A stretch of 64,000 nucleotides of DNA from Alphaproteobacteria bacterium (GTDB lineage Bacteria > Pseudomonadota > Alphaproteobacteria > Ferrovibrionales > Ferrovibrionaceae). The stretch spans positions 186,001 through 250,000 of the forward strand of contig JAFKFH010000003.1 of the NCBI GenBank assembly GCA_017307375.1. Direction: 5' to 3'. Below, one piece after another: positions 1 to 64,000 of this stretch. The translations under genes and the position numbers were made by a program. The notes under the pieces were generated by a model. It saw nothing but the letters and a program-made list of their open reading frames with translations. It ran no database searches and was not told where the DNA came from. Position 1 is the first letter of the stretch; every line of letters begins with the position of its first letter.

Positions 1-189
1 ATGGGCCTCGCCCTGGTGCCGCGCCTGTTCATCGCCGACGAACTGGCGCGCGGCCGGCTGGTCGAACCGCTGGCCATTGCTGTCGAAAGGGCGGAGAGTT
101 ACTGGATCGGCCACGCCCCGGGACGCGAGCGCGATCCTGTCATCGCAACCTTCAAGACATGGCTGCGGGCCGAGGCGTCGTCTGGCTGA
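1..189 (+). CDS. LysR-family regulator, C-terminal fragment
   Basis: Only the last 62 residues lie in the window and the reading frame is open from base 1, so the gene starts upstream. The segment GLALVPRLFIADELARGRLVEPL, followed by a short strand and a C-terminal helix with FKTWLRAEA, matches the end of the effector-binding domain of GcvA-like LysR regulators. The DNA-binding domain and target genes are not visible. The first ATG is probably an internal codon rather than the true start. Family assignment is fairly safe; the regulated pathway is unknown. Confidence 0.75.
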   Translation: MGLALVPRLFIADELARGRLVEPLAIAVERAESYWIGHAPGRERDPVIATFKTWLRAEASSG

Positions 190-253
190 CTGGCGCATCG
201 GATTGGGTTAGGGTCCGCGCCGGAATGGACTCGAGTCGAAGGAAGTGGGGACC

Positions 254-1117
254 GTGAGCATCGACGAAACCCTGGCCGGGCCGATGGCCGATGAACTGGA
301 CCAGCGCCGCCGCTGGCAGCCGCGTACCGCCTTTGCCGAGCGGACCTCGCCCGAATCGGTGGTGCGCCGCTGCGACCCGGAAGAGCCGGTTTTCGTGCTG
401 CGCGCCCATGACGGCACCGCGGTGCGCGCGATCGGCTGGTACGTCCAGTTGCTGCGCGTCTCCGGCCAGCCCGAGGCCAAGGTGCAGGGTGTCATCGCCG
501 TCGCCCGTGCCTTCAAGGCCTGGCCGGACAAGGAATGGCCGTCGATCGACTTCGTCTCGGACGAAACGGCCTGGCGCCAGCGCCATCGCATCCGCACCGC
601 GGCGGAGGAACTGGCCGAGAGCGAATCGGTCCTGAACCGGGCGGCCGACGACGAGCCGGTCTTCGTGTTGCGCGCCCGCGACCCGCTGGCGGTGATGACC
701 GTGCTGTGGTGGGCGCACAACGCCGTGGGCGCCGGCGGGGGCGAGCGCAAGTACAATGCCGCGCTGGAGATCGCCATGGCGATCGAGCGCTGGCGGGGCG
801 CCAAGGGCCTCGTCGCCACCGCCGCCGCGGTGACCGAACCGCTGCCCTCGCCGGTGGTGGCCGAAACCCCGGCCGAGGAGGAGACCGCGGTGCCGGCCGA
901 CACCCGGCTGCGCTATCGCATCGAGGCGATCGCCCCGGTCGCGACCGAGGTCAGGCTGGCCGGCCTCGACGGCGTGGGCAACCGCACCCTGCGCTGGTCG
1001 CCGGTCTTCATCGAGCGCTTTGCCCTGGCCCCCGGCGACATCGTGGTCGTCGACCCGGCGAGCCCGCGGGCCTTCGTCGCCGTCGAGAAGCCGGACGGTC
1101 AGGTCCTGGCCTGGTAG
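254..1117 (+). CDS. Unknown protein with internal duplication
   Basis: A 287-residue soluble protein with no signal peptide or membrane segment. I chose GTG 254 because a GGAAG ribosome site lies eight bases upstream; GTG 245, in the same frame, sits too close to it. Two copies of an EPVFVLRA-x-D...A...W module occur, near residues 43-92 and 132-185, each ending in a helix rich in A and W. A proline- and glutamate-rich linker follows, then a small beta-rich C-terminal domain (about residues 215-287). No catalytic motif is recognisable. It runs towards the nrsF gene and is separated from it by three bases. Confidence 0.75.
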   Translation: MSIDETLAGPMADELDQRRRWQPRTAFAERTSPESVVRRCDPEEPVFVLRAHDGTAVRAIGWYVQLLRVSGQPEAKVQGVIAVARAFKAWPDKEWPSIDFVSDETAWRQRHRIRTAAEELAESESVLNRAADDEPVFVLRARDPLAVMTVLWWAHNAVGAGGGERKYNAALEIAMAIERWRGAKGLVATAAAVTEPLPSPVVAETPAEEETAVPADTRLRYRIEAIAPVATEVRLAGLDGVGNRTLRWSPVFIERFALAPGDIVVVDPASPRAFVAVEKPDGQVLAW

Positions 1118-1120
1118 ACG

Positions 1121-1765
1121 CTACCAGCGCAGCAGCCGGCCGCCGGCCCAGGCCCCGAGGCTGGCGACCAGCAGGATCGCCGGGATATGCCAGGCGGCGA
1201 TGAACATCAGCGAGCCTTCCGGGCAGTGCAGCGTGTACATCGCCGCGGCGAATCCGCCCGCGGCCAGGCCGGCCATCGCGCCGGTCGCCCGGGGCCGCGC
1301 CGGCGCGCCGCGCCGCAGCGCCAGCAGCATGCCGCCCAGCATCGGCAGCGACAGCAGGAAGACACAGGCGAGACAGGCCAGCGGCTGATCGCCCACCAGC
1401 CGCTGCCACCAGCCGCCGGTGCCGGCACGCGCCAGCTCGACCACGATGCCGCCGGCCATCAGCAGCGCGGGGATCACCGCCCAGCCGGTCCGCAGCCGCG
1501 CCTCGGGCCGGGCGGCCGCCGCCACGGCCGCGAGCGCGCCGGCACCGAGCAGACCGGCCGCCGCCACCGTGGTGCCCAGCGTCAGGCCCAGGCCATGGGC
1601 CAGATGCGGGCTGCGCGCCAGGCCGAACCAGATCACGGCGAAGGACGGAACGGCCATCACCGCGGTCGCCAGGACCAGGTCGGCCCAAAGCGGCCGCAGC
1701 GCGTTACGGGGCGACATGCCATCCAGATCGGCGGCGAGCGCCCGGATCAGATCGTCGGTCTTCAT
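1121..1765 (-). CDS. nrsF: NrsF/DUF1109-type anti-sigma factor
   Basis: A 214-residue membrane protein with about six hydrophobic segments. The N-terminal MKTDDLIRALAAD and the late LHCPEGS...WH motif are hallmarks of the DUF1109/NrsF family, whose members hold a cognate ECF sigma factor at the inner membrane. Conserved cysteines (CLAC, HCPEGS) may sense metal or redox stress, as proposed for Caulobacter NrsF. The gene overlaps the upstream sigma factor by four bases (ATGA), so the two are translationally coupled. Family assignment comes from sequence pattern; the inducing signal here is inferred. Confidence 0.88.
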   Translation of the reverse strand: MKTDDLIRALAADLDGMSPRNALRPLWADLVLATAVMAVPSFAVIWFGLARSPHLAHGLGLTLGTTVAAAGLLGAGALAAVAAAARPEARLRTGWAVIPALLMAGGIVVELARAGTGGWWQRLVGDQPLACLACVFLLSLPMLGGMLLALRRGAPARPRATGAMAGLAAGGFAAAMYTLHCPEGSLMFIAAWHIPAILLVASLGAWAGGRLLRW

Positions 1766-2325
1766 TTGAACTTGTCCCAGTCCCCGAACATCACGGTCAG
1801 CGCCGCCAGCCCCCGGTGCAGCGCCACATAGACCGCGCCGCGCGACAGGTTGAACCGGTGCGCGGTCTCGGCCACGCTGGCCCCGTCGACGGCGAGGGCC
1901 GTGACCACCTCGCGCTGCCGCGACGGCAGGGCGGCCAGAAAGCGCTCGACCGGCGCGGCCATCTCGGGCGCAGCCACCGACAGGGTGTCGGCCACATCGT
2001 CCAGCGGGACTTCTCCCCGGCTGCCGCGGCGGCGCACGATATCGACCGCCTTGTGCCGGGCGATCGCCCGCAGCCAGGGCAGGAACGGCCGGCCCGGGTC
2101 CCAGGTATGGCGCTTGAGATGAACGGCGAGCAGGGTTTCCTGCACCACGTCCTCGACGTCGCGCGCCTCCAGGCCGGTGCGCCGCAACGCCGTCGCGGCA
2201 AAGACACGCAGGGTCGCCGCGACCTCGGCCAGCAGCCGGGCATAGGCCGCGGCATCACCGCCGCGGGCGGCCAGCATCGCCGCCGCCCATCTCGCCTCCC
2301 GCCCGTCTTCCCCGCCGTTCAGCAC
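1762..2325 (-). CDS. sigF: ECF RNA polymerase sigma factor
   Basis: A 187-residue ECF sigma factor. Region 2 includes DVEDVVQETLLAVH and WDPGRPFLPWLRAIARHKAVD; region 4 includes LPSRQREVV and a helix-turn-helix SVAETAHRFNLSRGAVYVALHRG. It starts at GTG 2325 and overlaps the anti-sigma gene, the classic regulator pair. It resembles Caulobacter SigF (ECF16-type), which responds to metals and oxidants. The symbol is by analogy. Across the intergenic region a long operon containing an MsrP-like Mo enzyme runs the other way and carries an ECF-like promoter. No matching promoter was seen for the sigma gene itself. Confidence 0.88.
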   Translation of the reverse strand: MLNGGEDGREARWAAAMLAARGGDAAAYARLLAEVAATLRVFAATALRRTGLEARDVEDVVQETLLAVHLKRHTWDPGRPFLPWLRAIARHKAVDIVRRRGSRGEVPLDDVADTLSVAAPEMAAPVERFLAALPSRQREVVTALAVDGASVAETAHRFNLSRGAVYVALHRGLAALTVMFGDWDKFK

Positions 2326-2363
2326 CAGAACCCCGCCTGACGATCACGAGGCCGTGAGGCCAC

Positions 2364-2389
2364 GTAAGATCCGCCGATCCTAGACCGAA
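2364..2389 (+). promoter_or_regulatory. Candidate ECF sigma promoter for the 2458-8735 operon
   Basis: The sequence has GTAAGA at 2364-2369, a 16-base spacer, then CGAA at 2386-2389. I recall GTAACC-N16-CGAA as the Caulobacter SigF promoter; the match here is GTAA, the spacing and CGAA, with two -35 bases differing. It points at the gene beginning at 2458 and would give a leader of about 60 bases. The function is inferred. Confidence 0.5.
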
Positions 2390-2457
2390 CCGGGAAGAGA
2401 GGCCGCTCACGATCGAGCGACCACAGGAATATTTTCGATGTCACGGGGGCTCGGCGC

Positions 2458-3246
2458 ATGGCTGAACGGACGTCCGACTGGAGCTGCGCGATCGCGGTGA
2501 TGGCCAAGGCTTCGGCACCGGGCCGCACCAAGACGCGGCTGACGCCGCCGCTGACCCCGGACCAGGCGGCGGCCTTCAATACCGCGTTCCTGCAGGATAT
2601 CGCCGCCAATCTGCTGGCCGCCTCGCAGTCCGCGCCGATCGCCGGTTACATGGCCTACGGCCCGCCGGGCAGCGCGGGCTTCTTCCGCCGCCGCCTGCCG
2701 CCGGCGATCGGCCTGATGGAAGTCTGGCAGGCGAATTTCGGCGATTGCCTGCACCAGACCATCCGCGACCTGCTGGCCCGCGGCCACGACGCGGCCGTGG
2801 TGCTGAACGCCGACAGCCCGACGCTGCCGACCGCACTGCTGGTCGAGGCGGCGGACTGGCTGGCCCGTCCCGGCGATCGCGCGGTGCTGGGACCGGCCGA
2901 GGACGGCGGCTACTACCTGCTGGGCCTGAAGGCGCCGCATCGCCGCATGTTCGAGGACATCGACTGGAGCACCGAGCGCGTGGCCGGCCAGACCCTGGCC
3001 CGTGCCCGCGAAATCGGCCTGGACGTCCATATCCTGCCACCCTGGTACGACGTCGACGATGCCGCGGCGCTGCGCCGCCTGCATGACGAGTTGTTCGCCG
3101 GCGCCGCGCCGGATCCGGGCCCGGGCCCTGCCCCGCATGACGCGGTCCATACCGCCGACCTGATGATGGCGCTGGGCCTTGCCATGTTCAATACGCCGCC
3201 GGGCCGGGCGGGCGCAGAAAGGATTCCCAATGTCGTCGCTGTCTGA
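2458..3246 (+). CDS. DUF2064 (TIGR04282-type) glycosyltransferase
   Basis: A 262-residue GT-A-fold nucleotide-sugar transferase of the DUF2064 family. The N-terminal AVMAKASAPGRTKTRLTPPL is the nucleotide-binding loop; VVLNADSPTLPTALL carries the metal-binding acidic motif; GPAEDGGYYLLGL is another family signature. Database models often name this family 'arsenosugar biosynthesis glycosyltransferase', but no ArsM or arsenic gene lies nearby, so that role is not supported here. It is the first gene of a seven-gene operon and overlaps the next start by 17 bases. The ATG at 2458 follows a GGGGG ribosome site. Confidence 0.85.
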   Translation: MAERTSDWSCAIAVMAKASAPGRTKTRLTPPLTPDQAAAFNTAFLQDIAANLLAASQSAPIAGYMAYGPPGSAGFFRRRLPPAIGLMEVWQANFGDCLHQTIRDLLARGHDAAVVLNADSPTLPTALLVEAADWLARPGDRAVLGPAEDGGYYLLGLKAPHRRMFEDIDWSTERVAGQTLARAREIGLDVHILPPWYDVDDAAALRRLHDELFAGAAPDPGPGPAPHDAVHTADLMMALGLAMFNTPPGRAGAERIPNVVAV

Positions 3247-4285
3247 GCCACTGCCCGATCCGCGGCGCTATTTCGCGGCCGTCGGCCGCGACCGCACCGC
3301 CGAGCGGCCGGTCTGCCTCTATCTGGAGACCACCAATCGCTGCAACCTGCTGTGCACCACCTGCCCCCGCACCTATGCCGAACTGGAGCCGCCGGCGGAC
3401 ATGAGCTGGCCCTTGTTCACCCGGATCGTCGACCAGATCCCCGGGCTGCAGCGGGCGGTGCTGCACGGGGTCGGCGAACCGATGCTGGTCAAGGACCTGC
3501 CCCGCATGGTCGCCTATCTGAAGGCGCGGGGCACCTACGTGCTGTTCAACACCAACGGCACGCTGCTGAACGAACGCAACGGCCGCGCGCTGATCGAGGC
3601 CGGGCTGGACGAGTTGCGCGTCTCGTTCGACGCTGCCGACGCCGAGACCTACAAGGCGATCCGCGGCAAGGACTTCTTCCGGCGGATCCTGCGCAACGTC
3701 GCTGCCTTCCGCGACCTGCAGCGGCGCGAAGGCCATGCGCGGCCGCGCGTCTCGGCGTGGCTGACCGGGCTGCGCGAGACCGTGGCCGACCTGCCGGCCT
3801 TCGTCCAGGTCGCGGCCGATGCCGGGGTCGAGGAAGTCTATCTGCAACGCCTCGTCTTCTTCGAGGACGATGCGATCGGGCGCGCGCGCCCCGACCAGGC
3901 GTTGTACGAACGGCTGACGCGGGAAGAGGCCGGGCATATCGAGGCGGCGACCGCGCTGGCCAGGCGGCTCGGCCTGACCTTCAGCGCATCCGGTGCCGCG
4001 TCCGAGCCCGGGTTGAGCCTGCAGCGCGCCGACGACGGGTCGCCCTGGTCGTCCTGCCGCCGGCCCTGGTCGGTCATGTACATCACCGCCAACGGCCGCG
4101 CCCTGCCTTGCTGCATCGCGCCGTTCTCGCAGCGCGGCTATGAAAACTACACGCTGGGCGACGCGACCCAGGCAAGCTTGCGCGAAATCTGGGAGGGACC
4201 GGCCTATGCCGCCTTCCGCGCCGCCCTGGCCTCCGACACCCCGCCGCCGGCCTGCGCCGGCTGCGGCCAGCGCTGGAGCCTCTAG
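3230..4285 (+). CDS. Radical SAM/SPASM-domain protein
   Basis: A 351-residue radical SAM enzyme. The cluster motif CNLLCTTC (CxxxCxxC) near residue 38 binds the catalytic 4Fe-4S cluster; GVGEPML is the glycine-rich SAM-binding strand. Later cysteines in SSCRRPW, LPCCIAPFS and a terminal CAGCGQRW fit an auxiliary SPASM cluster. The substrate is unknown; SPASM proteins modify peptides, sugars or nucleotides. I chose ATG 3230, preceded by AAAGGA, over an earlier in-frame ATG at 3179 that would overlap the upstream gene more deeply. It ends one base before the GT2 start. Confidence 0.87.
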   Translation: MSSLSEPLPDPRRYFAAVGRDRTAERPVCLYLETTNRCNLLCTTCPRTYAELEPPADMSWPLFTRIVDQIPGLQRAVLHGVGEPMLVKDLPRMVAYLKARGTYVLFNTNGTLLNERNGRALIEAGLDELRVSFDAADAETYKAIRGKDFFRRILRNVAAFRDLQRREGHARPRVSAWLTGLRETVADLPAFVQVAADAGVEEVYLQRLVFFEDDAIGRARPDQALYERLTREEAGHIEAATALARRLGLTFSASGAASEPGLSLQRADDGSPWSSCRRPWSVMYITANGRALPCCIAPFSQRGYENYTLGDATQASLREIWEGPAYAAFRAALASDTPPPACAGCGQRWSL

Positions 4286-4286
4286 C

Positions 4287-4976
4287 ATGGCCGCGCCGGT
4301 CATCGCCGTGGCGATCCCGACCCTGAACGAGGCCCAGTCGATCGGTCAGGTCGTCGCCGAAATCCCCCGCGCCGCCGTCACCCGCATCATCGTCGCCGAT
4401 GGCGGCAGCACCGACGGCACCCCCGAACTCGCCCGGCATGCCGGTGCCGAGGTGATCGCCGCCGGTCGCGGCTACGGCCGCGCCTGCCTCGCCGCCGCGC
4501 AACGGGCCGGGGATGCCGAGATCGTCGTCTTCATGGACGGCGACGGCGCCGACGATCCGCGGCACATCGCCGACCTGGTCGCACCGATCGCCGACGGCAG
4601 CCGCGACTTCGTCATCGGCTCGCGGGTGCGGGGCCGCCGCGAACCGGGCAGCATGGGCTGGCACCAGATCGCGGCGGGGCTTGCCGCCGGCTGGGCGATC
4701 GGCGGGCTGTACGGGGTGCGCTACACCGACATGGGCGCCTTCCGCGCGATCCGGCGCGATGCCCTGCTGGCGCTGGGCATGCGCGAGATGACCTATGGCT
4801 GGAACATCGAGATGCAGATGCGGGCGGCGCGCCGCGGCCTGCGCATCGCCGAGATCCCGGTATCCTGCCGGCGGCGCATCGGCGGCACCTCGAAGGTTGC
4901 CGGCAGCCTGGGCGGCAGCCTGCGTGCCGGCAGCCGGATCGTGACCACCTTCGCCCGCATCGCGGTGACCGCATGA
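4287..4976 (+). CDS. GT2 glycosyltransferase, DPM1/polyprenyl-phosphate type
   Basis: A 229-residue family 2 glycosyltransferase. VAIPTLNEAQSIGQVV, IIVADGGSTDGT, FMDGDGADDP (DxD) and the RRRIGGTSKVAG segment are typical of dolichyl- or polyprenyl-phosphate sugar synthases, which load a nucleotide sugar onto a lipid phosphate at the cytoplasmic face. It lacks the C-terminal membrane helices of some relatives. ATG 4287 was chosen because it directly follows the upstream stop; the upstream frame extension has no independent support. Its product could feed the GT-C-like membrane protein at the end of the operon (inference). Confidence 0.87.
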   Translation: MAAPVIAVAIPTLNEAQSIGQVVAEIPRAAVTRIIVADGGSTDGTPELARHAGAEVIAAGRGYGRACLAAAQRAGDAEIVVFMDGDGADDPRHIADLVAPIADGSRDFVIGSRVRGRREPGSMGWHQIAAGLAAGWAIGGLYGVRYTDMGAFRAIRRDALLALGMREMTYGWNIEMQMRAARRGLRIAEIPVSCRRRIGGTSKVAGSLGGSLRAGSRIVTTFARIAVTA

Positions 4977-5374
4977 GGCCGCTCGTCGCCGCCCTGCTGC
5001 TGCTGGCCGCGACGACCGCCCAGGCGCAGACGGCACAGGAAAAGATGCAGCGCCGCTTTCCCCAGCCGGTGCGCGTCGGCGACCTGGTGGGGTTGCCCGT
5101 GCTCGACGAACGCGACGTCACGATCGGCCGGATCAGTCAGGTCGTCCGCGACGATCGGGGCAACATCCTGCTGATCCTGCCCTACGGCGACTGGGCGACC
5201 TGGCGCAAGCGCCCGGTCGCCGTGCCCGTCGAAGTCGTCGCGATGCTGGGCCGCCAGGTCGCGGCGATCGACATGCCGCGTGCCGAGTTCGACAAGGCGC
5301 CGGATTGGACAGACCGACCCGCGGCAGTGCTTGGCCCGGACGATGTCATCCGGGTCGCCCTGACCCGCCGCTGA
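4973..5374 (+). CDS. Periplasmic PRC-barrel-like protein
   Basis: A 133-residue secreted protein: an N-terminal signal peptide (MRPLVAALLLLAATTAQAQ, cleavage near residue 19) is followed by a small beta domain. VGDLVGLPVLDERDVTIGRISQVVRDDRGNILLIL resembles a PRC barrel, a fold often used for protein contact or for gauging redox partners. It overlaps the GT2 gene by four bases (ATGA) and precedes the cytochrome gene by 13 bases. Its role may be structural within the neighbouring Mo-enzyme system; this is inferred from position only. Confidence 0.7.
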   Translation: MRPLVAALLLLAATTAQAQTAQEKMQRRFPQPVRVGDLVGLPVLDERDVTIGRISQVVRDDRGNILLILPYGDWATWRKRPVAVPVEVVAMLGRQVAAIDMPRAEFDKAPDWTDRPAAVLGPDDVIRVALTRR

Positions 5375-5387
5375 GAGGCCGCTTGCG

Positions 5388-5993
5388 ATGACGCGACAGA
5401 TGCACCCGCCCGCCATCCGGATCATGCACTGGCTGAACGCGCTGGCGATGCTGGTGATGGTGACGAGCGGCTGGAAGATCTACGAGGACGAGCCGCTGTT
5501 CGGCACGGTGCGCTTTCCCGATGCGATCACGCTGGGCGGCGAGGCGCAGGGTGCGCTGCAATGGCACTACGCCGGCATGTGGCTGATGGTCGCCAACGGC
5601 CTCGCCTATGTCGCCTACGGCCTGGCGACCGGCCGGTTCCGCCGGCTGCTGCTGCCGATCCGGCCGGGCGAGTTGCTGGCGACCTTGCGTGACGCGCTGC
5701 GCCTGCGCCTCGGCCATGACGACCTCACCCGCTACAACCCGGTGCAGAAGGCCATGTATGTCGGCGTGCTGGCGATCGGATTCGTCCAGGTGATCTCGGG
5801 GCTGGCGATCTGGAAGCCGGTGCAGTTCGCCGAACTGACCCTGCTGTTCGGCGATTTCCAGGGCGCGCGGATCGCCCATTTCGTCGGCATGATGGCGATC
5901 GTGCTGTTCGTCTTCGTCCACGCGACCCTGGCGCTGATCGTGCCGCAGACGCTGCGCGCGATGCTGACCGGCAATCCCGGAGGATCACGATGA
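5388..5993 (+). CDS. Cytochrome b561-type membrane subunit
   Basis: A 201-residue protein with four hydrophobic helices. Histidines in PPAIRIMHWLNALAM, ALQWHYAGMW, ARIAHFVGMM and FVFVHATLAL are placed to bind two hemes, as in the di-heme cytochromes b of the Ni/Fe-hydrogenase and thiosulfate-reductase group. It overlaps the following Mo-enzyme gene by four bases, so it is very likely the quinol-linked electron partner of that enzyme, a role analogous to MsrQ, though it is not an MsrQ (FRD-type) sequence. It is inserted in the inner membrane. Confidence 0.85.
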   Translation: MTRQMHPPAIRIMHWLNALAMLVMVTSGWKIYEDEPLFGTVRFPDAITLGGEAQGALQWHYAGMWLMVANGLAYVAYGLATGRFRRLLLPIRPGELLATLRDALRLRLGHDDLTRYNPVQKAMYVGVLAIGFVQVISGLAIWKPVQFAELTLLFGDFQGARIAHFVGMMAIVLFVFVHATLALIVPQTLRAMLTGNPGGSR

Positions 5994-6772
5994 CCAAGCC
6001 CCCATCGGCCTCGCGCTTCCGGCCGGCGCGGCGCCTCGCCAGCCTGTCGGACCATGGCGGTCTCGTCGCCGAGATCGACCGGCGCCGGTTGCTGCGCGGC
6101 GGCTTCAGTCTCGGCGCGCTGGCGATGCTGACCGGCTGCGACGTCACCGACAACGACGCGGTCCAGCGGGGCTTGCGCGCGGTGTCGCGCTGGAACGACC
6201 GGGTTCAGGCCGCGCTGTTCCGGCCGGACAAGCTGGCCCCGACCTACGACCGCGCCCAGGTCGTCAAACCCCCGCGCTTCAATGCCTATTACGGTATCGA
6301 GGATGTCGAACCGGTCGACGGCGCGGCCTGGCGGCTGGAACTGGCCGGGCTGATCGGCGACCGCCGCCCCTGGACGCTGCGCGAGATCAATGCGCTGCCG
6401 GCGCAAACCTGGATCTATCGGCATGTCTGCGTCGAGGGCTGGGACTATATCGGCCAGTGGTCGGGTCCGAACTTCCGCCTGTTCCTGGAACGGATCGGGG
6501 CGGACCTGACCGCGAAATACGTGGCCTTTCGCTGCGCCGACGGCTACACCGGATCGATCGACATGCCGAGCGCCCTGCACCCGCAGACCATCCTGGCGAC
6601 CGGCTATGCCGACGAGCCGATCGCCGATCCGTTCGGGTACCCGCTGCGGCTGCGCACCGCCGTCAAGCTCGGTTTCAAGAACCCGAAATGGATCACCGCG
6701 ATCGAAGTGACCAACAGCTATCCGGGCGGCTATTGGGAGGATCGCGGATTCAACTGGTTCAGCGGTCTCTGA
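5990..6772 (+). CDS. Sulfite-oxidase/MsrP-like molybdopterin oxidoreductase
   Basis: A 260-residue Mo-cofactor enzyme of the sulfite-oxidase fold. The N-terminal region holds DRRRLLRGGFSLGALAML, a Tat-like twin-arginine stretch, then LTGC, which could be a lipobox, so the protein may be a Tat-exported lipoprotein. HVCVEGWDYIGQWSGP contains the conserved molybdenum-ligating cysteine, and the C-terminal half keeps FRCADGYTGSIDM and KLGFKNPKWI. MsrP (YedY) repairs oxidised periplasmic methionines with a membrane cytochrome; here the cytochrome gene is directly upstream. The exact substrate is not determinable. Confidence 0.85.
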   Translation: MTKPPSASRFRPARRLASLSDHGGLVAEIDRRRLLRGGFSLGALAMLTGCDVTDNDAVQRGLRAVSRWNDRVQAALFRPDKLAPTYDRAQVVKPPRFNAYYGIEDVEPVDGAAWRLELAGLIGDRRPWTLREINALPAQTWIYRHVCVEGWDYIGQWSGPNFRLFLERIGADLTAKYVAFRCADGYTGSIDMPSALHPQTILATGYADEPIADPFGYPLRLRTAVKLGFKNPKWITAIEVTNSYPGGYWEDRGFNWFSGL

Positions 6773-6788
6773 TTGCGTCGACGACCCG

Positions 6789-8735
6789 ATGCCCGCGATC
6801 GCGCCGACGCTGATCGCGGGGATCGGGCTGGTGGTGCTGTGGACGGCGATCGGCCTGGGTCCTGCCCGGCGGATCGCTGCCCCCGCCCTGGCGCCGGCCC
6901 TGGCGCCGGTGCTGGGCTGGGCGGTGCATGCCGCCCTGGCCCTGCCCTGGTGCCTCGTTGCCGGCTGGTCGGTCTGGAGCGTCGCGGGCCTCGCCGCTGG
7001 CCTCGCTTTGGCCGGGCTGGCCCTGGCCCGTCGGACAGGCGCGGCACCGGCGGACGGCCCGCCGGCGGTTCCGGGCTGGATCTGGGCGGCCGCCCTGCTG
7101 GTGGCGCTGGCGATCGGGAACGCCGTGCTGCCCAAGGCCGACGGCGACGGCATCGTCCTCTCGGCCCCGATCTTCGACCATGCCAAGGTCGCCATCGTCG
7201 ACGAAATCAGGCGCTCGGGCCTGCCGCCGGGCAATCCGGTCTTCGGCGACGGTCCCGAACCCGGCCGGCTGGCCTACTATTACCTCTGGCATGCCGAGGC
7301 CGCGGGCCTGGCGCTGGTGACCGGGCTGAGCGGCTGGGAGGCCGACGCGGCGCTGACCGGGGCCACCGCCTTTGCCTCGCTGATGCTGATGGCGGGCCTG
7401 GCCACCGGGCTGGCGCGCCGGCGCTCGGCCGCGGGCTGGACGGTTGCGCTGGCGCTGGCCGGGTCGTTGCGCCCGGTTCTCGGACTGGTCTGGGCGGCCC
7501 GGGATCTCGATGCCGTGCTGCGGCCGGCGACCGGGCTGGGCGCCTGGATCTTCCAGGCGGGCTGGGCGCCCCAGCATGTGATGTCGGCGTCGGTGATCGT
7601 ACTGGCCATGCTGCTGCTGGCCCGGCTGGCGACCCGGCCCGACCCGGCGGGCGCCGCACTGCTCGCCTTGGTGGCGGCGGCCGGGTTCGGATCGTCGACC
7701 TGGATCGGCGGCCTGACCTTGGCGGCGGCGGTGCTGGGGGCTGCCCCGATCCTGGCCTGGCGGTCGCCGCCGGGGCGGCGGCCCGGTTTCGTGCGCGATG
7801 GCCTGCTGGCCGCCACCGGCGCCCTGCTGCTGGCCTGGCCGCTGCTGCACGACCAAGCAGCAGCAGCGGCCGCCCGCGAGATCGCCGGCCCGGTCGGCAT
7901 TCGCCCCTACCCGGTGCTCGGCCCCGCCATGCCGGCGTTCCTCGATCCGGCGGCCTACTGGCTGGTGCTGCTGCCGGTCGAGTTTCCGGCCATCGTCCTG
8001 ACCGGCGGCTGGGCGCTCGTGCGGCGCGTGCGGCGCGGCGCACCGCTGGTGATCGCGCTGGCCGCGCTGACCGCCGCCGGGCTGATGCTGGCCTGGCTGG
8101 GGCAGAGCCGGATCGGCGACAACAACGACCTGGCCTGGCGCGCCGCCCTGCCGGCCGTGCTGGTGCTGACGGCGGCGGCGGCGGCGGCACTGTCCGACCT
8201 GATCGCCGCCCGGGCCCGGATCGCGGCGCTGGCGGGGCTGGCCGCGCTGGCCCTCGGCCTTGTCGACGGCCTGCTCGACCTGCACGGCTATGCCACCGCC
8301 GGCGGCGCGGTTTCGCGCGATTTCGCCACGGACGAGGCGATGTGGCAGGCGGTGCGCCGCCATGCCGGTCCTGACGATCGGGTCGCATCGAACCCGCTGC
8401 TCGAGGCGGGGCTGACGCCCTGGCCGGTGAATATCTCCTGGGCCCTGCTCGGCAACCGGCGCGCCTGCTTCGCCGGGCGGGAGATGGCGCTGGCCTTCGC
8501 CGCGCTGCCGGCCCCGCGCCGGGACGCGATCGACGACCGCTTCCGCCGGATCTTCGCCGGCTTCGCATCGCCGGCCGACATCGACGCCCTGTTCCGGGAT
8601 TACGGTTGCCGGGTAGTGCTGGTCACGGCGCGCGACGGTGCCTGGCTGCGCGATCCCTTTGCCGCCAGTTCCGATTACCGCCTGGTCGAAACGCGCCCCG
8701 GGGCCTGGCGGATCTACGCGCCCGCGGATCGCTGA
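6789..8735 (+). CDS. Polytopic membrane protein, GT-C-like
   Basis: A 648-residue protein with about 11-13 hydrophobic segments. After the third segment lies a loop with IFDHAKVAIVDEIRRSGLPPGNP and RLAYYYLWHAEAAG, the pattern seen in GT-C glycosyltransferases that take sugars from polyprenyl phosphate, where the acidic residue is catalytic. The C-terminal region (about 520-648) is soluble and probably periplasmic. As last gene of the operon, 16 bases after the Mo enzyme, it could use lipid-linked sugar made by the GT2 at 4287. The GT-C call rests on pattern only; it could be a non-enzymatic membrane protein. Confidence 0.65.
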   Translation: MPAIAPTLIAGIGLVVLWTAIGLGPARRIAAPALAPALAPVLGWAVHAALALPWCLVAGWSVWSVAGLAAGLALAGLALARRTGAAPADGPPAVPGWIWAAALLVALAIGNAVLPKADGDGIVLSAPIFDHAKVAIVDEIRRSGLPPGNPVFGDGPEPGRLAYYYLWHAEAAGLALVTGLSGWEADAALTGATAFASLMLMAGLATGLARRRSAAGWTVALALAGSLRPVLGLVWAARDLDAVLRPATGLGAWIFQAGWAPQHVMSASVIVLAMLLLARLATRPDPAGAALLALVAAAGFGSSTWIGGLTLAAAVLGAAPILAWRSPPGRRPGFVRDGLLAATGALLLAWPLLHDQAAAAAAREIAGPVGIRPYPVLGPAMPAFLDPAAYWLVLLPVEFPAIVLTGGWALVRRVRRGAPLVIALAALTAAGLMLAWLGQSRIGDNNDLAWRAALPAVLVLTAAAAAALSDLIAARARIAALAGLAALALGLVDGLLDLHGYATAGGAVSRDFATDEAMWQAVRRHAGPDDRVASNPLLEAGLTPWPVNISWALLGNRRACFAGREMALAFAALPAPRRDAIDDRFRRIFAGFASPADIDALFRDYGCRVVLVTARDGAWLRDPFAASSDYRLVETRPGAWRIYAPADR

Positions 8736-8783
8736 AACGGCGGCTGGGCAGGTATCCGGAGCCACGGCCAGGCCAGGGCTTGC

Positions 8784-8812
8784 TTGACCTTGCCGCCCGT
8801 TGGTCCCATACA
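8784..8812 (+). promoter_or_regulatory. Sigma70-like promoter before the methyltransferase-GT2 fusion
   Basis: TTGACC at 8784-8789 and CATACA at 8807-8812 are separated by 17 bases, 66 bases before the start codon at 8878. The -10 element is weak. A short hairpin (GCGGCG...CGCCGC) lies in the predicted leader. Confidence 0.4.
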
Positions 8813-8877
8813 GGGCCGACATCCGTGCCGGTACTTGTAAGCAAGGCGCGGCGTCTACGCCGCGATATCATCCGCCC

Positions 8878-11800
8878 ATGACGCTTCCCATCGATCTCTA
8901 CGACAGTCCAGCCTTCACGCTGGTGCCGCAGCATCTGACCGACGTCCCCTACTGGAAGCGCCATATCCCCTTCGCGTTCCTCGCCATCGAGCTGTTGCGG
9001 CCGCGGATCCTGGTCGAGCTCGGCACCCACAAGGGTGACTCCTACATGGCGTTCTGCCAGGCGGTCGCGGCGCTCGGCACCGGCACGCGCTGCTATGCGG
9101 TCGACCACTGGATCGGCGAGGAAACCTCGGGCCTGCATCCGGCCGGCCTGTACGACTGGCTGAAGCGGCTGCACGATCCGCTGTACGGCGATTTCTCGCT
9201 GTTGATGCAGACCAGCTTCGACGACGCGATGCCGAGCTTCGCCGACGGCTCGATCGACCTGCTGCATATCGACGGCATGCACACCTACGACGCGGTGCGC
9301 CACGACTTCGAGACCTGGGCGCCCAAGCTGTCCGACCGCGCCGTCGTGCTGATGCACGACGTCAACGAATTTCAGTCGAATTTCGGCGTCTGGAAATACT
9401 GGCGCGAGTTGCAGCCGCACTATCCGACGTTCCTGTTTCCCTACGGCCACGGCCTGGGCGTGGTCGGCGTCGGCCGTGACATCCCGGAAGCGTTCCGCCG
9501 GCTGTTCGAGCTGGGCGACGAGGATCGCCAGCGCTTCTTCCAGGTCATGCACGCGGCCAGCAACCGCATCTTGCTGAAGACCGCCCAGGACGACCTGACG
9601 GCCCTGCGCGAACAATACGGCATCGCCATCGGCGAGCGCGACCAGGCCCGCCAGGGCTGGAGCGACACGGCCGAGACCGCCCGCACGCTGTCGCAGCGGG
9701 TCGACGACCTCGGCCGCGAGTTGCAGGCGTCGCATGATCTTCTCGCACGCGAACAGCAAGCGGCCAGGGACGCGCAACACGCGGCCCAGGAGACGTTCCG
9801 GCGTGCCAGCGAGGCGGCGCGCCTCGAGCGCGAGACCCAGATCAGGAACATGATGGCCGAGCAGGTCCGCGCCGAGGAGGAGCGGACGTTGCGCTTCGCC
9901 GACATGCTGCGCACCTTCCGCGAATCCGCCCACCGCCTGGCGTTCCTGGCCGAGCTGGTCCCCGATCCGTCGCCCGAGCTGCAGAGCCTGCGGCTGCGCT
10001 GCCTCGAACTGACCAGCCACCCGATCAACCCCGACATCGAGGAGGTCGAGGGGCTGATGGGGTACACGCTGCACAGCCTGCACCAGCTGGAGGCCGACTA
10101 TCGCGCCCTGTTCGCCCGGATGGGCGTCGACGCGACCGGCCCGCAGAACGCCGACCTCTACGGTCGTACCGCCGTTCGCGCCGGCATGAAGCTGCTGCGG
10201 CTGTGGATGGCGATCTGGCGCGTCGCCGGCCCGCCCGGCAGCCGGCGCCGCCGGGCGTTGAGCCTGCCGCTGCGGGCGCTGCGCGCCCTGCGCCTGCATG
10301 GCCTGCGCGGCACCGCGGCGCTTGCCCTGGCGCGGCTGCGCCGCCGCGACGATGCCGTGCTGCCGCCGGGCGTCACCTTGCGCCCGGCCGACCAGGCCGT
10401 GGGCGAACCGGCCGCCTATGGCGACTGGATCCGCAACGGGGCCGGCGCGCTGCTGGCCGGCAAGCTCGACGAGCGGGCGGACGATCCGACGATCAGCGTC
10501 ATCCTGCCGGTCTACAAGGTGAAGTCCGACGTGCTGGCCCTGGCGATCGACAGCGTCGTCCGGCAGACCTATCCGAAATGGCAGATCTGCCTGGCCGTGG
10601 CCGAGGACGAAGGGTCCGAGAACTGCCTGCTGGCGGCGGAATACGCCCGCAAGGACAGCCGCATCACCTATCGGCGGCTGGCCGAGAACAAGGGCATTTC
10701 GGGCAATTCCAATGCCGCGCTGGAAGATGTGACCGGCGAGTTCGTCGCGCTGCTCGACCATGACGACGAGCTGGCACCCGAGGCCTTCGCCACCCTGATC
10801 GCCGAGGCGCGCCGCCGGCCGGAAGTCGACTTCTGGTACACGGACAAGGATTCGGTGACCGCGGCCGGCGAACGGCGCGTCAACCTGCTGCTCAAGCCCG
10901 ACTGGTCGCCCGAGATGATGTTCTCGGTCAACTACCTGACCCATCTCGACCTGATCCGCACCCGTGTCCTGCGCGAGATCGGCGGCTGGAACGGCGAGAC
11001 CGACGGCGCCCAGGACTGGGACCTGTTCCTGCGCGTCGCCGAACACGGCGCCGTGGTCGCCCGGGCGGCCGGGGTGCTCTACCACTGGCGCATCATTGCC
11101 GGCTCGACCTCGACCGGCGTCGCCGCCAAGCCCTACGTGCCCAAGGCGCAGCTGCGCACGCTGCAGGGCTATGTCGACCGGCTGGGCCTGCCGGCCCGGC
11201 TGGAGCCGAACCCCGTGACCGGCTTCCGCCTGCGCTGGCCGAATGCCACGGGCACCGGCCTGCTGCTGCTGCTGGCCGACCCGGCCATGTTCGACGCGAC
11301 CGCGGTGACACGCGCGATCCTGCTGGCCCGCCGGCTGTGCCTCGGCCGCGACATGCGGCTGATCGTCTGCGCCACCGCGACCGAGGTCGGGCTTTATGCC
11401 GAGGCCGACGGCGACGTCCAGATCGTGACCGGCACGGACCTCGCCGAGGCCGTCACCCGCGCGGTCGCCGAGCATGCCGCGGCAACCGTGACGCTGCTGT
11501 CTTCCGGGGTGACCGCCGCTGCCGGCGACCTGCTGGCCGAGCATACCGGATGGCTCGCCCATCATCGGGAAATCGCCTTCGTCACGTCGCTGGTCTTCGA
11601 CCGCGGCGGCAAGGTGATGGAGGCGGGCTGCGCCGTCGACGCCCGCCCGGTCGCCCATCCGATGTTCCGCGGCGACGAACGCACCACCTTCGGCTGGTTC
11701 GGCAGCCCGTCCTGGTACCGCAACTGCCGCGCCGCCAGCCCGATCGCGGTGACCTTCCGCCGCGACGATCTGGCCGCCGCGCTGGCCGCGCTGCCGCCCG

Positions 11801-12006
11801 GCTCGGCCGATATCGGGGCGATGACGACCGCGGCCTGCCTTGCCGCCGTCGCCGACGGCCGCCGCGGTCTGGTCAACCCGCATAGCTGGGTGCGCTACGG
11901 CCTCGACGTGCCGGAGATGCCCGAGTTCGACGACAGCGTCGGCCAGGACCCGTTCTTCCACCCGGCCTTCGCCGGGGTCAGTCCGCTGGTGCTCAAGACG
12001 AACTGA
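8878..12006 (+). CDS. Methyltransferase-coiled-coil-GT2 fusion
   Basis: A 1042-residue, three-part protein. Residues 1-200 form a class I methyltransferase: ILVELGTHKGDSYMAF is the SAM loop (about residue 45) and IDLLHIDGMHTYDAVRHDF follows. Residues about 234-350 are a charged, heptad-like coiled coil. Residues about 538-770 are a GT2 domain: ISVILPVYKVKSDVLALAIDSV, LLDHDDELAPEAF near 626 and GAQDWDLFLRVAEHG. The remaining 270 residues are unassigned. I chose ATG 8878 over an in-frame upstream ATG at 8800 that would add a 26-residue extension lacking family features. The arrangement recalls WbdD-type terminators of ABC-exported O antigen. Confidence 0.85.
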   Translation: MTLPIDLYDSPAFTLVPQHLTDVPYWKRHIPFAFLAIELLRPRILVELGTHKGDSYMAFCQAVAALGTGTRCYAVDHWIGEETSGLHPAGLYDWLKRLHDPLYGDFSLLMQTSFDDAMPSFADGSIDLLHIDGMHTYDAVRHDFETWAPKLSDRAVVLMHDVNEFQSNFGVWKYWRELQPHYPTFLFPYGHGLGVVGVGRDIPEAFRRLFELGDEDRQRFFQVMHAASNRILLKTAQDDLTALREQYGIAIGERDQARQGWSDTAETARTLSQRVDDLGRELQASHDLLAREQQAARDAQHAAQETFRRASEAARLERETQIRNMMAEQVRAEEERTLRFADMLRTFRESAHRLAFLAELVPDPSPELQSLRLRCLELTSHPINPDIEEVEGLMGYTLHSLHQLEADYRALFARMGVDATGPQNADLYGRTAVRAGMKLLRLWMAIWRVAGPPGSRRRRALSLPLRALRALRLHGLRGTAALALARLRRRDDAVLPPGVTLRPADQAVGEPAAYGDWIRNGAGALLAGKLDERADDPTISVILPVYKVKSDVLALAIDSVVRQTYPKWQICLAVAEDEGSENCLLAAEYARKDSRITYRRLAENKGISGNSNAALEDVTGEFVALLDHDDELAPEAFATLIAEARRRPEVDFWYTDKDSVTAAGERRVNLLLKPDWSPEMMFSVNYLTHLDLIRTRVLREIGGWNGETDGAQDWDLFLRVAEHGAVVARAAGVLYHWRIIAGSTSTGVAAKPYVPKAQLRTLQGYVDRLGLPARLEPNPVTGFRLRWPNATGTGLLLLLADPAMFDATAVTRAILLARRLCLGRDMRLIVCATATEVGLYAEADGDVQIVTGTDLAEAVTRAVAEHAAATVTLLSSGVTAAAGDLLAEHTGWLAHHREIAFVTSLVFDRGGKVMEAGCAVDARPVAHPMFRGDERTTFGWFGSPSWYRNCRAASPIAVTFRRDDLAAALAALPPGSADIGAMTTAACLAAVADGRRGLVNPHSWVRYGLDVPEMPEFDDSVGQDPFFHPAFAGVSPLVLKTN

Positions 12007-12017
12007 ATCCCGGGGGC

Positions 12018-12039
12018 AGCCGATCGGGTCGGATCGGCT
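12018..12039. terminator. Hairpin between convergent genes
   Basis: Perfect 8-base arms AGCCGATC (12018-12025) and GATCGGCT (12032-12039) flank a six-base loop between convergent genes ending at 12006 and 12050. There is no T tract on either strand, so it may end transcription only weakly or protect mRNA ends. Confidence 0.4.
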
Positions 12040-12049
12040 CCCGTCCCGG

Positions 12050-13303
12050 CTACAGGTTCAGGATGCCGCGGAAATGGTCCGAGACCTTGCGCATCTGGGT
12101 CTCCCAGTCGCCGTGTTCGCCGCCGATGGTGTCGATCGCGCCCTGCCGCAGCGGGGCGAAATCGTCGTAGCGCTCGATCGCCTCCCCGACCTTGGCCGCC
12201 AGCACGCTCGCGATCGGCGGGGCCAGCAAGCAGTTCTCGCCGTCGCGCAGCAGAAAGCCCGAGACCGGGTTGTGATTGGTGATCAGCAGGCAGCCCGACG
12301 CCATCAGCTCGAACGGCAGGTAGGACGGATGCCGGGTCATCATCAGCGTCAGCCCGATATGGCAGGACCGGTAGAGGTCGCCGGTGCCGGCATAGCTGAG
12401 CATGTTCAGGTTGGTGACGATCCCCTCGAGCCCGTGTTCGGCCGGGTTCCAGCCGGCCCCGGCGCAGAGCAGCTCGACCCGGTCGCCATGGCGCGCCTTG
12501 ACCCGGCGCAGGGTCGCGGCCAGCAGCTCGAACGCATTGCGCGGATGGCCCGGCCGGGCATAGGAGAACACGCGGATCCGGTCGCTGCCGCGGCGATTGT
12601 CGGGGACCGGGGCGTGGAACACCGACGGTTCGATCGCCGGCATGAACGAGATCGCCTCGCCGCCGAAATCGCGGCGATAGATCGCGGCGAGCTGGTCGGT
12701 GTTGGTGATCGCACGATAGCCGAAGCGGTAGGTCGCCTCGACCAGCGCCGAGATCGTGCCGGCCGGATAGAACAGCGGCTCGTAGTCCTGGATGAAATAG
12801 TACTTGAAGGCGCTGTTGCGCACCCGGGCCAGCGTGAAGGCGGTGGTCCACAACGTGGCGATCGACACGGTCGCGTCCGGTATCGCCTGCAGCTTGGCGA
12901 TGCTGTCGAGGGTGTCGACCTCGACGTCGGCGAGATCGGGAAAGACCGAGACGATCGACTGCCGCAGGGCCGCGGCGTCGCCCTGGCCGCAGATCAGGAA
13001 ACGCTGGCGCATGCCGAGGGTGCGGCGCAGATGGGCGGCGCACCGGACGATCGTGCGGGCGCCGCCATAGGCGACGTTGTCGAGCGGCGGGATGTACCAG
13101 GCGCAGACCGGCGGCGACAGCCGCCCGGCCAGTTCCGGCTGCTGCTGGGGCGCCGCCAGATCCTCGGGCAGCAGGTCCATGACGTCGGCCAGCGCCCGGG
13201 CATCGTGCACGTAGGCATCCTGCCGCGGCACGAAGGGCGCGAAATGCGGCGCCAGGCGCGGGGCGATGCGGTTGAAGAGCAGTCGGGCCGTATGTTTCAG
13301 CAT
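12050..13303 (-). CDS. WsaF-like glycosyltransferase family 1/4 protein
   Basis: A 417-residue GT-B-fold glycosyltransferase. The region VCAWYIPPLDNVAYGGARTIVR and the later TNLNMLSYAGTGDLYRSCHIGLTLMMTRHPSYLPFELMASGCLLITNHNP pattern are typical of WsaF-like rhamnosyltransferases, in which the late E of LPFELMASG lies in the nucleotide-sugar site. It probably adds a deoxyhexose to the exported glycan. ATG 13303 is preferred to GTG 13330, which lacks a ribosome site. It lies 33 bases downstream of the permease gene, in the same operon as Wzm and Wzt. Confidence 0.82.
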   Translation of the reverse strand: MLKHTARLLFNRIAPRLAPHFAPFVPRQDAYVHDARALADVMDLLPEDLAAPQQQPELAGRLSPPVCAWYIPPLDNVAYGGARTIVRCAAHLRRTLGMRQRFLICGQGDAAALRQSIVSVFPDLADVEVDTLDSIAKLQAIPDATVSIATLWTTAFTLARVRNSAFKYYFIQDYEPLFYPAGTISALVEATYRFGYRAITNTDQLAAIYRRDFGGEAISFMPAIEPSVFHAPVPDNRRGSDRIRVFSYARPGHPRNAFELLAATLRRVKARHGDRVELLCAGAGWNPAEHGLEGIVTNLNMLSYAGTGDLYRSCHIGLTLMMTRHPSYLPFELMASGCLLITNHNPVSGFLLRDGENCLLAPPIASVLAAKVGEAIERYDDFAPLRQGAIDTIGGEHGDWETQMRKVSDHFRGILNL

Positions 13304-13336
13304 CGTTCGATCCGTTGATGGGGCCGGCACGCCGCG

Positions 13337-14161
13337 TCAGATGACGTCGGCGAAGCCCTTCTTGGTCTTGAGAAACCAGACAAGGCCGATCCAGGCCACC
13401 GCGTAGCCGACCACCAGCTGGCGGACGAGGGCGAGCCAGTCGGGCCATTTGCCGAAGATCAGGCAATCGCGCGTCGCCTCGATCGCCGGGGCGATCGGGT
13501 TCAGGTCGACCGCCCAGAGATAGTCCGGCGGGATGGCCGACGACGGGTAGAAGATCGGCGTGAGGAACATCAGCCCGGTGGTGAGGAGGGCCACCAGCTG
13601 CTTGATGTCGCGCAGGAAGACCCCCAGCGAGGCGAGGATCCAGGTAAGGCCGAGCGTGATCAGGACCAGCGGCAGCACGGTCAGCGGCACGGCGAGCGCG
13701 CTGAGCGGCGGCAGGCCGACCAGCCACAGATGGGCCAGCAGCAGCACGGCAAAGGCGATCAGGGCGTTGAACCCGGCCTGCAGCGCCGCTACCCAGGGCA
13801 TGATTTCCAGCGGGAACACCACCTTCTTCACATAGGCGACGTTCTCGAGCACCAGGCCGGGCGAGCGCGTCACGCATTCGGCGAAGAAGTTGAACAGGAT
13901 CAGCCCGGTGAACAGGATCAGCGCGAAATGCCCGGTGCCGGCCTGTTCGGGCACGGTCCAGCGCACCGGAAAGATCACCCCGAACATGAAGGTGTAGATC
14001 GCCAGCATGATCAGCGGCGTCACCACCGTCCAGGCGGCGCCGAACAGCGTGCCGGTATAGCGCGCGGCGATCTCGCGGCGCACCAGCCGCGAGACCAGCG
14101 AACGGTCGCGCCAGAGCACGGCGACAACCTCGGACGGTGCCAGGCGTGGACGTGCATTCAT
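13337..14161 (-). CDS. wzm: ABC-2 polysaccharide export permease (Wzm)
   Basis: A 274-residue inner-membrane permease with six hydrophobic segments. The N-terminal SLVSRLVRREIAARYTGTLFGAAWTVVTPLIMLAIYTFMFG is the signature of ABC-2 transporters for O antigen, capsule or teichoic acid. It forms the channel that moves an undecaprenol-linked polymer across the inner membrane, powered by the ATPase encoded upstream (14216-15529). The gap to that gene is 54 bases and to the glycosyltransferase 33 bases, so the three are one minus-strand operon. Confidence 0.92.
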   Translation of the reverse strand: MNARPRLAPSEVVAVLWRDRSLVSRLVRREIAARYTGTLFGAAWTVVTPLIMLAIYTFMFGVIFPVRWTVPEQAGTGHFALILFTGLILFNFFAECVTRSPGLVLENVAYVKKVVFPLEIMPWVAALQAGFNALIAFAVLLLAHLWLVGLPPLSALAVPLTVLPLVLITLGLTWILASLGVFLRDIKQLVALLTTGLMFLTPIFYPSSAIPPDYLWAVDLNPIAPAIEATRDCLIFGKWPDWLALVRQLVVGYAVAWIGLVWFLKTKKGFADVI

Positions 14162-14215
14162 CGGATCAACATCGCTTGCGAAGGAAACAGGACGGCGGGC
14201 AGGGCGCGCAACGGA

Positions 14216-15529
14216 TCACGCCCCGTCGACGGACATGGTGACGTCGAGCATCGGCACCCCGATCAGCCCGCGGCCGTGATCGGCATGGCTGACCCGGAAG
14301 AACATCGCGTCGTGCAGCCACTGGTGCTGGACGTGATCGGCCAGGGTGCCGTCGGCGATCGCCGCCGAGACGGCATAGTCGCCGTTTTCGAGGAACGGCA
14401 GGACGAAGCGGAACGAGGCGGAGACGGTATCGCCCGGCTGCGCCGAGCGCGGCGCCCGCGGATGGCTGCTGAAGGTGTTGCGGTTGAACAGCACCTGGCC
14501 CAGCCGGTCCTTGACGATGAAGCCGAGGATCGGGTTCTGCAGTTCGGTCGCGACCTGGGCGCGGATCGTCAGCTCGACTTCCTCGCCGCCTTCGAGGCTG
14601 GCGCCGGCGGCCGCGTCGACGGCCTGCAGCGTCACCGAGACGATCCGGGCGCCGCCCTGCCCGAAACCGGCGCTGTCGGGGTCGAAGTCGAAGACCTCGA
14701 CCCGTGGCGGCGCCGGGTTGTTGACCGCCGCCGCCGGGGTCGGCAGCGCCCGGCGCTGATGGTTGGCGAAGCGCAGCGAGGCGCCGCCGTCGGCCTCGGC
14801 GTAGATCGAGGCCAGATAGGCCTCGACCACCTCGCGCGGCTCGCCCTCCATGCGGACGTGGCCGGCATCGAGCCAGATGACCCGGTCGCAGAGCCGCGCC
14901 ATCGCGCCGGTATCGTGGCTGACGAACAGGATGGTGCCGCGCTTGCGGAAGCCTTCGATGAAGCGCATGCATTTCTGGGTGAAGGCGGCGTCGCCGACCG
15001 ACAGGATCTCGTCGATGATCAGGATGTCGGCATCAACATGGGCCGCCACGGCGAAGGCGAGCCGTGCATACATGCCGCTGGAATAGAACTTGACCGGCTG
15101 GCCGAGGAAGTCGCCGATGCCGGCGAAGTCGATGATCGAGTCATAGCGTTCCTCGATCTTCTCGGGCGACAGGCCGAGCAGGGAGGCGGCCAGCCGGACG
15201 TTCTCGGCCCCGGTGAACTCCGGATTGAAGCCGGCCCCCAGTTCGAGCAGGGCGGCGATGCGGCCGTTGCGCACGACTTCGCCGGTGGTCGGCTCGACCG
15301 TGCCGGTGACCATCTGCAGGAAGGTCGACTTGCCGGCGCCGTTGCGCCCGATGATGCCGATGCTCTCGCCCCGCGCGATCGTCAGGTCGACGTCGCGCAG
15401 CGCCCAGTATTCGTCGTAGAGACGCCGCTGGCCGCGCCAGAACATCTGCAGCAGACGGTCGATCGGCCGACGGTAGATCGCATAGCATTTGCCTAGCCGG
15501 CTTGCGGCCAGCACCGGTTCGCCGGACAT
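14216..15529 (-). CDS. wzt: Polysaccharide ABC transporter ATPase with C-terminal glycan-binding domain (Wzt)
   Basis: A 437-residue ATPase. Walker A GRNGAGKS is at residues 61-68, the signature YSSGMYARLAF about 149-159, Walker B ADILIIDE about 167-174 and the switch histidine in FVSHD near 205. Residues about 280-437 form the extra Wzt C-terminal beta-sandwich domain that, in E. coli O8/O9a, recognises the methylated non-reducing end of the polymer before export. Its presence implies that a terminal modification is needed, which fits the methyltransferases at 8878 and 15697. Confidence 0.92.
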   Translation of the reverse strand: MSGEPVLAASRLGKCYAIYRRPIDRLLQMFWRGQRRLYDEYWALRDVDLTIARGESIGIIGRNGAGKSTFLQMVTGTVEPTTGEVVRNGRIAALLELGAGFNPEFTGAENVRLAASLLGLSPEKIEERYDSIIDFAGIGDFLGQPVKFYSSGMYARLAFAVAAHVDADILIIDEILSVGDAAFTQKCMRFIEGFRKRGTILFVSHDTGAMARLCDRVIWLDAGHVRMEGEPREVVEAYLASIYAEADGGASLRFANHQRRALPTPAAAVNNPAPPRVEVFDFDPDSAGFGQGGARIVSVTLQAVDAAAGASLEGGEEVELTIRAQVATELQNPILGFIVKDRLGQVLFNRNTFSSHPRAPRSAQPGDTVSASFRFVLPFLENGDYAVSAAIADGTLADHVQHQWLHDAMFFRVSHADHGRGLIGVPMLDVTMSVDGA

Positions 15530-15696
15530 TTACTCGTTCTGCCCTTGTGACACATCAGCCTCGGATTGCAGCGGCCCCCGGTAATAGCGGCTGGCGGCCC
15601 GGGGCACAATACCATCGCGAAATTGCCGGTTTCCCCTGACGGCCCGCTGTGCTATCGACGCCGCTTGATCCCCAATCCGAACGGTAAGGCAGCACG

Positions 15697-16452
15697 GTGA
15701 CCGCGACCGACCTCTATATCGATCTGCTCAAGCGCAGCCTGACCAACATGATCTACCTCGACGCCGAGATTCCGAACATCACGGACGAGGAATACGCAGC
15801 CCTGCTCGACCGCCGCACCACCGGCAGCGATACCCCGCGCCCTCCGTTCGCCCTGACCCTGATCGGCTGGAAGCGGATGACCAACGTCCAGGAACTGGTC
15901 GAGCGGGTGCTGAAGGAAGGCGTGCCCGGCGACATGTTCGAGGCCGGGGTGTGGCGCGGCGGCGCCGCCATCCTGATGCGCGGGATTCTTGCTGCCTATG
16001 GCGATACCCAGCGCCACGTATGGGCGGCCGACAGCTTTGCCGGCCTGCCGCCGCCGCGGCCCGACCTCTACCCCGCCGATGCCGGCGACGAGTTCTACAA
16101 GGAAGAGGCGCTGGCGGTCAGCCTGCCCCAGGTCAAGCGCAACTTCGCCCGGTTCGGCCTGCTGGACGACCAGGTTCGCTTCGTCGAGGGGTATTTCCAC
16201 GAGACGCTGCCCAAATGCGAGGTCGAGCGCATCGCCGTGCTGCGCCTGGACGGCGACATGTACGAATCGACGATCGAGGCGTTGCGCGCCCTCTATGACC
16301 GGGTGAGCCCCGGCGGCTTCATCATCATCGACGACTACGGCTGCCTCGCCTCCTGCCGGCAGGCCGTCGCCGACTTCCAGGCCGAGCGCGGCTTCACCGC
16401 GGAGATGACCGTGGTCGACTGGACCGGCGTCTACTGGCGCAAGCCGTTCTGA
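15697..16452 (+). CDS. TylF/MycF-family sugar O-methyltransferase
   Basis: A 251-residue methyltransferase. GWKRMTNVQELVERVLKEGVPGDMFEAGVWRGGAAILMRG carries the SAM loop; WAADSFAGLPPP and the metal-binding LRLDGDMYESTIEALRALYDRVSPGGFIIIDDYG match macrocin O-methyltransferase (TylF) and the sugar methyltransferases of polysaccharide loci. A divalent metal helps bind the sugar diol. The start is GTG 15697 with AAGG upstream. It is divergent from wzt, with 167 bases between, so it probably methylates a sugar of the exported glycan. Confidence 0.88.
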   Translation: MTATDLYIDLLKRSLTNMIYLDAEIPNITDEEYAALLDRRTTGSDTPRPPFALTLIGWKRMTNVQELVERVLKEGVPGDMFEAGVWRGGAAILMRGILAAYGDTQRHVWAADSFAGLPPPRPDLYPADAGDEFYKEEALAVSLPQVKRNFARFGLLDDQVRFVEGYFHETLPKCEVERIAVLRLDGDMYESTIEALRALYDRVSPGGFIIIDDYGCLASCRQAVADFQAERGFTAEMTVVDWTGVYWRKPF

Positions 16453-16721
16453 GGGCCTGCGCCTCTCAATAAATCTAACCCCGGACATTGACGACGGCGG
16501 GATGGCGGTAATTTGATACGTCATCCCACTGATCGCTTGAGTCTGCCTGTACCGCTGTGCCAAAATCCGCGCCGCTTGCAATCCCAGCCAGGATCCGCAT
16601 GCCGGCACCCGTTACCGGCAGGGCGGGCCAAGCCAGGGGTGCCCGGGCGCGGCGGCATCGCCGCCGGCACGGGCGGCGGTCGGGGGGCCGCCATGCCTTT
16701 GGCCAGATTTGAGAGAGGGTT

Positions 16722-17438
16722 ATGAGAATGGCAAAACTCGATGCGGCCCGCGCCGCCGCGGTCAGCCTGCTGATGTTGACGATCGGTTCCAGTGCGGTCG
16801 CCCAGGACAAGCCGGCGACGCCGGCGCCCGCGCCGCAACAGGCCGCCGCCCCGCAGGTCCCGCTGGCCCCGCCGCCGACCTCGGCCGACTGTTCGCTGAC
16901 CGCGTTCGATCAGGCCTGGGCACGCGACGCCTTCGCCACCGAACAGGCCCCCGACGCCAGCACCCAGGCCGGCGCCGATTTCGCCATCTATGTCAGCCGC
17001 TACGAGGCGATCGGCAACGCCCCGTTCGACAAGACCCCGGTCTATTCCGAGGAAAGCCAGTCGATCGTGCCGCTGGTCGGCGTCGGGCGCGGGATTCGCG
17101 CCGAAGTGCGCCGGATCGAAGGGTCGGACACGCTGTCGGTGGTCACGGGCTTCGCCTATGCGACGCGGATGCAGGGCAACGAGGCGATCGAGGTCACCGT
17201 GCGCGCGGTCGAACTGGCCGGCGTCGAGCGCCAGCAGAAGCCGGATGGCACGTCGGTGATCCGCCCGCTGTGCCGGGCGACGGTCGCCACCGGGCTGGTG
17301 CCGGTGAACTGGAAGTCGAAGTCGCTGACCCGCCAGGAACGTTTCGCCCAGTCGGCCCTGCCCTTCGCGGTCGCGCCCGACAAGCGCGAGCGGGTCGACA
17401 TCGCGGTGGCCGCGAACCTGCTGAAGAAGCCGAACTGA
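16722..17438 (+). CDS. Secreted protein of unknown function
   Basis: A 238-residue protein with a signal peptide (residues 1-26, ending SSAVAQ), a proline- and alanine-rich linker (27-52), then a domain with two conserved-looking cysteines (SADCSLTAF and RPLCRATV). No catalytic motif is visible. ATG 16722 follows GAGAGAGG; an in-frame ATG at 16728 is equally plausible. The 269-base gap upstream holds only GC-rich inverted repeats and no clear promoter. The protein probably resides in the periplasm; its relation to the thiolase and small RNA next door is unknown. Confidence 0.72.
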   Translation: MRMAKLDAARAAAVSLLMLTIGSSAVAQDKPATPAPAPQQAAAPQVPLAPPPTSADCSLTAFDQAWARDAFATEQAPDASTQAGADFAIYVSRYEAIGNAPFDKTPVYSEESQSIVPLVGVGRGIRAEVRRIEGSDTLSVVTGFAYATRMQGNEAIEVTVRAVELAGVERQQKPDGTSVIRPLCRATVATGLVPVNWKSKSLTRQERFAQSALPFAVAPDKRERVDIAVAANLLKKPN

Positions 17439-17463
17439 GACGGCCGATCCGAGGCCGCGCGGC

Positions 17464-17489
17464 GCCGGGCCTGTCCGACCAGGCCCGGC
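17464..17489 (+). terminator. Strong hairpin after the secreted-protein gene
   Basis: Perfect 10-base arms GCCGGGCCTG (17464-17473) and CAGGCCCGGC (17480-17489) with loop TCCGAC start 25 bases after the stop at 17438. No T run follows on the plus strand, so it is at best a weak or Rho-assisted terminator. Confidence 0.4.
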
Positions 17490-17498
17490 CGGCAGCGC

Positions 17499-17529
17499 AA
17501 AAAAAAGGCTGCACGGAGAACCGGCAGCC
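17499..17529 (-). terminator. Factor-independent terminator of the small RNA
   Basis: On the minus strand GGCTGC and GCAGCC (17529-17524 and 17512-17507) pair around an inner CGG-TTCT-CCG stem, followed at once by eight T (17506-17499). This is a textbook intrinsic terminator for the small RNA. It would also stop readthrough from the thiolase, whose stop is at 17672. Confidence 0.88.
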
Positions 17530-17580
17530 CAAGTCTTAGGGAGGAAACGCCCAGGAAGGGCGAACGACGCCGAAGCGTCG
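17499..17580 (-). ncRNA. MmgR (alpha-r8)-like small RNA candidate
   Basis: A predicted transcript of about 82 nt on the minus strand. From 5' to 3' it has hairpin CGACGC-UUCG-GCGUCG; hairpin CGCCC-UUCCU-GGGCG; an unpaired stretch containing UUUCCUCCCU (its complement is at 17538-17547); and a GC hairpin ending in eight U. An anti-Shine-Dalgarno CCUCC in an open region is characteristic of Hfq-dependent alphaproteobacterial sRNAs. UUUCCUCCCU is, as I recall, the most conserved segment of Sinorhizobium MmgR, which limits polyhydroxybutyrate storage. A sigma70 promoter with a palindromic operator is placed exactly upstream. The start is predicted from the -10 position; family membership is an inference not checked against a covariance model. 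Confidence 0.78.
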
Positions 17581-17586
17581 AAACCA

Positions 17587-17615
17587 TATTTATGCTGCAG
17601 TGCAGCAAGTGTCAA
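17587..17615 (-). promoter_or_regulatory. Sigma70 promoter of the small RNA
   Basis: On the minus strand a consensus TTGACA (plus 17615-17610) is followed by a 17-base spacer and TAAATA (17592-17587). Transcription should start near 17580. The spacing and sequence make this one of the best promoters in the window. The thiolase stop at 17672 lies 57 bases upstream of the -35 element. Confidence 0.85.
17593..17607. promoter_or_regulatory. PhaR-like operator in the promoter spacer
   Basis: The perfect palindrome TGCTGCAGTGCAGCA (7-base arms, one central base) fills the spacer between -35 and -10. It contains CTGC-N3-GCAG, the motif I recall for PhaR (AniA), the alphaproteobacterial polyhydroxybutyrate regulator. 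Binding here would block RNA polymerase, so the small RNA would be repressed when PhaR is free of polymer. The identity of the binding protein is inferred. Confidence 0.65.
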
Positions 17616-17671
17616 GTACTTTACGCACGCCCGTTCCGAATTTTCCGGATCCGGCGGCAACCCTGCGGAAT

Positions 17672-18868
17672 TCAGCCGGCCGGGCGCTCGATCGCGATCG
17701 CCGTCGCCTCGCCGCCGCCGATGCACAGGGCGGCCACGCCGCGGTGCACACCGCGCGCCTGCAGCGCATGCAGCAAGGTCACGATCAGCCGCGCCCCGGT
17801 CGCCCCGATCGGATGGCCCAGCGCGGTGGCGCCGCCATTGACGTTGACCTGCTCGGCCCCGAGGCCGAGATCGCGGATCGCGGCCATGGCGACGACGGCG
17901 AAGGCTTCGTTGATCTCGTAGAGATCGACCGAACCGGTCTGCCAGCCGACCCGGTCGAGCAGCTTGCGGATCGCCGGAATCGGCGCGGTGGTGAACCAGG
18001 CGGGGTCCTGCGAATGGGTCGCATGGCCACGGATCTCGGCCAGCACCGGCAGGCCGAGCGCGTCGGCCTGCGACCGCCGGGCCAGGACCAGCGCCGCCGC
18101 CCCGTCGGCATTGGCCGAGGAACTGGCCGCGGTGATCGTGCCGTCGGCGCGGAAAGCGGGTTTCAGCGACGGAATCCGGTCGGGCGAAACCTTCATCGGG
18201 TTCTCGTCCTGCGCCACCGTGATCGCCGCGCCGCCCTTGGCCGGGATCGCGACCGGCGCGATCTCGGCGGCGAACGCCCCGCCTTCGACCGCGGCGCGCG
18301 CCCGGGTCAGCGAACGGATCGCATAGGCATCCTGCTCGGCCCGGGTGAACTGGTAGGCCTGGGCGGTCGCCTCGCCGAAATCGCCCATCGGCCGGCCGCC
18401 TTCATAGGCGTCCTCCAGCCCGTCGAGCATCATGTGGTCGAGAATCCGGTCATGGCCGACCCGATAGCCGCCGCGCGCCTTGGCCAGCAGATAGGGCGCG
18501 TTCGACATGCTCTCCATGCCGCCGGAAACCACGATGCCGGCCGAACCGGCCAGGATCAGGTCGTGGGCCAGCATCGTCGCCTTCATGCCCGAGCCGCAGA
18601 CCTTGTTGACCGTGGTGGCGCCGGTGGCATCGGGCAGCCCGGCCCCGCGCGCGGCCTGACGCGCCGGGGCCTGGCCCTGCCCGGCCGGCAGCACGCAGCC
18701 CATCAGCACCTCGTCGATGCGCTGGCGGTCGAGCCCGGCGCGGTCGACTGCCGCGCCGATCACATGGGCGCCGAGGACCGGCGCCGGCAGCGGCGCCAGC
18801 GCGCCCTGGAAGCGGCCGAGCGGGCTGCGCACGGCCGAGACGATGACGACGGGGTCGTGGGCGGACAT
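17672..18868 (-). CDS. phaA: Acetyl-CoA acetyltransferase (thiolase)
   Basis: A 398-residue biosynthetic-type thiolase that joins two acetyl-CoA to acetoacetyl-CoA, the first step of polyhydroxybutyrate and ketone-body metabolism. The nucleophilic cysteine is in VNKVCGSGMKA (Cys91); NEAF, GHPIGATGAR near 350 and CIGGGEA near 382 supply the other catalytic residues. The N-terminal VVIVSAVRSPLGRFQGAL matches the family. A GAGGAG ribosome site precedes the ATG. No phaB lies adjacent, so a role in fatty-acid or ketone catabolism (atoB) is equally possible; the nearby PhaR-like site favours the storage polymer. Confidence 0.88.
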   Translation of the reverse strand: MSAHDPVVIVSAVRSPLGRFQGALAPLPAPVLGAHVIGAAVDRAGLDRQRIDEVLMGCVLPAGQGQAPARQAARGAGLPDATGATTVNKVCGSGMKATMLAHDLILAGSAGIVVSGGMESMSNAPYLLAKARGGYRVGHDRILDHMMLDGLEDAYEGGRPMGDFGEATAQAYQFTRAEQDAYAIRSLTRARAAVEGGAFAAEIAPVAIPAKGGAAITVAQDENPMKVSPDRIPSLKPAFRADGTITAASSSANADGAAALVLARRSQADALGLPVLAEIRGHATHSQDPAWFTTAPIPAIRKLLDRVGWQTGSVDLYEINEAFAVVAMAAIRDLGLGAEQVNVNGGATALGHPIGATGARLIVTLLHALQARGVHRGVAALCIGGGEATAIAIERPAG

Positions 18869-18889
18869 GGCGGAGTCTCCTCATGGAAT

Positions 18890-18918
18890 GTCGATCATCA
18901 TATAGAATGACGATCGAC
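18890..18918. promoter_or_regulatory. Palindromic operator over the thiolase promoter
   Basis: Arms GTCGATCATCAT (18890-18901) and ATGACGATCGAC (18907-18918) match at 11 of 12 positions across a five-base centre. On the minus strand TTGCAT (18924-18919) and TATGAT (18902-18897) with a 16-base spacer form a promoter, so a repressor bound here would cover the -10 and spacer. The size and symmetry suit a TetR- or MarR-type dimer. The regulator gene is not in the neighbourhood. Confidence 0.6.
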
Positions 18919-19087
18919 ATGCAACAAGGCGCCGCCACAATCCGTAACACGATAAAATTTGATTTTGAGACACGCTCGCAATACTGCTGAGACCAGTTAG
19001 CAGGAATTAGTCTCAATCGCATATCGGCCGCGAGGCCCGCACCGGGGGGTGCGGCACCGCCGGCCGCCGGCTGGGGGTTGGCGTCTC

Positions 19088-21664
19088 ATGGTCAAATGGA
19101 TCTGGTTTCAGAGCCACTGGCTGCTCGGCATCACGGCCGGGCTGGTCCTGGCGGTGGTCGGGTTCACCGGCGGCATGCTGTCGTTCGAGGACGAGATCCT
19201 GCGGGCCCTCAATCCCGGGGTGATGACGGTCGCGGCCCGCGACCGTGCCGTGCTGTCGCCGGCCGAGCTGATCGCGGCGGTCGCCGCGGCCGAGCCGGAA
19301 AAGCGCATCCAGGCCGTGACCGTCCATGCCGATCGGACGCGCGCCGCCCGCGTCTCCTTCGCCGCCGCCGGCCGCGGGCCGCGCGGCGAAACCCGCTATG
19401 CCGATCCCTACGACGGCCGCCTGCTGGGCCATCCCCGCGGCGAAGACGTCATGCGCATGACGATGCAGATCCATCGCTGGCTGGCGGCCGGCGACGTCGG
19501 CAAGCAGATCGTCGGCGCCTCGACCGTCGTGCTGGTCGTGCTGGCGCTGTCGGGCCTCTATCTGCGCTGGCCGCGCCGGGTCGCCGACTGGCGGGCCTGG
19601 TTCCGCATCGATTTCGCGCACAAGGGCCGGTCGTTCCTGTGGGCGCTGCATTCGGTGATCGGCACCTGGGTGCTGGTCCCCTACGTGATCATGTCGCTGA
19701 CCGGCCTCTACTGGTCCTACGAATGGTACCGCAACGGCCTGTTCGACCTGACCGGCACGCCACGCCCGGCATCGTTCGGCCCGCCGGGCATGCAGCAGCA
19801 AGGGCAGGGGCAGGGCCAGAGCCAAGGCCAGCCGCAGCGCGGCGCCGGCGCCGCGGCCGCGCCGATCGACATCGCCGCGCTGTGGGCCAGGTTCCTGACG
19901 GAAGCGGGCGGCTATTCGCAGGCGACGCTGCGGCTGCCCGCCGGCCCGGGCCAGCCGGTCCAGGTCATGTACCAGGACCCCGACCCGCCGCATGAGCGGG
20001 CCAACAACACGCTGGCCCTCGACCCGCGCACGGGCGAGGTGCGCAGCCATCGCCGCTATGCCGCGCTGCCGCCGGGGCAGAAGTTCATGGCGTCGATCTT
20101 CGTGCTGCATTCGGGCGGCTTCTTCGGCATCGGCGGGCTGGTCCTGTTCATGCTGTCGAGCCTGCTGATGCCGCTGTTCGCCATCACCGGCTGGATGCTC
20201 TATCTCGACCGCCGCGCCAAGCGGCGGGCGGCGCGCAGCCTTGCCCGCGGCCTCGCGGCCCCGGCGGCGGGCGGCAGCCCCGAGGTTCTCGTCGCCTTCG
20301 CCAGCCAGAGCGGCGCGGCCGAACGCGTCGCCTGGCGCAGTGCCCGGATGCTGCAGGAAGCGGGCATCCCGGTCGCGGTCGAGCCGCTCGGCCGCCTCGA
20401 TGCCGGGCGGCTGGCCCGGGCCGAGCGCGCGCTGTTCGTGGTCTCGACCTTCGGCGACGGCGAGCCGCCCGACGGTGCCCGCGGCTTCGAGCGCCGGGTG
20501 ATGGCGAAGGCGGCCGAGCCGCGCCTGCCGGGCCTGCGCTATGGCCTGCTGGCGCTGGGCGACAGCCAGTATGAGCGCTTCTGCGGCTTCGGCCACAGCC
20601 TCGACCACTGGCTGCGCCGCCAGGGTGCCGCGCCGCTGTTCGACCTGGTCGAAGTCGACCGTTCCGACGACGGCGCGCTGCGCCACTGGCAGCATCACCT
20701 CGGCGCGCTCGGCGGCAAGGCCGGGCTGCCCGACTGGACGGCGCCGGCCTACGGCCGCTGGCGGCTGGTCGAACGCCGGCTGCTCAATCCCGGCTCGTCC
20801 GGCGGGCCGTGCTATCACCTGAGCCTGGAGCCGGTCGAGGCCGCGCAGTGGTCGGCCGGCGACATCGCCGAGATCGGGCCATGCCACCCGCCCGCGGCGG
20901 TCGCGGCCTTCCTGGCCGAAGCCGGCCTCGACGGCAGCCGGCCGGTGGCCCGCGGCGGCCGGACACTGACCCTTGCCGAGGCCGTGGCCGAAAGCCTGCT
21001 GCCGCTGCCGGAAGACCTCGCCGGGCTGGCGCCGCAACAGGCGGCCGACCGGCTGGCGCCGCTGCCGTCGCGCGAATACTCGATCGCCTCGCTGCCCGCC
21101 GATGGCCGCCTCGACCTGCTGGTGCGCCAGGCGGTGCGCGAGGACGGCACGCCGGGCGTCGGCTCGGGCTGGCTGACCGCCCATGCCGCGCTCGGCGCCG
21201 AGATCGCGCTGCGCATCCGCGAGAACCCGTCGTTCCATGGCCCGGCGCCGGACCGCCCGCTGATCCTGATCGGCAACGGCACCGGCCTTGCCGGGCTGCG
21301 CGCCCATCTGAAGGCGCGGGCCGCGGCCGGGGCCGGCCCCAACTGGCTGGTATTCGGCGAACGCCAGGCGGCCTGCGACTTCCACCATCGCGCCGAGATC
21401 GAGGCCTGGCTGGCCGACGGCACGCTGGCCCGGCTCGACCTCGCCTTCTCGCGCGACCAGGCGCGGCGCCTCTACGTCCAGCATCGGCTGGCGGCGGCGG
21501 CCGAGACGCTGCGCGCCTGGGTCGCGGACGGCGCGGCGATCTATGTCTGCGGCAGCCTCGCGGGCATGGCGCCGGGTGTCGAGGCGACGCTCGTCGAGAT
21601 CCTGGGTGCCGCGACCGTCGAGCGCCTGGCCGACGAGGGCCGCTATCGCCGCGACGTCTACTGA
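19088..21664 (+). CDS. PepSY membrane domain fused to a flavodoxin/NADPH reductase
   Basis: An 858-residue fusion. The first 380 residues are a PepSY-type membrane domain with four helices and heme-ligating histidines (WFQSHWLLGITAG, MQIHRWLA, WALHSVIG, FVLHSGG). A flavodoxin domain begins near 399 (VLVAFASQSGAAERVA) and a ferredoxin-reductase module follows, with REYSIAS near 661 for FAD and LIGNGTGLAG near 727 for NADPH. Such proteins pass electrons from NADPH through flavin and heme to periplasmic substrates, often ferric siderophores. A Q/G-rich linker near residues 238-258 is low complexity. ATG 19088 is chosen over an upstream in-frame codon. Confidence 0.87.
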   Translation: MVKWIWFQSHWLLGITAGLVLAVVGFTGGMLSFEDEILRALNPGVMTVAARDRAVLSPAELIAAVAAAEPEKRIQAVTVHADRTRAARVSFAAAGRGPRGETRYADPYDGRLLGHPRGEDVMRMTMQIHRWLAAGDVGKQIVGASTVVLVVLALSGLYLRWPRRVADWRAWFRIDFAHKGRSFLWALHSVIGTWVLVPYVIMSLTGLYWSYEWYRNGLFDLTGTPRPASFGPPGMQQQGQGQGQSQGQPQRGAGAAAAPIDIAALWARFLTEAGGYSQATLRLPAGPGQPVQVMYQDPDPPHERANNTLALDPRTGEVRSHRRYAALPPGQKFMASIFVLHSGGFFGIGGLVLFMLSSLLMPLFAITGWMLYLDRRAKRRAARSLARGLAAPAAGGSPEVLVAFASQSGAAERVAWRSARMLQEAGIPVAVEPLGRLDAGRLARAERALFVVSTFGDGEPPDGARGFERRVMAKAAEPRLPGLRYGLLALGDSQYERFCGFGHSLDHWLRRQGAAPLFDLVEVDRSDDGALRHWQHHLGALGGKAGLPDWTAPAYGRWRLVERRLLNPGSSGGPCYHLSLEPVEAAQWSAGDIAEIGPCHPPAAVAAFLAEAGLDGSRPVARGGRTLTLAEAVAESLLPLPEDLAGLAPQQAADRLAPLPSREYSIASLPADGRLDLLVRQAVREDGTPGVGSGWLTAHAALGAEIALRIRENPSFHGPAPDRPLILIGNGTGLAGLRAHLKARAAAGAGPNWLVFGERQAACDFHHRAEIEAWLADGTLARLDLAFSRDQARRLYVQHRLAAAAETLRAWVADGAAIYVCGSLAGMAPGVEATLVEILGAATVERLADEGRYRRDVY

Positions 21665-21673
21665 CGCCGTCGC

Positions 21674-23110
21674 CTAGCCCGGGACCCGGCCGTAGGTGTC
21701 GCTCAGCCGCACGATGTCGTCCTCGCCGAGATAGCTGCCCGACTGCACCTCGATGATCTGCAGCGGGATGCGGCCGGGATTGGCGAGGCGGTGGGTGGTG
21801 CCCTGGGGAATGTAGGTCGATTCGTTCTCGTGCAGGATTATCGTCTCGTCGCCGCGCCGCACTTCGGCGGTGCCGGCGACGACGACCCAGTGCTCGGCCC
21901 GGTGATGGTGGTACTGCAGCGAGATCGCGGCACCGGGCTTGACCACCAGCCGCTTGACCTGGAAGCGTTCCGACAAGTCGATGGTCTGGTAGCTGCCCCA
22001 GGGCCGGTGGACCAGCGGATGGTTCTGCACCTCGCGCCGTCCCGCGGCCTTGAGCCGTTCGACCAGCCGCCCGACATCCTGGGCGCGGTCCTTGGGCACC
22101 ACCAGCACCGCATCGCCGGTCGCCACCACCACCATGTCCTCGAGGCCGAGGGCGGCGATCAGCGGCCCGGTCGAATGCAGGTAGCTGCCGGTCGTCGCCT
22201 GCGCCACGACATCGCCGATCGCGACGTTGCCGTCGGCGTCGGCCGGGCGCACCGCGGCCAGCGCCGAGAACGAGCCGACATCCGACCAGCCCATCGCCAC
22301 CGGGACCACGGCGGCAAGCGCGGTATGCTCCATGATCGCATAGTCGAGCGAGACCTTGCGGGCCCGGCCGAAGGCTGCCGCGTCCAGCCGGCGGAAATCG
22401 CCGTCGGCCGCCGTCGCGGCCAGCGCCGCCCGGCAGGCGGCGAGCAGCTCGGGCTCCAGCCGCTCGAACTCGGTCAGCATGACGTCGGCGCGGAACATGA
22501 AGATGCCGCCGTTCCAGACATGGCCGCCGGCGGCAATCATCGCCGCGGCCCGGGCGGCATCCGGCTTCTCGATGAAGCGGGCGACCGCATGGCTGCCGGG
22601 CGCGGCGGCGAGTTCGTCGCCCAGCGCGATGTAGCCGTAGCCGGTCTCGGGCGCGTCGGGGCGGATGCCGAAGGTGACGATGCGTCCGGCGCGCGCGGCC
22701 GTGACGCCGACGCGCAGCGCGGCATGGAAGGCGGCGACGTCGGCGATCGCATGGTCGGAGGCCAGCAGCAGGACCAGCGCCTCGGGATCGCGTTCGGCGG
22801 CGGCGAGCGTCGCCACCGCCGCGGCCGGCGCGGTGTTGCGCCCCTCCGGCTCGAGCAGCAGCGGGTTGGCGAAGGCGCCGATCGCCGAGAGCTGCTCGGC
22901 CACGGCGAAGCGATGCTCGTCGTTGCACAGGCAGAACAGGCTGTCGAACAGCGCCGGGTCGGCGACGCGCAGCGCCGTTTCCTGCAGCATGCTGCGATCG
23001 GAGACCAGCGCCATCAGCTGCTTGGGCGCCTGCGCCCGCGACAGCGGCCACAGCCGCGTCCCCGATCCGCCCGACAACAACACCGGCCTGATCAATTGCC
23101 CATCCGTCAC
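21674..23110 (-). CDS. manC: Mannose-1-phosphate guanylyltransferase/mannose-6-phosphate isomerase
   Basis: A 478-residue bifunctional ManC/AlgA-type enzyme making GDP-mannose for polysaccharides. The N-terminal LLSGGSGTRLWPLSRAQAPKQ is the nucleotidyltransferase signature; FIEKPDAA and the middle domain follow. The C-terminal cupin (RPWGSYQTI, SLQYHHHRAEHWVVVAGTAEV) is the phosphomannose isomerase domain with its metal-binding histidines. I chose GTG 23110, seven bases after a strong GGAGGG ribosome site, over the upstream ATG 23137. It converges with the PepSY gene, nine bases apart. It probably feeds the Wzm/Wzt system. Confidence 0.92.
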   Translation of the reverse strand: MTDGQLIRPVLLSGGSGTRLWPLSRAQAPKQLMALVSDRSMLQETALRVADPALFDSLFCLCNDEHRFAVAEQLSAIGAFANPLLLEPEGRNTAPAAAVATLAAAERDPEALVLLLASDHAIADVAAFHAALRVGVTAARAGRIVTFGIRPDAPETGYGYIALGDELAAAPGSHAVARFIEKPDAARAAAMIAAGGHVWNGGIFMFRADVMLTEFERLEPELLAACRAALAATAADGDFRRLDAAAFGRARKVSLDYAIMEHTALAAVVPVAMGWSDVGSFSALAAVRPADADGNVAIGDVVAQATTGSYLHSTGPLIAALGLEDMVVVATGDAVLVVPKDRAQDVGRLVERLKAAGRREVQNHPLVHRPWGSYQTIDLSERFQVKRLVVKPGAAISLQYHHHRAEHWVVVAGTAEVRRGDETIILHENESTYIPQGTTHRLANPGRIPLQIIEVQSGSYLGEDDIVRLSDTYGRVPG

Positions 23111-23272
23111 GCCCGACCCTCCAGATTTCGCCGCCACACTACCGCGTCGGATCGAGGTTACAAAAGGTTAAGGCGGCGGCGGCGCGCCCCGTGATTCCAG
23201 TCACTGCCGACGGCCGGGGCCGGGCGTAAACCAACGTCCAGCAAACGCCCCCACCGGGCAGGAGATACCGCA

Positions 23273-23986
23273 ATGAGCGCCCATACCCTGGCGCTGCTGA
23301 TCGTCGACGACGATCGGCAGCGCGCCGAGAAGCTGTGCGTCGAGATGGCCGGGCACGGCTATGTCGCCGACGCGGCCGCCGATGCCGACCAGGCCGTCGC
23401 CATGCTGGCGGCCAACGGCGCCGACATGCTGGTCGTGGCCCTGCCGGGCATGGCCGCGGCCCTGCTGATCGCGCGGATCCGCGACTGGTCGGCCCTGCCG
23501 ATCCTGCATGTCTGCCGCCGTGGCCAGCGGGCGGAGAAGGCAGCGGCGCTGGAAGCCGGGGCCGACGATTTCCTGGACCTGCCGTTCACGCCGGACGACC
23601 TGTCGCTGCGGCTGAAGGTGATGCTGCGCCACCACCGGCGCCAGCGCGAAGGGGTGGTCGACGATCTCGTCCGCTTCGCCTCCGGCCCGCTCGCCATCGA
23701 CTTCGTCCACCGGGTGATCACCGTCGACGGGACGCGGGTGCAGCTGTCGCGCAAGGAATACGACATCCTGCGCCTGCTGGCCCGCCATGCCGGCAAGGCC
23801 GTCACCCACCAGCAGATCCTGGCCGAGGTCTGGAACCTGAACCATATTGACGACCTGCAGTACCTGCGGGTCTATGTCGGCCACCTGCGCCGCAAGCTGG
23901 AGCGCGAGCCGCGGCGGCCGCAGCTGCTGCTGGCCGAGCCGGGGGTCGGCTACCGGCTGGCGATCCTGCCGGCCGAGCGGGGCTGA
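23273..23986 (+). CDS. OmpR-type response regulator with degenerate receiver
   Basis: A 237-residue regulator. The C-terminal winged helix (VQLSRKEYDILRLLARHAGKAVTHQQILAEVW...YLRVYVGHLRRKLE...GVGYRL) is a normal OmpR/KdpE DNA-binding domain. The receiver keeps the acidic pair (IVDDD, 11-14), but the phospho-acceptor aspartate is Ala56 (DMLVVALPGM, also two residues shorter than usual), the Thr/Ser position is in HVCRRG and the conserved lysine is Leu103 (FLDLPF). It is therefore unlikely to be phosphorylated. No histidine kinase lies beside it, which marks it as an orphan, atypical regulator. Confidence 0.87.
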   Translation: MSAHTLALLIVDDDRQRAEKLCVEMAGHGYVADAAADADQAVAMLAANGADMLVVALPGMAAALLIARIRDWSALPILHVCRRGQRAEKAAALEAGADDFLDLPFTPDDLSLRLKVMLRHHRRQREGVVDDLVRFASGPLAIDFVHRVITVDGTRVQLSRKEYDILRLLARHAGKAVTHQQILAEVWNLNHIDDLQYLRVYVGHLRRKLEREPRRPQLLLAEPGVGYRLAILPAERG

Positions 23987-24080
23987 GCGCGGACACGATC
24001 CGGTGAAGGGCGCGCGGCGGCGCTTGTCCGGTCATGGTTCTTCACTACCATCCCCCGGTTCGATCATCAGGGAGAGGATC

Positions 24081-24956
24081 ATGAACACCGACATCGTCGC
24101 CGACGCCCGCGCGCTGGTACCCAAGATTTCGCTGAACCGCCGCGGTTTCGTCGCCGCCTCGCTGCTGGCCACCGGCTATGCCGCCGCCGCCGGCCCCGTC
24201 CAGGCCCAGGCCATCACCACCGACACCGCCGGCCTGACCGCGGGCGAGGGGACCATCCCGGTCGCCGGCGCCTCGATGCCCTGCTACTACGCCCATCCGG
24301 CCACCGGCGGGCCGTTCCCGACGGTCCTGGTGATCCAGGAAATCTTCGGCGTGCACGAATATATCCGCGACGTCTGCCGGCGCTGGGCCAAGCTCGGCTT
24401 CTTCGCGGTCGCGCCCGAACTCTACGTCCGCCAGGGCGACGTCTCCAAGATCGCCGACATCCAGCAGATCATGCCGATCGTCGCCAAGGTGCCGGACGCC
24501 CAGGTCATGGCCGACCTGGACGAAACCGTGAAATGGGCGACCGCCACCGGCAAGGCCAACGGCGACAAGCTCGGCATCACCGGCTATTGCTGGGGTGGCC
24601 GCATCACCTGGCTCTACACCGCCCACAACCCGAAGGTGAAGGCCGCGGTGGCCTGGTACGGCCGCGTCGTCGGCCAGACCAACGAGATGAACCCGAAGCA
24701 TCCGATCGACGTCGCCGACCAGATCAAGGTGCCGGTGCTGGGCCTGTACGGCGCCGCCGATACCGGTATCCCGGTCGACAGCGTCAACCAGATGAAGGAC
24801 AAGCTGAAGGCCGGCGGCAACACCGAATCGGTGTTCGAGATCTACGCCGACACCCCCCACGCCTTCCACGCCGACTACCGCCCCAGCTATCGCAAGGCGG
24901 CGGCCGACGACGGCTGGGCCAAGGCGACCGCCTGGTTCAAGAAATACCTAGGTTGA
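24081..24956 (+). CDS. Dienelactone hydrolase family protein, secreted
   Basis: A 291-residue alpha/beta hydrolase. The N-terminal SLNRRGFVAASLLATGYAAAA is a twin-arginine (Tat) signal, so it folds in the cytoplasm before export. The nucleophile is Cys170 in GYCWGG, as in dienelactone hydrolase; IQEIFG holds the conserved glutamate, and GAADTGIP and TPHAFHAD supply Asp and His. The natural substrate is unknown; relatives cleave cyclic esters from aromatic breakdown. ATG 24081 follows GGAGAGG. It overlaps the next gene by four bases. Confidence 0.87.
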   Translation: MNTDIVADARALVPKISLNRRGFVAASLLATGYAAAAGPVQAQAITTDTAGLTAGEGTIPVAGASMPCYYAHPATGGPFPTVLVIQEIFGVHEYIRDVCRRWAKLGFFAVAPELYVRQGDVSKIADIQQIMPIVAKVPDAQVMADLDETVKWATATGKANGDKLGITGYCWGGRITWLYTAHNPKVKAAVAWYGRVVGQTNEMNPKHPIDVADQIKVPVLGLYGAADTGIPVDSVNQMKDKLKAGGNTESVFEIYADTPHAFHADYRPSYRKAAADDGWAKATAWFKKYLG

Positions 24957-25906
24957 TCCGCGTCGTTGCCGCGGTTCTGGTCGCAGCCGGCCTCGCCTGG
25001 CCGGCTGCGGCGGAACCCATCGCCATCACCGCCCGCCCCCTTCCGCTCAATCCCGAAAATCCGGCCCAGACCACGATCGGCCAGCTGCGCTACGTCGCCG
25101 GGCTCGACCTGGCCAGCTCGCGCTCCGGGTTCGGCGGCTATTCCGGCTTCAGCTTCGCGGGCGGCGACGGGCGCTTCGTCGCGATCTCCGACCTCGGCCA
25201 TTTCCTGTCGGGCCGGATGACCTTCGATGCGCAGGGCCGGGTCACCGGCATCGCCGAGGCCGATTTCGAACCGATGCGCGACCGGCGCGGCCGCATCATC
25301 ACCGACAAGCAGCGCGGCGACGCCGAGGCGGTGCGCCACGACACCGACGGCAGCCTGCTGGTCGCCTTCGAACGCTATCATCGCCTGTGGCGCTATGCCT
25401 CGGTCACCGCGGTGCCCCAGGCGGTCGAGGTGCCGGCGGCGGTGGCCGAGTTGCCGGAGAACGAGGGGCTGGAGGCGGTGGCCGTGCTGCCCGGCGGCGA
25501 CCTGCTGATGCTGGCCGAGGCGCAGGGGCCGAGCGACCTGCACCAGGGCTGGCTGCGCCGCGGCGGCCGCTGGTCGGTGCTGGCCTGGCAGGGGTCGAAC
25601 AATTTCGTGCCGACCGACGCGGTGGCCCTGCGCAACGGCGACGTGCTGGTGCTGCAGCGCCGCTTCACCTGGATCGGCGGCATCGCCGCGCGGCTGGGCC
25701 TGGTCCGCGCCCGGGATATCGAGCCCGGCGCCACGCTCGACCCCGAGACGCTGGCCGAATGGTCGCCGCCGCTGGCGGTCGACAACATGGAAGGCATCGA
25801 CATCGTCGAGCGGCCCGACGGTGCCGTCGACATCTTCATGATGTCGGACGACAACCGAAATCCGCTGCAGCGCTTCCTGCTGCTGCAGTTCCGCTGGCAG
25901 CGGTGA
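24953..25906 (+). CDS. Secreted esterase-like (phytase-like) protein
   Basis: A 317-residue secreted protein with a signal peptide (residues 1-20, AWPAAA-EP). GYSGFSFAGGDGRFVAISDLGHFL, NEGLEAVAVLPGGDLLMLAE and VDNMEGIDIVERPDGAVDIFMMSDDN are beta-propeller blades of the family annotated as 'esterase-like activity of phytase'. It probably hydrolyses a phosphate or carboxyl ester in the periplasm; the substrate is not known. It starts with TTG 24953, overlapping the hydrolase stop (TTGA), so the two are coupled. Confidence 0.78.
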   Translation: MIRVVAAVLVAAGLAWPAAAEPIAITARPLPLNPENPAQTTIGQLRYVAGLDLASSRSGFGGYSGFSFAGGDGRFVAISDLGHFLSGRMTFDAQGRVTGIAEADFEPMRDRRGRIITDKQRGDAEAVRHDTDGSLLVAFERYHRLWRYASVTAVPQAVEVPAAVAELPENEGLEAVAVLPGGDLLMLAEAQGPSDLHQGWLRRGGRWSVLAWQGSNNFVPTDAVALRNGDVLVLQRRFTWIGGIAARLGLVRARDIEPGATLDPETLAEWSPPLAVDNMEGIDIVERPDGAVDIFMMSDDNRNPLQRFLLLQFRWQR

Positions 25907-25949
25907 GGCGGCTGGATTTTTTCCCGCCACCTCCTGTAGTTTGCCCCGG

Positions 25950-26744
25950 ATGGATCCGCTCACCCAGCTCGAACAGCAATCGATCTTCATCCTGCGCGAA
26001 GCGTTCAGCCGCCTCGACCGCATCGCCCTGCTGTGGTCGATCGGCAAGGATTCGAACACGCTGCTGTGGCTGATCCGCAAGGCGTTCTTCGGCCGGGTGC
26101 CGTTCCCGGTGATGCACCTGGATACCGGCCTGGAATTCCCCGAGACCTATGCCTTCCGCGATGCCCTGGTCGCCGACTGGGGCCTCGAGCTGATCAAGGA
26201 CCCCTGCCCGCCGATCGAGGAGACCGACCCGAGCCTGCCGCCGGGCGCCCGCGTCGCGGCGCGCAAGACGCTGGGCCTGCGCGCGGCGCTCGCCCGCTAC
26301 GGCTTCAACGGCATCATCGCCGGCATCCGCCGCGACGAGCAGGCGACCCGGGCCAAGGAACGGGTGTTCAGCCCGCGCGCCAACGACGGCAGCTGGGACA
26401 GCCGCCACCAGCCGCCGGAATTCTGGGACCAGTTCAACACCCGGCCACCCGCCGGCAGCCATCTGCGCATCCACCCGATCCTGGCGTGGAGCGAGCTCGA
26501 CATCTGGCGCTATACCGAGCGGGAGGGCATTCCGCTGGTGCCGCTCTATTTTGCGCGCGACGGCCGCCGCTTCCGCTCGCTGGGCGAGATCGGCATCACC
26601 CAGCCGATCGACTCGACCGCCGCGACGATCCCCGAGATCATCGCCGAACTGACCCAGACCCGCACCGAGGAACGCGCCGGCCGCACCATGGACCACGAGG
26701 CCGAGGACGCCTTCGAGCGGCTGCGCGCCGACGGATACATGTGA
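25950..26744 (+). CDS. cysD: Sulfate adenylyltransferase subunit 2
   Basis: A 264-residue CysD that makes adenosine 5'-phosphosulfate from ATP and sulfate in complex with the GTPase CysN. The PP-loop LWSIGKDSNTLLWL binds ATP; HLDTGLEFPETYAFRD, IIAGIRRDEQATRAKERVFS, HPILAWSELDIWRY and EERAGRTMDHE are all typical. It starts at ATG 25950; an in-frame TTG nine bases upstream is less likely. Its usual partner cysN is not next door but lies beyond a TPR gene inserted between (26763-28541). The product can feed cysteine synthesis or, via APS kinase, PAPS. Confidence 0.93.
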   Translation: MDPLTQLEQQSIFILREAFSRLDRIALLWSIGKDSNTLLWLIRKAFFGRVPFPVMHLDTGLEFPETYAFRDALVADWGLELIKDPCPPIEETDPSLPPGARVAARKTLGLRAALARYGFNGIIAGIRRDEQATRAKERVFSPRANDGSWDSRHQPPEFWDQFNTRPPAGSHLRIHPILAWSELDIWRYTEREGIPLVPLYFARDGRRFRSLGEIGITQPIDSTAATIPEIIAELTQTRTEERAGRTMDHEAEDAFERLRADGYM

Positions 26745-26762
26745 ACGCGGCAGCGTTGCCCG

Positions 26763-28541
26763 ATGGCTGCCGCCCTGTCATTTGCCGATGCCTTCGAGCA
26801 GGCCGCCGCCGACCATCGGGCCGGCCGGCTGGCCGAAGCCGAGCAGGTCTATCGCGCCCTGCTCGCCGCCGACCCCGCCCATCCCGACACCCATTTCAAC
26901 CTGGGCCTGCTGGCCGTGCAGGCCGGCGCGCTGACCGGCGCCCTGCCCCATCTGCGCGCCGCGGCGGAAGCCGCGCGGTCGCGGCCGGCATTCTGGGCGC
27001 TCTACATCGCCACCGTCCACGAGCTCGGCCAGCACGACGCCGCGCGGATCCTGGCCGGACAGGCCCGCGCCCGCGGCCTGGCCGATCAGGCGATCGACGA
27101 CCTGGAATGCCTGATCGCGGCAAGCCTGGCTGCGAAGCTGCGCGATGCCGGCAGGCCGGCCGAAGCGGCCGCAGCCGCGCGCCGCGCCGCAGCCGTCGCC
27201 CCCGACCATGCCGGGCCGGCCGGCCTGCTGGCCGAGGTGGCGCTGGGCCGCGATCCGGCGCTGGCCGCCGCCTGGTATCGCCGCGCCCTGGCGATCGCGC
27301 CCGCGGCGCCGCGGCTGCACGACGGCCTCGGCGTGGCGCTGCTGCAGGCGGGCCGGCCTGACCAGGCCGCGCACCGGCACCGGCTGTCGATCGCGCTCGA
27401 CCCCGGCCACCCGCATGGCTATGGCAACCTCTGCGGCGTGCTGGTCGGGGGCGGGCGCTTCGCCGACGCCATCCGCCACGGCCGGCGCAGCCTGACGCTG
27501 CAGCCCGATTTCGCCGACGGCGCGATCAACCTGGGCTCGGCCCTGCTGCAGAACGGCAAGCCCGAGGCCGCCGCCGGGCTGCTGCGCGAGGCGCTGCGGC
27601 ACGCGCCCGGCAATGCGTTGCTGCACGTCAATCTCGGCTGCGCCCTGCTGACCGCGGGCGACCTTCCCGGCGGCTGGCCCGAATACGACTGGCGCCGCCG
27701 CACCGCTGCCTATGGCGAGGCCTGGCGCGATGACGGCGATGCCGGCCGGCCGGTCGGCCCGGGCGACCGGGTCGTCGTCCAGGCCGAGCAGGGCTTCGGC
27801 GACACGCTGCAATTCTGCCGCTACGTGCCGCTGCTGGCGGCGGGCGGCGCGCAGGTGACGGTGCTGGCGCCGCGGCCGCTGCTGCGGCTCTTGCGGCGCC
27901 TCGACGGTGCGGCCGAGGTCGTCGAGACCGATACCAGCTGCAGGCGCCGGATCCTGATGATGAGCCTGCCGCGCCTGTTCGGCACCACGCTCGAAACCAT
28001 ACCGGCGGCCATTCCCTATCTGTCTGCGCCGCCCGACGCCGTGCAGGACTGGTCGCGGCGCCTCGGCCCGCGCCGGGCCCTGCGGGTCGGCCTGGCCTGG
28101 GCCGGCAATCCGCGGCTGCCCGCGGATGCCCGCCGCTCGCTCGCCCCGGCCCTGCTGGAAGACCTTGCCGCCGTGCCGGGGATCGAGTTCTTCAGCCTGC
28201 AGAAGGACGCGACCGGCATGCCGGCGATGCCGGCCGGCCGTTTCACCGACCTGACCGCCGCGATCGGCGATTTCGCCGATACCGCGGCCCTGATCGCCAA
28301 TCTCGATCTGGTGATTGCAGCCGACAGCGCGGTGGCGCATCTTGCCGGCGCCGTCGGGCGGCCGGTCTGGCTGCTGAATCGGTTCGATACCGAGTGGCGG
28401 TGGCTTCAGCACCGCGCCGACAGCCCCTGGTACCCGACGATGCGGATCTTCCGCCAGCCGGCACCGGGCGATTGGCGCAGGGTGATCGCCGATATCCGCC
28501 GCAGCCTTTTTGACCTCGTGGAACGGAGCCAAGCCTCGTGA
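26763..28541 (+). CDS. TPR protein with GT9-like glycosyltransferase domain
   Basis: A 592-residue protein. The first 320 residues are about eight tetratricopeptide repeats (for example AEAEQVYRALLAADPAHPDTHFNLGLLAVQAG). The C-terminal half resembles heptosyltransferase-like GT9 proteins: VVQAEQGFGDTLQFCRYVPLL, RVGLAWAGNPRLPADARRSL, and the late DLVIAADSAVAHLAGAVGRPVWLL with the nucleotide-sugar site. It sits 18 bases after cysD and overlaps cysNC by four bases (GTGA), so it is co-transcribed with sulfate activation genes. Many alphaproteobacterial TPR-glycosyltransferases modify surface structures; the acceptor is unknown. Confidence 0.83.
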   Translation: MAAALSFADAFEQAAADHRAGRLAEAEQVYRALLAADPAHPDTHFNLGLLAVQAGALTGALPHLRAAAEAARSRPAFWALYIATVHELGQHDAARILAGQARARGLADQAIDDLECLIAASLAAKLRDAGRPAEAAAAARRAAAVAPDHAGPAGLLAEVALGRDPALAAAWYRRALAIAPAAPRLHDGLGVALLQAGRPDQAAHRHRLSIALDPGHPHGYGNLCGVLVGGGRFADAIRHGRRSLTLQPDFADGAINLGSALLQNGKPEAAAGLLREALRHAPGNALLHVNLGCALLTAGDLPGGWPEYDWRRRTAAYGEAWRDDGDAGRPVGPGDRVVVQAEQGFGDTLQFCRYVPLLAAGGAQVTVLAPRPLLRLLRRLDGAAEVVETDTSCRRRILMMSLPRLFGTTLETIPAAIPYLSAPPDAVQDWSRRLGPRRALRVGLAWAGNPRLPADARRSLAPALLEDLAAVPGIEFFSLQKDATGMPAMPAGRFTDLTAAIGDFADTAALIANLDLVIAADSAVAHLAGAVGRPVWLLNRFDTEWRWLQHRADSPWYPTMRIFRQPAPGDWRRVIADIRRSLFDLVERSQAS

Positions 28542-30397
28542 CCGATCAGCGCCCGCTGCGTGTCGTCATGGTCGGTCATGTCGACCATGGCAAGTCGACC
28601 GTCATCGGCCGCCTGCTGCATGAGACCGGCTCGCTGCCGCCGGGCAAGCTCGACGCCGTGGCCGCCGCCTCCAGCCGGCGCGGCATGCCCTTCGAATGGG
28701 CCTTCCTGCTCGACGCGCTGCAGCTCGAGCGCGACCAGGGCATCACCGTCGACGTCTCGGAGATCCGCCTGCGGGCGCCGGGCCGGCCGATCACCATCGT
28801 CGACGCGCCGGGCCATGTCGAATTCCTGCGCAACATGGTGACCGGGGCCGCCGCCGCCGATGCCGCGGTGCTGGTGATCGACGCCGCCGAAGGCGTGCGC
28901 GACCAGACGCGGCGCCATGCCGGGCTGCTGCCGCTGATCGGGCATCGCCAGGTCGTCGTCGCGGTCAACAAGGTCGACCTGATCGGCTTCTCGGCCGAAC
29001 GCTTCGCCGCGCTGGAGGCCGAGCTGGCCACGCTGCTGGCCGGGCTGAACCTCACCGCCCGCGCGGTGGTGCCGGTGGCGGCGCGCGACGGCGACAATCT
29101 CGTCGCCGCCTCGCCCCGGCTCGGCTGGTATCGCGGCCCGACGCTGCTGCAGGCGCTGCAGGACTGGCCGGGCCCGCCGGCGGCGGAGGACCAGCCGCTG
29201 CGCCTGGCCATCCAGGACGTCTACAAGTTCGACGAGCGCCGGATCCTCGCCGGCCGCATCGAAAGCGGGCAACTGGCGGTGGGCGACACGCTGTGCTTCT
29301 CGCCGGGCGAGCGGCGTTCGCGCATCGCCTCGATCGAGGCCTGGCCGCCGGGCACCGCGCCGATGGCGGCCGGGGCCGGCATGTCGGTCGGCATCACCCT
29401 GGCCGACCCGATCTTCGTCGAGCGCGGCGAGATCGCCAGCCACGAGGCCGACCTGCCGGTGCTGACCGACGTGTTCCACGGCCGGCTGTTCTGGCTGAAA
29501 CCGGCGGCGCTGGGCCGCGGCGACCGGCTGACCCTGCGGCTCTGCACCCAGGAAACCGTGGCGGTGGTCGAGGAAATCCTCGCGGTGACCGACGCCGCGC
29601 GGCTCGAGGCGCTGGGCACCGGCGCCGTGCCGGCCAATGCGATCGCCGAGGTGGTGCTGCGCTGCCGCCGGGTGGTGGCGCTCGACGACGGGCGGCGGCT
29701 GCCCCGCACCGGCCGCTTCGTGCTGCTCGACGACGACGGCGCGATCGCCGGCGGCGGCATCGCCAGCCCGGCCGGGCACGAGGACCTGCGCCGCCGCCTG
29801 GTGCGCAAGGCCGACAACCTGACCGAGGTGGCCTCGCATGTCGGCCGGCCGGAGCGGGCGCGGCGCAACGGCCATGCGGGCGGCGTGCTGTGGCTGACCG
29901 GCCTGTCGGGCTCGGGCAAGTCGACCCTGGCCGGCGAGCTGGAACGCCGGCTGTTCGACCGGGGCTGCCAGGTCTTCGTGCTGGACGGCGACAACCTGCG
30001 CTCAGGGCTGAACGCCGATCTCGGCTTCAGCCCGGAAGACCGGGCCGAGAACATCCGCCGCGCCGGGGCGGTGGCGGCATTGATGGCGCAGGCCGGCTTC
30101 ATCTGCATCACCGCCTTCATCTCGCCCTACCGCTCGGACCGCGCCCGCGCCCGCCAGGCCTGCGGCGAAGGTTTCCACGAGATCTACGTGCAGGCCGACC
30201 TCGCCACCTGCGAGGCCCGCGACCCCAAGGGCCTCTATGCCCGGGCGCGGGCCGGCAAGATCGCCGAGTTCACCGGCATCAGCGCGCCGTATGAGGCGCC
30301 GGAAGCGCCGGAACTGGTGGTGGATACGGCGGCGATGGGGGTGGAGGAAGCGGTGGACGGGTTAGTCAGTTACGTCACGCGAGTGTTTGTAAAGTGA
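28538..30397 (+). CDS. cysNC: Bifunctional sulfate adenylyltransferase subunit 1/APS kinase
   Basis: A 619-residue fusion. Residues 1-430 are CysN, an EF-Tu-like GTPase: G1 GHVDHGKST near 12-20, DAPGHVEF, NKVDL, then two beta-barrel domains. Residues about 445-619 are APS kinase (CysC): P-loop GLSGSGKST near 455, DGDNLRSGLNADLGFSPEDRAENIRR and AFISPYRSDR. The enzyme activates sulfate to APS and then to PAPS, the donor for sulfation. The start is GTG 28538, overlapping the TPR gene. In rhizobia the equivalent NodQ makes PAPS for Nod-factor sulfation. Confidence 0.93.
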   Translation: MTDQRPLRVVMVGHVDHGKSTVIGRLLHETGSLPPGKLDAVAAASSRRGMPFEWAFLLDALQLERDQGITVDVSEIRLRAPGRPITIVDAPGHVEFLRNMVTGAAAADAAVLVIDAAEGVRDQTRRHAGLLPLIGHRQVVVAVNKVDLIGFSAERFAALEAELATLLAGLNLTARAVVPVAARDGDNLVAASPRLGWYRGPTLLQALQDWPGPPAAEDQPLRLAIQDVYKFDERRILAGRIESGQLAVGDTLCFSPGERRSRIASIEAWPPGTAPMAAGAGMSVGITLADPIFVERGEIASHEADLPVLTDVFHGRLFWLKPAALGRGDRLTLRLCTQETVAVVEEILAVTDAARLEALGTGAVPANAIAEVVLRCRRVVALDDGRRLPRTGRFVLLDDDGAIAGGGIASPAGHEDLRRRLVRKADNLTEVASHVGRPERARRNGHAGGVLWLTGLSGSGKSTLAGELERRLFDRGCQVFVLDGDNLRSGLNADLGFSPEDRAENIRRAGAVAALMAQAGFICITAFISPYRSDRARARQACGEGFHEIYVQADLATCEARDPKGLYARARAGKIAEFTGISAPYEAPEAPELVVDTAAMGVEEAVDGLVSYVTRVFVK

Positions 30398-30441
30398 GCA
30401 ATAAATTAAGTCCGGGCCAGCTAAGCAATATATTGGAGTAA

Positions 30442-31200
30442 TCAGTTTAAATTGGCCGCGATATTTACTATGTCAGAACCATCACACCACCTACCACCTG
30501 CTATTTGGACATAGTCTACGAGCTTTTCCATCGCATCAAATGCAACAGGATCTATAAAATAATGCGTGAGAACCCCAGTAGGAATAATGGGATGCGCTAA
30601 GCCTTTGCGGCGCGCGCGCAGATGTCTGACAATAGATTCCAGAAAAACTTCATCTCCGATATAAATTGCACCCGGGCGGGTCGTATTTACATGTACTGGA
30701 ATTTCCCGAACTTTTCCAAGGTTTGAGTTGACCCAAGGGCCGGTAAGAATCCGCGAAGAGTAGGCTACAAAACCTAGATCTTCTAGTTCACTGCCAAATT
30801 TTGGAGATATATGATTCCACGGCGGGACAAATATAGGAAAGGCCTTGTCTCCGAAAACTGCCTTGATTCTTTTCCATCCAGATCCAATTTCGTCGCCAAC
30901 GATCTTTTTATTCCTGAATGTAGGATACTCGGTTAGCTTACAATATGCGACATGACTTGATCCGTGTTGGACAACGCTGATCGTTGTCCTGCCCCGAATT
31001 TCGTCGGCGATTCCCACGTCGATCCAGCCCGGCACTACTGCGGCGCAGATGGGTACCTTGACGCGATCGACAATTCTCCAAAACAGAGGCAGGCGAGAAT
31101 CTTGACGACCAAGATCGTCGTCTCTCCACCAGAAGGATGGACACACGCCCACCTTGGTGCACTCCGCCAACTCCACTCGGAGATCGGACCAGGTTGTCAT
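30442..31200 (-). CDS. Polysaccharide deacetylase-like protein
   Basis: A 252-residue NodB-fold protein. PSFWWRDDDLG carries the metal-binding aspartates and VVQHGSSHVAYC the HxxxH-like histidines of carbohydrate esterase family 4; FVPPWNHIS fits the third motif. It probably removes acetyl groups from an N-acetyl sugar in the cytoplasm or at the membrane, since no signal peptide is seen. It overlaps the upstream methyltransferase gene by four bases and is the last gene of the island operon. Confidence 0.8.
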   Translation of the reverse strand: MTTWSDLRVELAECTKVGVCPSFWWRDDDLGRQDSRLPLFWRIVDRVKVPICAAVVPGWIDVGIADEIRGRTTISVVQHGSSHVAYCKLTEYPTFRNKKIVGDEIGSGWKRIKAVFGDKAFPIFVPPWNHISPKFGSELEDLGFVAYSSRILTGPWVNSNLGKVREIPVHVNTTRPGAIYIGDEVFLESIVRHLRARRKGLAHPIIPTGVLTHYFIDPVAFDAMEKLVDYVQIAGGRWCDGSDIVNIAANLN

Positions 31201-32651
31201 CCGGTTACTATTTGAAGCTTGCTCGAATATCTTGCCTCAAGCACACCGCCATTGCGATCCTGGACGAAAAGACGAAGCCCCAGGAGTTGCTTGAGCAGGT
31301 CATTCTTGCCAGCGAGACCAAGAAATAGAATCTCGGTCGTCAGCAACGATCTGAGCCGGTCCGCGGAGATCAATATCTGAAAACCGAGCAAAACCTCCGG
31401 CGGACATCCAATTTCGCGATTTGCGCCAGGCCGACTGCAACGTCGAATTTCAGCGTCCTCCACGAGGGTCTCACCGAAAAAGACCAAGAATTGTTCTAAG
31501 GGCGTCTTGGTACCGGCATCGGCCGCCCAGCCAACCAGCGTCAGGCTGCCGCTCTCGATCGTTGCGCTATCAAGATAGACTCTGAGATCTTGCGAAGATT
31601 GGAAGGCTGCTCCGATCGGCAAATTTACCATTAGCTCGACAGGATTCAACCGCTGATGCCCCAGGTTATCGAAGGGATCAGCGCCCCAGACTATAAATCC
31701 GCGCCTGGAAAAATTTTCTCGAAATTGATAGCGATATTTTTCCGGGATGTATCCATCCCAAAGGGTCATTAAAGCGCCATCTATTCTATAATCTATGATA
31801 AAAGATACAAAATCGTCGATATGATCTTCATGACCGATCATCTCTAGTATTACATTAGCAAAAATAGATTTCTCTTTTTTGAACGTAGAAATTTTATCTA
31901 TAATTTTCCTATGAGAGGGATATTTTTCGGACATTGAGAATTCGATGTCCTGAAGAACTCTGTCTATGCCTGCTACCCGGAAACCGTCAGGCTTCACGCC
32001 ACAAAATTTGGAGAGAGTTCTGACCGTTGAAGACTTCCCGGTGAACGATGGGGAGTCAAAAAACATGATCGTAGGTCGGCGATGCGTCACGTGGACGACC
32101 CAACGGGGTACTGGATCACCACTTTGAGGCACGCTTTGTCCGATCACACGGAATACGAATCCATCTAATGCCTTGTCGAGAGCCCGCATGGTAGCGTATT
32201 GGCGCGAATCGCCGGCACTTCTCTTGACCTCGACGTAAGCATCGCCTTCCCCCGGGGCAATCCCAAGTTCCAGAACAAGAATCCCCCTGGGCGCAAGAAG
32301 ACCCAATAGCTTTTTGATCAGGGCGGGCTGATCGGCTGCGTAGTGAATTGCGGATGCAAGCAGAATTACATCAAAGGAACCGAATTCACTCAAATCTGCG
32401 TCCCAAGATGAGCAGCGAAAATCTACCGAAGGAAACCGAGATTTCGCTCTCTCAATAAATTCACTATTTAAATCAAGTCCGACAATTTTTTTCGCGCTAG
32501 CATAATATGCGACACCACAAAAAAAACCTTCATTACATCCGACATCCAAGAACGATTTGCCATGCAGATTAGGCAAGCCGAGCTTTCTCAGTTTTTCAAA
32601 AGAGTCAGACGCCCCCTTCTTGTTAAGGAAGGACTGATATTGCTCGGCCAT
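31197..32651 (-). CDS. Methyltransferase/P-loop/GWA-domain fusion
   Basis: A 484-residue, three-domain protein. Residues 1-185 are a class I methyltransferase (GKSFLDVGCNEGFF near 31-44; VILLASAIHYAADQP). Residues about 195-345 begin with FFDSPSFTGKSSTV (198-210), a Walker-A-like P loop lacking the first glycine, suggesting a kinase-like domain. Residues about 358-450 are a beta domain with VGWAAD...GFQILIS, similar to repeats in the large protein encoded at 33730-37098. I chose ATG 32651 after GGGGG instead of GTG 32663. The joint activity is unknown; methyl plus phosphate capping of a glycan end is a possibility. Confidence 0.78.
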   Translation of the reverse strand: MAEQYQSFLNKKGASDSFEKLRKLGLPNLHGKSFLDVGCNEGFFCGVAYYASAKKIVGLDLNSEFIERAKSRFPSVDFRCSSWDADLSEFGSFDVILLASAIHYAADQPALIKKLLGLLAPRGILVLELGIAPGEGDAYVEVKRSAGDSRQYATMRALDKALDGFVFRVIGQSVPQSGDPVPRWVVHVTHRRPTIMFFDSPSFTGKSSTVRTLSKFCGVKPDGFRVAGIDRVLQDIEFSMSEKYPSHRKIIDKISTFKKEKSIFANVILEMIGHEDHIDDFVSFIIDYRIDGALMTLWDGYIPEKYRYQFRENFSRRGFIVWGADPFDNLGHQRLNPVELMVNLPIGAAFQSSQDLRVYLDSATIESGSLTLVGWAADAGTKTPLEQFLVFFGETLVEDAEIRRCSRPGANREIGCPPEVLLGFQILISADRLRSLLTTEILFLGLAGKNDLLKQLLGLRLFVQDRNGGVLEARYSSKLQIVTG

Positions 32652-32664
32652 AGCAACCCCCACA

Positions 32665-33414
32665 TCAGGCGAACGGTATTATAGGAATGCCTTCAATTCT
32701 CGGACTATAGTGCGTCCCGAAGCTATCAAGTTTCTCAGCGGTTCGCACGAACAAAGGGAGGTCTCTTCGTGAGATTCTCAGCTGAAAGAAGTCGTAATAG
32801 GATGAATGCGCCTCCCTCCTACATAGAATAGTCTTATTATTGCAATCTGCGACTACACAGAAATCGCGCCCAGACTCCGATGCCAGAAAATGAAATAGCG
32901 CCTGCGAAGAATCTGGATTAAACCTATTGAATACGCCATTCATTATGATGATACCGTATTTTGTTAGAAACCTGGAAGAATACTCTAGGTCACCAACACG
33001 GGACAAAAAATCATTTCCACCATCTATACTAATAACTTTTCGCATAACGATTTTCGGCGATTGATAATAGCCTGTACTCCGTCCTCTAAAAATATCAACA
33101 AATTCCGAAGACCCGCAAACTGATTCTATATTTCTTCTTATTTCTTGAGTTCGGTGTATAGCCTGCGCCTCCGTTAGACCAACGAATGCGTCAACTCCGG
33201 TCACAGACTCGCCATCAGCCCGAAATTTGCAAAGTAAAGACAGCAGCTTACCTTTCCAAACTCCAAACTCCAAAATGCCTCCAAAATCGCCAAGCGAGTA
33301 TTGGTGATTTAGTGCAAGGCAAATAACGTGAGCTGCATCGGGATTAATCCACCCCTCTAAAGGCATTATTGACGTAGCGATAAAATTTTCTATCTCGTTC
33401 TCGGGAAGATTCAT
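32665..33414 (-). CDS. Class I methyltransferase-like protein
   Basis: A 249-residue protein. GGILEFGVWKGKLLSLLCKF resembles the SAM-binding loop of TylF/Methyltransf_24 proteins, and VTGVDAFVGLTEAQ is the next strand. The metal-binding Asp pair of TylF is not obvious (IIIMNGVFNRFNPDS replaces the usual IDD), so activity towards a sugar is uncertain. It lies 14 bases upstream of the fusion gene (32651) in the same operon. AT-rich codons match the island. Confidence 0.65.
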   Translation of the reverse strand: MNLPENEIENFIATSIMPLEGWINPDAAHVICLALNHQYSLGDFGGILEFGVWKGKLLSLLCKFRADGESVTGVDAFVGLTEAQAIHRTQEIRRNIESVCGSSEFVDIFRGRSTGYYQSPKIVMRKVISIDGGNDFLSRVGDLEYSSRFLTKYGIIIMNGVFNRFNPDSSQALFHFLASESGRDFCVVADCNNKTILCRREAHSSYYDFFQLRISRRDLPLFVRTAEKLDSFGTHYSPRIEGIPIIPFA

Positions 33415-33729
33415 GATTTCCTCTCTATCTCCACCGATCTTACTTCAAAAGCCATGGAGCTAGCAAGGCCGCGCCAACCCCCTATAGACCGCTATGGGGC
33501 AACACCAAGTGACGGACGAGGAATGACATGCAGAAGCCAGTGCCCGTTGCCCAACGGGCAGCGCAACGCCGTGAGCGCCTCACCGGATGGCGTGTGTGCC
33601 CGCAGCGACACCGCGCTCCTGGAGAGCAGGCGGATGGCGCAGGACTGCATCCAATCCGATTGAACCGGGACCCATGCCGGCGTAGCGGGCCCAATTGTCC
33701 GCGCGACCGCCCTCGAGGCAACTGGTAAA
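33415..33729. other. GC-rich spacer inside the AT-rich island
   Basis: About 315 bases without a convincing gene. The middle part (33465-33720) returns to the GC-rich composition of the chromosome. An imperfect inverted repeat CCCCCTATAG...CTATGGGG lies at 33478-33499. Short ORFs on both strands have no recognisable product. It may be the scar of a lost insertion or a recombination joint between two island pieces. Confidence 0.5.
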
Positions 33730-36700
33730 TTAGTCATAGCCGTATTCATGCAAACTTTTCGGAAGACTGATCGACGGCTTTATTGGCGAATGCGCTCGAT
33801 TTTTTGTGGTCGTATTTACGATCGCCCTTATGATCCCTGCGGCTTCTAGTTCGAGAGGGATTACGGTGCCGAATTGCGCCGCGCGCACCCTCTCAGCGGG
33901 CGCACCTATATCGGTTACTATCGGCCACAACCCGATCATCAAGCAGTAACTTAGAGTATAGGAAAATGTCTCCGGCACTTGATTAAGAAACAGGGCCACA
34001 TCGGGCGCATGTTTTTCAATTAGAAACCGAAGATCTTTCTCTTCGTATTTTCCCGTTATTTGAACATTTCTTTTGTTATTTATTATAGAATCCTTCATGG
34101 TGTAGCCGAATACCACAAATTCAATAGGAGTATCCCCGCTTACTGCCAAATCAATACATTCAACCAGCTGGTGAAATCCTTTAATGTCGCTTATCGCGCC
34201 AAACACGCCGACACGTATTTTCCCGGCTTGATCCCTGCGCATTACTAAAGGGTGGTACTCCGCTTCCTCCGGCAGGGGATGAGCGATCACTCGATAGTTC
34301 CCCTGGAAACCGTGACGCTCCAGGCGTTCTTTCACGTCATTCGCGCCACAAAAGACCCGGCCAGCGCTTGCAACAACCCGCGCGAGGTTCGCACGATAGA
34401 GCCCTACGTCAAATCCCGCACGACGGACTAAATCTCTCGCACCACGATGGGGTTCGTTTATTCGGACACAAGCGTTACAATTTTGAAGATCTTCGCCGCA
34501 ATAGACTCCTTTGTCTACGTATAGATGCACTCTCGGACATGTCCATGAGTAATCGTGTATTGAAATGTCATAGTCTCTTCCCGAAATCCAATCGAATAAT
34601 TTCTGATTCATATTGAGGGGCGAATGAACAAATATCTTCTGAAATCCCAGCTGTTCGAGATCTTTCAGAAGCTGCGATATGTCTCCGGCGCCGTATTCCT
34701 CGTTGTGATCGTCAAGAAATAGCCCATCGAGGTTATTCCCGGCCAATCTGAACGAAAGCCTGACATCGCCTTCTTTGCCGGATCGCAGAATCGCGACGCC
34801 CCCGCCCTCGGCCTCGATCAACGCGCATATATCATTCACATATTTTTCTGTGCCCCCGCCGAAGTCGTGTACGAGATGCAGAAATCGCTTTTTCGGCAAA
34901 AGACCATCTAAAAGTTGGTATGCAATCCTGCGGCGAAGCGGGCGTAGCGGGTCAGTAGATATGAACCGGTGGACCAGATCATCAAAGAACGGGTATAATT
35001 TTGATATTTCTTTACTATTCTCGAAGATAAGCTTTTTCTTTTCTTCTCCGAAAGAAACACCACCTCGATGGACGACAAAGATGTCGCCAGCAACTACGTT
35101 TCTCCAACCGCGCGCTGCAGCCTTCAGGCAGAAGTCAACCTCCTCGCCATATCCGCGACCCCACTTCGCTGCGTCGAGGAGTCCGATTTCGTTTATTGCC
35201 TTCCGTCGGACGAAGAGGCAGAAACCGACACCGACCGGTATATCCCGCACTTCGCCCTTGTTCTTCTGGGCTGCCGTCTGATCCACGAGTGCAGCAATCG
35301 TGGAAGATTGCACGGGAAGCGACTTACAGATGTAGGGAAATGTGCATATTTCTCCGTTATTGGAAAGCGGCGTGACGGTCGCAATTCGATCGTCAGTCGC
35401 AGCGGCGCTGGTTAGCCTGTCGAGCCAATTGTCTTGGACAACCGTATCTGAGTTTAGGATCACTGCATCGTTGGAGCCGGACACGATGAGGCCGATATTG
35501 ACCGCCTCGGAAAAACCGCCATTTTTGTTGCGATGTAATATCAGCACGTTATCATTTTTTTCGATAGAATCCAGATATTTTATAATAATCGGATCATTTG
35601 AGGAGTCATTTACTATGATTACTCTATGATTAGTGCCGTTCTTTACTGAAAGAACAGATTCTATGCATTCGACGGTTTCTAATGCTCCCGCATATACAGG
35701 GATGACAACATCTACTCCAAATTGATCACTATCGATCGATCCAGAGGAAGATTTTCGGAAGTGATATATCACATCGTCTTTTGAACTGGATATGAGCTGA
35801 ATTAACGCGGGCGCTAAAATCTCCTGTGCATTTAAGTGATCTTGTTTTGCCGCGTACCGCGCCAGAGCGGTTAGCGCATCGTATCGGTAGCCGATCCAGA
35901 TCTGACCTATGGGCAAATCGAGTTCGTTATCCCTTATCTCGAAGTTCTTCCCCGCCTTGCCGCCCCATTTCGGCAGCGAGAACTTGAAGCCACACCGGCC
36001 GCTGGATAAACATAATTCCTTCTGTACGTCATTGCGATCCAGATCTGCCGTCACAGTAGCGATCAGATTGCCGCAATCATAAAGGCCGAGATCGACGGGC
36101 CGCTCATCTCTTAATTTAACGACCCAACCCGAAATACTTTCGAAATTAGCCGATTCTATTTCTATAGCGTACTCTTCTCTATGCCACAAAATAACGTCAC
36201 TTCGTAAAACAATCCCCGATCCGTCTCTGAAAACAGCCTGACATGCGTTAATTCTATTTTTTAATAGATCATTCCGGCTACTCCATACACCCGAAACACG
36301 ATCATCTTCGTCTTTTTGGAGAACGACGCTATCAATCGATACGCCGTTGACTAGCAGTTCGGCGACCGCACTGGTCCCAGGCCATCCCCGCAATTCTACC
36401 AAGAGTTCGCCGCCGCGACCGCGTGCGATCAGGAGAGTGGCGTCGCTGGACCAGTCCAACGTCTTCGAGCCGCCACCCAAAGGTTGACCATCAATGGCGA
36501 TGGAGACCTCATGCATCAAGCTGCTGAACGCTGACGACGGTATTGAAATGTTGAAGCCACTGCGTCCCTTCGATATTCCGGCACTGATAAGATCGGGTCT
36601 AATTATGTCAGTCGGCCGTGAAACAACCGCGACTCCATCCACTAAAACATCAACCGTGACAGGCACGTCGGGGGCGCTGCGCTTCATCGCCCAACCGGAG

Positions 36701-37098
36701 ACCGTGCCACGTCTGTCGACATGCTCGAATAGGCCGATCAGGCCGGCATCAACTGGCTTTTGTGCAAATTCGAGAGCTACTGGCTCTCTGGTCAGCAATG
36801 CCTGTGTCGAAGCCTCGCGAAGAATGACAACGTGAGAAGCGCCGTCGAAGCACCGGGCTGGGAACTCTAACTGAAAGCCACTGTACCCGTCGCTGATCCC
36901 GAGTTGCTTCAGGTCGGGGCGAAAATTGTTGGCAACAGTGGAGGCGACGACGACGCCATCGACGAGCACTTCGACGACAACCCGCTCAGAATTGTCGTGA
37001 AAGCAAGCCCATCCCGCCACGAGGTCGGTCGAAACGCGGTCGACCTCAGCGGCTCCCCGCCCGGTTTGTGAGAAAAGCCCCAGATTTTTGCCCCCCAA
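33730..37098 (-). CDS. Large glycosyltransferase with N-terminal GWA repeats, GT2 and GT4 domains
   Basis: A 1122-residue protein. Residues 22-85, 128-190 and 318-378 are copies of a beta-rich unit (GWA...VLVDGV...RPDL...GISDGYSGFQLEFP); a degenerate copy lies near 236-300. Residues about 462-700 are a GT2 domain (VDVVIPVYAGALETVECIES, VILNSDTVVQDNW). Residues about 755-1100 are a GT4-type GT-B domain (FLHLVHDFGGGTEKYV, GVFGAISDIKGFHQL, PETFSYTLSYCLMIGLWPI). It probably adds two sugars in turn. The start is TTG 37098 with AAGGA upstream; an ATG five bases earlier is in another frame. Confidence 0.83.
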   Translation of the reverse strand: MGGKNLGLFSQTGRGAAEVDRVSTDLVAGWACFHDNSERVVVEVLVDGVVVASTVANNFRPDLKQLGISDGYSGFQLEFPARCFDGASHVVILREASTQALLTREPVALEFAQKPVDAGLIGLFEHVDRRGTVSGWAMKRSAPDVPVTVDVLVDGVAVVSRPTDIIRPDLISAGISKGRSGFNISIPSSAFSSLMHEVSIAIDGQPLGGGSKTLDWSSDATLLIARGRGGELLVELRGWPGTSAVAELLVNGVSIDSVVLQKDEDDRVSGVWSSRNDLLKNRINACQAVFRDGSGIVLRSDVILWHREEYAIEIESANFESISGWVVKLRDERPVDLGLYDCGNLIATVTADLDRNDVQKELCLSSGRCGFKFSLPKWGGKAGKNFEIRDNELDLPIGQIWIGYRYDALTALARYAAKQDHLNAQEILAPALIQLISSSKDDVIYHFRKSSSGSIDSDQFGVDVVIPVYAGALETVECIESVLSVKNGTNHRVIIVNDSSNDPIIIKYLDSIEKNDNVLILHRNKNGGFSEAVNIGLIVSGSNDAVILNSDTVVQDNWLDRLTSAAATDDRIATVTPLSNNGEICTFPYICKSLPVQSSTIAALVDQTAAQKNKGEVRDIPVGVGFCLFVRRKAINEIGLLDAAKWGRGYGEEVDFCLKAAARGWRNVVAGDIFVVHRGGVSFGEEKKKLIFENSKEISKLYPFFDDLVHRFISTDPLRPLRRRIAYQLLDGLLPKKRFLHLVHDFGGGTEKYVNDICALIEAEGGGVAILRSGKEGDVRLSFRLAGNNLDGLFLDDHNEEYGAGDISQLLKDLEQLGFQKIFVHSPLNMNQKLFDWISGRDYDISIHDYSWTCPRVHLYVDKGVYCGEDLQNCNACVRINEPHRGARDLVRRAGFDVGLYRANLARVVASAGRVFCGANDVKERLERHGFQGNYRVIAHPLPEEAEYHPLVMRRDQAGKIRVGVFGAISDIKGFHQLVECIDLAVSGDTPIEFVVFGYTMKDSIINNKRNVQITGKYEEKDLRFLIEKHAPDVALFLNQVPETFSYTLSYCLMIGLWPIVTDIGAPAERVRAAQFGTVIPLELEAAGIIRAIVNTTTKNRAHSPIKPSISLPKSLHEYGYD

Positions 37099-37233
37099 GG
37101 CATTTTCCTTTCCTTAAACGATTTTTTTTGGGCCGGACACACGCGACCACCTTAACAAATTTGCTACAGAAATTTTTCAAATCTTTCGGGGTCGGCCTGC
37201 CATGAGGGGCATTGCTGCAGGTTTCCCGGGCCG

Positions 37234-37896
37234 CTACTGCTCCCGCGTCTTATCCTTGAACCTGCAGACATCCTCGATCGGACACACCGGGCAGCGCGGC
37301 TTGCGGGCGATGCAGATATAGCGCCCGTGCAGGATCAGCCAGTGATGGGCGTGGCGGCGACAGGGGGCGGGCACGACCTTCAGCAGCACCTCTTCCACCT
37401 GCTCGGGCGTCTTGCCCGGCGCCAGGCCGGTGCGGTTGCCCACGCGGAATATATGGGTGTCGACGGCGATGGTCTCGTGGCCGAAGGCGACGTTCAGCAC
37501 CACGTTGGCGGTCTTGCGGCCGACGCCCGGCAGGCTTTCGAGCGACTCGCGGTCCTGCGGCACCTCGCCGCCGAAGCGGTCGACCAGGATGCGGGACAGC
37601 GCGATCACGTTCTTCGCCTTGTTGCGGAACAGGCCGATCGTCTTGATATGGCCGATCAGCGCCTCCTCGCCGAGGTCGAGCATCTTCTGCGGCGTGTCGA
37701 CCGTCTCGAACAGCGCCTGGGTCGCCCGGTTGACCCCGATGTCGGTCGCCTGGGCCGATAGCGCGACGGCCACGACCAGGGTGTAGGGGTTACTGTAAGC
37801 GAGCTCGGTGCGGGGTTCGGGGTTGCGGCTGGCCAGGCGGGAAAACAGGGTCTCGATCTCGGCCTTGGACAGCTTGGAGGCGCGGCGGGCGGGCAT
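37234..37896 (-). CDS. nth: Endonuclease III
   Basis: A 220-residue DNA glycosylase/AP lyase that removes oxidised pyrimidines in base-excision repair. LSAQATDIGVN carries the family motif, LPGVGRKTANVVLNVAFG is the helix-hairpin-helix with the catalytic lysine, VDTHIFRV holds the catalytic aspartate, and CIARKPRCPVCPIEDVC is the C-x6-C-x2-C-x5-C 4Fe-4S cluster. ATG 37896 is divergent from the DUF2244 gene. Its GC content is back to chromosomal level, marking the edge of the island. Confidence 0.96.
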   Translation of the reverse strand: MPARRASKLSKAEIETLFSRLASRNPEPRTELAYSNPYTLVVAVALSAQATDIGVNRATQALFETVDTPQKMLDLGEEALIGHIKTIGLFRNKAKNVIALSRILVDRFGGEVPQDRESLESLPGVGRKTANVVLNVAFGHETIAVDTHIFRVGNRTGLAPGKTPEQVEEVLLKVVPAPCRRHAHHWLILHGRYICIARKPRCPVCPIEDVCRFKDKTREQ

Positions 37897-37965
37897 GGAC
37901 GCTCTTTTCGGCTGGCGATGACGGATGGTCTGGCGAAGCGATTGTTGGGGCTCTATCCTTCGCCG

Positions 37966-38496
37966 ATGGCCCAGGCCGATGCAACCACCTCCCACCTGCC
38001 GCCGGGCGGCCCGTCCGGGCGGCTGTGGTTCGACGCCGCGCTGCACCCGCATCGCTCGCTGGGGCCGCGGGGGCGGTTCTGGCTGATCGCCGGGGTCGGC
38101 GCGGCCTCGTCGGCCTTCGGCATCCTGTTCTGGGCGCTGGGCGCCTGGCCGGTCTTCGGCTTTCTCGGCCTCGACGTCGTCCTGCTCTATCTGTGCCTGC
38201 GCGCCTCGACCCGCGCCGGCGAGGCGCGCGAGACCATCCGCCTCGGCCGCGAAACCCTGGTCATCCATCACGTCACCGCCCGCGGGGCCGAGCAGCGCAT
38301 CGAGCTGCAGCCCTACTGGCTGCGGGTCGCGGTCGAGGAACACCCGTCCGGCGACTGCCAGGTGGTGCTGACCAGCCACGGCACCAAGGTCGTCGTCGGC
38401 AGCTTCCTCAGCCCCGATGAGCGCCGCGACCTCGGCGCCGCGCTGCAGCGCGCGTTGAACGACTGGCGCCAGGCCCCCTGGAGCCACGATCAATGA
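37966..38496 (+). CDS. DUF2244 membrane protein
   Basis: A 176-residue protein with two central hydrophobic helices (residues about 36-78). LWFDAALHPHRSLGPRGRFWLI, REAGEARETIRLG-like residues and HGTKVVVGSFLSPDERRDLGAAL are typical of the DUF2244 family, a short inner-membrane protein of unknown function frequent next to nth in alphaproteobacteria. ATG 37966 was picked to match family length; an in-frame ATG at 37918 adds 16 residues. Its last seven bases overlap the convergent MFS gene. Confidence 0.8.
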   Translation: MAQADATTSHLPPGGPSGRLWFDAALHPHRSLGPRGRFWLIAGVGAASSAFGILFWALGAWPVFGFLGLDVVLLYLCLRASTRAGEARETIRLGRETLVIHHVTARGAEQRIELQPYWLRVAVEEHPSGDCQVVLTSHGTKVVVGSFLSPDERRDLGAALQRALNDWRQAPWSHDQ

Positions 38497-39716
38497 CGCT
38501 GTTCGAACCGCCGGATCCGGCGCAGGCCGGGGAACATCCAGGCCCATAGGCCGGCGACGATCACGGTGCCGACGCCGCCCAGCACGATCGCCGGCACCAC
38601 GCCGATGACCGCGCCCATCGCGCCGGCGCGGAACTCGCCGATCTCGTTGGAGGCGCCGACGAACACCATGTTGGCGGCGGTCACCCGGCCGCGCATCGCA
38701 TCGGGGGTCCAGAGCTGCAGCACGGTTTCCCGCACCGAGACCGAAACCATGTCGGTGCCGCCGATGGCCGCGAGCAGCAGGATCGACAGCCACGGGATAT
38801 CCGACAGGCCGAAGGCCGCCGTCGCCACGCCGAACAGCGCGACATAGACGAACAGCAGCGCCCCGACATGGTCCTGCAACGGGCGCCAGGCCAGCCAGGC
38901 GGCCACCGCCAGCGCCCCCACCCCGGGTGCGGCGCGCAGCAGGCCGAGGCCCCAGGGGCCGAGTTCGAGCACGTCGCGGGCCACCGCCGGCATCAGCGCG
39001 GTGGCGCCGCCCAGCAGCACGGCGAACAGGTCGAGGGTGATCGCGCCCAGCACGACCTTTTCGGCGAAGATGAAGCGCAGCCCGGCGACCAGGCTGCCCC
39101 AGCCGGCCTCGCGGATGCGCGCCACGCGCGGCGGCACGACGATCCCGGCAAACATCGCCATGCCCAGCACCAGCAGCGCCAGCGCCGTGCCATAGGCGAC
39201 CAGCGGCGAGAGGCCGTAGAGCAGGCCGCCGGTCACCGGCCCGACGATCGAGGACAGCTGCCAGGCGGAAGCCGACAGCGCGATCGCGCTGGCGAAATCC
39301 TCGCGCGGCACCAGATTGGGCAGCAGCGCCTGGCTGGCCGGCGCGAAGAAGGCGCGGGCGATGCCGATGACGGCGAGCGCGGCATAGATCGGCCACAGCA
39401 GGCCGATGCCGTCGAACACCAGGAACAGCAGCACGCATACCGCGACCATCTCGACCGCGGCGCACAGCATCATGATCATCCGCCGGTCGAAGCGGTCGGC
39501 CGCCGCCCCGGTCCACAGGACCAGCAGGGCCGAGGGCACGAACTGGACCAGGCCGACCAGGCCGAGGTCCCAGGGATCGTGGGTCAGGTCGTAGATCTGC
39601 CAGCCGACCGCGACCGAGACGATCTGGATGGCGAAGGTCACGACCATGCGCCCGCCCCAGAACAGGGCGAAGGCCCGGTGGCGGAAGGCCGGGGGCAACG
39701 ACAGCGAAAGACTCAT
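38490..39716 (-). CDS. MFS transporter (EntS-like)
   Basis: A 408-residue membrane protein with about 12 helices. FRHRAFALFWGGRMVVTFAIQIVSVAVGWQIYDLTHDPWDLGLVGLVQF and the loop AADRFDRRMIMMLC are the major-facilitator signatures of the EntS/MFS_3 branch, which exports siderophores or drugs. No siderophore genes lie nearby, so the substrate is open. It lies 12 bases before creA on the same strand, upstream of it in sequence order but transcribed after it. Confidence 0.88.
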   Translation of the reverse strand: MSLSLSLPPAFRHRAFALFWGGRMVVTFAIQIVSVAVGWQIYDLTHDPWDLGLVGLVQFVPSALLVLWTGAAADRFDRRMIMMLCAAVEMVAVCVLLFLVFDGIGLLWPIYAALAVIGIARAFFAPASQALLPNLVPREDFASAIALSASAWQLSSIVGPVTGGLLYGLSPLVAYGTALALLVLGMAMFAGIVVPPRVARIREAGWGSLVAGLRFIFAEKVVLGAITLDLFAVLLGGATALMPAVARDVLELGPWGLGLLRAAPGVGALAVAAWLAWRPLQDHVGALLFVYVALFGVATAAFGLSDIPWLSILLLAAIGGTDMVSVSVRETVLQLWTPDAMRGRVTAANMVFVGASNEIGEFRAGAMGAVIGVVPAIVLGGVGTVIVAGLWAWMFPGLRRIRRFEQRH

Positions 39717-39728
39717 GACCTGCGGCTT

Positions 39729-40193
39729 TCAGCGCCCCCAGGGCATGATCGGCACGGTCGAGATCGAATTCTTCGGCGATCCGTCGACCAGCTTGTCGGA
39801 ATAGGAGAGATAGACCAGCGTGTTGTTGGCCCGGTCGTAGAAGCGCACGACATGCAGCGTCTTGAACAACAGCGAGCGTCCCTCGCGGAACACCTGCTCG
39901 CCGTCCTTCAGCTTGTCGGGAAGGGCGATCGGGCCGATCTGGCGGCAGGCGATCGAGGCGTCCGAGGTATCCTCGGCCAGGCCCAGCGCCCCCTTCATCC
40001 CGCCCTTCTGCGCGCGGGCGACGTGGCAGACCACGCCGTCGACCTTGGGGTCGCGGAAGGCCTGGATGCAGATCTTGTCGTCGACGGTCAGGTTCCACTT
40101 GGTATCGACGCAGCCGACCTCGTCGTTGGCCCGCGCCGGGGCGCCCGCCGCCAGGCCGGCCAGCACCAGCGCGGCAGCGCCAAGCCTACGCAT
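39729..40193 (-). CDS. creA: CreA family protein
   Basis: A 154-residue secreted protein with signal peptide (residues 1-22, ending GAPARA). VDTKWNLTVDDKICIQAFRDPKVDGVVCHVARAQKGG and LAEDTSDASIACRQIGPI are the CreA family signatures; four cysteines could form two disulfides in the periplasm. Function is unknown despite wide conservation. It overlaps dapB by eight bases, so both are in one operon. Confidence 0.92.
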   Translation of the reverse strand: MRRLGAAALVLAGLAAGAPARANDEVGCVDTKWNLTVDDKICIQAFRDPKVDGVVCHVARAQKGGMKGALGLAEDTSDASIACRQIGPIALPDKLKDGEQVFREGRSLLFKTLHVVRFYDRANNTLVYLSYSDKLVDGSPKNSISTVPIMPWGR

Positions 40194-41001
40194 CGTCGAG
40201 GCCCAGCACGTCGTTCATCGTGTAGAGGCCGGGCGGGCGGCCCTTGGCCCACAGCGCGGCCCTGACCGCGCCGCGGGCGAAGATGGTGCGGTCGGCCGAC
40301 TTGTGGGTCAGCTCCAGCCGCTCGTTGTCGGCGGCGAAGATCACCGTGTGCTCGCCCACCACGTTGCCGCCGCGCAGCGCGGCAAAGCCGATCGCGCCAC
40401 GCCGGCGCTGGCCGGTGAGGCCGTCGCGGCCGCTGTCCTTGACGTCGGCCAGCGCCACGCCGCGCCCGGCGGCGGCGGCCTCGCCCAGCAGGATGGCGGT
40501 GCCCGACGGGGCGTCGACCTTCATCCGGTGGTGCATCTCGACGATCTCGATGTCGAAATCCTCGTCGAGCTGGGCGGCCAGCTTGCGCACGGTGGCGGCC
40601 AGCAGCACGACGCCGAGGCTCATCGTATAGCTCTGCACCACCGCGGTGTGGCGGGCGGCGCGCTTCAGCGCGGCGAATTCCTCGGTCCCCAGGCCGGTGG
40701 TGCCGACGATGTAGGGCACGTGGTTCTGGGCGGCCAGCTCGGCATTGCCGTGCAGGGCGGCCGGGGTCGAGAAATCGATGACCACGTCGGCGCCGGCAAA
40801 CAGCTCCAGCCCGTCATCGGCCAGGGCGACGCCGGCCGGCCCGATCCCGGCGAGATCGCCGAGGTCGCGGCCGATCGGCGGAATGCCCGGCCGGTCGAAA
40901 CCGCCGGCCAGCGCCGCCCCTGGCGTCGCGGCGATCTGGCGGACCAGCGCCATGCCCATGCGCCCGGCGGCGCCAGCCAGGCCGATCTTGACGGTCGACA
41001 T
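40186..41001 (-). CDS. dapB: 4-hydroxy-tetrahydrodipicolinate reductase
   Basis: A 271-residue enzyme of lysine and diaminopimelate synthesis that reduces the dihydrodipicolinate precursor with NAD(P)H. LAGAAGRMG near residue 9 is the dinucleotide loop; VIDFSTPAA and VGTTGL follow; EMHHRMKVDAPSGTA is the catalytic and substrate-binding motif with the conserved histidine and lysine. Length and motifs are normal. Confidence 0.96.
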   Translation of the reverse strand: MSTVKIGLAGAAGRMGMALVRQIAATPGAALAGGFDRPGIPPIGRDLGDLAGIGPAGVALADDGLELFAGADVVIDFSTPAALHGNAELAAQNHVPYIVGTTGLGTEEFAALKRAARHTAVVQSYTMSLGVVLLAATVRKLAAQLDEDFDIEIVEMHHRMKVDAPSGTAILLGEAAAAGRGVALADVKDSGRDGLTGQRRRGAIGFAALRGGNVVGEHTVIFAADNERLELTHKSADRTIFARGAVRAALWAKGRPPGLYTMNDVLGLDDA

Positions 41002-41071
41002 CTCTTCAATCCCTTCGGCACGAAAGACGGCGGCGACTTTGCCGCAACCGCCGCCCGGGCGCCAGACGGGA

Positions 41072-41752
41072 CTAGAAGAATGTCGCTATCTGATCGAGGG
41101 GCTTCTTCTCGGTCGCGTGCACGGGAATGCGGGCATCCGCCGCCGGATAGCCGACGACCAGCAGGATATAGGGCTTGTCCGAATCGGGCCGGCCGCAGAT
41201 CTGGTTGAGGAAACCCATCGGGTTCGGCGTATGCGTCAGCGTCGCCAGCCCCGCCGCATGCAGCGCCGCGATCAGGAAGCCGGTGGCGATCGAGACCGAT
41301 TCGGGCACGTAGTAGTTCTTGCGCAACCGGCCGTCGGCCGACCGGCTGCGGCGCTGGCCGAACACGCAGATCAGCCAGGGCGCGATGTCGAGAAAGGGTT
41401 TCGCCGCATCGGTGCCGAGCGGCTTCAGCGCCTCGAGCCATTCCTCGCCGGCGCGGCCCTCGTAGAACGCCCGCTCCTCCGCCTCGGCGGCCAGGCGGAT
41501 GCGGTGTTTCATCGCCGGGTCGCCGATGACCGCGAAATGCCAGGGCTGGTGGTTGGCGCCGTTGGGCGCGGTGCCGGCGGCCATCAGGCAGCGTTCGACG
41601 ATGTCGCGCGGCACCGGCCGGGGCGAGAAGTCGCGCACCGTATGCCGCCGCGCGATGTGCTCGTGAAAGGCCTGGGCGCGCGCCCGCATCTCCTCGACCG
41701 GGTATTCGACATAATCGGGCAGCGGGATCGTGCGATAGTCCGCGGTCGGCAT
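41072..41752 (-). CDS. Iodotyrosine-deiodinase-like flavoprotein
   Basis: A 226-residue nitroreductase-fold FMN enzyme. [13 protein letters not shown] and [16 protein letters not shown] are flavin-binding; the closest resemblance I recall is to iodotyrosine deiodinase (IYD), shared through [43 protein letters not shown] and KKPLDQI at the end. The IYD substrate-clamping triad is kept with the right spacing: Glu93, Tyr97 and Lys118. IYD removes halogens from halotyrosines reductively. ATG 41752 with AGGAGG upstream; earlier in-frame starts belong to a shadow. The gene lies just after a GntR regulator and tandem operators. Confidence 0.85.
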
Positions 41753-41764
41753 CGGCGCCTCCTT

Positions 41765-41788
41765 TTGTCCGATAAAATTGTCGGACAA
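41765..41788. promoter_or_regulatory. Tandem FadR/FCD-type operators
   Basis: TTGTCGGACAA (41778-41788) fits TnGT-N3-ACnA, the consensus for GntR regulators of the FadR/FCD branch, and TTGTCCGATAA (41765-41775) is a near copy 13 bases away. The outer bases also form a perfect inverted repeat TTGTCCGA/TCGGACAA. They lie between the GntR gene and the flavoprotein, 13 bases before its start codon, where bound repressor would block transcription or leader synthesis. Confidence 0.7.
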
Positions 41789-41799
41789 TAATGCCGGCG

Positions 41800-42468
41800 T
41801 CAAGCCGCGAAGCAGGAATCGGGCAGTGACTGGATCAGCCGGCGCGAGCCGTCGACATGGGCGCGCATCGCCCGCTCGGCCGCCTCGGCGTCGCCGGCGA
41901 GGACCGCGGCGGTCACCGCGCGATGCTCGGCATTGGTGGCGAAGGTGCGGTCGCGGTCGACCAGCACGCGGAACTGCAGCCAGTAGATCGAATTGCCCAG
42001 CCCGGCGATCATCGCCGCGAGCTGCGGATTGGCCGCCGCCGCGGGAAACAGCGCGTGCCATTCGCGGTTGCAGGCGGAGAAGGCGGCCATGTCGCCCGCC
42101 GCCTCGGCGGCATCGAGCCGGGCCTGCAGCGCGGCGAGCGCAGCGCGGTCCAGCCGGGGCAGCGCCAGGCGGACGGCCAGCGCTTCCAGCGCGCCGCGGA
42201 TGTCGAACAGGTTGTCGACCTCGCCCCGGGTCAGTTGGCGCACCGACACGCCGCGATGCGGCACGAAGGCCAGCAGGCCGTCGGCGGTCAGGCGCCGGAA
42301 CGCCTCGCGCACCGAACTGCGGCCGACCCCGAGCCGCCGGGTGAAATCGGCCTCGACCAGCCGCTGGCCCGGCGCCAGCAGCCCGGACCGCACGCCCTCG
42401 GTTATCGCCGCGACCACGGTTTCGACGGTGGAGGCGTTCTCGGCGGCGGAAAGCGGCGATTCGGTCAT
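41800..42468 (-). CDS. GntR/FCD-family transcriptional regulator
   Basis: A 222-residue regulator. The winged helix includes [35 protein letters not shown]; the C-terminal FCD all-helical domain ([60 protein letters not shown]) keeps the metal- or ligand-binding histidines. ATG 42468 was chosen; the longer frame has no family match. It is in tandem with the IYD-like gene, and the tandem operators between them suggest it controls that gene. The effector may be a halogenated or aromatic amino acid (inference). Confidence 0.87.
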
Positions 42469-42499
42469 GACGGCATCTTGGCGGAGACCGGCGGCAGGG

Positions 42500-42820
42500 T
42501 TAAGGGCGAGCCGGCGGCTCGCCGTCCCGCATGATGCTCTCATGATCCCGGGCTGCATGAATGATGTGCAGCACCTCTATGCCCCGATCAGCCGGCATCG
42601 TTCGATAGTAGATGACATAGTTGCCATGGGGAAAGCGCCGGAGTCCTGGAAAGATGTGGCCGCAATCGCGACCAGAGCGAGGAAAGTCCGCATACCGCCG
42701 GCAGGCCACCTGCAGTTCCAGAACAAAGGCGATGGCGCGGTTCTCGTCGTGCCGAGCAATGTAGTCCGCGATGTCGTCGAAGTCCCCCCGCGCGTCGGGA
42801 TGGAAAAGGACAGGCGGCAT
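42500..42820 (-). CDS. RelE/ParE-type toxin
   Basis: A 106-residue protein. LFHPDARGDFDDIADYIARHD, a middle helix and FPHGNYVIYYRTMPADRGIEVLHIIHAARD are typical of ParE/RelE toxins, which poison gyrase or cleave mRNA on ribosomes. The start ATG 42820 shares its last base with the stop of the antitoxin gene (TAATG), so translation is coupled. The C-terminal basic and aromatic residues are kept, so it is probably active. Confidence 0.87.
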   Translation of the reverse strand: MPPVLFHPDARGDFDDIADYIARHDENRAIAFVLELQVACRRYADFPRSGRDCGHIFPGLRRFPHGNYVIYYRTMPADRGIEVLHIIHAARDHESIMRDGEPPARP

Positions 42821-43062
42821 TATCGGGCCGACTGGCGGGCTTTCTTCTTCGCTTCGATGCGTGCAATAGCGTCGTCGAATACCGTCTCGGCGGGAATTCG
42901 GGATTTGCCGTCAGTGGCACGCGCTTCGATCAGGCGCCGCAACGCCTCGCGCTGCTCGTCATCACTGGCGTCCAGGACGCGCACCTCGACCTGACGGGAG
43001 CCCGCATAGAACCCCAGCGCCTCGGGCAAATCATCGATCGTGGTTCGAATGACGCGGCTCAT
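42820..43062 (-). CDS. Antitoxin of the ParE/RelE pair
   Basis: An 80-residue acidic-to-basic protein with no close family that I recognise. A helix-rich segment (DASDDEQREALRRLIEARATDG) and a basic tail (IARIEAKKKARQSAR) fit a small antitoxin that wraps its toxin. The gene overlaps the toxin by one base and precedes it, as in most type II pairs. ATG 43062 is favoured over GTG 43083. DNA-binding elements are not evident, which is unusual. Confidence 0.72.
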   Translation of the reverse strand: MSRVIRTTIDDLPEALGFYAGSRQVEVRVLDASDDEQREALRRLIEARATDGKSRIPAETVFDDAIARIEAKKKARQSAR

Positions 43063-43117
43063 GCCCGCCACTCTACCCCACATCGTGACGCCCGAGAACA
43101 GCGGCGCTCATGCGGGA

Positions 43118-44254
43118 TCACCCCTTCATGCCGTCCCACATCTCCTTGACCCGGGCGAAGAACCCGGACGTCTCGGGCGAGGTGTCGTCGCCGCCGGCCG
43201 ACTCGAATTCCTCGAGCAGTTCGCGCTGGCGCTTGGACAGGTTCACCGGGGTCTCGACATTGGCCAGCACGTAGAGATCGCCGGTACCGGCGCCCTGCAG
43301 CGCCGGCATGCCCTTGCCCTTCAGGCGGAACTGCTTGCCGGTCTGGGTGCCCGGCGGGATCGTCACCTTGGCGCGGCCGCCGTCGATCGTCGGCACCTCG
43401 ATGACGCCGCCCAGCGCCGCCGTCGTCATCTTGAACGGCACGCGGCAATAAAGATGCATGCCTTCGCGCTTGAACAGGCGGTGGGGGGCGACCGACAGGA
43501 AGATATAGAGGTCGCCGGGCGGCCCGCCGCGGAAGCCGGCCTCGCCCTCGCCCGACACGCGGATCCGGGTGCCGTCCTCGACGCCGGGCGGAATCTGCAC
43601 CTGCAGCGTCTTCTCGCGGTGGACCTGGCCGGCCCCGCCGCACTCCTTGCAGGGATTCTCGATGATGCGGCCGGCGCCGTTGCAGGACGGGCAGGTCCGT
43701 TCGATCGTGAAGAAACCCTGCTGGGCCCGCACCTTGCCGCGGCCCTGGCAGGTCGGACAGGCGATCGGCTTGGAATTGGCGGCGGCGCCCGAGCCGTTGC
43801 AACTGTCGCAGGCGACCGAGGTCGGCACCTTGATCTTGGCCTGCTTGCCGCCGAAGGCTTCCTCCAGCGTCACTTCCAGGTTGTAGCGCAGGTCGGCGCC
43901 GCGCTGCGCGCCGGACGGCCCGCCGCCGCCACGCCGCCCGCCGCCCATGATGTCGCCGAAGAAGCTTTCGAAGATGTCGGAGAACGAGCCCGAGAAGTCG
44001 AAGTCGCCGGGACCGCGGCCGCCCCCGCCCTCGAAGGCGGCATGGCCGAACTGGTCGTAGGCCGCCCGCTTCTGGTCGTCCTTGAGGACTTCGTAGGCCT
44101 CGTTGATTTCCTTGAACTTGCGCTCGGCTTCCTGATCGCCCGGGTTGCGGTCCGGGTGATACTGCATCGCCAGCTTGCGATACGCCTTCTTCAGTTCGTC
44201 GGCCGAACTGCCGCGCTGGACGCCCAGCAGTTCGTAATAGTCTTGCTTCGCCAT
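43118..44254 (-). CDS. dnaJ: Chaperone protein DnaJ
   Basis: A 378-residue type I J-protein. The J domain ([38 protein letters not shown]) has the HPD motif near residues 32-34, followed by a G/F-rich linker (80-120). Four CxxCxGxG zinc motifs lie at about 147-210 ([32 protein letters not shown]), then the two substrate-binding beta domains. It delivers clients to DnaK and stimulates its ATPase. ATG 44254 matches the family start. It lies 87 bases downstream of dnaK. Confidence 0.97.
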
Positions 44255-44290
44255 CGCGGCGCCCACCCCGGCAGGGCGACTCGATGCAAA

Positions 44291-44318
44291 CGGCCCGCCA
44301 TCTGGCGATGACGGGCCG
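44291..44318 (-). terminator. Hairpin between dnaK and dnaJ
   Basis: Arms CGGCCCG (44291-44297) and CGGGCCG (44312-44318) form a GC stem around a 14-base loop, followed on the minus strand by TTTG. It is probably a partial terminator or mRNA stabiliser that makes DnaK more abundant than DnaJ. Confidence 0.55.
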
Positions 44319-44341
44319 CTAGCCTCAAGCCGCGACTAGAT

Positions 44342-46270
<1,929 letters not shown>

Positions 46271-46391
46271 GGTCTTCCTCTGTGTCTGCGGCAGAAGGAC
46301 CAGGCCCGCGAACGGCGCCGAACCCTTCCCCTACCAGGTCTCAATTCAAGTTTACGGGCGTTTCCCGGCGGGAATTGCCCGAGTTGGCCTC

Positions 46392-46420
46392 TATATATGT
46401 TTGCCCCTTGGCGGCCGCAA
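46392..46420 (-). promoter_or_regulatory. Possible dnaK promoter
   Basis: On the minus strand TTGCGG (46420-46415), a 17-base spacer and TATATA (46397-46392) form a sigma70-like promoter about 115 bases before dnaK. Nearer, CTTGAA (46352-46347) could be a heat-shock -35, but no matching -10 is seen. No CIRCE element is present. Confidence 0.35.
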
Positions 46421-46446
46421 CGGTTTCCCCGTAAAAACCCGCGACA

Positions 46447-47355
46447 ATGCAGAACCAAAATGCGGCGCTTCAGGGATCGGGCGCCCCGCCAGGTACCCGG
46501 ATGGGCATCCTCGCGGGTCTGTCCGCCTATTTCATCTGGGGGATCGCCCCCCTCTACTTCAAGGCCGTGGCCGAAATCCCGCTGTGGGAAGTGCTGGCCC
46601 AGCGGGTCTTCTGGTCGCTGGTGGTCTGCCTGATCTTCCTGGCCGTCCTGCGACGATGGGACGAACTGAAATCGGCCATCGGCAACCCGAAGACGCGCCG
46701 TGCCCTGGCCCTGTCGACCTTGCTGATCACCGTCAACTGGTCGATCTACATCTGGGCGGTGGCCGAGGGCCGGGTGCTGGAGGCGAGCCTCGGCTACTAC
46801 ATCAACCCGCTGCTCAACGTCGCGCTCGGCGTGCTGGTGCTGAAGGAACGGCTGTCGCGCTTCCAGGCGATCGCCGTCGGGCTGGCGGCGCTGGGCGTGC
46901 TGAACCAGGCCGTGGCGCTCGGCCATCCGCCGTGGGTGGCGCTGTCGCTCGGCGTCTCCTTCGCGCTCTATGGCCTGGTGCGCAAGCGCGCCCCGGTGGA
47001 AAGCCTGACCGGGCTGACGGTCGAGACCGGGATCGTCGCGCCGCTGGCGCTCGGCTACATGGTCTGGCTGGGCGCGACCGGGCAGTCGAGCTACGGCGAC
47101 AGCTGGACCACCGACCTGCTGCTGGTCGGGTTCGGGCCGCTGACCGCGGTACCGCTGCTGCTGTTCGCGATCGCCGCGCGCCGGCTGAAGCTGACCACCC
47201 TCGGCTTCATGCAGTACATGGCGCCGACCCTGCAGTTCGTGCTGGCCCTGACGGTGTGGCGCGAGCCCTTCACCTGGGTGCAGGGCATCACCTTCGGGCT
47301 GATCTGGACGGCGCTGGTGTTCTACAGCCTCGACGCCCTCCGCCCCAAGGGGTAG
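46447..47355 (+). CDS. rarD: EamA-family transporter RarD
   Basis: A 302-residue membrane protein with ten helices in two EamA repeats. GILAGLSAYFIWGIAPLYFKAVAEIPLWEVLAQRVFWSL and NWSIYIWAVAEGRVLEASLGYYINPLLNVALGVLVLKERLS are close to E. coli RarD, first linked to chloramphenicol resistance and probably a drug/metabolite exporter. ATG 46447; M19 is an alternative start. The gene is divergent from dnaK and 38 bases before mutM. Confidence 0.92.
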   Translation: MQNQNAALQGSGAPPGTRMGILAGLSAYFIWGIAPLYFKAVAEIPLWEVLAQRVFWSLVVCLIFLAVLRRWDELKSAIGNPKTRRALALSTLLITVNWSIYIWAVAEGRVLEASLGYYINPLLNVALGVLVLKERLSRFQAIAVGLAALGVLNQAVALGHPPWVALSLGVSFALYGLVRKRAPVESLTGLTVETGIVAPLALGYMVWLGATGQSSYGDSWTTDLLLVGFGPLTAVPLLLFAIAARRLKLTTLGFMQYMAPTLQFVLALTVWREPFTWVQGITFGLIWTALVFYSLDALRPKG

Positions 47356-47392
47356 GATTCGGCCGATGTCCCTCCCCCCATCATAGGCGTTC

Positions 47393-48217
47393 ATGCCCGA
47401 GCTTCCCGAGGTCGAAACCGTCGTCCGCGGCCTGAGCCCGCGCCTGACCGGCCGGCGCGTCGCCGAAACGCTGGTGCGCCGCCCGGACCTGCGCCGCCCG
47501 TTCCCGCCCGCCCTGGCCGAGCGGCTGACCGGCCGGAGCATCGCGCGGGTCAGGCGGCGGGCCAAGTACATCCTGGTCGACCTCGACGGCGGCGAGACGC
47601 TGATCGCCCATCTCGGCATGTCCGGGCGGATGTATATCGAGGACCGGCCGCGTACCGCGTTCGGCACCCACGACCACCTGGTCTTCACGCTGGACGACGG
47701 CACCTGCATCACCTTCAACGATGCCCGCCGCTTCGGCCTGGTCGAGCTGGGGCAGACCGATGCGCTGGAGCAGCATGCGCTGTTCCGCGACCTGGGGCCG
47801 GAGCCGCTGTCGAACCAGTTCAACGCGGCCGTGCTGTCGGCGGCGCTGAAGGACCGGAAGACCCCGATCAAGGCCGCGCTGCTCGACCAGCGGGTGGTGG
47901 CGGGGCTGGGCAACATCTATGTCTGCGAGGCGCTGTTCCGCGCCCGGATCAGCCCGACGCGGGAAGCCGCGACCGTCGCCGGCAAGCGGGCCGAGGCCCT
48001 GGTGCCCGAGATCGTCGCGGTGCTGGGCGAGGCGATCGCGGCCGGCGGCTCGTCGCTGCGCGACTACGTCCAGGCCAGCGGCGAACTCGGCTATTTCCAG
48101 TCGCGTTTCCAGGTCTACGACCGCGAGAACGAACCCTGCGTCGCCTGCGAACGGCCGGTCGGACGGCTGGTCCAGTCGGGCCGGTCGACCTTTTTCTGCC
48201 GCCATTGCCAGCGCTGA
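47393..48217 (+). CDS. mutM: Formamidopyrimidine-DNA glycosylase
   Basis: A 274-residue repair enzyme that excises 8-oxoguanine and formamidopyrimidines. [14 protein letters not shown] provides the catalytic Pro1/Glu2 after Met removal; [11 protein letters not shown] and NDARRFG are family motifs; [18 protein letters not shown] is the H2TH element; [25 protein letters not shown] is the C-terminal zinc finger. Confidence 0.97.
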
Positions 48218-48239
48218 GCGGCCGGACTAGCCTGACCCC

Positions 48240-48587
48240 ATGAGGCTCGCCATCGCCATTGCCGCCCTGATGCTTGCCGCGACCACGGTCGCGGCCGCCG
48301 CCGGCGGCTTCCTGTCGGTGGCCGACGACGTGCCGCTGATGCCCGGCCTGACCGAAAAGCCCGGCGCCGTGGTCTTCGACAAGCCCGACGGCCGCATCGT
48401 CGAGGTCGACGCCGCAGGCCCGGTCCAGCGCCGCCGGGTCGAGGAATTCTACGAGGCCGCGCTGCCCCAGCTTGGCTGGGCGCGGGATCGCGAGGGCGCC
48501 TTCGCCCGCGAGAACGAGCGCCTGTCGCTCGGCTTCACCGGCCGCGACGGCCAGCTGGTCGTCCATATCGCCATCGCGCCGCGCTGA
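48240..48587 (+). CDS. Small secreted protein of unknown function
   Basis: A 115-residue protein with a signal peptide (residues 1-20, TTVAAA-AGG) and a compact domain: [50 protein letters not shown]. The final [25 protein letters not shown] is beta-rich. The pattern is shared by short periplasmic proteins next to mutM or enoyl-CoA hydratase in alphaproteobacteria, with no known activity. It lies between mutM and the hydratase, in the same direction. Confidence 0.75.
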
Positions 48588-48642
48588 CGGCCAGAACCGT
48601 TCCGACCGAACAAGCAGACCCAGGAAAGAGGGGGAGAGAGAC

Positions 48643-49422
48643 ATGACCACCTACGAGACACTGATCGTCGAGACCAGGGGCGCCGTCGGGCTGATCCGGC
48701 TGAACCGGCCGGAAGCGCTGAACGCGCTGAACTCGACGCTGGTCAAGGAGCTGGAGCAGGCCCTGAACGCGTTCGAGGCCGACGAGGCCATCGGCGCCGT
48801 GGTGCTGACCGGCTCGGAAAAGGCGTTCGCCGCCGGGGCCGACATCAAGGAGATGCAGTCCCGCGACTTCATGGACGTCTATCTGAACGACTTCATCACC
48901 CGCCACTGGACCCGGGTGTCGACCACCCGCAAGCCGGTGATCGCGGCGGTGGCCGGCTTCGCGCTGGGCGGCGGCTGCGAGATGGCGATGATGTGCGACT
49001 TCATCATCGCCGCCGAGAACGCCAAGTTCGGCCAGCCCGAAATCAAGCTCGGCACGATCCCGGGCGCCGGCGGCACCCAGCGCCTGACCCGCTTCGTCGG
49101 CAAGTCGAAGGCGATGGACCTGTGCCTCACCGGCCGCATGATGGATGCCGCCGAGGCCGAGCGCTGCGGCCTGGTCAGCCGGGTGGTGCCGGTCGACAAG
49201 CTGCTCGACGAGGCGCTGAAGGCCGCGTCCGACATCGCCGCGCTGTCGCGCCCGGTGGTGATGATGGCCAAGGAATGCGTCAACCGCGCCTTCGAGACCA
49301 CGCTGGCCGAGGGCATCCTGTTCGAGCGCCGCGTGTTCCACTCGACCTTCGCCACCGAAGACCAGAAGGAAGGCATGGCCGCCTTCGCCGCCAAGCGGAA
49401 GGCCGAGTTCAAGCATCGCTGA
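48643..49422 (+). CDS. Enoyl-CoA hydratase
   Basis: A 259-residue crotonase-fold enzyme that hydrates 2-enoyl-CoA in fatty-acid oxidation. [11 protein letters not shown] and [15 protein letters not shown] form the CoA oxyanion hole; Glu in [20 protein letters not shown] is catalytic. The ATG at 48643 follows a GGGGGAGAGAG ribosome site. It precedes rpsT, which has its own promoter, so the two are not necessarily co-transcribed. Confidence 0.93.
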
Positions 49423-49445
49423 GAGGTGCTTGAAACAGAATCCAT

Positions 49446-49474
49446 TTGACGCTCAGGGGGCAGGTGGGTATAAG
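49446..49474 (+). promoter_or_regulatory. Sigma70 promoter of rpsT
   Basis: TTGACG (49446-49451), a 17-base spacer and TATAAG (49469-49474) lie 46 bases before the rpsT start codon. The sequence and spacing are close to consensus, as expected for a ribosomal protein gene. Confidence 0.82.
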
Positions 49475-49519
49475 CCTGCCCCTCGCAAGGTTCACTCGCG
49501 TATTCGGAAAGAATTGCCC

Positions 49520-49795
49520 ATGGCCAACCACAAGTCGGCGGAAAAGCGTGCCCGTCAGACCATCAAGCGGACCGAGGTCAATCGTGCCCGCCGCTCGCGC
49601 ATCCGTTCCGCCGTCAAGAAGGTCGAGCTGGCGATCGCCGGCGGCGACGCCGCCGCGGCCCAGGCCGCGCTGAAGCTGGCGCAGCCGGAACTCGATCGTG
49701 GCGTCTCCAAGGGCGTGCTGCAGGCCGGCACCGCCTCGCGCAAGCTGTCGCGGCTCAACGCCCGCGTCCGCTCGCTGGCCCAGCCCGCGCAGTAA
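49520..49795 (+). CDS. rpsT: 30S ribosomal protein S20
   Basis: A 91-residue basic protein that binds 16S r[39 protein letters not shown] is the highly conserved start; [24 protein letters not shown] forms the end. ATG 49520 is the family start; the upstream extension of the frame runs through the promoter and is not translated. It is followed by a strong terminator. Confidence 0.98.
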
Positions 49796-49823
49796 TTCCG
49801 CTTCCGGTTTCCGGGACGGTCGG

Positions 49824-49850
49824 GCCGCGCCCCTCAGGGCGCGGCTTTTT
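49824..49850 (+). terminator. Intrinsic terminator of rpsT
   Basis: Arms GCCGCGCCC (49824-49832) and GGGCGCGGC (49837-49845) with loop CTCA are followed by five T (49846-49850). The hairpin overlaps the stop of the convergent LysR gene, whose end is at 49834. Confidence 0.9.
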
Positions 49851-50769
49851 GCGTTGCCCTGCTTTCCCGATAGGGCGGGCCGTCCCAATAGGGCGGATCG
49901 CCGAACGCCCGCCGCAGATGCTCGCCCAGCGCGCGCAGCTTGGCCGACGGCCGGCGGCCTTCCGGATGCGCCAGGAAGATGAACTCGGGTTCGGCCGACA
50001 GGCCGATGTCGATCACCGCGAGATGCCCGTCCGCGACCGCCGCGTGGACGACGAACATCGGCAGCAGCGCGATCCCCAGCCCCGCCATCGCGGCATCGCG
50101 CATCATGTCGCCGTGATTGACCCGCAAGGCCGTTTCGGCCCGCACGATCACCGTGCCGCCCGCCCCGGGAAACCGCCAGTCGGCAACGCCGCGATTGGTA
50201 TAGAAGATGCCGCGATGACCTTCGAGGGCGGCGGCATCCGACGGCAGACCGGCGCGGGCGAGATAGCCCGGGCTGGCGACCAGGACCCGCCGGCTGGTGG
50301 CCAGCCGCCAGGCGATCAGCCGGGAATCCGCCATCACCCCATGGCGCAGCACGGCATCGTAGCCGTCCGTCACGTCGACCCGGCGATCGTCGAGTTCCAG
50401 GGCCAGCTCGATCCGCGGATGGCGGGCCAGGAACGGGTAGAGCGCCGGGCCGAGATGCATCCGCCCGAAGGTCACCGGCGCCGATAGCCGCAAGGGGCCG
50501 ACCAGGTCGCCGCGCCGCTCGGCCAGGTCGGCCGCCGCCGCCTCGACCTCGCGCACGATCCGGCCCGCGCGGTCGAGGAAGACCTGGCCATCCTCGGTCA
50601 GCGCCAGCCGGCGGGTGGTGCGGCGCACCAGCGTCGTGCCGAGCATCCGTTCCAGTTCGGCCAGGCGTTCGCTGACCACCGACTTCGCCAGATGCAGCCG
50701 CCGCGCCGCCTCGGAGATCGAGCCGGCCTCGGCCACCGCGACGAAGGCTGCAATGCCGTCGAGCTTCAT
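49834..50769 (-). CDS. LysR-family transcriptional regulator
   Basis: A 311-residue regulator with a LysR DNA-binding domain (MKLDGIAAFVAVAEAGSISEAARRLHLAKSVVSERLAELERMLGTTLVRRTTRRLALTEDG) and an effector domain (GPLRLSAPVTFGRMHLGPAL...). It is divergent from the SDR gene across 105 bases, the classic layout in which the regulator controls its neighbour. The effector is unknown. Its last codons lie inside the rpsT terminator hairpin. Confidence 0.92.
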   Translation of the reverse strand: MKLDGIAAFVAVAEAGSISEAARRLHLAKSVVSERLAELERMLGTTLVRRTTRRLALTEDGQVFLDRAGRIVREVEAAAADLAERRGDLVGPLRLSAPVTFGRMHLGPALYPFLARHPRIELALELDDRRVDVTDGYDAVLRHGVMADSRLIAWRLATSRRVLVASPGYLARAGLPSDAAALEGHRGIFYTNRGVADWRFPGAGGTVIVRAETALRVNHGDMMRDAAMAGLGIALLPMFVVHAAVADGHLAVIDIGLSAEPEFIFLAHPEGRRPSAKLRALGEHLRRAFGDPPYWDGPPYRESRATQKAAP

Positions 50770-50770
50770 T

Positions 50771-50819
50771 GTTCGGTATTCCCGGAAATCAGTTCCAGGA
50801 TTTGCAGACTAATCCGAAC
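50771..50819. promoter_or_regulatory. Possible LysR binding region
   Basis: Between the divergent LysR and SDR genes are GTTCGG (50771-50776) and its complement CCGAAC (50814-50819), and a palindrome TTCCCGGAA (50780-50788). LysR proteins bind T-N11-A sites in such intervals; which of these is used cannot be decided. Confidence 0.35.
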
Positions 50820-50874
50820 GCCGGGCCCATGCCATCTTCGACCCATCGACAGACACGGACAAAGGAACAGTGTC

Positions 50875-51624
50875 ATGAACAGGTTGAACGGCAAGCGTGC
50901 CCTGGTCACCGGCGGCACCAGCGGCATCGGGCTGGAAACCGCCCGCCAGTTCCAGGCCGAGGGGGCGCGGGTCGCCGTCACCGGCACGAACCCCGACACG
51001 CTGGCCGCGGCCCGCGACGTGCTCGGCCCGGATGCCGTGCTGATCCGCGCCGACGCCGCCGACATCGCGGCCCAGCGGACCGTGGCCCGGACGGTCGCGG
51101 ATGCCTTCGGCGGGCTCGACGTCGTCTTCGTCAATGCCGGCATCGCCGAGTTCCGCCCGGTGGACCAGTGGGACGAACAAGGCTGGGACCGGTCGTTCGG
51201 CATCAACCTGAAAGGCCCGTTCTTCCTGATGCAGGCCCTGCTGCCGGTGCTGGCCAATCCCGCTTCGGTTGTCTTCAACACCTCGGTCAACGCCCATATC
51301 GGCATGCCCAACTCGTCGATCTATGCCGCCACCAAGGCCGGGCTGCTGTCGCTCGCCCGGACCTTGTCGGGCGAACTGGTCGGGCGCGGCATCCGCGTCA
51401 ACGCGGTCAGCCCGGGCCCGGTCGCCACGCCGCTCTACGACAAGTTCGGGCTGGGCGCGGCCGAAAAGCAGGCGATGGCGGCATCGATCCTGACCCAGGT
51501 GCCGGCGGGCCGCTTCGGCAATCCCGCCGAAATCGCCAAGGCGGTCGTCTTCCTCGCCTCCGACGAGGCCGCCTTCACCGTCGGTGCCGAACTGATCGTC
51601 GACGGCGGCATGACCACGCTGTGA
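50875..51624 (+). CDS. SDR-family oxidoreductase
   Basis: A 249-residue short-chain dehydrogenase. VTGGTSGIGLETAR (10-23) binds NAD(P); VNAGIAEF, the serine in NTSVNAH and YAATKAG give the catalytic Asn-Ser-Tyr-Lys set. DGGMTTL ends it. The substrate is not predictable. ATG 50875 follows AAAGGA. Controlled presumably by the divergent LysR gene. Confidence 0.9.
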   Translation: MNRLNGKRALVTGGTSGIGLETARQFQAEGARVAVTGTNPDTLAAARDVLGPDAVLIRADAADIAAQRTVARTVADAFGGLDVVFVNAGIAEFRPVDQWDEQGWDRSFGINLKGPFFLMQALLPVLANPASVVFNTSVNAHIGMPNSSIYAATKAGLLSLARTLSGELVGRGIRVNAVSPGPVATPLYDKFGLGAAEKQAMAASILTQVPAGRFGNPAEIAKAVVFLASDEAAFTVGAELIVDGGMTTL

Positions 51625-51700
51625 CCGCCGGGGCGGGCCGTTACAATTCATCACCGCTTAATGAATTGGCAGCGGCCCGCCCCTCGGCCACAATCGCGGC

Positions 51701-53359
51701 ATGGGCAGATCGTCTCTCGGAAAACCATCGCTGGGGTTGCGCGCGATCGTCGCCGGCACGATCGCCCTGGTCGCCGCCGGCCTGACGCTGATCGGCGGCA
51801 TCACCGCGTCGATCACCGCCAAGGCGATGCTGGAACGCGAGATCGGCGGCTCGCTCGCCGGCATCGCCCATTCGATGATGCAGAAGCTCGACCACGACAT
51901 GTGGCACCGGGCGGTGCAGGTCGCGGTGCTGTCCCGCCTCGATTCGATCCGGGATCCGGCCCAGGCCCAGCAACTGATCGACGAACTGACCCAGCGTGAC
52001 CCCACCCTGGCCTGGGCCGGGGTCACCGACGTGTCGGGCACGGTCACCGCGGGCAGCCGCGGCATTCTGGTCGGCCGCGACATCTCGGCCCGGCCGGTCC
52101 ATGCCGAGGGGCTGAAGGGTCCGTTCATCGGCGACGTCCACGACGCGGTGACGCTGGCGAACCTGCTGCCCAACCCGACCGGCGAGCCGATGAAGTTCGT
52201 CGATGTCTCGGCACCGCTGCGCGATGCCACCGGCAAGGCGGCCGGCGTGCTGGCGCTTCACTATTCCTGGACCTGGGCGCGGCAGGCGATCGCCACCCTG
52301 GCCCAACCCTATGCCGACCTGCAGGGCCTTGCCGTCTATGTGGTCTCCGCCGACCGGCATGTCATCCTCGGCCCCGACGGCAGCTTCGGCGGCGAACTCG
52401 ATCTGGCGACCCTCAAGACCATCGGCAAGCTCAAGCCCGGCTGGGGGGTCGAGACCTGGCCCGACGGCGTCAGCTACGTGACCGGCGCGGCCCCGTCGAC
52501 CGGGGTGATGGATTTCCCCGGCTTCGGCTGGACGGTGATCGTGCGCCAGCCGGCGGCCATCGCCTTCGCCCCGGCCGCCACGCTGCAGCACGGCTTCCTG
52601 ATCGCCGGCCTCGTCTTCGTCATCCTGTTCTCGGCGGTCGGCTGGTTTGCCGCCGGCCTGATCGCCCGCCCGCTCGAACGCATTGCCGAGGCGGCCGGCC
52701 GGCTGCGCCGCCAGGAGGCGGGTGCGGCGATCCCGAGCGTCGACGGCCCGCGCGAGGTGCGCGAGCTGGCCCGGTCGCTGCAGGATCTGGTCATCACGCT
52801 GATGCGCAAGGATGTCGCGCTGGCCAAGCTGCAGGATGCCGCCCATCACGATCCGCTGACCGGGCTGCCCAACCGGCGGTTCTTCGAGAACTATCTCGAC
52901 GTCGTCGCGGCCCGGCCAAGCGAAGGCGCGCTGGTGGTGATGGGCCTGGACCTCGACGGCTTCAAACCGATCAACGACCAGCACGGCCACGCCGTCGGCG
53001 ACATCGTGCTGAAGCAGACCGCGCTGCGCCTGGCCGGCTGCCTGCGCGGCAACGACGTGGTCGCCCGGCTGGGCGGCGACGAATTCACCGTACTGATCCA
53101 GGCCGGGGCGGAAGCCGGCCGCACCGGGCTCGACATGGCCGCCCGGCTGATCGAGGCGGTCAACCAGCCGATCCTGGTCGGCGGCCACATGCTGCGCATC
53201 GGCTGCAGCATCGGGCTGGCCCATTGGCCGGCCGACGACACCGACATCCGCAAGGTGGCCGAAATGGCCGATGCCGCGCTCTACGTCGCCAAGCGCTCGG
53301 GCAAGAACCAGGCCTGCGTCCACGGCGCGCCGGGCGCGCGGGACAGCGCGGTGGCGTGA
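51701..53359 (+). CDS. Membrane-bound diguanylate cyclase with CHASE-type sensor
   Basis: A 552-residue protein. Two membrane helices (about 14-36 and 303-328) enclose a periplasmic CHASE4/Cache-type sensor; a HAMP region follows (329-380). The catalytic GGDEF motif is at 458-462 in DVVARLGGDEFTV, and RxxD (RGND) five residues before is the c-di-GMP inhibition site, so product feedback is likely. It makes cyclic di-GMP in response to an unknown external signal and may control the surface glycans or motility. It overlaps the porin gene by four bases. Confidence 0.92.
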   Translation: MGRSSLGKPSLGLRAIVAGTIALVAAGLTLIGGITASITAKAMLEREIGGSLAGIAHSMMQKLDHDMWHRAVQVAVLSRLDSIRDPAQAQQLIDELTQRDPTLAWAGVTDVSGTVTAGSRGILVGRDISARPVHAEGLKGPFIGDVHDAVTLANLLPNPTGEPMKFVDVSAPLRDATGKAAGVLALHYSWTWARQAIATLAQPYADLQGLAVYVVSADRHVILGPDGSFGGELDLATLKTIGKLKPGWGVETWPDGVSYVTGAAPSTGVMDFPGFGWTVIVRQPAAIAFAPAATLQHGFLIAGLVFVILFSAVGWFAAGLIARPLERIAEAAGRLRRQEAGAAIPSVDGPREVRELARSLQDLVITLMRKDVALAKLQDAAHHDPLTGLPNRRFFENYLDVVAARPSEGALVVMGLDLDGFKPINDQHGHAVGDIVLKQTALRLAGCLRGNDVVARLGGDEFTVLIQAGAEAGRTGLDMAARLIEAVNQPILVGGHMLRIGCSIGLAHWPADDTDIRKVAEMADAALYVAKRSGKNQACVHGAPGARDSAVA

Positions 53360-54672
53360 GCGGCGGTCGCGGCACCACTGCCACCCGCCGGGCCGGGCCG
53401 TCGCGCGCCGGCCTCGCCCTGATGTTGAGCGCAGCGCTGCCGATCGCGGGGGCGACGTCCGTCGCCGCGGCGGAAGCGCCGATCGCAATCGCGGTGGGCG
53501 GCTATTTCCTCGGCTATGCCGCGGGCGTTTCCCAGAACGATGCCCCCGGCCAGCCGGGCTTCGGCCTGCGCGACTACGCGATCTTCCGCAAGTCGCGGCT
53601 GCTGTTCGACGGCGTCTCGCGGCTCGACGACGGCGTCCGCATCGGCGTCCGGATCCAGGTCAGGGGCGAGGCCAATGCCGCCGACCAGATCGACCAGTCC
53701 TATCTGATCGTCGGCTCGCCCTATGGCGAACTGCGCCTGGGCAAGACGCGGGGCGCCGCCTACGACATGCATTATCCGGCGCCATACCCGCAGGATTCCG
53801 CCGATTCGGGCTGGTCGCTCAATCAGCCGGCCGCCGATTTCAACGGGATGTCGCCGCCCCCCTCGAGCCTCGTGGCACGCGGATCGTCCAGCTACGTCTC
53901 CGCCTTCAAGAACGAAAAGATCGTCTACTACGCCCCGCGCATCGCCGGGTTCCAGCTCGGGGTCAGCTTCGCGCCCGACGGCTGCGTCATCCGCAACCCG
54001 GCCTCGACCTATGACGGCACGTCGCTGAACCAGACGAATGTCGGCAACCGGACATGCGGCGGCACCATCGCCACCCCGCTGACCCGCGACACGATCGCCG
54101 GACAGCAGAAGAACCTGATCGATGGCGGGCTGAACTACGTGGCCGAGTTCGGGCCGGTCAAGTCGGCCTTCTCGCTCGGCGCGACGATGGCGACGCTGCA
54201 GATCCAGCCCGGCTTCGACAATGCGCAGTATCGCGACCATCGCGCGTGGAACGCCGGCGTCTCGCTCGGCTATGCCGGCTTCGTCCTGGGTGCAGCCTAC
54301 GCCTTCGACAATCTGGGAACGGCACGAGCCGCGCTGATTCCGCCGGCCACGGCGACCTATCCGGGCGTCGTGGGAAAGGATTCCAACAACTGGAACATCG
54401 GCCTGGCCTATGTCCGGGATCGCTGGCGCGCCGGCATCCAGTACGCCTATGCCGACGCCGCGGCCGTCGATTCGGCCGGGCGCAACCGGGGCCGGGACCG
54501 CTATCAGGGCATCGGGCTCGGCGGTGCCTACCGGCTGGGGCCGGGCATCAGCCTCACCGCGGGTGCCCAGTGGCAGCAGTGGACGACCTGGCAGGCGACG
54601 TCGTCACCGACCTATGCCTCGGCGATCAACCAGGGCTGGGTCTACCAGCTCGGCACCGTCCTCAAGTTCTGA
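53356..54672 (+). CDS. Outer-membrane porin
   Basis: A 438-residue beta-barrel porin with signal peptide (about 1-43, ending TSVAAAEAP). Repeated amphipathic strands, the constriction segment and the terminal phenylalanine (YQLGTVLKF) match Gram-negative general porins. The start is GTG 53356, coupled to the cyclase stop (GTGA). Tyrosine- and glycine-rich C-terminal strands are typical. Coupling a porin to a c-di-GMP synthase is unusual but seen in the sequence as overlap. It converges with the methyltransferase gene, overlapping 11 bases. Confidence 0.87.
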   Translation: MSGGRGTTATRRAGPSRAGLALMLSAALPIAGATSVAAAEAPIAIAVGGYFLGYAAGVSQNDAPGQPGFGLRDYAIFRKSRLLFDGVSRLDDGVRIGVRIQVRGEANAADQIDQSYLIVGSPYGELRLGKTRGAAYDMHYPAPYPQDSADSGWSLNQPAADFNGMSPPPSSLVARGSSSYVSAFKNEKIVYYAPRIAGFQLGVSFAPDGCVIRNPASTYDGTSLNQTNVGNRTCGGTIATPLTRDTIAGQQKNLIDGGLNYVAEFGPVKSAFSLGATMATLQIQPGFDNAQYRDHRAWNAGVSLGYAGFVLGAAYAFDNLGTARAALIPPATATYPGVVGKDSNNWNIGLAYVRDRWRAGIQYAYADAAAVDSAGRNRGRDRYQGIGLGGAYRLGPGISLTAGAQWQQWTTWQATSSPTYASAINQGWVYQLGTVLKF

Positions 54673-55876
54673 ACGTCAGCAGCAGCAGGTTGAGGCCGTT
54701 CAGCGCCTCGTAGACCCGGGCAAAGCGCTGGTCGAACCGCGCCCAGTCCTGGCCCAGCAGGTCGGCGATCTCGCCCAGGCTGCGCCGGCCGTCGATCGCG
54801 CGGATCAGCGGGGCCGAACCCTGCGGCAGGGCAAAGCGGACCGGATGGCCGTCGAAATCGGTGGTCAGCACGTCGTTGCGCAAGGCGTCGGCGAAGGTCG
54901 CCCCGTCGCCGTCGCGCCACACCGGCACCGCATCGGGCGCGGGCGCCGCCACCGTGGTGCCGGCACGCTCGCGCGCGACGGCATAGACGACATGGGTCTT
55001 CAGGCTGCCGGCCAGGGCCTCGGCCAGGGCCCAGCGCTCGGCCTGGGCCAGGTCGGCGGCCCGCCGGCGCATCGCCTCGTCGCCGAGATAATGCGCCGGC
55101 TCGTAGCGGGCCGGTTCGATCAGGGCGGCCGGGGCAAGGCCCGCGCCCGACAGGAAATCGAGCAGCTCGGCCACGCGATAGGCGCGGTCGGTCGAATGCA
55201 GCAGCAGATCGTAGAGGGCGTTGTCGTCGGTCTTGTGGCTGGTCAGGAAGGGGTTGCGCGCCAGCCGGTTGGTGCCGGCGACGCCGCGCAGCACCCGCTT
55301 GGCCATCTGCACCTGGCCCTGCGGATCAAGGCCGCGTCCCAGCAGCCGGAAAGCTTCCTGCATCTCGTAGACGCCGGAACGGCCATATTCGGCGTAGACC
55401 ATCAGGCCCATGCCGCCGTCCGGCGCCAGCTCGGCCTTCAGCGCGGCAAGGCCTGCCGGCGGATCGGGCAGGTGGTGGAGCACGCCGCAACTGTCGATGT
55501 AGTCGTAGGGTCCGGACGCGATCGATCCGACGTCGAGCAGCGACCCGGTATGGAAGCGGATGAAGTCGAGGCCGCGGGCCCGGGCGCGCGCCTCGGCGAT
55601 CGCGCGCGAGGCGGTCGAAAGGTCGAGGTAGTGGATCTCGGCCGCTGCGCCCCGGTCCTTCAGATGCTGGGCCAGCATGATCAGCCCGTCGCCGGTGCCG
55701 CCGCCGGCGACCAGCGCGCGGAACGGCCGGCGCCAGTCGCGGCGGCCGGCGAACAGGTAGTGGTCGACCTCGGCCAGATGGCTGGGCGAACCGACGACCA
55801 GCCGCCGCGCCTCGTCGCGGGGATCGCGACGCGGATAGGGATAGGCTTCGTACTGCGCCTTGACCGCGTCGCTCAT
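54662..55876 (-). CDS. Class I methyltransferase with C-terminal extension
   Basis: A 404-residue protein. MSDAVKAQYEAYPYPRRDPRDE is typical of a group of alphaproteobacterial methyltransferases; LVAGGGTGDGLIMLAQHL (about 54-71) is the SAM loop and CGVLHHLPDPP the next motif. The C-terminal 130 residues form a winged-helix-like extension (IRAIDGRRSLGEIADLLGQDWARFDQRFARVYEALNGL). The substrate is unknown. It is seven bases upstream of the reductase gene in the opposite sense to the porin. Confidence 0.82.
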   Translation of the reverse strand: MSDAVKAQYEAYPYPRRDPRDEARRLVVGSPSHLAEVDHYLFAGRRDWRRPFRALVAGGGTGDGLIMLAQHLKDRGAAAEIHYLDLSTASRAIAEARARARGLDFIRFHTGSLLDVGSIASGPYDYIDSCGVLHHLPDPPAGLAALKAELAPDGGMGLMVYAEYGRSGVYEMQEAFRLLGRGLDPQGQVQMAKRVLRGVAGTNRLARNPFLTSHKTDDNALYDLLLHSTDRAYRVAELLDFLSGAGLAPAALIEPARYEPAHYLGDEAMRRRAADLAQAERWALAEALAGSLKTHVVYAVARERAGTTVAAPAPDAVPVWRDGDGATFADALRNDVLTTDFDGHPVRFALPQGSAPLIRAIDGRRSLGEIADLLGQDWARFDQRFARVYEALNGLNLLLLTFRT

Positions 55877-55883
55877 GCCCGGA

Positions 55884-56858
55884 TCAGACCGTCAGGATGA
55901 CCTTGCCGGTCGACTTGCGCGCCAGCAGGAAGCGCATCGCCTCGGCCGTCTCGCTCAGCTTGTAGGTGGCCGAGACATGCGGCTTGATCCGCCCCTCCTC
56001 GAACCAGGCGAACAGCCGGTCGAAATTGGCGCGGTTGGCCGCGGGCTCGCGCATCGTGAACGAGCCCCAGAAGATGCCCAGCAGGTCGCAGCCCTTGACC
56101 AGCAGCAGGTTGGCCGGTGCGGACGGGATGCGGCCCGAGGCGAAGCCGACCACCAGCAGGCGGCCCATCCAGTTGATGCAGCGCAGCGACTGGTCGAAGG
56201 CATCGCCGCCGACCGGATCGAAGATGACGTCGGCGCCGCGGCCGTCGGTCATCTCCTTGACGCGGTCCTTGATGCTCTCGCGCGAATAGTTGATGACATG
56301 GTCGGCACCGTAGCTGCGGGCCAGTTCGAGCTTCTCGTCGGACCCGGCGGTCGCGATCACCGTCGCGCCCATGATCTTGCCGAGTTCGACGGCATTGAGG
56401 CCGACGCCGCCGGCGGCGCCGTGCACCAGCAGCACCTCGCCCGGCTGCATCTTGCCGCGATCGGCCAGCGCATGGATGGTGGTGCCGTAGGTGATGCCGA
56501 AACCCGCGGCCTGCTCGAAGGTCATCGCGTCAGGGATGCGGAAGGTGGTGGTGGCCGGGGCGATCACTTCCTCGGCGAAGGCGCCGTGCAGGGTCGTCGC
56601 CATCACCCGGTCGCCGACCTCGAGATGGGTCACGTCGGGCGCCACCTCGGCGATCACGCCGGCGCATTCGCCGCCCGGCGAGAACGGGAACGGCGGCTTG
56701 AACTGGTACTTGCCCTCGATGATCAGGGTGTCGGGAAAGTTCAGCCCGGCGGCGCGGGTCGCGATGCGGACCTCGCCCTGCTTCAACGGCGCCGAGGCCA
56801 CTTCCTCGAACACCAGCGATTCGGGCGGCCCGAACGCCTTGCACAACATCGCCTTCAT
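55884..56858 (-). CDS. NADPH:quinone reductase (zeta-crystallin type)
   Basis: A 324-residue medium-chain reductase without the catalytic zinc ligands of alcohol dehydrogenases. AAGLNFPDTLIIEGKYQFKPPFPFSPGGECAGVI and VHGAAGGVGLNAVELGKIMGATVIATAGSDEK match quinone oxidoreductases that protect against redox cycling. The ATG at 56858 lies six bases after GAGGGG; ATG 56864 is too close to that site. Confidence 0.9.
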   Translation of the reverse strand: MKAMLCKAFGPPESLVFEEVASAPLKQGEVRIATRAAGLNFPDTLIIEGKYQFKPPFPFSPGGECAGVIAEVAPDVTHLEVGDRVMATTLHGAFAEEVIAPATTTFRIPDAMTFEQAAGFGITYGTTIHALADRGKMQPGEVLLVHGAAGGVGLNAVELGKIMGATVIATAGSDEKLELARSYGADHVINYSRESIKDRVKEMTDGRGADVIFDPVGGDAFDQSLRCINWMGRLLVVGFASGRIPSAPANLLLVKGCDLLGIFWGSFTMREPAANRANFDRLFAWFEEGRIKPHVSATYKLSETAEAMRFLLARKSTGKVILTV

Positions 56859-56915
56859 CGGCATCCCCTCTGGTCGTTACCGCACGGTAGCGGCGTGCAG
56901 ATTAGGGGTTTGCGA

Positions 56916-57986
56916 TCAGAACGCAATCGTCTCGGCCACACCGATCCGGCCGACCGGCAGCCCGTTGCGGTTCCGCAGGGTCTGGTTCGATACCGCCGCG
57001 AGGCGCGCGATCGCGGCGCGATCGAGCAGGCCGAGTCGGTCGAGCAGCGCGGCCATCGCGCTTTCGGCCGCGCGCGTCGTGCCGTCCAGCGCCTTCAGCG
57101 CGATGCCGATCGAGCGTTCGGGAATCGCGGCCATGAAGACACCCTCCGCCCCGGTCTTGACCAGGGCCTGGCCCTCGGTTGCCGCGATCGCCTCGGTGCA
57201 GAAGCGGCCGGTGCCGGCGATCATGAAAGGTTCGGCCCGGATGGCGCGCGCCAGCCGGCGGCAGGCGTCGGCGCGGACACGATCGAGCCCGTCGGGGCAG
57301 CCGAAGCGAGCGATGCCGCGCGCCAGCGCCGACAGCTTGATGGCGACCGTCGGAATCGAGCAGCCGTCGATGCCGGTTGGGGCGTCGCTGAGATCGACGC
57401 CGCACATCTCGGCCATCGCCTGCCGGACGCGCTGCTGGACCGGATGGTCGGCCCGGACATAACCCCGTGTCGGTTCGCCCAGATGCCGGGCCGTGGCAAG
57501 GAACCCGGCATGCTTGCCCGAGCAGTTGTTGTGCGCCGGGCCCGGCACTTCGCCCGCCGCCGCCATCGCCCGCACCGCCGCCTCGTTCATCGGCCAGTGC
57601 GTGCCGCATTCGAAGTCGTCGAGCGACAGGCCGATGCGGCGGATCAGCCCGCTAGCGGTCGCGACATGCGCAGGCTCGCCGTTATGGCTGGCGCAGGCCA
57701 GGGCCAGCTCGGCATCGGTCATGCCGAACGCATCGGCCGCGCCGCTCTCGACGATCGGCAGAGCCTGCAGCGCCTTGATGGCCGAGCGCGGATAGACCGG
57801 CATCTCGGCATCGCCCCAGCCGGCGATCAGCTCGCCGTCCGGCTCGACCACCGCGCAGACGACCTGATGGCGGCTTTCGACGATCGGACCGCGGCTGACG
57901 GCGATGGTAAGCGGCAAGGGGCCCGGCGGCGGCAGTTCGCCGAAGGCGCCGGAGAAAGCCTGGGCGAGGTCGTGCTTGATGCTCAT
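56916..57986 (-). CDS. ansA: Rhizobial-type (class 3) L-asparaginase
   Basis: A 356-residue asparaginase related to the Rhizobium etli thermolabile enzyme. [82 protein letters not shown] and [18 protein letters not shown] are diagnostic. It hydrolyses asparagine to aspartate and ammonia. ATG 57986 lies just after the GbpR-like gene's stop at 57998, both on the minus strand. Confidence 0.9.
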
Positions 57987-57997
57987 GGCCGATCTGT

Positions 57998-58972
57998 TTA
58001 CCCGATGGCCGCACCCTGTGGATAGAGGGCAGCGGGGTAGAGGCGTTCCTGAACGGCGTCGTAGAGCGCCTGCGCGCCGGGCGACAGCGGACGATGTTTC
58101 AGCCGGATCAGCCCGAACGGCTCGACCGTCACCCGCTCGGCGAAATTGAGGATGCGGAAGCGCCCGGCCGACAGGAACATCTCGGCCACCGATACCGCCA
58201 GCGGCGCGATCGCGTCGGTGTTCGCCGCCATCGCCACCGTCATCAGGATCGACCCGGTATTGAGCACGCGGGTCGGGGCGGGCAGGCCGCTGCGCAGCAG
58301 CATCGCCTCGATCGCCCGGCGCAGCAGCGAGCCGCGCGGCTGCAACACCCAGTCGCAATCGGCCAGGTCGGATGGGCGCACGACGTCACACCCGGCCAGC
58401 GGATGTTCGGCCCGCACCATCAGGCAGATTTCCTCGATCCCGACCTCGCGATAGGAGAACGGGTCGGGATTGGCGCCCGAGGCGATGCGGGCGATGATGA
58501 AATCGAGCTGGGCGGCCTGCAGCCGGGCCAGCAGCACATCCGAGGTCTCGACCTCGACCGTGACGTCGAGCGCGGGCAGCCGGCGGCGCACCGCGGTCAC
58601 CGCCCCGATCACCGCATCGACCGCCGGCGCCATCACCGCGCCCACCGCGACCGAGCCGCCCTTGCCCGCCTTCAGCGCCGCAATCTCCTCGGCGGCCTGG
58701 CCCAGCCCGGCCAGTACCGTGCGGGCATGGCGGATCATCACCTCGCCATACCAGGTCGGCTCGATGCCACGGGCCAGCCGCTCGAACAGGACGGCCCCGA
58801 CGATCTTCTCGATTTCGGCCAGCATCTTGGACGCGGCCGGCTGCGACAGGTTCAGCGCCGCGGCGGCACGGCCGAGCTTGCGATGATCGTCGAGGCCGGC
58901 GATCAGCCGCAGGTGTTTCAGCTTCAGTTCGCGCGCCAGCGCGTCGGGACGGGCCGGATCCGGGCGGGTCAT
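57998..58972 (-). CDS. gbpR: GbpR-like LysR regulator of sugar uptake
   Basis: A 324-residue LysR protein. [69 protein letters not shown] is the DNA-binding domain; the effector domain follows. It is divergent from chvE, as in Agrobacterium and Azospirillum where GbpR controls the galactose-binding protein and senses sugars such as arabinose, galactose and fucose. A palindrome overlaps its start codon. Confidence 0.87.
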
Positions 58973-58986
58973 ATCGAAAACGATAT
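58971..58986. promoter_or_regulatory. Candidate GbpR operator at its own start codon
   Basis: The perfect inverted repeat ATATCGAAAACGATAT (58971-58986) overlaps the gbpR start codon (58972-58970) in the gbpR-chvE interval. LysR proteins commonly repress themselves at such sites. This is a candidate only. Confidence 0.5.
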
Positions 58987-59164
58987 AGATGCCGGAAATT
59001 TTGTCATTAGACAGTTATGGCTTCGCCTTCCTACAGTCGAAAAAATTACGGGAGGAACGGGACGCGCCCTCGACAATCGGGCGACCTGGACAAGAACGGC
59101 ACCCGGCCCGACCGACAGCCGCAAACGAGCGCCCGCGCAAGGGCGACTTTCAGGAGGAGACGAC

Positions 59165-60229
59165 ATGAAGGCGTTGAAACTCGCAGCGGCGGCCCTGGCC
59201 GTCGGGCTGCTCGCCACGGCCGGCCAGGCCTGGGCGCAGGGCAAGGGCACCATCGGTATCTCGATGCCGACAAAATCCTCGGCCCGCTGGATTTCCGACG
59301 GCAACTCGATGGTCAAGTATTTCCAGGAAGCCGGCTACAAGACCGATCTGCAATACGCCGAAGACGACATTCCCAACCAGCTGGCCCAGATCGAGAACAT
59401 GATCACCAAGGACGTCAACGTCCTGGTGATCGCCGCCATCGACGGCACCACCCTGACCGACGCGCTGCGCAAGGCGGCCGAGAAGAAGGTCAAGATCATC
59501 GCCTATGACCGGCTGATCCGCGGCTCGGCCGACGTCGACTACTACGCCACCTTCGACAATTTCCAGGTCGGCGTGCTGCAGGCCTCCTATATCGAGCAGG
59601 CACTGGGCCTGAAGGATGGCAAGGGGCCGTTCAACATCGAGCTGTTCGGCGGCTCGCCCGACGACAACAACGCCTACTTCTTCTACAACGGCGCCATGTC
59701 GGTGCTGCAGCCCTATATCGACTCGGGCAAGCTGAAGGTCGGGTCGGGGCAGATGGGCATGGACAAGGTCTCGACCCTGCGCTGGGACGGGGCGGTCGCC
59801 CAGGCCCGCATGGACAACCTGCTGTCGGCCTATTACGCCAGCAAGCGCGTCGACGCGGTGCTGTCGCCCTATGACGGCCTGTCGATCGGCATCATCTCGT
59901 CGCTGAAGGGAGTCGGCTACGGCACGCCCAGCCAGCCGATGCCGGTCGTCACCGGCCAGGATGCCGAGGTGCCGTCGGTCAAGTCGATCCTGAAGGGCGA
60001 GCAGCGCCAGACCGTGTTCAAGGACACGCGCGAACTGGCCAAGGTCACGGTCGGCATGGTCACCGCGCTGCAGACCGGCTCGGCCCCGCAGATCAACGAC
60101 ACCAAGACCTACGACAACGGCAAGAAGGTCGTGCCGTCCTACCTGCTGAAGCCGGTCAGCGTCGATGCCTCCAACTGGAAGGCCGTGCTGATCGATTCCG
60201 GCTACTACAAGGAAAGCCAGTTCAAGTGA
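59165..60229 (+). CDS. chvE: Multiple sugar-binding periplasmic protein
   Basis: A 354-residue periplasmic sugar-binding protein with signal peptide (1-25, GQAWAQ). [53 protein letters not shown] and [20 protein letters not shown] are typical of ChvE, which binds arabinose, galactose, fucose or glucose and, in Agrobacterium, also triggers virulence. The ATG 59165 follows GGAGGAGAC. The next two genes complete the transporter. Confidence 0.94.
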
Positions 60230-60235
60230 CTTGGC

Positions 60236-60261
60236 GCCCGGCCGGCCGCGACCGGCCGGGC
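60236..60261 (+). terminator. Intercistronic hairpin after chvE
   Basis: Arms GCCCGGCCGG (60236-60245) and CCGGCCGGGC (60252-60261), loop CCGCGA, followed by CCTCTTT. It lies between chvE and the ATPase gene. Such hairpins hold back exonucleases and part of transcription, giving more binding protein than transporter. Confidence 0.65.
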
Positions 60262-60285
60262 CCTCTTTGCCGAAGGTAACCGGAT

Positions 60286-61833
60286 TTGGACAGCGTCCTC
60301 GAGATGCGCGGCATCACCAAGACGTTTCCGGGCGTCAAGGCCCTGGACGGCGTCAATCTGGCCGTGCGCCCGGCCGAGATCCACGCGCTGATCGGCGAGA
60401 ACGGTGCCGGCAAGTCGACGCTGATGAAGGTGCTGAGCGGCGTCTATCCGCACGGCTCCTATGACGGCGAGATCCGCTTCCAGGGCGAGGAGCGGCGCTT
60501 TCGCGGCATCGGCGACAGCGAGAAGCTCGGCATCATCATCATCCACCAGGAACTGGCGCTGGTGCCGCTCTTGTCGATCACCGAGAACATCTTCCTCGGC
60601 AACGAGCCGCAGCGTTTCGGCATCATCGACTGGGCCAGGGCCGAAACCCGCACGCGCGAGCTGCTGCGGCTGGTCGGCCTCGACGAGCCGCCCTCGACGC
60701 TGGTCACCGACCTCGGCGTCGGCAAGCAGCAGCTGGTCGAGATCGCCAAGGCGCTGTCGAAGGAAGTCAAGCTGCTGATCCTGGACGAGCCGACCGCCTC
60801 GCTGAACGAACGCGACAGCGAGGCGCTGCTGACGCTGCTGAAGGACCTGAAGCGGCGCGGCATCGCCTCGATCCTGATCTCGCACAAGCTGAACGAGATC
60901 GCCGAGGTGGCCGACCGCATCACCATCCTGCGCGACGGCGCGACGGTCGAGACGCTCGATTGCGCCGGGGTCGACATCGCCCAGGACCGCATCATCAAGG
61001 GCATGGTCGGGCGCGAGCTCGGCGACCGCTATCCGCCACGGGCGCGCGAGCCCGGCGACACCCTGCTGGAAGTCCGCGGCTGGAACGCCGACCACCATCT
61101 GCACGCCGGCCGCCGCGTGGTGCGCGATGTCGATCTGACGGTCCGGCGCGGCGAGGTCGTCGGCATCGCCGGGCTGATGGGGGCCGGCCGCACCGAATTC
61201 GCCATGTCGCTGTTCGGCCGCGCCTATGGCCGCAACGTCAGCGGCGAGGTGCGGCTGGACGGCCGGCCGATCGACGTCTCGACCATCGCGCGGGCGATGG
61301 CGGCGGGCCTTGCCTACGCCACCGAGGACCGCAAGCAATACGGGCTGGTGCTGGACGACGACATCCGCCACAACGTGACTCTGGCCCACCTGCCGGGTGT
61401 CGCCCGCGGCGGGGTGATCGACGAGATCGCCGAGACCCGCGTGGCCGACGACCTGCGGCGGCGATTGCGCATCCGCTGTTCGTCGATCTACCAGGAAACC
61501 GTCAACCTGTCGGGCGGCAACCAGCAGAAGGTGGTGCTGGGCAAGTGGCTGTTCGCCGATCCGCGGGTGCTGATCCTGGACGAGCCGACGCGCGGCATCG
61601 ACGTCGGCGCCAAGTACGAGATCTATACGATCATCAACCGGCTGGTCGCCGAGGGGCGCGGCGTCATCCTGATCTCGTCGGAGATGCCCGAGCTGCTGGG
61701 CATGGCCGACCGCATCTACGTGATGAACGAGGGCGCCATGGTCGCCGAACTGCCGGCGACCGAGGCCAGCCAGGAGAAGATCATGCACGCGATCATGGCC
61801 GCGCAGTCGAGGCGCAAGGAGAGGTTGCAATGA
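60286..61833 (+). CDS. gguA: Sugar ABC transporter ATP-binding protein
   Basis: A 515-residue ATPase with two nucleotide-binding domains. Domain 1 has GENGAGKST near 44 and [11 protein letters not shown] near 163; domain 2 has [14 protein letters not shown] and [14 protein letters not shown] near 425. It belongs to the MglA/GguA family for pentose and galactose import. The start is TTG 60286 after GAAGG. It overlaps the permease by four bases. Confidence 0.94.
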
Positions 61834-63029
61834 GCACCGAGACCTCGGGCCTGGCCGAAACGCCGAAGGCACCCGGGCCGCTGGGCTTCGCCCGCCGCCA
61901 TCTGCGCGAATACGGCATGCTGATCTCGCTGCTGGTCATCATGGCGTTCTTCCAGTACATGACCGGCGGCACGCTGCTGAAGCCGCTGAACCTGACCAAC
62001 CTGGTACTGCAGAATTCCTACATCGTCATCATGGCGCTGGGGATGCTGCTCGTCATCGTCACCGGGCATATCGATCTCTCGGTCGGTTCGGTGGTCGGGT
62101 TCATCGGCGCGCTCGCCGCGATCCTGATGGTCGAATACGACTGGCATTTCGTGCCCACCACCGTCGCCTGCCTGATCGTCGGCGCGGCGATCGGCGCGGC
62201 GCAGGGCTACTGGATCGCCTTCTTCCGCATCCCATCCTTCATCGTCACCCTCGCCGGCATGCTGGTCTTCCGCGGCCTCAGCCTCACCCTGCTCGCCGGC
62301 CAGTCGATCGGACCGTTCCCGGTCGAATTTCAGCGGTTGTCCTCGGGCTTCATCCCCGACTTCTTCGCGATCAAGGGCATCCACCTGACGACGTTGCTGC
62401 TGTGCCTGGCCGTGCCGTCGATCATGGTCGCCGTCAACCTGCGCGACCGCGCCAGGCGCGGGCGCCACGGCATGGAACAGGAACCACTGCCCTTCTTCCT
62501 GTTCCGCAACCTGGCGCTGTTCGGGCTCCTGGTCTATCTCGGCTATCTGCTGGCGACCTACAAGGGCCTGCCCAACGTCCTGATCATCATGTGCGTGCTG
62601 ATCGCGGTCTATGCCTTCGTCACCCGCAACATGACGATCGGCCGGCGAATCTATGCGATCGGCGGCAACGAGAAGGCCGCACGGCTTTCCGGCATCGATA
62701 CGCGGCGGCTGACCTTCTACACCTTCGTCAACATGGGCGTGCTGGCGGCGCTGGCCGGGCTGATCTTCGCCGCGCGCCTGAACACCGCGACGCCGAAGGC
62801 CGGCGTCTCGTTCGAGCTCGACGTCATCGCCGCCTGCTTCATCGGCGGCGCCTCGGCCTCGGGCGGGGTCGGCCGGGTCACCGGCGCGGTGATCGGCGCG
62901 TTCATCATGGGCGTGATGAACAACGGCATGTCGATCATCGGCATCGGCATCGACTGGCAGCAGGTGATCAAGGGGCTGGTGCTGCTGGTCGCGGTCTGCT
63001 TCGACGTCTACAACAAGAACAAGGCCTGA
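61830..63029 (+). CDS. gguB: Sugar ABC transporter permease
   Basis: A 399-residue permease with about ten helices. [34 protein letters not shown] and [17 protein letters not shown] are signatures of the MglC/GguB family. ATG 61830. It is the membrane partner of the ATPase and ChvE; it ends five bases before the dehydrogenase gene. Confidence 0.95.
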
Positions 63030-63034
63030 CGACC

Positions 63035-63952
63035 ATGGCGCTGTCCATCGGTGTCGTCGGCGCCGGCAAGATCGCGCGCGACCAGCATCTGCCGGCGATC
63101 GCGGCGGAACCCGGGCTGACGCTGGCTGCCATTGCCGATCCCACCGTACCGCGGGTCGATGTGCCGGTCTTTGCCGATCTCGACGCGATGCTGGCCGCGC
63201 TGCCCGGCCTCGATGCCGTGGCGATCTGCACCCCGCCGTCGGTGCGCCTGCCGCTGGCCGTCGCGGCGCTGCGCGCCGGCAAGCACGTGCTGGTCGAAAA
63301 GCCGCCGACCGCGACCCTGGCGGAATTCGCGGCGCTGACAGAGGCGGCCGCGGCGGCGGGCCGCACGCTGTTTGCGACCTGGCATTCGCGCTTCAACGCG
63401 GCGGTCGACCATGTCCGCGTCCTGCTGGCCGGGCAGGTCGTCACCCGCTTCGACATCGTCTGGAAGGAAGACGTCCGGCGCTGGCATCCCGGCCAGGAAT
63501 GGATCTGGCGCGCCGGAGGTTTCGGCGTGTTCGACCCCGGCATCAACGCGCTGTCGATCCTGACCGCGATCCTGCCGGACCCGGTTTTCGTCACCTCGGC
63601 CGAACTGGAATTCCCCGCCAACCGCGAAACGCCGATCGGCGCCCGGCTGGCCTTCGGCGGCACGCCCGGCACCGCCACCTTCGACTGGCGGCAGGAAGGC
63701 CCGCAGACCTGGACGATCACCCTGGCGACGGCGGCCGGACGGTCGATCGAACTGGCCGACGGCGGCACGCGCGCGACCGTCGACGGCCGCCCGGCCGTGG
63801 AAGGCCGCGATGCCGAATACCCGGCGATCTACCGCCGTTTCCTGGATTTGATCGGCGAGGCCGCCTCGGACGCCGACCCCGCGCCGCTGCGCCTGGTCGC
63901 CGATGCCTTCATGCTCGGCCGCCATCGGACCACCGACGAATTCCACTGGTAG
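63035..63952 (+). CDS. L-arabinose/D-galactose 1-dehydrogenase
   Basis: A 305-residue Gfo/Idh/MocA-family oxidoreductase. SIGVVGAGKIARDQHLPAIAAEPG binds NAD(P); VLVEKPPTATL, RRWHPGQEWIWRAGGFGVFDPGINALSIL and FATWHSR match the Azospirillum brasilense L-arabinose 1-dehydrogenase (called araA there), which oxidises L-arabinose to arabinono-lactone in the non-phosphorylative pathway. Position in the sugar operon fits this role. ATG 63035. The later pathway enzymes are outside the window. Confidence 0.88.
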   Translation: MALSIGVVGAGKIARDQHLPAIAAEPGLTLAAIADPTVPRVDVPVFADLDAMLAALPGLDAVAICTPPSVRLPLAVAALRAGKHVLVEKPPTATLAEFAALTEAAAAAGRTLFATWHSRFNAAVDHVRVLLAGQVVTRFDIVWKEDVRRWHPGQEWIWRAGGFGVFDPGINALSILTAILPDPVFVTSAELEFPANRETPIGARLAFGGTPGTATFDWRQEGPQTWTITLATAAGRSIELADGGTRATVDGRPAVEGRDAEYPAIYRRFLDLIGEAASDADPAPLRLVADAFMLGRHRTTDEFHW

Positions 63953-64000
63953 GCCGGCCGGGGTATAACGGGCGTCCTGCCGACGCCACGCCCCCCCCGA

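Follow-up and report, generated by a model that had tools for sequence, protein, structure and literature searches.

In mycobacteria, MtxS (Rv0539) makes decaprenyl-phosphate-linked methylthioxylose and MtxT (Rv0541c) transfers this sugar. The pathway starts from 5'-methylthioadenosine (MTA). The sulfoxide form of the methylthio sugar is present in lipoarabinomannan (LAM) and, according to the title of a cited paper, a carbohydrate is a natural substrate of MsrA. A 2024 paper describes the occurrence of methylthioxylose-type modification outside lipoarabinomannan assembly as unclear.

Three further groups of described systems are relevant here: (i) arsenosugar biosynthesis, with ArsM, ArsS, TIGR04282 and TIGR04283; (ii) systems for lipid-linked pentofuranoses, that is, the three-component systems (polyprenyl phosphoribose synthase, flippase and a GT-C of family GT136) and NoeP, a Nod-factor D-arabinosyltransferase whose operon also contains genes for lipid-linked pentofuranose; and (iii) the Sigma-F/NrsF (ECF16) regulons, such as those of Caulobacter sigF and Brucella BcrS/AbcS (the latter with MsrX and MsrPQ), in which an ECF factor and an NrsF-family anti-sigma factor govern a molybdenum (Mo) enzyme. 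The published sigma-F motif is GTAACC-N16-CGAA. Sigma-F controls a relative of YedY/MsrP without any glycosylation core of the kind described below, and DoxX-type proteins occur in sigma-F operons elsewhere.

The operon analysed here lies in a window of 64,000 nucleotides (the whole stretch of DNA under analysis). The earlier note on it knew of no described pathway with this gene set, a statement that does not hold for the GT2/GT-C part, which closely resembles the MtxS/MtxT pathway: the window operon has a predicted polyprenyl-phosphate-sugar synthase, a predicted GT-C enzyme acting outside the membrane and, as proposed here, a sugar putatively derived from MTA, a likeness of description rather than of compared sequences. 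Unlike the mycobacterial capping of LAM, the loci analysed here possess a conserved radical SAM/SPASM enzyme, a module of MsrP-like enzyme and cytochrome b or of DoxD and SelD, and ECF/NrsF control, and their hosts are Gram-negative. We know of no radical SAM enzyme in the mycobacterial methylthioxylose pathway, and we take Rv0540 to be a DUF2064 protein. A literature search on the gene set, which covered few subscription journals, retrieved no methylthio-sugar glycan pathway outside mycobacteria among the matches listed. The host of the window operon is a soil-type bacterium.

Layout, promoter and conservation of the operon

The seven genes were correctly placed by the earlier note and all lie on the forward strand (Table 1), and the family names given to them there agree with the profile searches. 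The DUF2064 and radical SAM genes overlap by 17 bp, a gap of 1 bp separates the latter from the GT2 gene, and this in turn overlaps the PRC-barrel gene by 4 bp; then follow a gap of 13 bp to the cytochrome b561 gene, an overlap of 4 bp with the MsrP-like gene, and a gap of 16 bp to the GT-C gene. Such a run in one direction is found only in the window-like arrangement; in other loci, the Mo/cytochrome/PRC/GT-C block is often divergent from, or convergent to, the core.

Table 1. Features of the operon and its control region (positions within the window).
Feature	Position	Strand	Evidence
NrsF-like membrane anti-sigma factor	1121..1765	-	PF06532 142 bits (gathering 26.8); NF042994 91.8 bits, cut-off 300 not reached
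Divergently transcribed ECF sigma factor	1762..2325	-	NF009165 221.5 bits (cut-off 198)
Predicted sigma-F-type promoter GTAA-N18-CGAA	2364..2389	+	68 bases before the DUF2064 start; motif recurs in relatives
DUF2064/TIGR04282 nucleotidyltransferase-like protein	2458..3246	+	PF09837; TIGR04282 149.5 bits (cut-off 134); one solved relative, 3cgx
Radical SAM/SPASM enzyme	3230..4285	+	PF04055, PF13186
GT2, polyprenyl-phosphate sugar synthase-like	4287..4976	+	PF00535; AglJ model 122.8 bits (below cut-off 325); 5mlz E 1.5e-6
Small PRC-barrel protein, N-terminal signal-like stretch	4973..5374	+	PF05239 20.8 bits, just below cut-off 21.2
Cytochrome b561 (Ni_hydr_CYTB)	5388..5993	+	PF01292 85.5 bits
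MsrP-like Mo enzyme with twin-arginine and lipobox motifs (RRRLLRGG..LTGC) and a Cys of Mo-ligand type	5990..6772	+	PF00174 91.3 bits
GT-C glycosyltransferase	6789..8735	+	Predicted fold; no Pfam match

The promoter had been given as GTAA-N16-CGAA; its site stands, and its spacing is corrected to GTAA-N18-CGAA or, with a six-base -35 element, GTAAGA-N16-CGAA, which is of the GTAACC-N16-CGAA type found in the Caulobacter sigF regulon. In the window alone, two such sites were found against 0.40 expected, a number reached in 3 of 100 shuffles; this is weak evidence, and the motif becomes strong evidence only across relatives. There, it precedes the DUF2064 gene in 17 of 77 sequences (any control pattern, at most 2), and 40 of 60 N18 sites precede cluster genes, compared with 0-3 for other spacings. 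This recurrence supports the predicted stress-type ECF control that had been proposed from the divergent ECF/NrsF pair and the promoter.

Relatives were collected through the radical SAM gene. Locus tallies refer to the best 80 of 282 confirmed loci, which are the closest ones and hence bias the counts to near kin; the counts exclude rows with less than 35% identity for SBP and Rv1680 and less than 50% for both radical SAMs. Genome tallies (n=52) combine 50 of these 80 loci, i.e., 35 of the 37 isolate loci and 15 MAGs, with genomes G000 and G369 (L092 shares its genome with L087, and L096 was left out). The earlier note had made its reading depend on co-occurrence in other genomes, and the set does recur: among the best 80 of 282 loci, DUF2064 and GT2 genes each accompany the radical SAM gene in 77, and PRC-barrel homologues are present in 24. 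In the same 80 loci, the GT-C slot holds the window type (16), a GT87 type (54), both (0) or neither (10); these two types are unrelated enzymes, interchangeable in that each locus has at most one of them. Three of the loci with neither type (L037, L092 and L102) span 17-21 kb and the others 4.5-11.2 kb. Fifteen of the best 80 of 282 have neither a DoxD-like gene nor the Mo module. At order level, the radical SAM search found the window genome only (1/18).

Glycosyltransferases and molybdenum module

By family search, the GT2 protein is DPM-synthase- and AglJ-like, its solved relative 5mlz being a dolichol-phosphate mannose synthase. The GT-C protein has no Pfam family match; its predicted model (pTM 0.83) has AftA as best Foldseek match (E 3.3e-7) and, in VIA, reaches Z 19.0 with AglB (449 residues), 17.8 with ArnT (451 residues) and 15.2 with AftD, which supports a predicted GT-C fold spanning most of its length. 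Together with the co-occurrence of the two genes, these matches lend support to the earlier suggestion that the pair may load a sugar on a lipid and transfer it in the periplasm.

Homologues of the GT-C protein are encoded on nine rhizobial plasmids, all of which (9/9) also carry a UbiA homologue, a context that fits a lipid-linked pentofuranose and recalls that of NoeP. The plasmid proteins were not taken for NoeP and serve as context only, given that their 32-33% identity is to the window protein, not to NoeP. The window operon would share with the three-component systems a lipid-linked pentose and an extracytoplasmic GT-C; unlike them, it has DUF2064 and GT2 genes and no UbiA-type phosphoribosyltransferase (none of the seven genes matched UbiA in the family search).

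As for the Mo enzyme, its relation to MsrP is borne out by PF00174, while the label of MsrP proper is not: NF003767 scores 68.4 bits (cut-off 207), and the partner gene encodes a PF01292 cytochrome b561 and not MsrQ. Residues R31, R32, G49, C50 and C147 are invariant in 13 sequences. The class search gave 29 MsrP-like loci, each with a cytochrome b561 gene next to the Mo enzyme gene. This cytochrome is proposed as the electron donor to the Mo enzyme.

A candidate methylthio-pentose pathway

An MTA phosphorylase (MTAP) lies near DUF2064, GT2 and GT87-type genes in both Kitasatospora, where it scores 445 bits (cut-off 306), and Arthrobacter, where its 283.7 bits stay below that cut-off. Among the best 80 of 282 loci, a nucleoside phosphorylase gene is present in 34, and a methylthioribose kinase gene in seven, every one of them from Xanthobacter. 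These three enzymes in related clusters point to a 5-substituted pentose putatively derived from MTA. MTAP was found in 46 of the 52 genomes, which is weak evidence because it is a common housekeeping enzyme; the six genomes lacking it are the six kinase-carrying Xanthobacter genomes, a complementarity that probably reflects one event in one genus. The window cluster itself contains neither MTAP nor the phosphorylase: the MTAP gene of the window genome lies elsewhere (G000:C37), and the cluster-4 phosphorylase has no match in that genome at E 1e-5. A connection with methylthioadenosine or selenium genes becomes visible through related loci and was not drawn in the earlier note.

Our preferred reading, to which we give a probability of about 0.45, is an ECF/NrsF-controlled pathway that would attach a 5-substituted (most likely 5-methylthio-) pentose to a glycan of the periplasm or cell surface and keep the sulfur of this sugar reduced. 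We infer the sugar, the acceptor, the function and each of the following steps: (i) a phosphorylase would split MTA to 5-methylthioribose-1-phosphate, this being the housekeeping MTAP in the window genome and, in many related clusters, a nucleoside phosphorylase of their own, in some cases accompanied by methylthioribose kinase; (ii) the DUF2064 protein would convert the sugar-1-phosphate to an NDP-sugar; (iii) the radical SAM/SPASM enzyme would modify the sugar, probably through epimerisation or oxidation at a carbinol carbon; (iv) the GT2 would load the sugar on polyprenyl phosphate; (v) on the outer side of the membrane, the GT-C would transfer the sugar to an acceptor, perhaps the ABC-exported polysaccharide whose genes adjoin the operon; and (vi) under hypochlorite or metal stress the thioether would be oxidised, and the lipoprotein-type MsrP-like enzyme would reduce the sulfoxide via cytochrome b561. 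In this way, the glycan would serve as an antioxidant that is sacrificed and renewed. This proposal is akin to the Brucella regulon with its sacrificial thioether partner; unlike the methionine-rich peptide of Brucella, the thioether carrier would here be the product of a glycosylation pathway. If true, it would represent a carbohydrate counterpart of that peptide and MsrPQ. The operon and its relatives make the methylthioxylose question testable in non-pathogenic Xanthobacter, Methylobacterium and Bradyrhizobium.

Alternative readings and selenium- or arsenic-type relatives

The operon could instead join two unrelated functions in one stress regulon, with the Mo enzyme and cytochrome b repairing oxidised proteins as MsrPQ do and the core adding an ordinary lipid-linked hexose to the envelope. 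We regard this as rather unlikely. In many genomes the cytochrome b/Mo pair does stand without the core, and in three cases (L122, L123 and L128) an ECF gene of its own is adjacent; a close homologue (52-100%) is present in 11 of 385 genomes, only two of which have a radical SAM orthologue, in one case on another contig, and the pair may simply reduce proteins. Sigma-F control of an MsrP relative without a core, as noted above, and the ordinary mannose enzymes within the GT2 and GT87 families go in the same direction. Nevertheless, the pair accompanies the core in 30 of the best 80 of 282 loci, in several orientations, Mo oxidoreductases are also present in the DUF2064/GT2/GT87-type clusters of Arthrobacter and Kitasatospora, and a hexose does not account for the phosphorylase, methylthioribose kinase, MTAP or DUF2064. 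It is still less probable, indeed very unlikely, that the radical SAM/SPASM protein matures a peptide or metalloenzyme, with the glycosyltransferases acting on the modified peptide or on the Mo enzyme. The closest sequence models are putative maturases, both below cut-off (TIGR04317, 140.4 bits against 380; TIGR04311, 126.4 against 400), SkfB heads the structural list (Z 19.5), and the DoxX-type proteins of sigma-F operons and a weak HvfX match of the DoxD2 protein point the same way. But DesII, which we take to be a sugar enzyme, is tied with SkfB (Z 19.4; PqqE and BlsE are also near), and with maturases and sugar enzymes level, a function read off structure alone was set aside. Moreover, no conserved small precursor was found among gene clusters of at least 90 aa, and related clusters without this radical SAM carry an NAD-dependent epimerase, which has no match in the best 80 of 282 radical SAM loci. 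The radical SAM protein, 66-77% identical in 14 relatives with invariant CxxxCxxC and SPASM cysteines, is proposed as a sugar epimerase or dehydrogenase.

A last alternative retains the glycosylation core and changes the heteroatom: selenophosphate or a methylated metalloid on a 5'-deoxyadenosyl unit would yield a lipid-linked seleno- or arsenosugar for transfer, which we consider unlikely. It draws on a sister version of the cluster. This version encodes SelD together with a DoxD-like protein and an ABC transporter of 'selenate' type, in most cases in place of the Mo enzyme. SelD is encoded in 16 of the best 80 of 282 loci, each time with the DoxD-like gene, in two forms at one site, stand-alone in Methylobacterium and fused to an NADH dehydrogenase in the others; the Cys and Lys motif is present in either form. 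The 'selenate ABC' binding protein exceeds its cut-off (TIGR04553, 344.8 bits against 250), and the cluster promoter motif precedes its gene in 10 cases. In eight genomes the cluster SelD is the only one, and SelA and SelU were not found; a published source describes Methylobacterium nodulans, a species outside our genome set, as likewise having SelD without SelA or SelU. However, 24 of the 52 core genomes have no SelD over cut-off, including most Bradyrhizobium and the window-type L066, L081, L088 and L094. In the window genome, TIGR04553 remains at 80.9 bits (cut-off 250), and its SelD fusion was dropped as a selenium link to the operon, since it lies about 7 kb from SelA and probably serves selenocysteine. 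A further reading is that one ancestral pathway turns 5'-substituted deoxyadenosines into antioxidant glycans that can be renewed: the glycan of the window version would carry a methylthio-pentose, repaired by a dedicated periplasmic Mo enzyme, and that of the SelD version a methylseleno-pentose, which would make the SelD version the missing selenophosphate consumer of 'orphan SelD' bacteria. This we hold to be rather doubtful; if true, it would amount to a new use of selenium, to a candidate sink in organisms with SelD and without SelA or SelU and, for methylthio-sugar glycans, to the first known pathway outside mycobacteria.

With regard to arsenic, the TIGR04282 match is shared with arsenosugar biosynthesis, while the GT2 protein reaches 48.1 bits against the TIGR04283 cut-off of 182 and the radical SAM is of SPASM type, not ArsS. 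TIGR04167 (ArsS-type) is absent from the best 25 of 46 families for that protein (25th, 34.5 bits; cut-off 300). The TIGR04282 name had suggested a plain arsenosugar reading; since the operon has no match over cut-off to the ArsM or ArsS families, this was not retained for the window. Two related MTAP clusters (L170 and L171) do encode arsenic-type (ArsM-like) methyltransferases together with TIGR04282-type and GT2/GT87-type genes, so the sugar substituent could be arsenic.

The operon and its putative lipid-sugar transferases

The earlier note had described seven consecutive genes (DUF2064, radical SAM/SPASM, GT2, PRC-barrel, cytochrome b, MsrP-like Mo enzyme and GT-C-like membrane protein) and a divergent ECF/nrsF pair. 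This arrangement was read in the sequence as claimed: no gap between the seven exceeds 16 bases, three neighbouring pairs overlap, and the gene labels agree with family searches. Our reading of the operon, to which a probability of about 0.8 is given, is that it would serve lipid-linked periplasmic glycosylation under ECF control.

The GT2 is similar to dolichol-phosphate mannose synthase (E 1.5e-6) and to AglJ. A Pfam search with the GT-C-like protein gave no family, even with the threshold relaxed to E 10. With its predicted model (pTM 0.83, mean pLDDT 77.1), Foldseek placed AftA at the top (E 3.3e-7) and VIA-align retrieved AglB, OST, ArnT and AftD (Z 19.0 to 15.2). The sole plasmid homologues of this GT-C lie on nine rhizobial plasmids, each of which also carries a UbiA homologue; on pNGR234a, the two are separated by one gene, and an SMR transporter and an epimerase are encoded close by. 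NoeP, a Nod-factor arabinosyltransferase, is encoded in an operon for the synthesis of decaprenyl-phosphate-arabinose (PMC5080398); the plasmid homologues are candidates for NoeP itself.

The twin-arginine motif and the lipobox of the Mo enzyme are invariant in 13 aligned sequences, which points to a protein that is probably a Tat-exported lipoprotein. The operon is followed downstream by genes for a methyltransferase/GT2 fusion and a WsaF-like glycosyltransferase, and by ABC genes of the Wzm/Wzt type; a polysaccharide exported by the ABC system is therefore a possible acceptor.

Features with their coordinates
Feature	Location	Coordinates	Strand	Remark
WsaF-like glycosyltransferase and Wzm/Wzt-type polysaccharide exporter genes	window	12050-15529		adjoin operon
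Second GTAA-N18-CGAA site in the window	window	34453-34478	-	motif match
Methyltransferase-like protein (example)	L082	12088-12846	-	beside DoxD-like gene
GT87-like and GT2 parts, single annotated gene	L148 (Miltoncostaea)	6705-8660		
SelA and NADH-dehydrogenase-SelD fusion	window genome, G000:C12	233832-243008		~7 kb apart

Co-occurrence and exchanged modules

In 385 genomes of the class, a radical SAM orthologue (at least 64-65% identity) is rare, being present only in the window genome and in a second one, G369. A scan of genome contigs gave 282 relatives of this gene; the counts over 80 loci rest on the best 80 of the 282, with gene presence scored by tblastn (E 1e-10). Co-occurrence elsewhere, the check asked for in the earlier note, was borne out: among these best 80 loci, DUF2064 and GT2 are each present in 77, cytochrome b in 31, MsrP-like in 30, PRC in 24, nucleoside phosphorylase in 34 and a DoxD-like membrane protein in 36.

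Over the same best 80 of 282, GT-C types are mutually exclusive (window type 16, GT87 type 54, both 0, neither 10) and redox modules nearly so (MsrP-like 29, DoxD-like 35, both 1, neither 15). Our interpretation of these counts is a system that requires a single lipid-sugar transferase and, in most cases, a single redox module, and in which parts have been swapped. Three changes of the GT-C label suffice on the radical SAM tree, versus 15.5 in shuffles. The locus with both redox modules, L091, unites cytochrome b/MsrP-like, core (DUF2064, radical SAM/SPASM and GT2), phosphorylase, DoxD, SelD and ABC genes at a single site. In the actinobacterium Miltoncostaea, the GT87-like and GT2 parts form one annotated gene, supporting joint action of both.

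Other genes accompany the core in the best 80 of 282: (i) in 17, Bradyrhizobium-type loci, a methyltransferase-like protein with an N-terminal signal-peptide-like stretch adjoins the DoxD-like gene; and (ii) in 18, and also in G369, an Rv1681-family radical SAM, an Rv1679-like acyl-CoA dehydrogenase and an Rv1680-like binding protein are found near the core. The latter set, for which L064, L165, L020 and L148 can be named, also occurs, weakly, in Miltoncostaea. These uncharacterised mycobacterial genes may be part of the same chemistry.

A shared promoter motif

Counted over the window and the 80 loci, the motif GTAA-N18-CGAA has 60 sites, of which 40 lie at most 330 bp upstream of a cluster gene: DUF2064 (17), ABC binding protein (10), ECF (6), second radical SAM (3), PRC (2), cytochrome b (1) and GT-C (1). 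Control spacings from 8 to 28 gave 4-25 sites each, with 0-3 upstream of cluster genes. Upstream of DUF2064, it occurs in 17 of 77 sequences, several of them close kin and hence not independent events, versus a mean of 0.27 (maximum 2) for 143 permuted-letter patterns and 0.21 (maximum 2) for 34 other spacings. The 17 include Xanthobacter, Sphingomonas, Roseomonas, Beijerinckiaceae and Hyphomicrobiaceae. In Xanthobacter loci with an ECF gene, the motif precedes both DUF2064 and ECF in 6/6. The sigma-F site, as published, differs from this motif solely at the two final positions of the -35 box (PMC3511200).

The proposed sugar, the radical SAM step and selenium

Three lines point to 5'-methylthioadenosine (MTA) as the sugar source. 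On plasmids of Kitasatospora and Arthrobacter, MTA phosphorylase (MTAP) is accompanied by DUF2064, GT2, a methyltransferase, a GT87-type protein, an NAD-dependent epimerase and Mo oxidoreductases. The nucleoside phosphorylase has matches to structures of purine nucleoside phosphorylase and MTA phosphorylase. S-methyl-5-thioribose kinase is found in Xanthobacter clusters (459.9 bits vs 275), at 7 of the best 80 of 282 loci. Of 52 genomes, 46 have MTAP; exactly six lack it, all Xanthobacter and all with the kinase in the cluster; the seventh kinase locus (L069) belongs to a MAG outside the 52. A precedent is mycobacterial methylthioxylose, a lipid-linked sugar made by MtxS and transferred by MtxT (PMC8780516), which originates from MTA and not from PRPP, and whose occurrence elsewhere is called unclear (PMC11127046). 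That the sugar is a methylthio-pentose for which the Mo enzyme acts as repair partner is proposed tentatively, at slightly less than even odds.

Against this proposal, the cytochrome b/Mo pair is distributed more widely than the core. In the class search, cytochrome b adjoins the MsrP-like gene at 29/29 MsrP-like loci, the window's own included; three such loci have an ECF gene and lack core genes within 1.5 kb on each side, and in G369 the close homologue and the core lie on different contigs. Moreover, MTAP by itself is no proof of sulfur, since it also occurs in two clusters of the arsenosugar type. These clusters (L170, L171) encode MTA phosphorylase and ArsM-like methyltransferase, TIGR04282-type, AglJ-like GT2 and GT87-like proteins, a set that looks as if it made a lipid-linked arsenosugar. 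At L122, L123 and L128, in genomes with no match to the radical SAM orthologue, the cytochrome b/MsrP-like pair has its own ECF gene and a sigma-F-type motif.

Clusters devoid of this radical SAM (L149-L151) contain an NAD-dependent epimerase with no match in the 80 radical SAM loci. This pattern suggests, without proving it, that the radical SAM enzyme stands in for the epimerase. The nearest structures to the radical SAM model, whose mean pLDDT is just 70.7, were SkfB (Z 19.5), DesII (19.4), SuiB and PqqE (18.4) and BlsE (18.3), with BtrN lower (14.5).

SelD accompanies the core in 16 of the best 80 of 282 loci, every time with a DoxD-like gene; over all 80, PhnE-like permease occurs in 15, TIGR04553-type binding protein in 14, second radical SAM in 15 and methyltransferase in 11. 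Selenium is dispensable for the core, because 24 of 52 core-bearing genomes, some of them incomplete MAGs, have no SelD above the cut-off. Eight genomes (those of L048, L057, L075, L086, L091, L097, L100 and L101) have one SelD, with SelA and SelU not found. SelD is stand-alone in Methylobacterium and a fusion in others, and both forms keep the Cys and Lys of the active-site motif and occupy the same cluster position (L035, L100 and 14 other loci). In the window genome, SelA lies near the SelD fusion and, therefore, this form may serve selenocysteine. The 'selenate' ABC transporter of SelD clusters carries the GTAA-N18-CGAA promoter motif.

Follow-up and report, generated by a model that had tools for sequence, protein, structure and literature searches.

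The minus-strand segment 17580-17499 of the analyzed DNA (a stretch of 64,000 nucleotides, here called the window) is, as judged by covariance model, sequence and predicted fold, a genuine alpha-r8/MmgR small RNA gene. Its promoter carries a PhaR-type operator between the -35 and -10 boxes, and a survey of the promoters of its relatives suggests, at the level of sequence, that this arrangement is common to most of the Alphaproteobacteria. The window element in itself is an ordinary MmgR gene with a known kind of switch. A preliminary description of this DNA had presented the extension of the family outside the Rhizobiales and the upstream switch as new. Both claims were anticipated because alpha-r8 RNAs are already known in all Alphaproteobacteria except Rickettsiales (PMC12559287) and because AniA/PhaR binds and represses mmgR in S. 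meliloti (PMC12542648 and PMC8401924). What the promoter comparison suggests as new is evidence for the wide spread of the PhaR-type operator on alpha-r8 promoters; class-wide conservation or the start-site register may already be contained in the primary MmgR papers of 2016-2018.

Identity and fold of the small RNA

Analysis of the window by cmscan revealed RF00519 (suhB, "Makes More Granules Regulator," mmgR) as the sole family above its own cut-off (62.2 bits; cut-off, 41). The alignment spans positions 17568-17492 and covers the model in full length (1-77). This result confirmed the alpha-r8/MmgR identity for which the preliminary description had proposed a covariance-model search. SorY (RF02651) was rejected as an assignment at 24.6 bits against a cut-off of 111, and a match to M23, far below its cut-off, was rejected as well. 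SorY and SorX (RF02784) of Rhodobacter share with the window RNA a CU-rich unpaired core and a terminator, a likeness that is weak overall.

The RNA gene has a length of about 82 nt. Starting from the 5' end, the fold comprises a hairpin, CGACGC-TTCG-GCGTCG (17580-17565), a second hairpin, CGCCC-TTCCT-GGGCG (17562-17548), which is also supported by the RF00519 alignment, an unpaired anti-Shine-Dalgarno decamer, TTTCCTCCCT (17547-17538), and an intrinsic terminator (17530-17499) with a GC stem at about 17530-17507 followed by eight T residues at 17506-17499. The minimum free energy (MFE) is -36.8 kcal/mol, which corresponds to z = -5.2 against dinucleotide shuffles. The decamer, downstream of the second hairpin, is unpaired in both the MFE and the centroid folds, is invariant across the alignment of relatives, and is identical to the alpha-r8 10-mer of PMC12559287. 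The 5' hairpin is a lineage feature; it is common to the window copy and to a second copy in the same genome (L001), and altered versions occur in L041, L048, and L064. Sequence and fold thus bear out the two GC hairpins, the open decamer, and the eight-T terminator described before. The unit earlier given as 120 bases long extends, with its promoter, over 17615-17499.

A strong GC inverted repeat, GCCGGGCCTG/CAGGCCCGGC, is positioned at 17464-17489, between the T-run of the RNA and the convergent gene, and is possibly the terminator of the latter.

Promoter anatomy and the PhaR-type operator

Direct reading of the minus strand upstream of the RNA revealed a -35 box, TTGACA (17615-17610), a spacer of 17 nt (17609-17593), and a -10 box, TAAATA (17592-17587), the last also aligned with relatives. 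The spacer is filled by the PhaR-type sequence TGCTGCACTGCAGCA (17607-17593), a perfect palindrome with 7-nt arms and a 1-nt center that abuts the -10 box. The promoter with its palindrome-filled spacer is therefore as first described. A generic scan for promoters and terminators flagged neither the promoter nor the terminator of the RNA in the window; the promoter was missed because TAAATA breaks the rule of T at position 6 used by the scan, and the interrupted stem of the terminator was not listed by it.

For scoring, a 15-column PhaR matrix was built from the S. meliloti sites classified as "Efficient" in electrophoretic mobility shift assays (EMSA) (Table 3, PMC12542648), with mmgR left out. 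On this matrix, the window operator inside the promoter spacer reaches 20.8 bits, and the S. meliloti mmgR promoter, withheld from the matrix, reaches 17.9 bits. In S. meliloti, AniA (PhaR) represses mmgR by way of a dyad located between the -35 and -10 boxes (PMC8401924). Purified PhaR shifts this promoter, and mutations of the palindrome abolish the shift (PMC12542648). Like the S. meliloti phasin and PHB depolymerase operators and the Rhodobacter sphaeroides site CTGCNNNGCAG, the window operator has a palindromic YGCRNYGCR core and overlies promoter elements (PMC12542648); unlike them, its target is a small RNA, as for S. meliloti mmgR.

The short motif CTGCNNNGCAG occurs three times in the window against 2.5 occurrences expected and is not significant alone, which would leave room for the palindrome as a chance feature. 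The 15-mer TGCTGCNNNGCAGCA, however, was found once in the window against 0.01 expected, a palindrome of this type is found again in the paralogue, and the family survey shows many-fold enrichment of such sites, so that coincidence has practically no claim as an explanation. The 7.54-Mb genome contains eight perfect TGCTGCNNNGCAGCA sites, and two of the eight are its two alpha-r8 promoters. The perfect sites at L027, L028, and L034 revealed no clear link to PHB genes upon inspection of the neighboring frames. At L027:1495-1525 (G000:C5:465319), a long perfect intergenic inverted repeat, TTCGTTCATGCTGC-GGT-GCAGCATGAACGAA, encloses a PhaR-like core and may serve either as an operator or as a terminator.

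Genomic neighborhood

The gene upstream of the RNA on the same strand (17672-18868, minus strand) encodes an acetyl-CoA acetyltransferase (thiolase) that matches Pfam Thiolase_N/C and NCBIfam TIGR01930. It scored 335 bits with the PhaA model, for which the cut-off is 740, and it is a generic acetyl-CoA acetyltransferase. The convergent neighbor (16722-17438, plus strand) is known as a reading frame for a 238-amino-acid protein with no match in Pfam or NCBIfam. The preliminary description had given meaning to the position of the RNA beside a thiolase gene. No thiolase gene was found beside any other fetched alpha-r8 locus, the paralogue included, so thiolase was rejected as a conserved partner; together with the low PhaA score, this leaves the adjacency without weight. 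The gene for N-formylglutamate amidohydrolase (FGase), a common but not defining neighbor of alpha-r8, does not adjoin the window RNA and does adjoin alpha-r8 in the class relative L106.

Some alphaproteobacterial small RNAs, e.g., SorX, derive from 3' UTRs. Since the window RNA is located downstream of the thiolase gene on the same strand, it might likewise be mainly a processed 3' UTR piece of the thiolase message. This origin is very unlikely, because strong -35 and -10 boxes with a 17-nt spacer are positioned between the thiolase stop codon and the RNA and because the paralogue keeps its promoter without a thiolase neighbor.

The second alpha-r8 copy and the putative PhaR regulon of the same genome

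Searching the rest of the genome revealed one further alpha-r8 copy over the cut-off, L001 on contig C30 (67.5 bits with RF00519). The RNA is almost identical to that of the window, and the DNA 5' of the -35 box and 3' of the terminator has diverged. The L001 promoter reads TTGACT-N17-TAATTT and carries TGCTGCGTCGCAGCA at the equivalent position in the spacer. Both six-base arms of the window operator are kept in this site, the three central bases differ, and the score is 14.6 bits.

The genome encodes a single phaR gene (PF07879, 109.5 bits), which itself has a weak PhaR-type site of 6.3 bits. Two of its three phasin genes have two upstream PhaR-type sites each (L005:1045-1130 and L006:1935-2030), with scores of 17.6-20.9 bits. 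Paired PhaR sites are also found upstream of each of phaP1 and phaP2 of S. meliloti (PMC12542648). The score of 20.8 bits and the motif shared with the phasin promoters of the same genome support the PhaR-type operator of the preliminary description.

Comparison with MmgR of S. meliloti revealed the RF00519 match, the decamer UUUCCUCCCU, the terminator, and a dedicated promoter whose -35 and -10 boxes flank a PhaR palindrome as common features. In contrast to the single S. meliloti copy, the window genome has two copies over the cut-off; the window RNA has an additional strong 5' hairpin that the Rfam match does not include, its operator is a perfect TGCTGC-N3-GCAGCA, and its genomic neighborhood is different.

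Distribution of the operator among alpha-r8 promoters

The survey covered 130 alpha-r8 copies, which come from 102 genomes in 59 alphaproteobacterial families. A site of at least 10 bits upstream of alpha-r8 was called an operator; this threshold was chosen after inspection of the sequences, and the matrix itself derives from published, independent sites. The promoter count excludes five alpha-r8 hits that lacked a recognizable CCTCC core or lay on short contigs. An operator was present in 92 of the 130 copies, 71 of the 102 genomes, and 43 of the 59 families, counts that are not independent because the sequences are related. Matrices with permuted palindromic columns yielded a mean of 0.9 and a maximum of 8 calls per 130 copies. 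In the first-pass set (n = 109), 72% of the promoters had a site, compared to 5% of the flanks and 4% of the dinucleotide shuffles.

The operators fall into two main registers, with few elsewhere. By a rough count based on a simple consensus score and confined to assignable promoters, 21 operators are located in the spacer (as in the window, L001, and L048) and 31 over the -10 box or the start site (e.g., L036-L046), with modal centers at -20 and -1 as counted from the estimated start. Whichever the register, the operator directly adjoins the -10 box on one of its two sides.

The matrix scan detected no PhaR site at L014 or L015, the named Caulobacter loci, and the best scores at Phenylobacterium loci were below 7 bits. 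This result agrees with the published lack of a common upstream motif in sisA-D, the sibling promoters of which are unrelated (PMC12559287). SisA-D of Caulobacter crescentus resemble the window RNA in family, 10-mer, and the presence of several siblings per genome (PMC12559287); they differ in that L014 and L015 have no PhaR site, whereas both copies of the window genome have the operator.

Several further arrangements were observed. Within genus g4 of the same family, the start-site operator is accompanied by a second PhaR-like site over the -35 region (L036-L046; e.g., TTGCGCTGCACAC in L036), and 31 of the 92 operator-bearing alpha-r8 promoters contain two strict sites. Tandem triple alpha-r8 genes, each with its own PhaR-type site, were found at L049/L066 (G050:C7:54432-55030) and at L129 (G161). 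The named contigs with the core are alphaproteobacterial or unspecified proteobacterial, with one exception labeled Oceanobacillus. This contig, L020 (WNWL01000004.1, recorded as Oceanobacillus sp. HTM 045), harbors an alpha-r8 gene of typical alphaproteobacterial type with a promoter resembling those of Limibaculum/Thermohalobaculum (L008 and L013) and is probably a mislabeled or contaminated record. The window genome was assigned to the Alphaproteobacteria on the basis of these labels; a second family of its order is missing from both the relatives and the class samples, so that a placement in the Rhizobiales would be surprising.

Co-occurrence of the operator with phaR

Among 192 genomes of the class, phaR is present in 81 of the 87 genomes with alpha-r8 and in 35 of the 105 others (p about 1e-18), which is partly an effect of genome size because small genomes lack both genes. 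More telling is that the operator tracks phaR: it was detected in 57 of 80 phaR-positive alpha-r8 genomes and in one of six without phaR (p = 0.013). The link is not universal, since 26 alpha-r8 genomes that are phaR positive or untyped for phaR have no site and since G197, a genome that is 91% complete, has the operator with no phaR found.

These data bear on whether the palindrome of a true alpha-r8 RNA might be occupied by another regulator, with control by something other than PHB status. PhaR binding at the window palindrome is a prediction, the Caulobacter siblings have unrelated promoters (PMC12559287), and NtrC likewise controls S. meliloti mmgR, as given in PMC8401924. Against this stand the fit of the motif to a matrix built from PhaR gel-shift sites alone, its presence at two phasin promoters of the window genome, the agreement of its position with that of the proven S. 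meliloti site, and its absence from most genomes that lack phaR. We consider another regulator improbable.

Proposed regulation and targets

The reading that we prefer, and regard as quite probable, starts from what was observed, namely the RNA family, the layout of the promoter, an operator retained in the paralogue and in many families, and a phaR gene together with PhaR-type phasin promoters: an alpha-r8 RNA with its own promoter would be repressed by PhaR until PHB titrates the repressor, and would then damp storage messages. The steps of PhaR binding and repression, PHB titration, and decamer pairing are modeled on S. meliloti and Caulobacter. Transcription would start near 17580 from a sigma-70-type promoter of the RNA and would stop at 17499, and the product would be a trans-acting, probably Hfq-dependent RNA. 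PhaR on the spacer palindrome would exclude RNA polymerase. In S. meliloti, the formation of PHB granules titrates PhaR (PMC12542648); if growing granules likewise drew PhaR off the DNA here, phasins and both alpha-r8 copies would therefore rise together. The alpha-r8 10-mer base-pairs with targets in the case of Caulobacter SisA (PMC12559287), and the decamer of the window RNA may correspondingly cover the Shine-Dalgarno sequences of target messages and cap their translation. The whole circuit would then act as an incoherent feed-forward brake on storage.

Prediction of RNA pairing yielded -27.9 and -19.1 kcal/mol for the two phasin messages, whereas random ATG windows have their 5th percentile at -22.4, and the duplex energy draws partly on bases locked in hairpin 2. 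The predicted pairing is thus suggestive for one of the two phasin messages only. The value for the thiolase message (-17.6) is not notable. Feedback of the RNA on the phaR mRNA was considered and rejected: the duplex in the window genome was first calculated at -28.4 and amounted to -22.3 with another start and small RNA segment, and the energies in 20 relatives lay between -9.7 and -27.9, without conservation of the site.

The uneven strength of the phasin pairing would also fit an RNA that, like Caulobacter SisA, serves mainly in the general control of nutrients or transport and for which PhaR is one input among others. Among the targets validated for SisA are a TonB-dependent receptor and further genes outside PHB metabolism (PMC12559287), and the anti-Shine-Dalgarno decamer could reach many messages. 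On the other hand, the presence of the PhaR-type operator in most families links expression of the RNA to polymer status, and loss of MmgR in S. meliloti raises phasins and PHB, according to PMC8401924. Such a broader role is possible, though we lean against it.

For the class as a whole, it appears evenly balanced whether PhaR control of alpha-r8 is an old trait (not of the Caulobacteraceae and some others), exerted in two registers abutting the -10 box and extending to a SorX-type RNA, through which polymer status would set a post-transcriptional layer. If PhaR controls alpha-r8 in most families, stored PHB would feed directly into an RNA regulator that is widely conserved and whose physiological signal has so far been obscure outside S. 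meliloti. The two-register operator and the operator-less lineages offer ready test cases in genetically tractable species.

SorX-like RNAs with PhaR-type sites

A third alpha-r8 candidate of the window genome, L003 (31.4 bits with RF00519), was rejected in favor of SorX, with which it scores better (43.5 bits against a cut-off of 46.6). Genuine PhaR-type sites at such loci would bring a second anti-Shine-Dalgarno RNA under the control of PhaR. Among 23 SorX-like hits in the window genome and its relatives (families f1, f2, and f17), 13 have a PhaR-type site of at least 14 bits, located 65-111 nt upstream of the core, and seven of these 13 belong to one genus with an identical 15-mer. The SorX-like RNA of the window genome (L003:1450-1577; G000:C3:597125-597195) has the PhaR-type palindrome TGTTGCGTTGCAACA directly upstream, and the same was observed at L185-L199.
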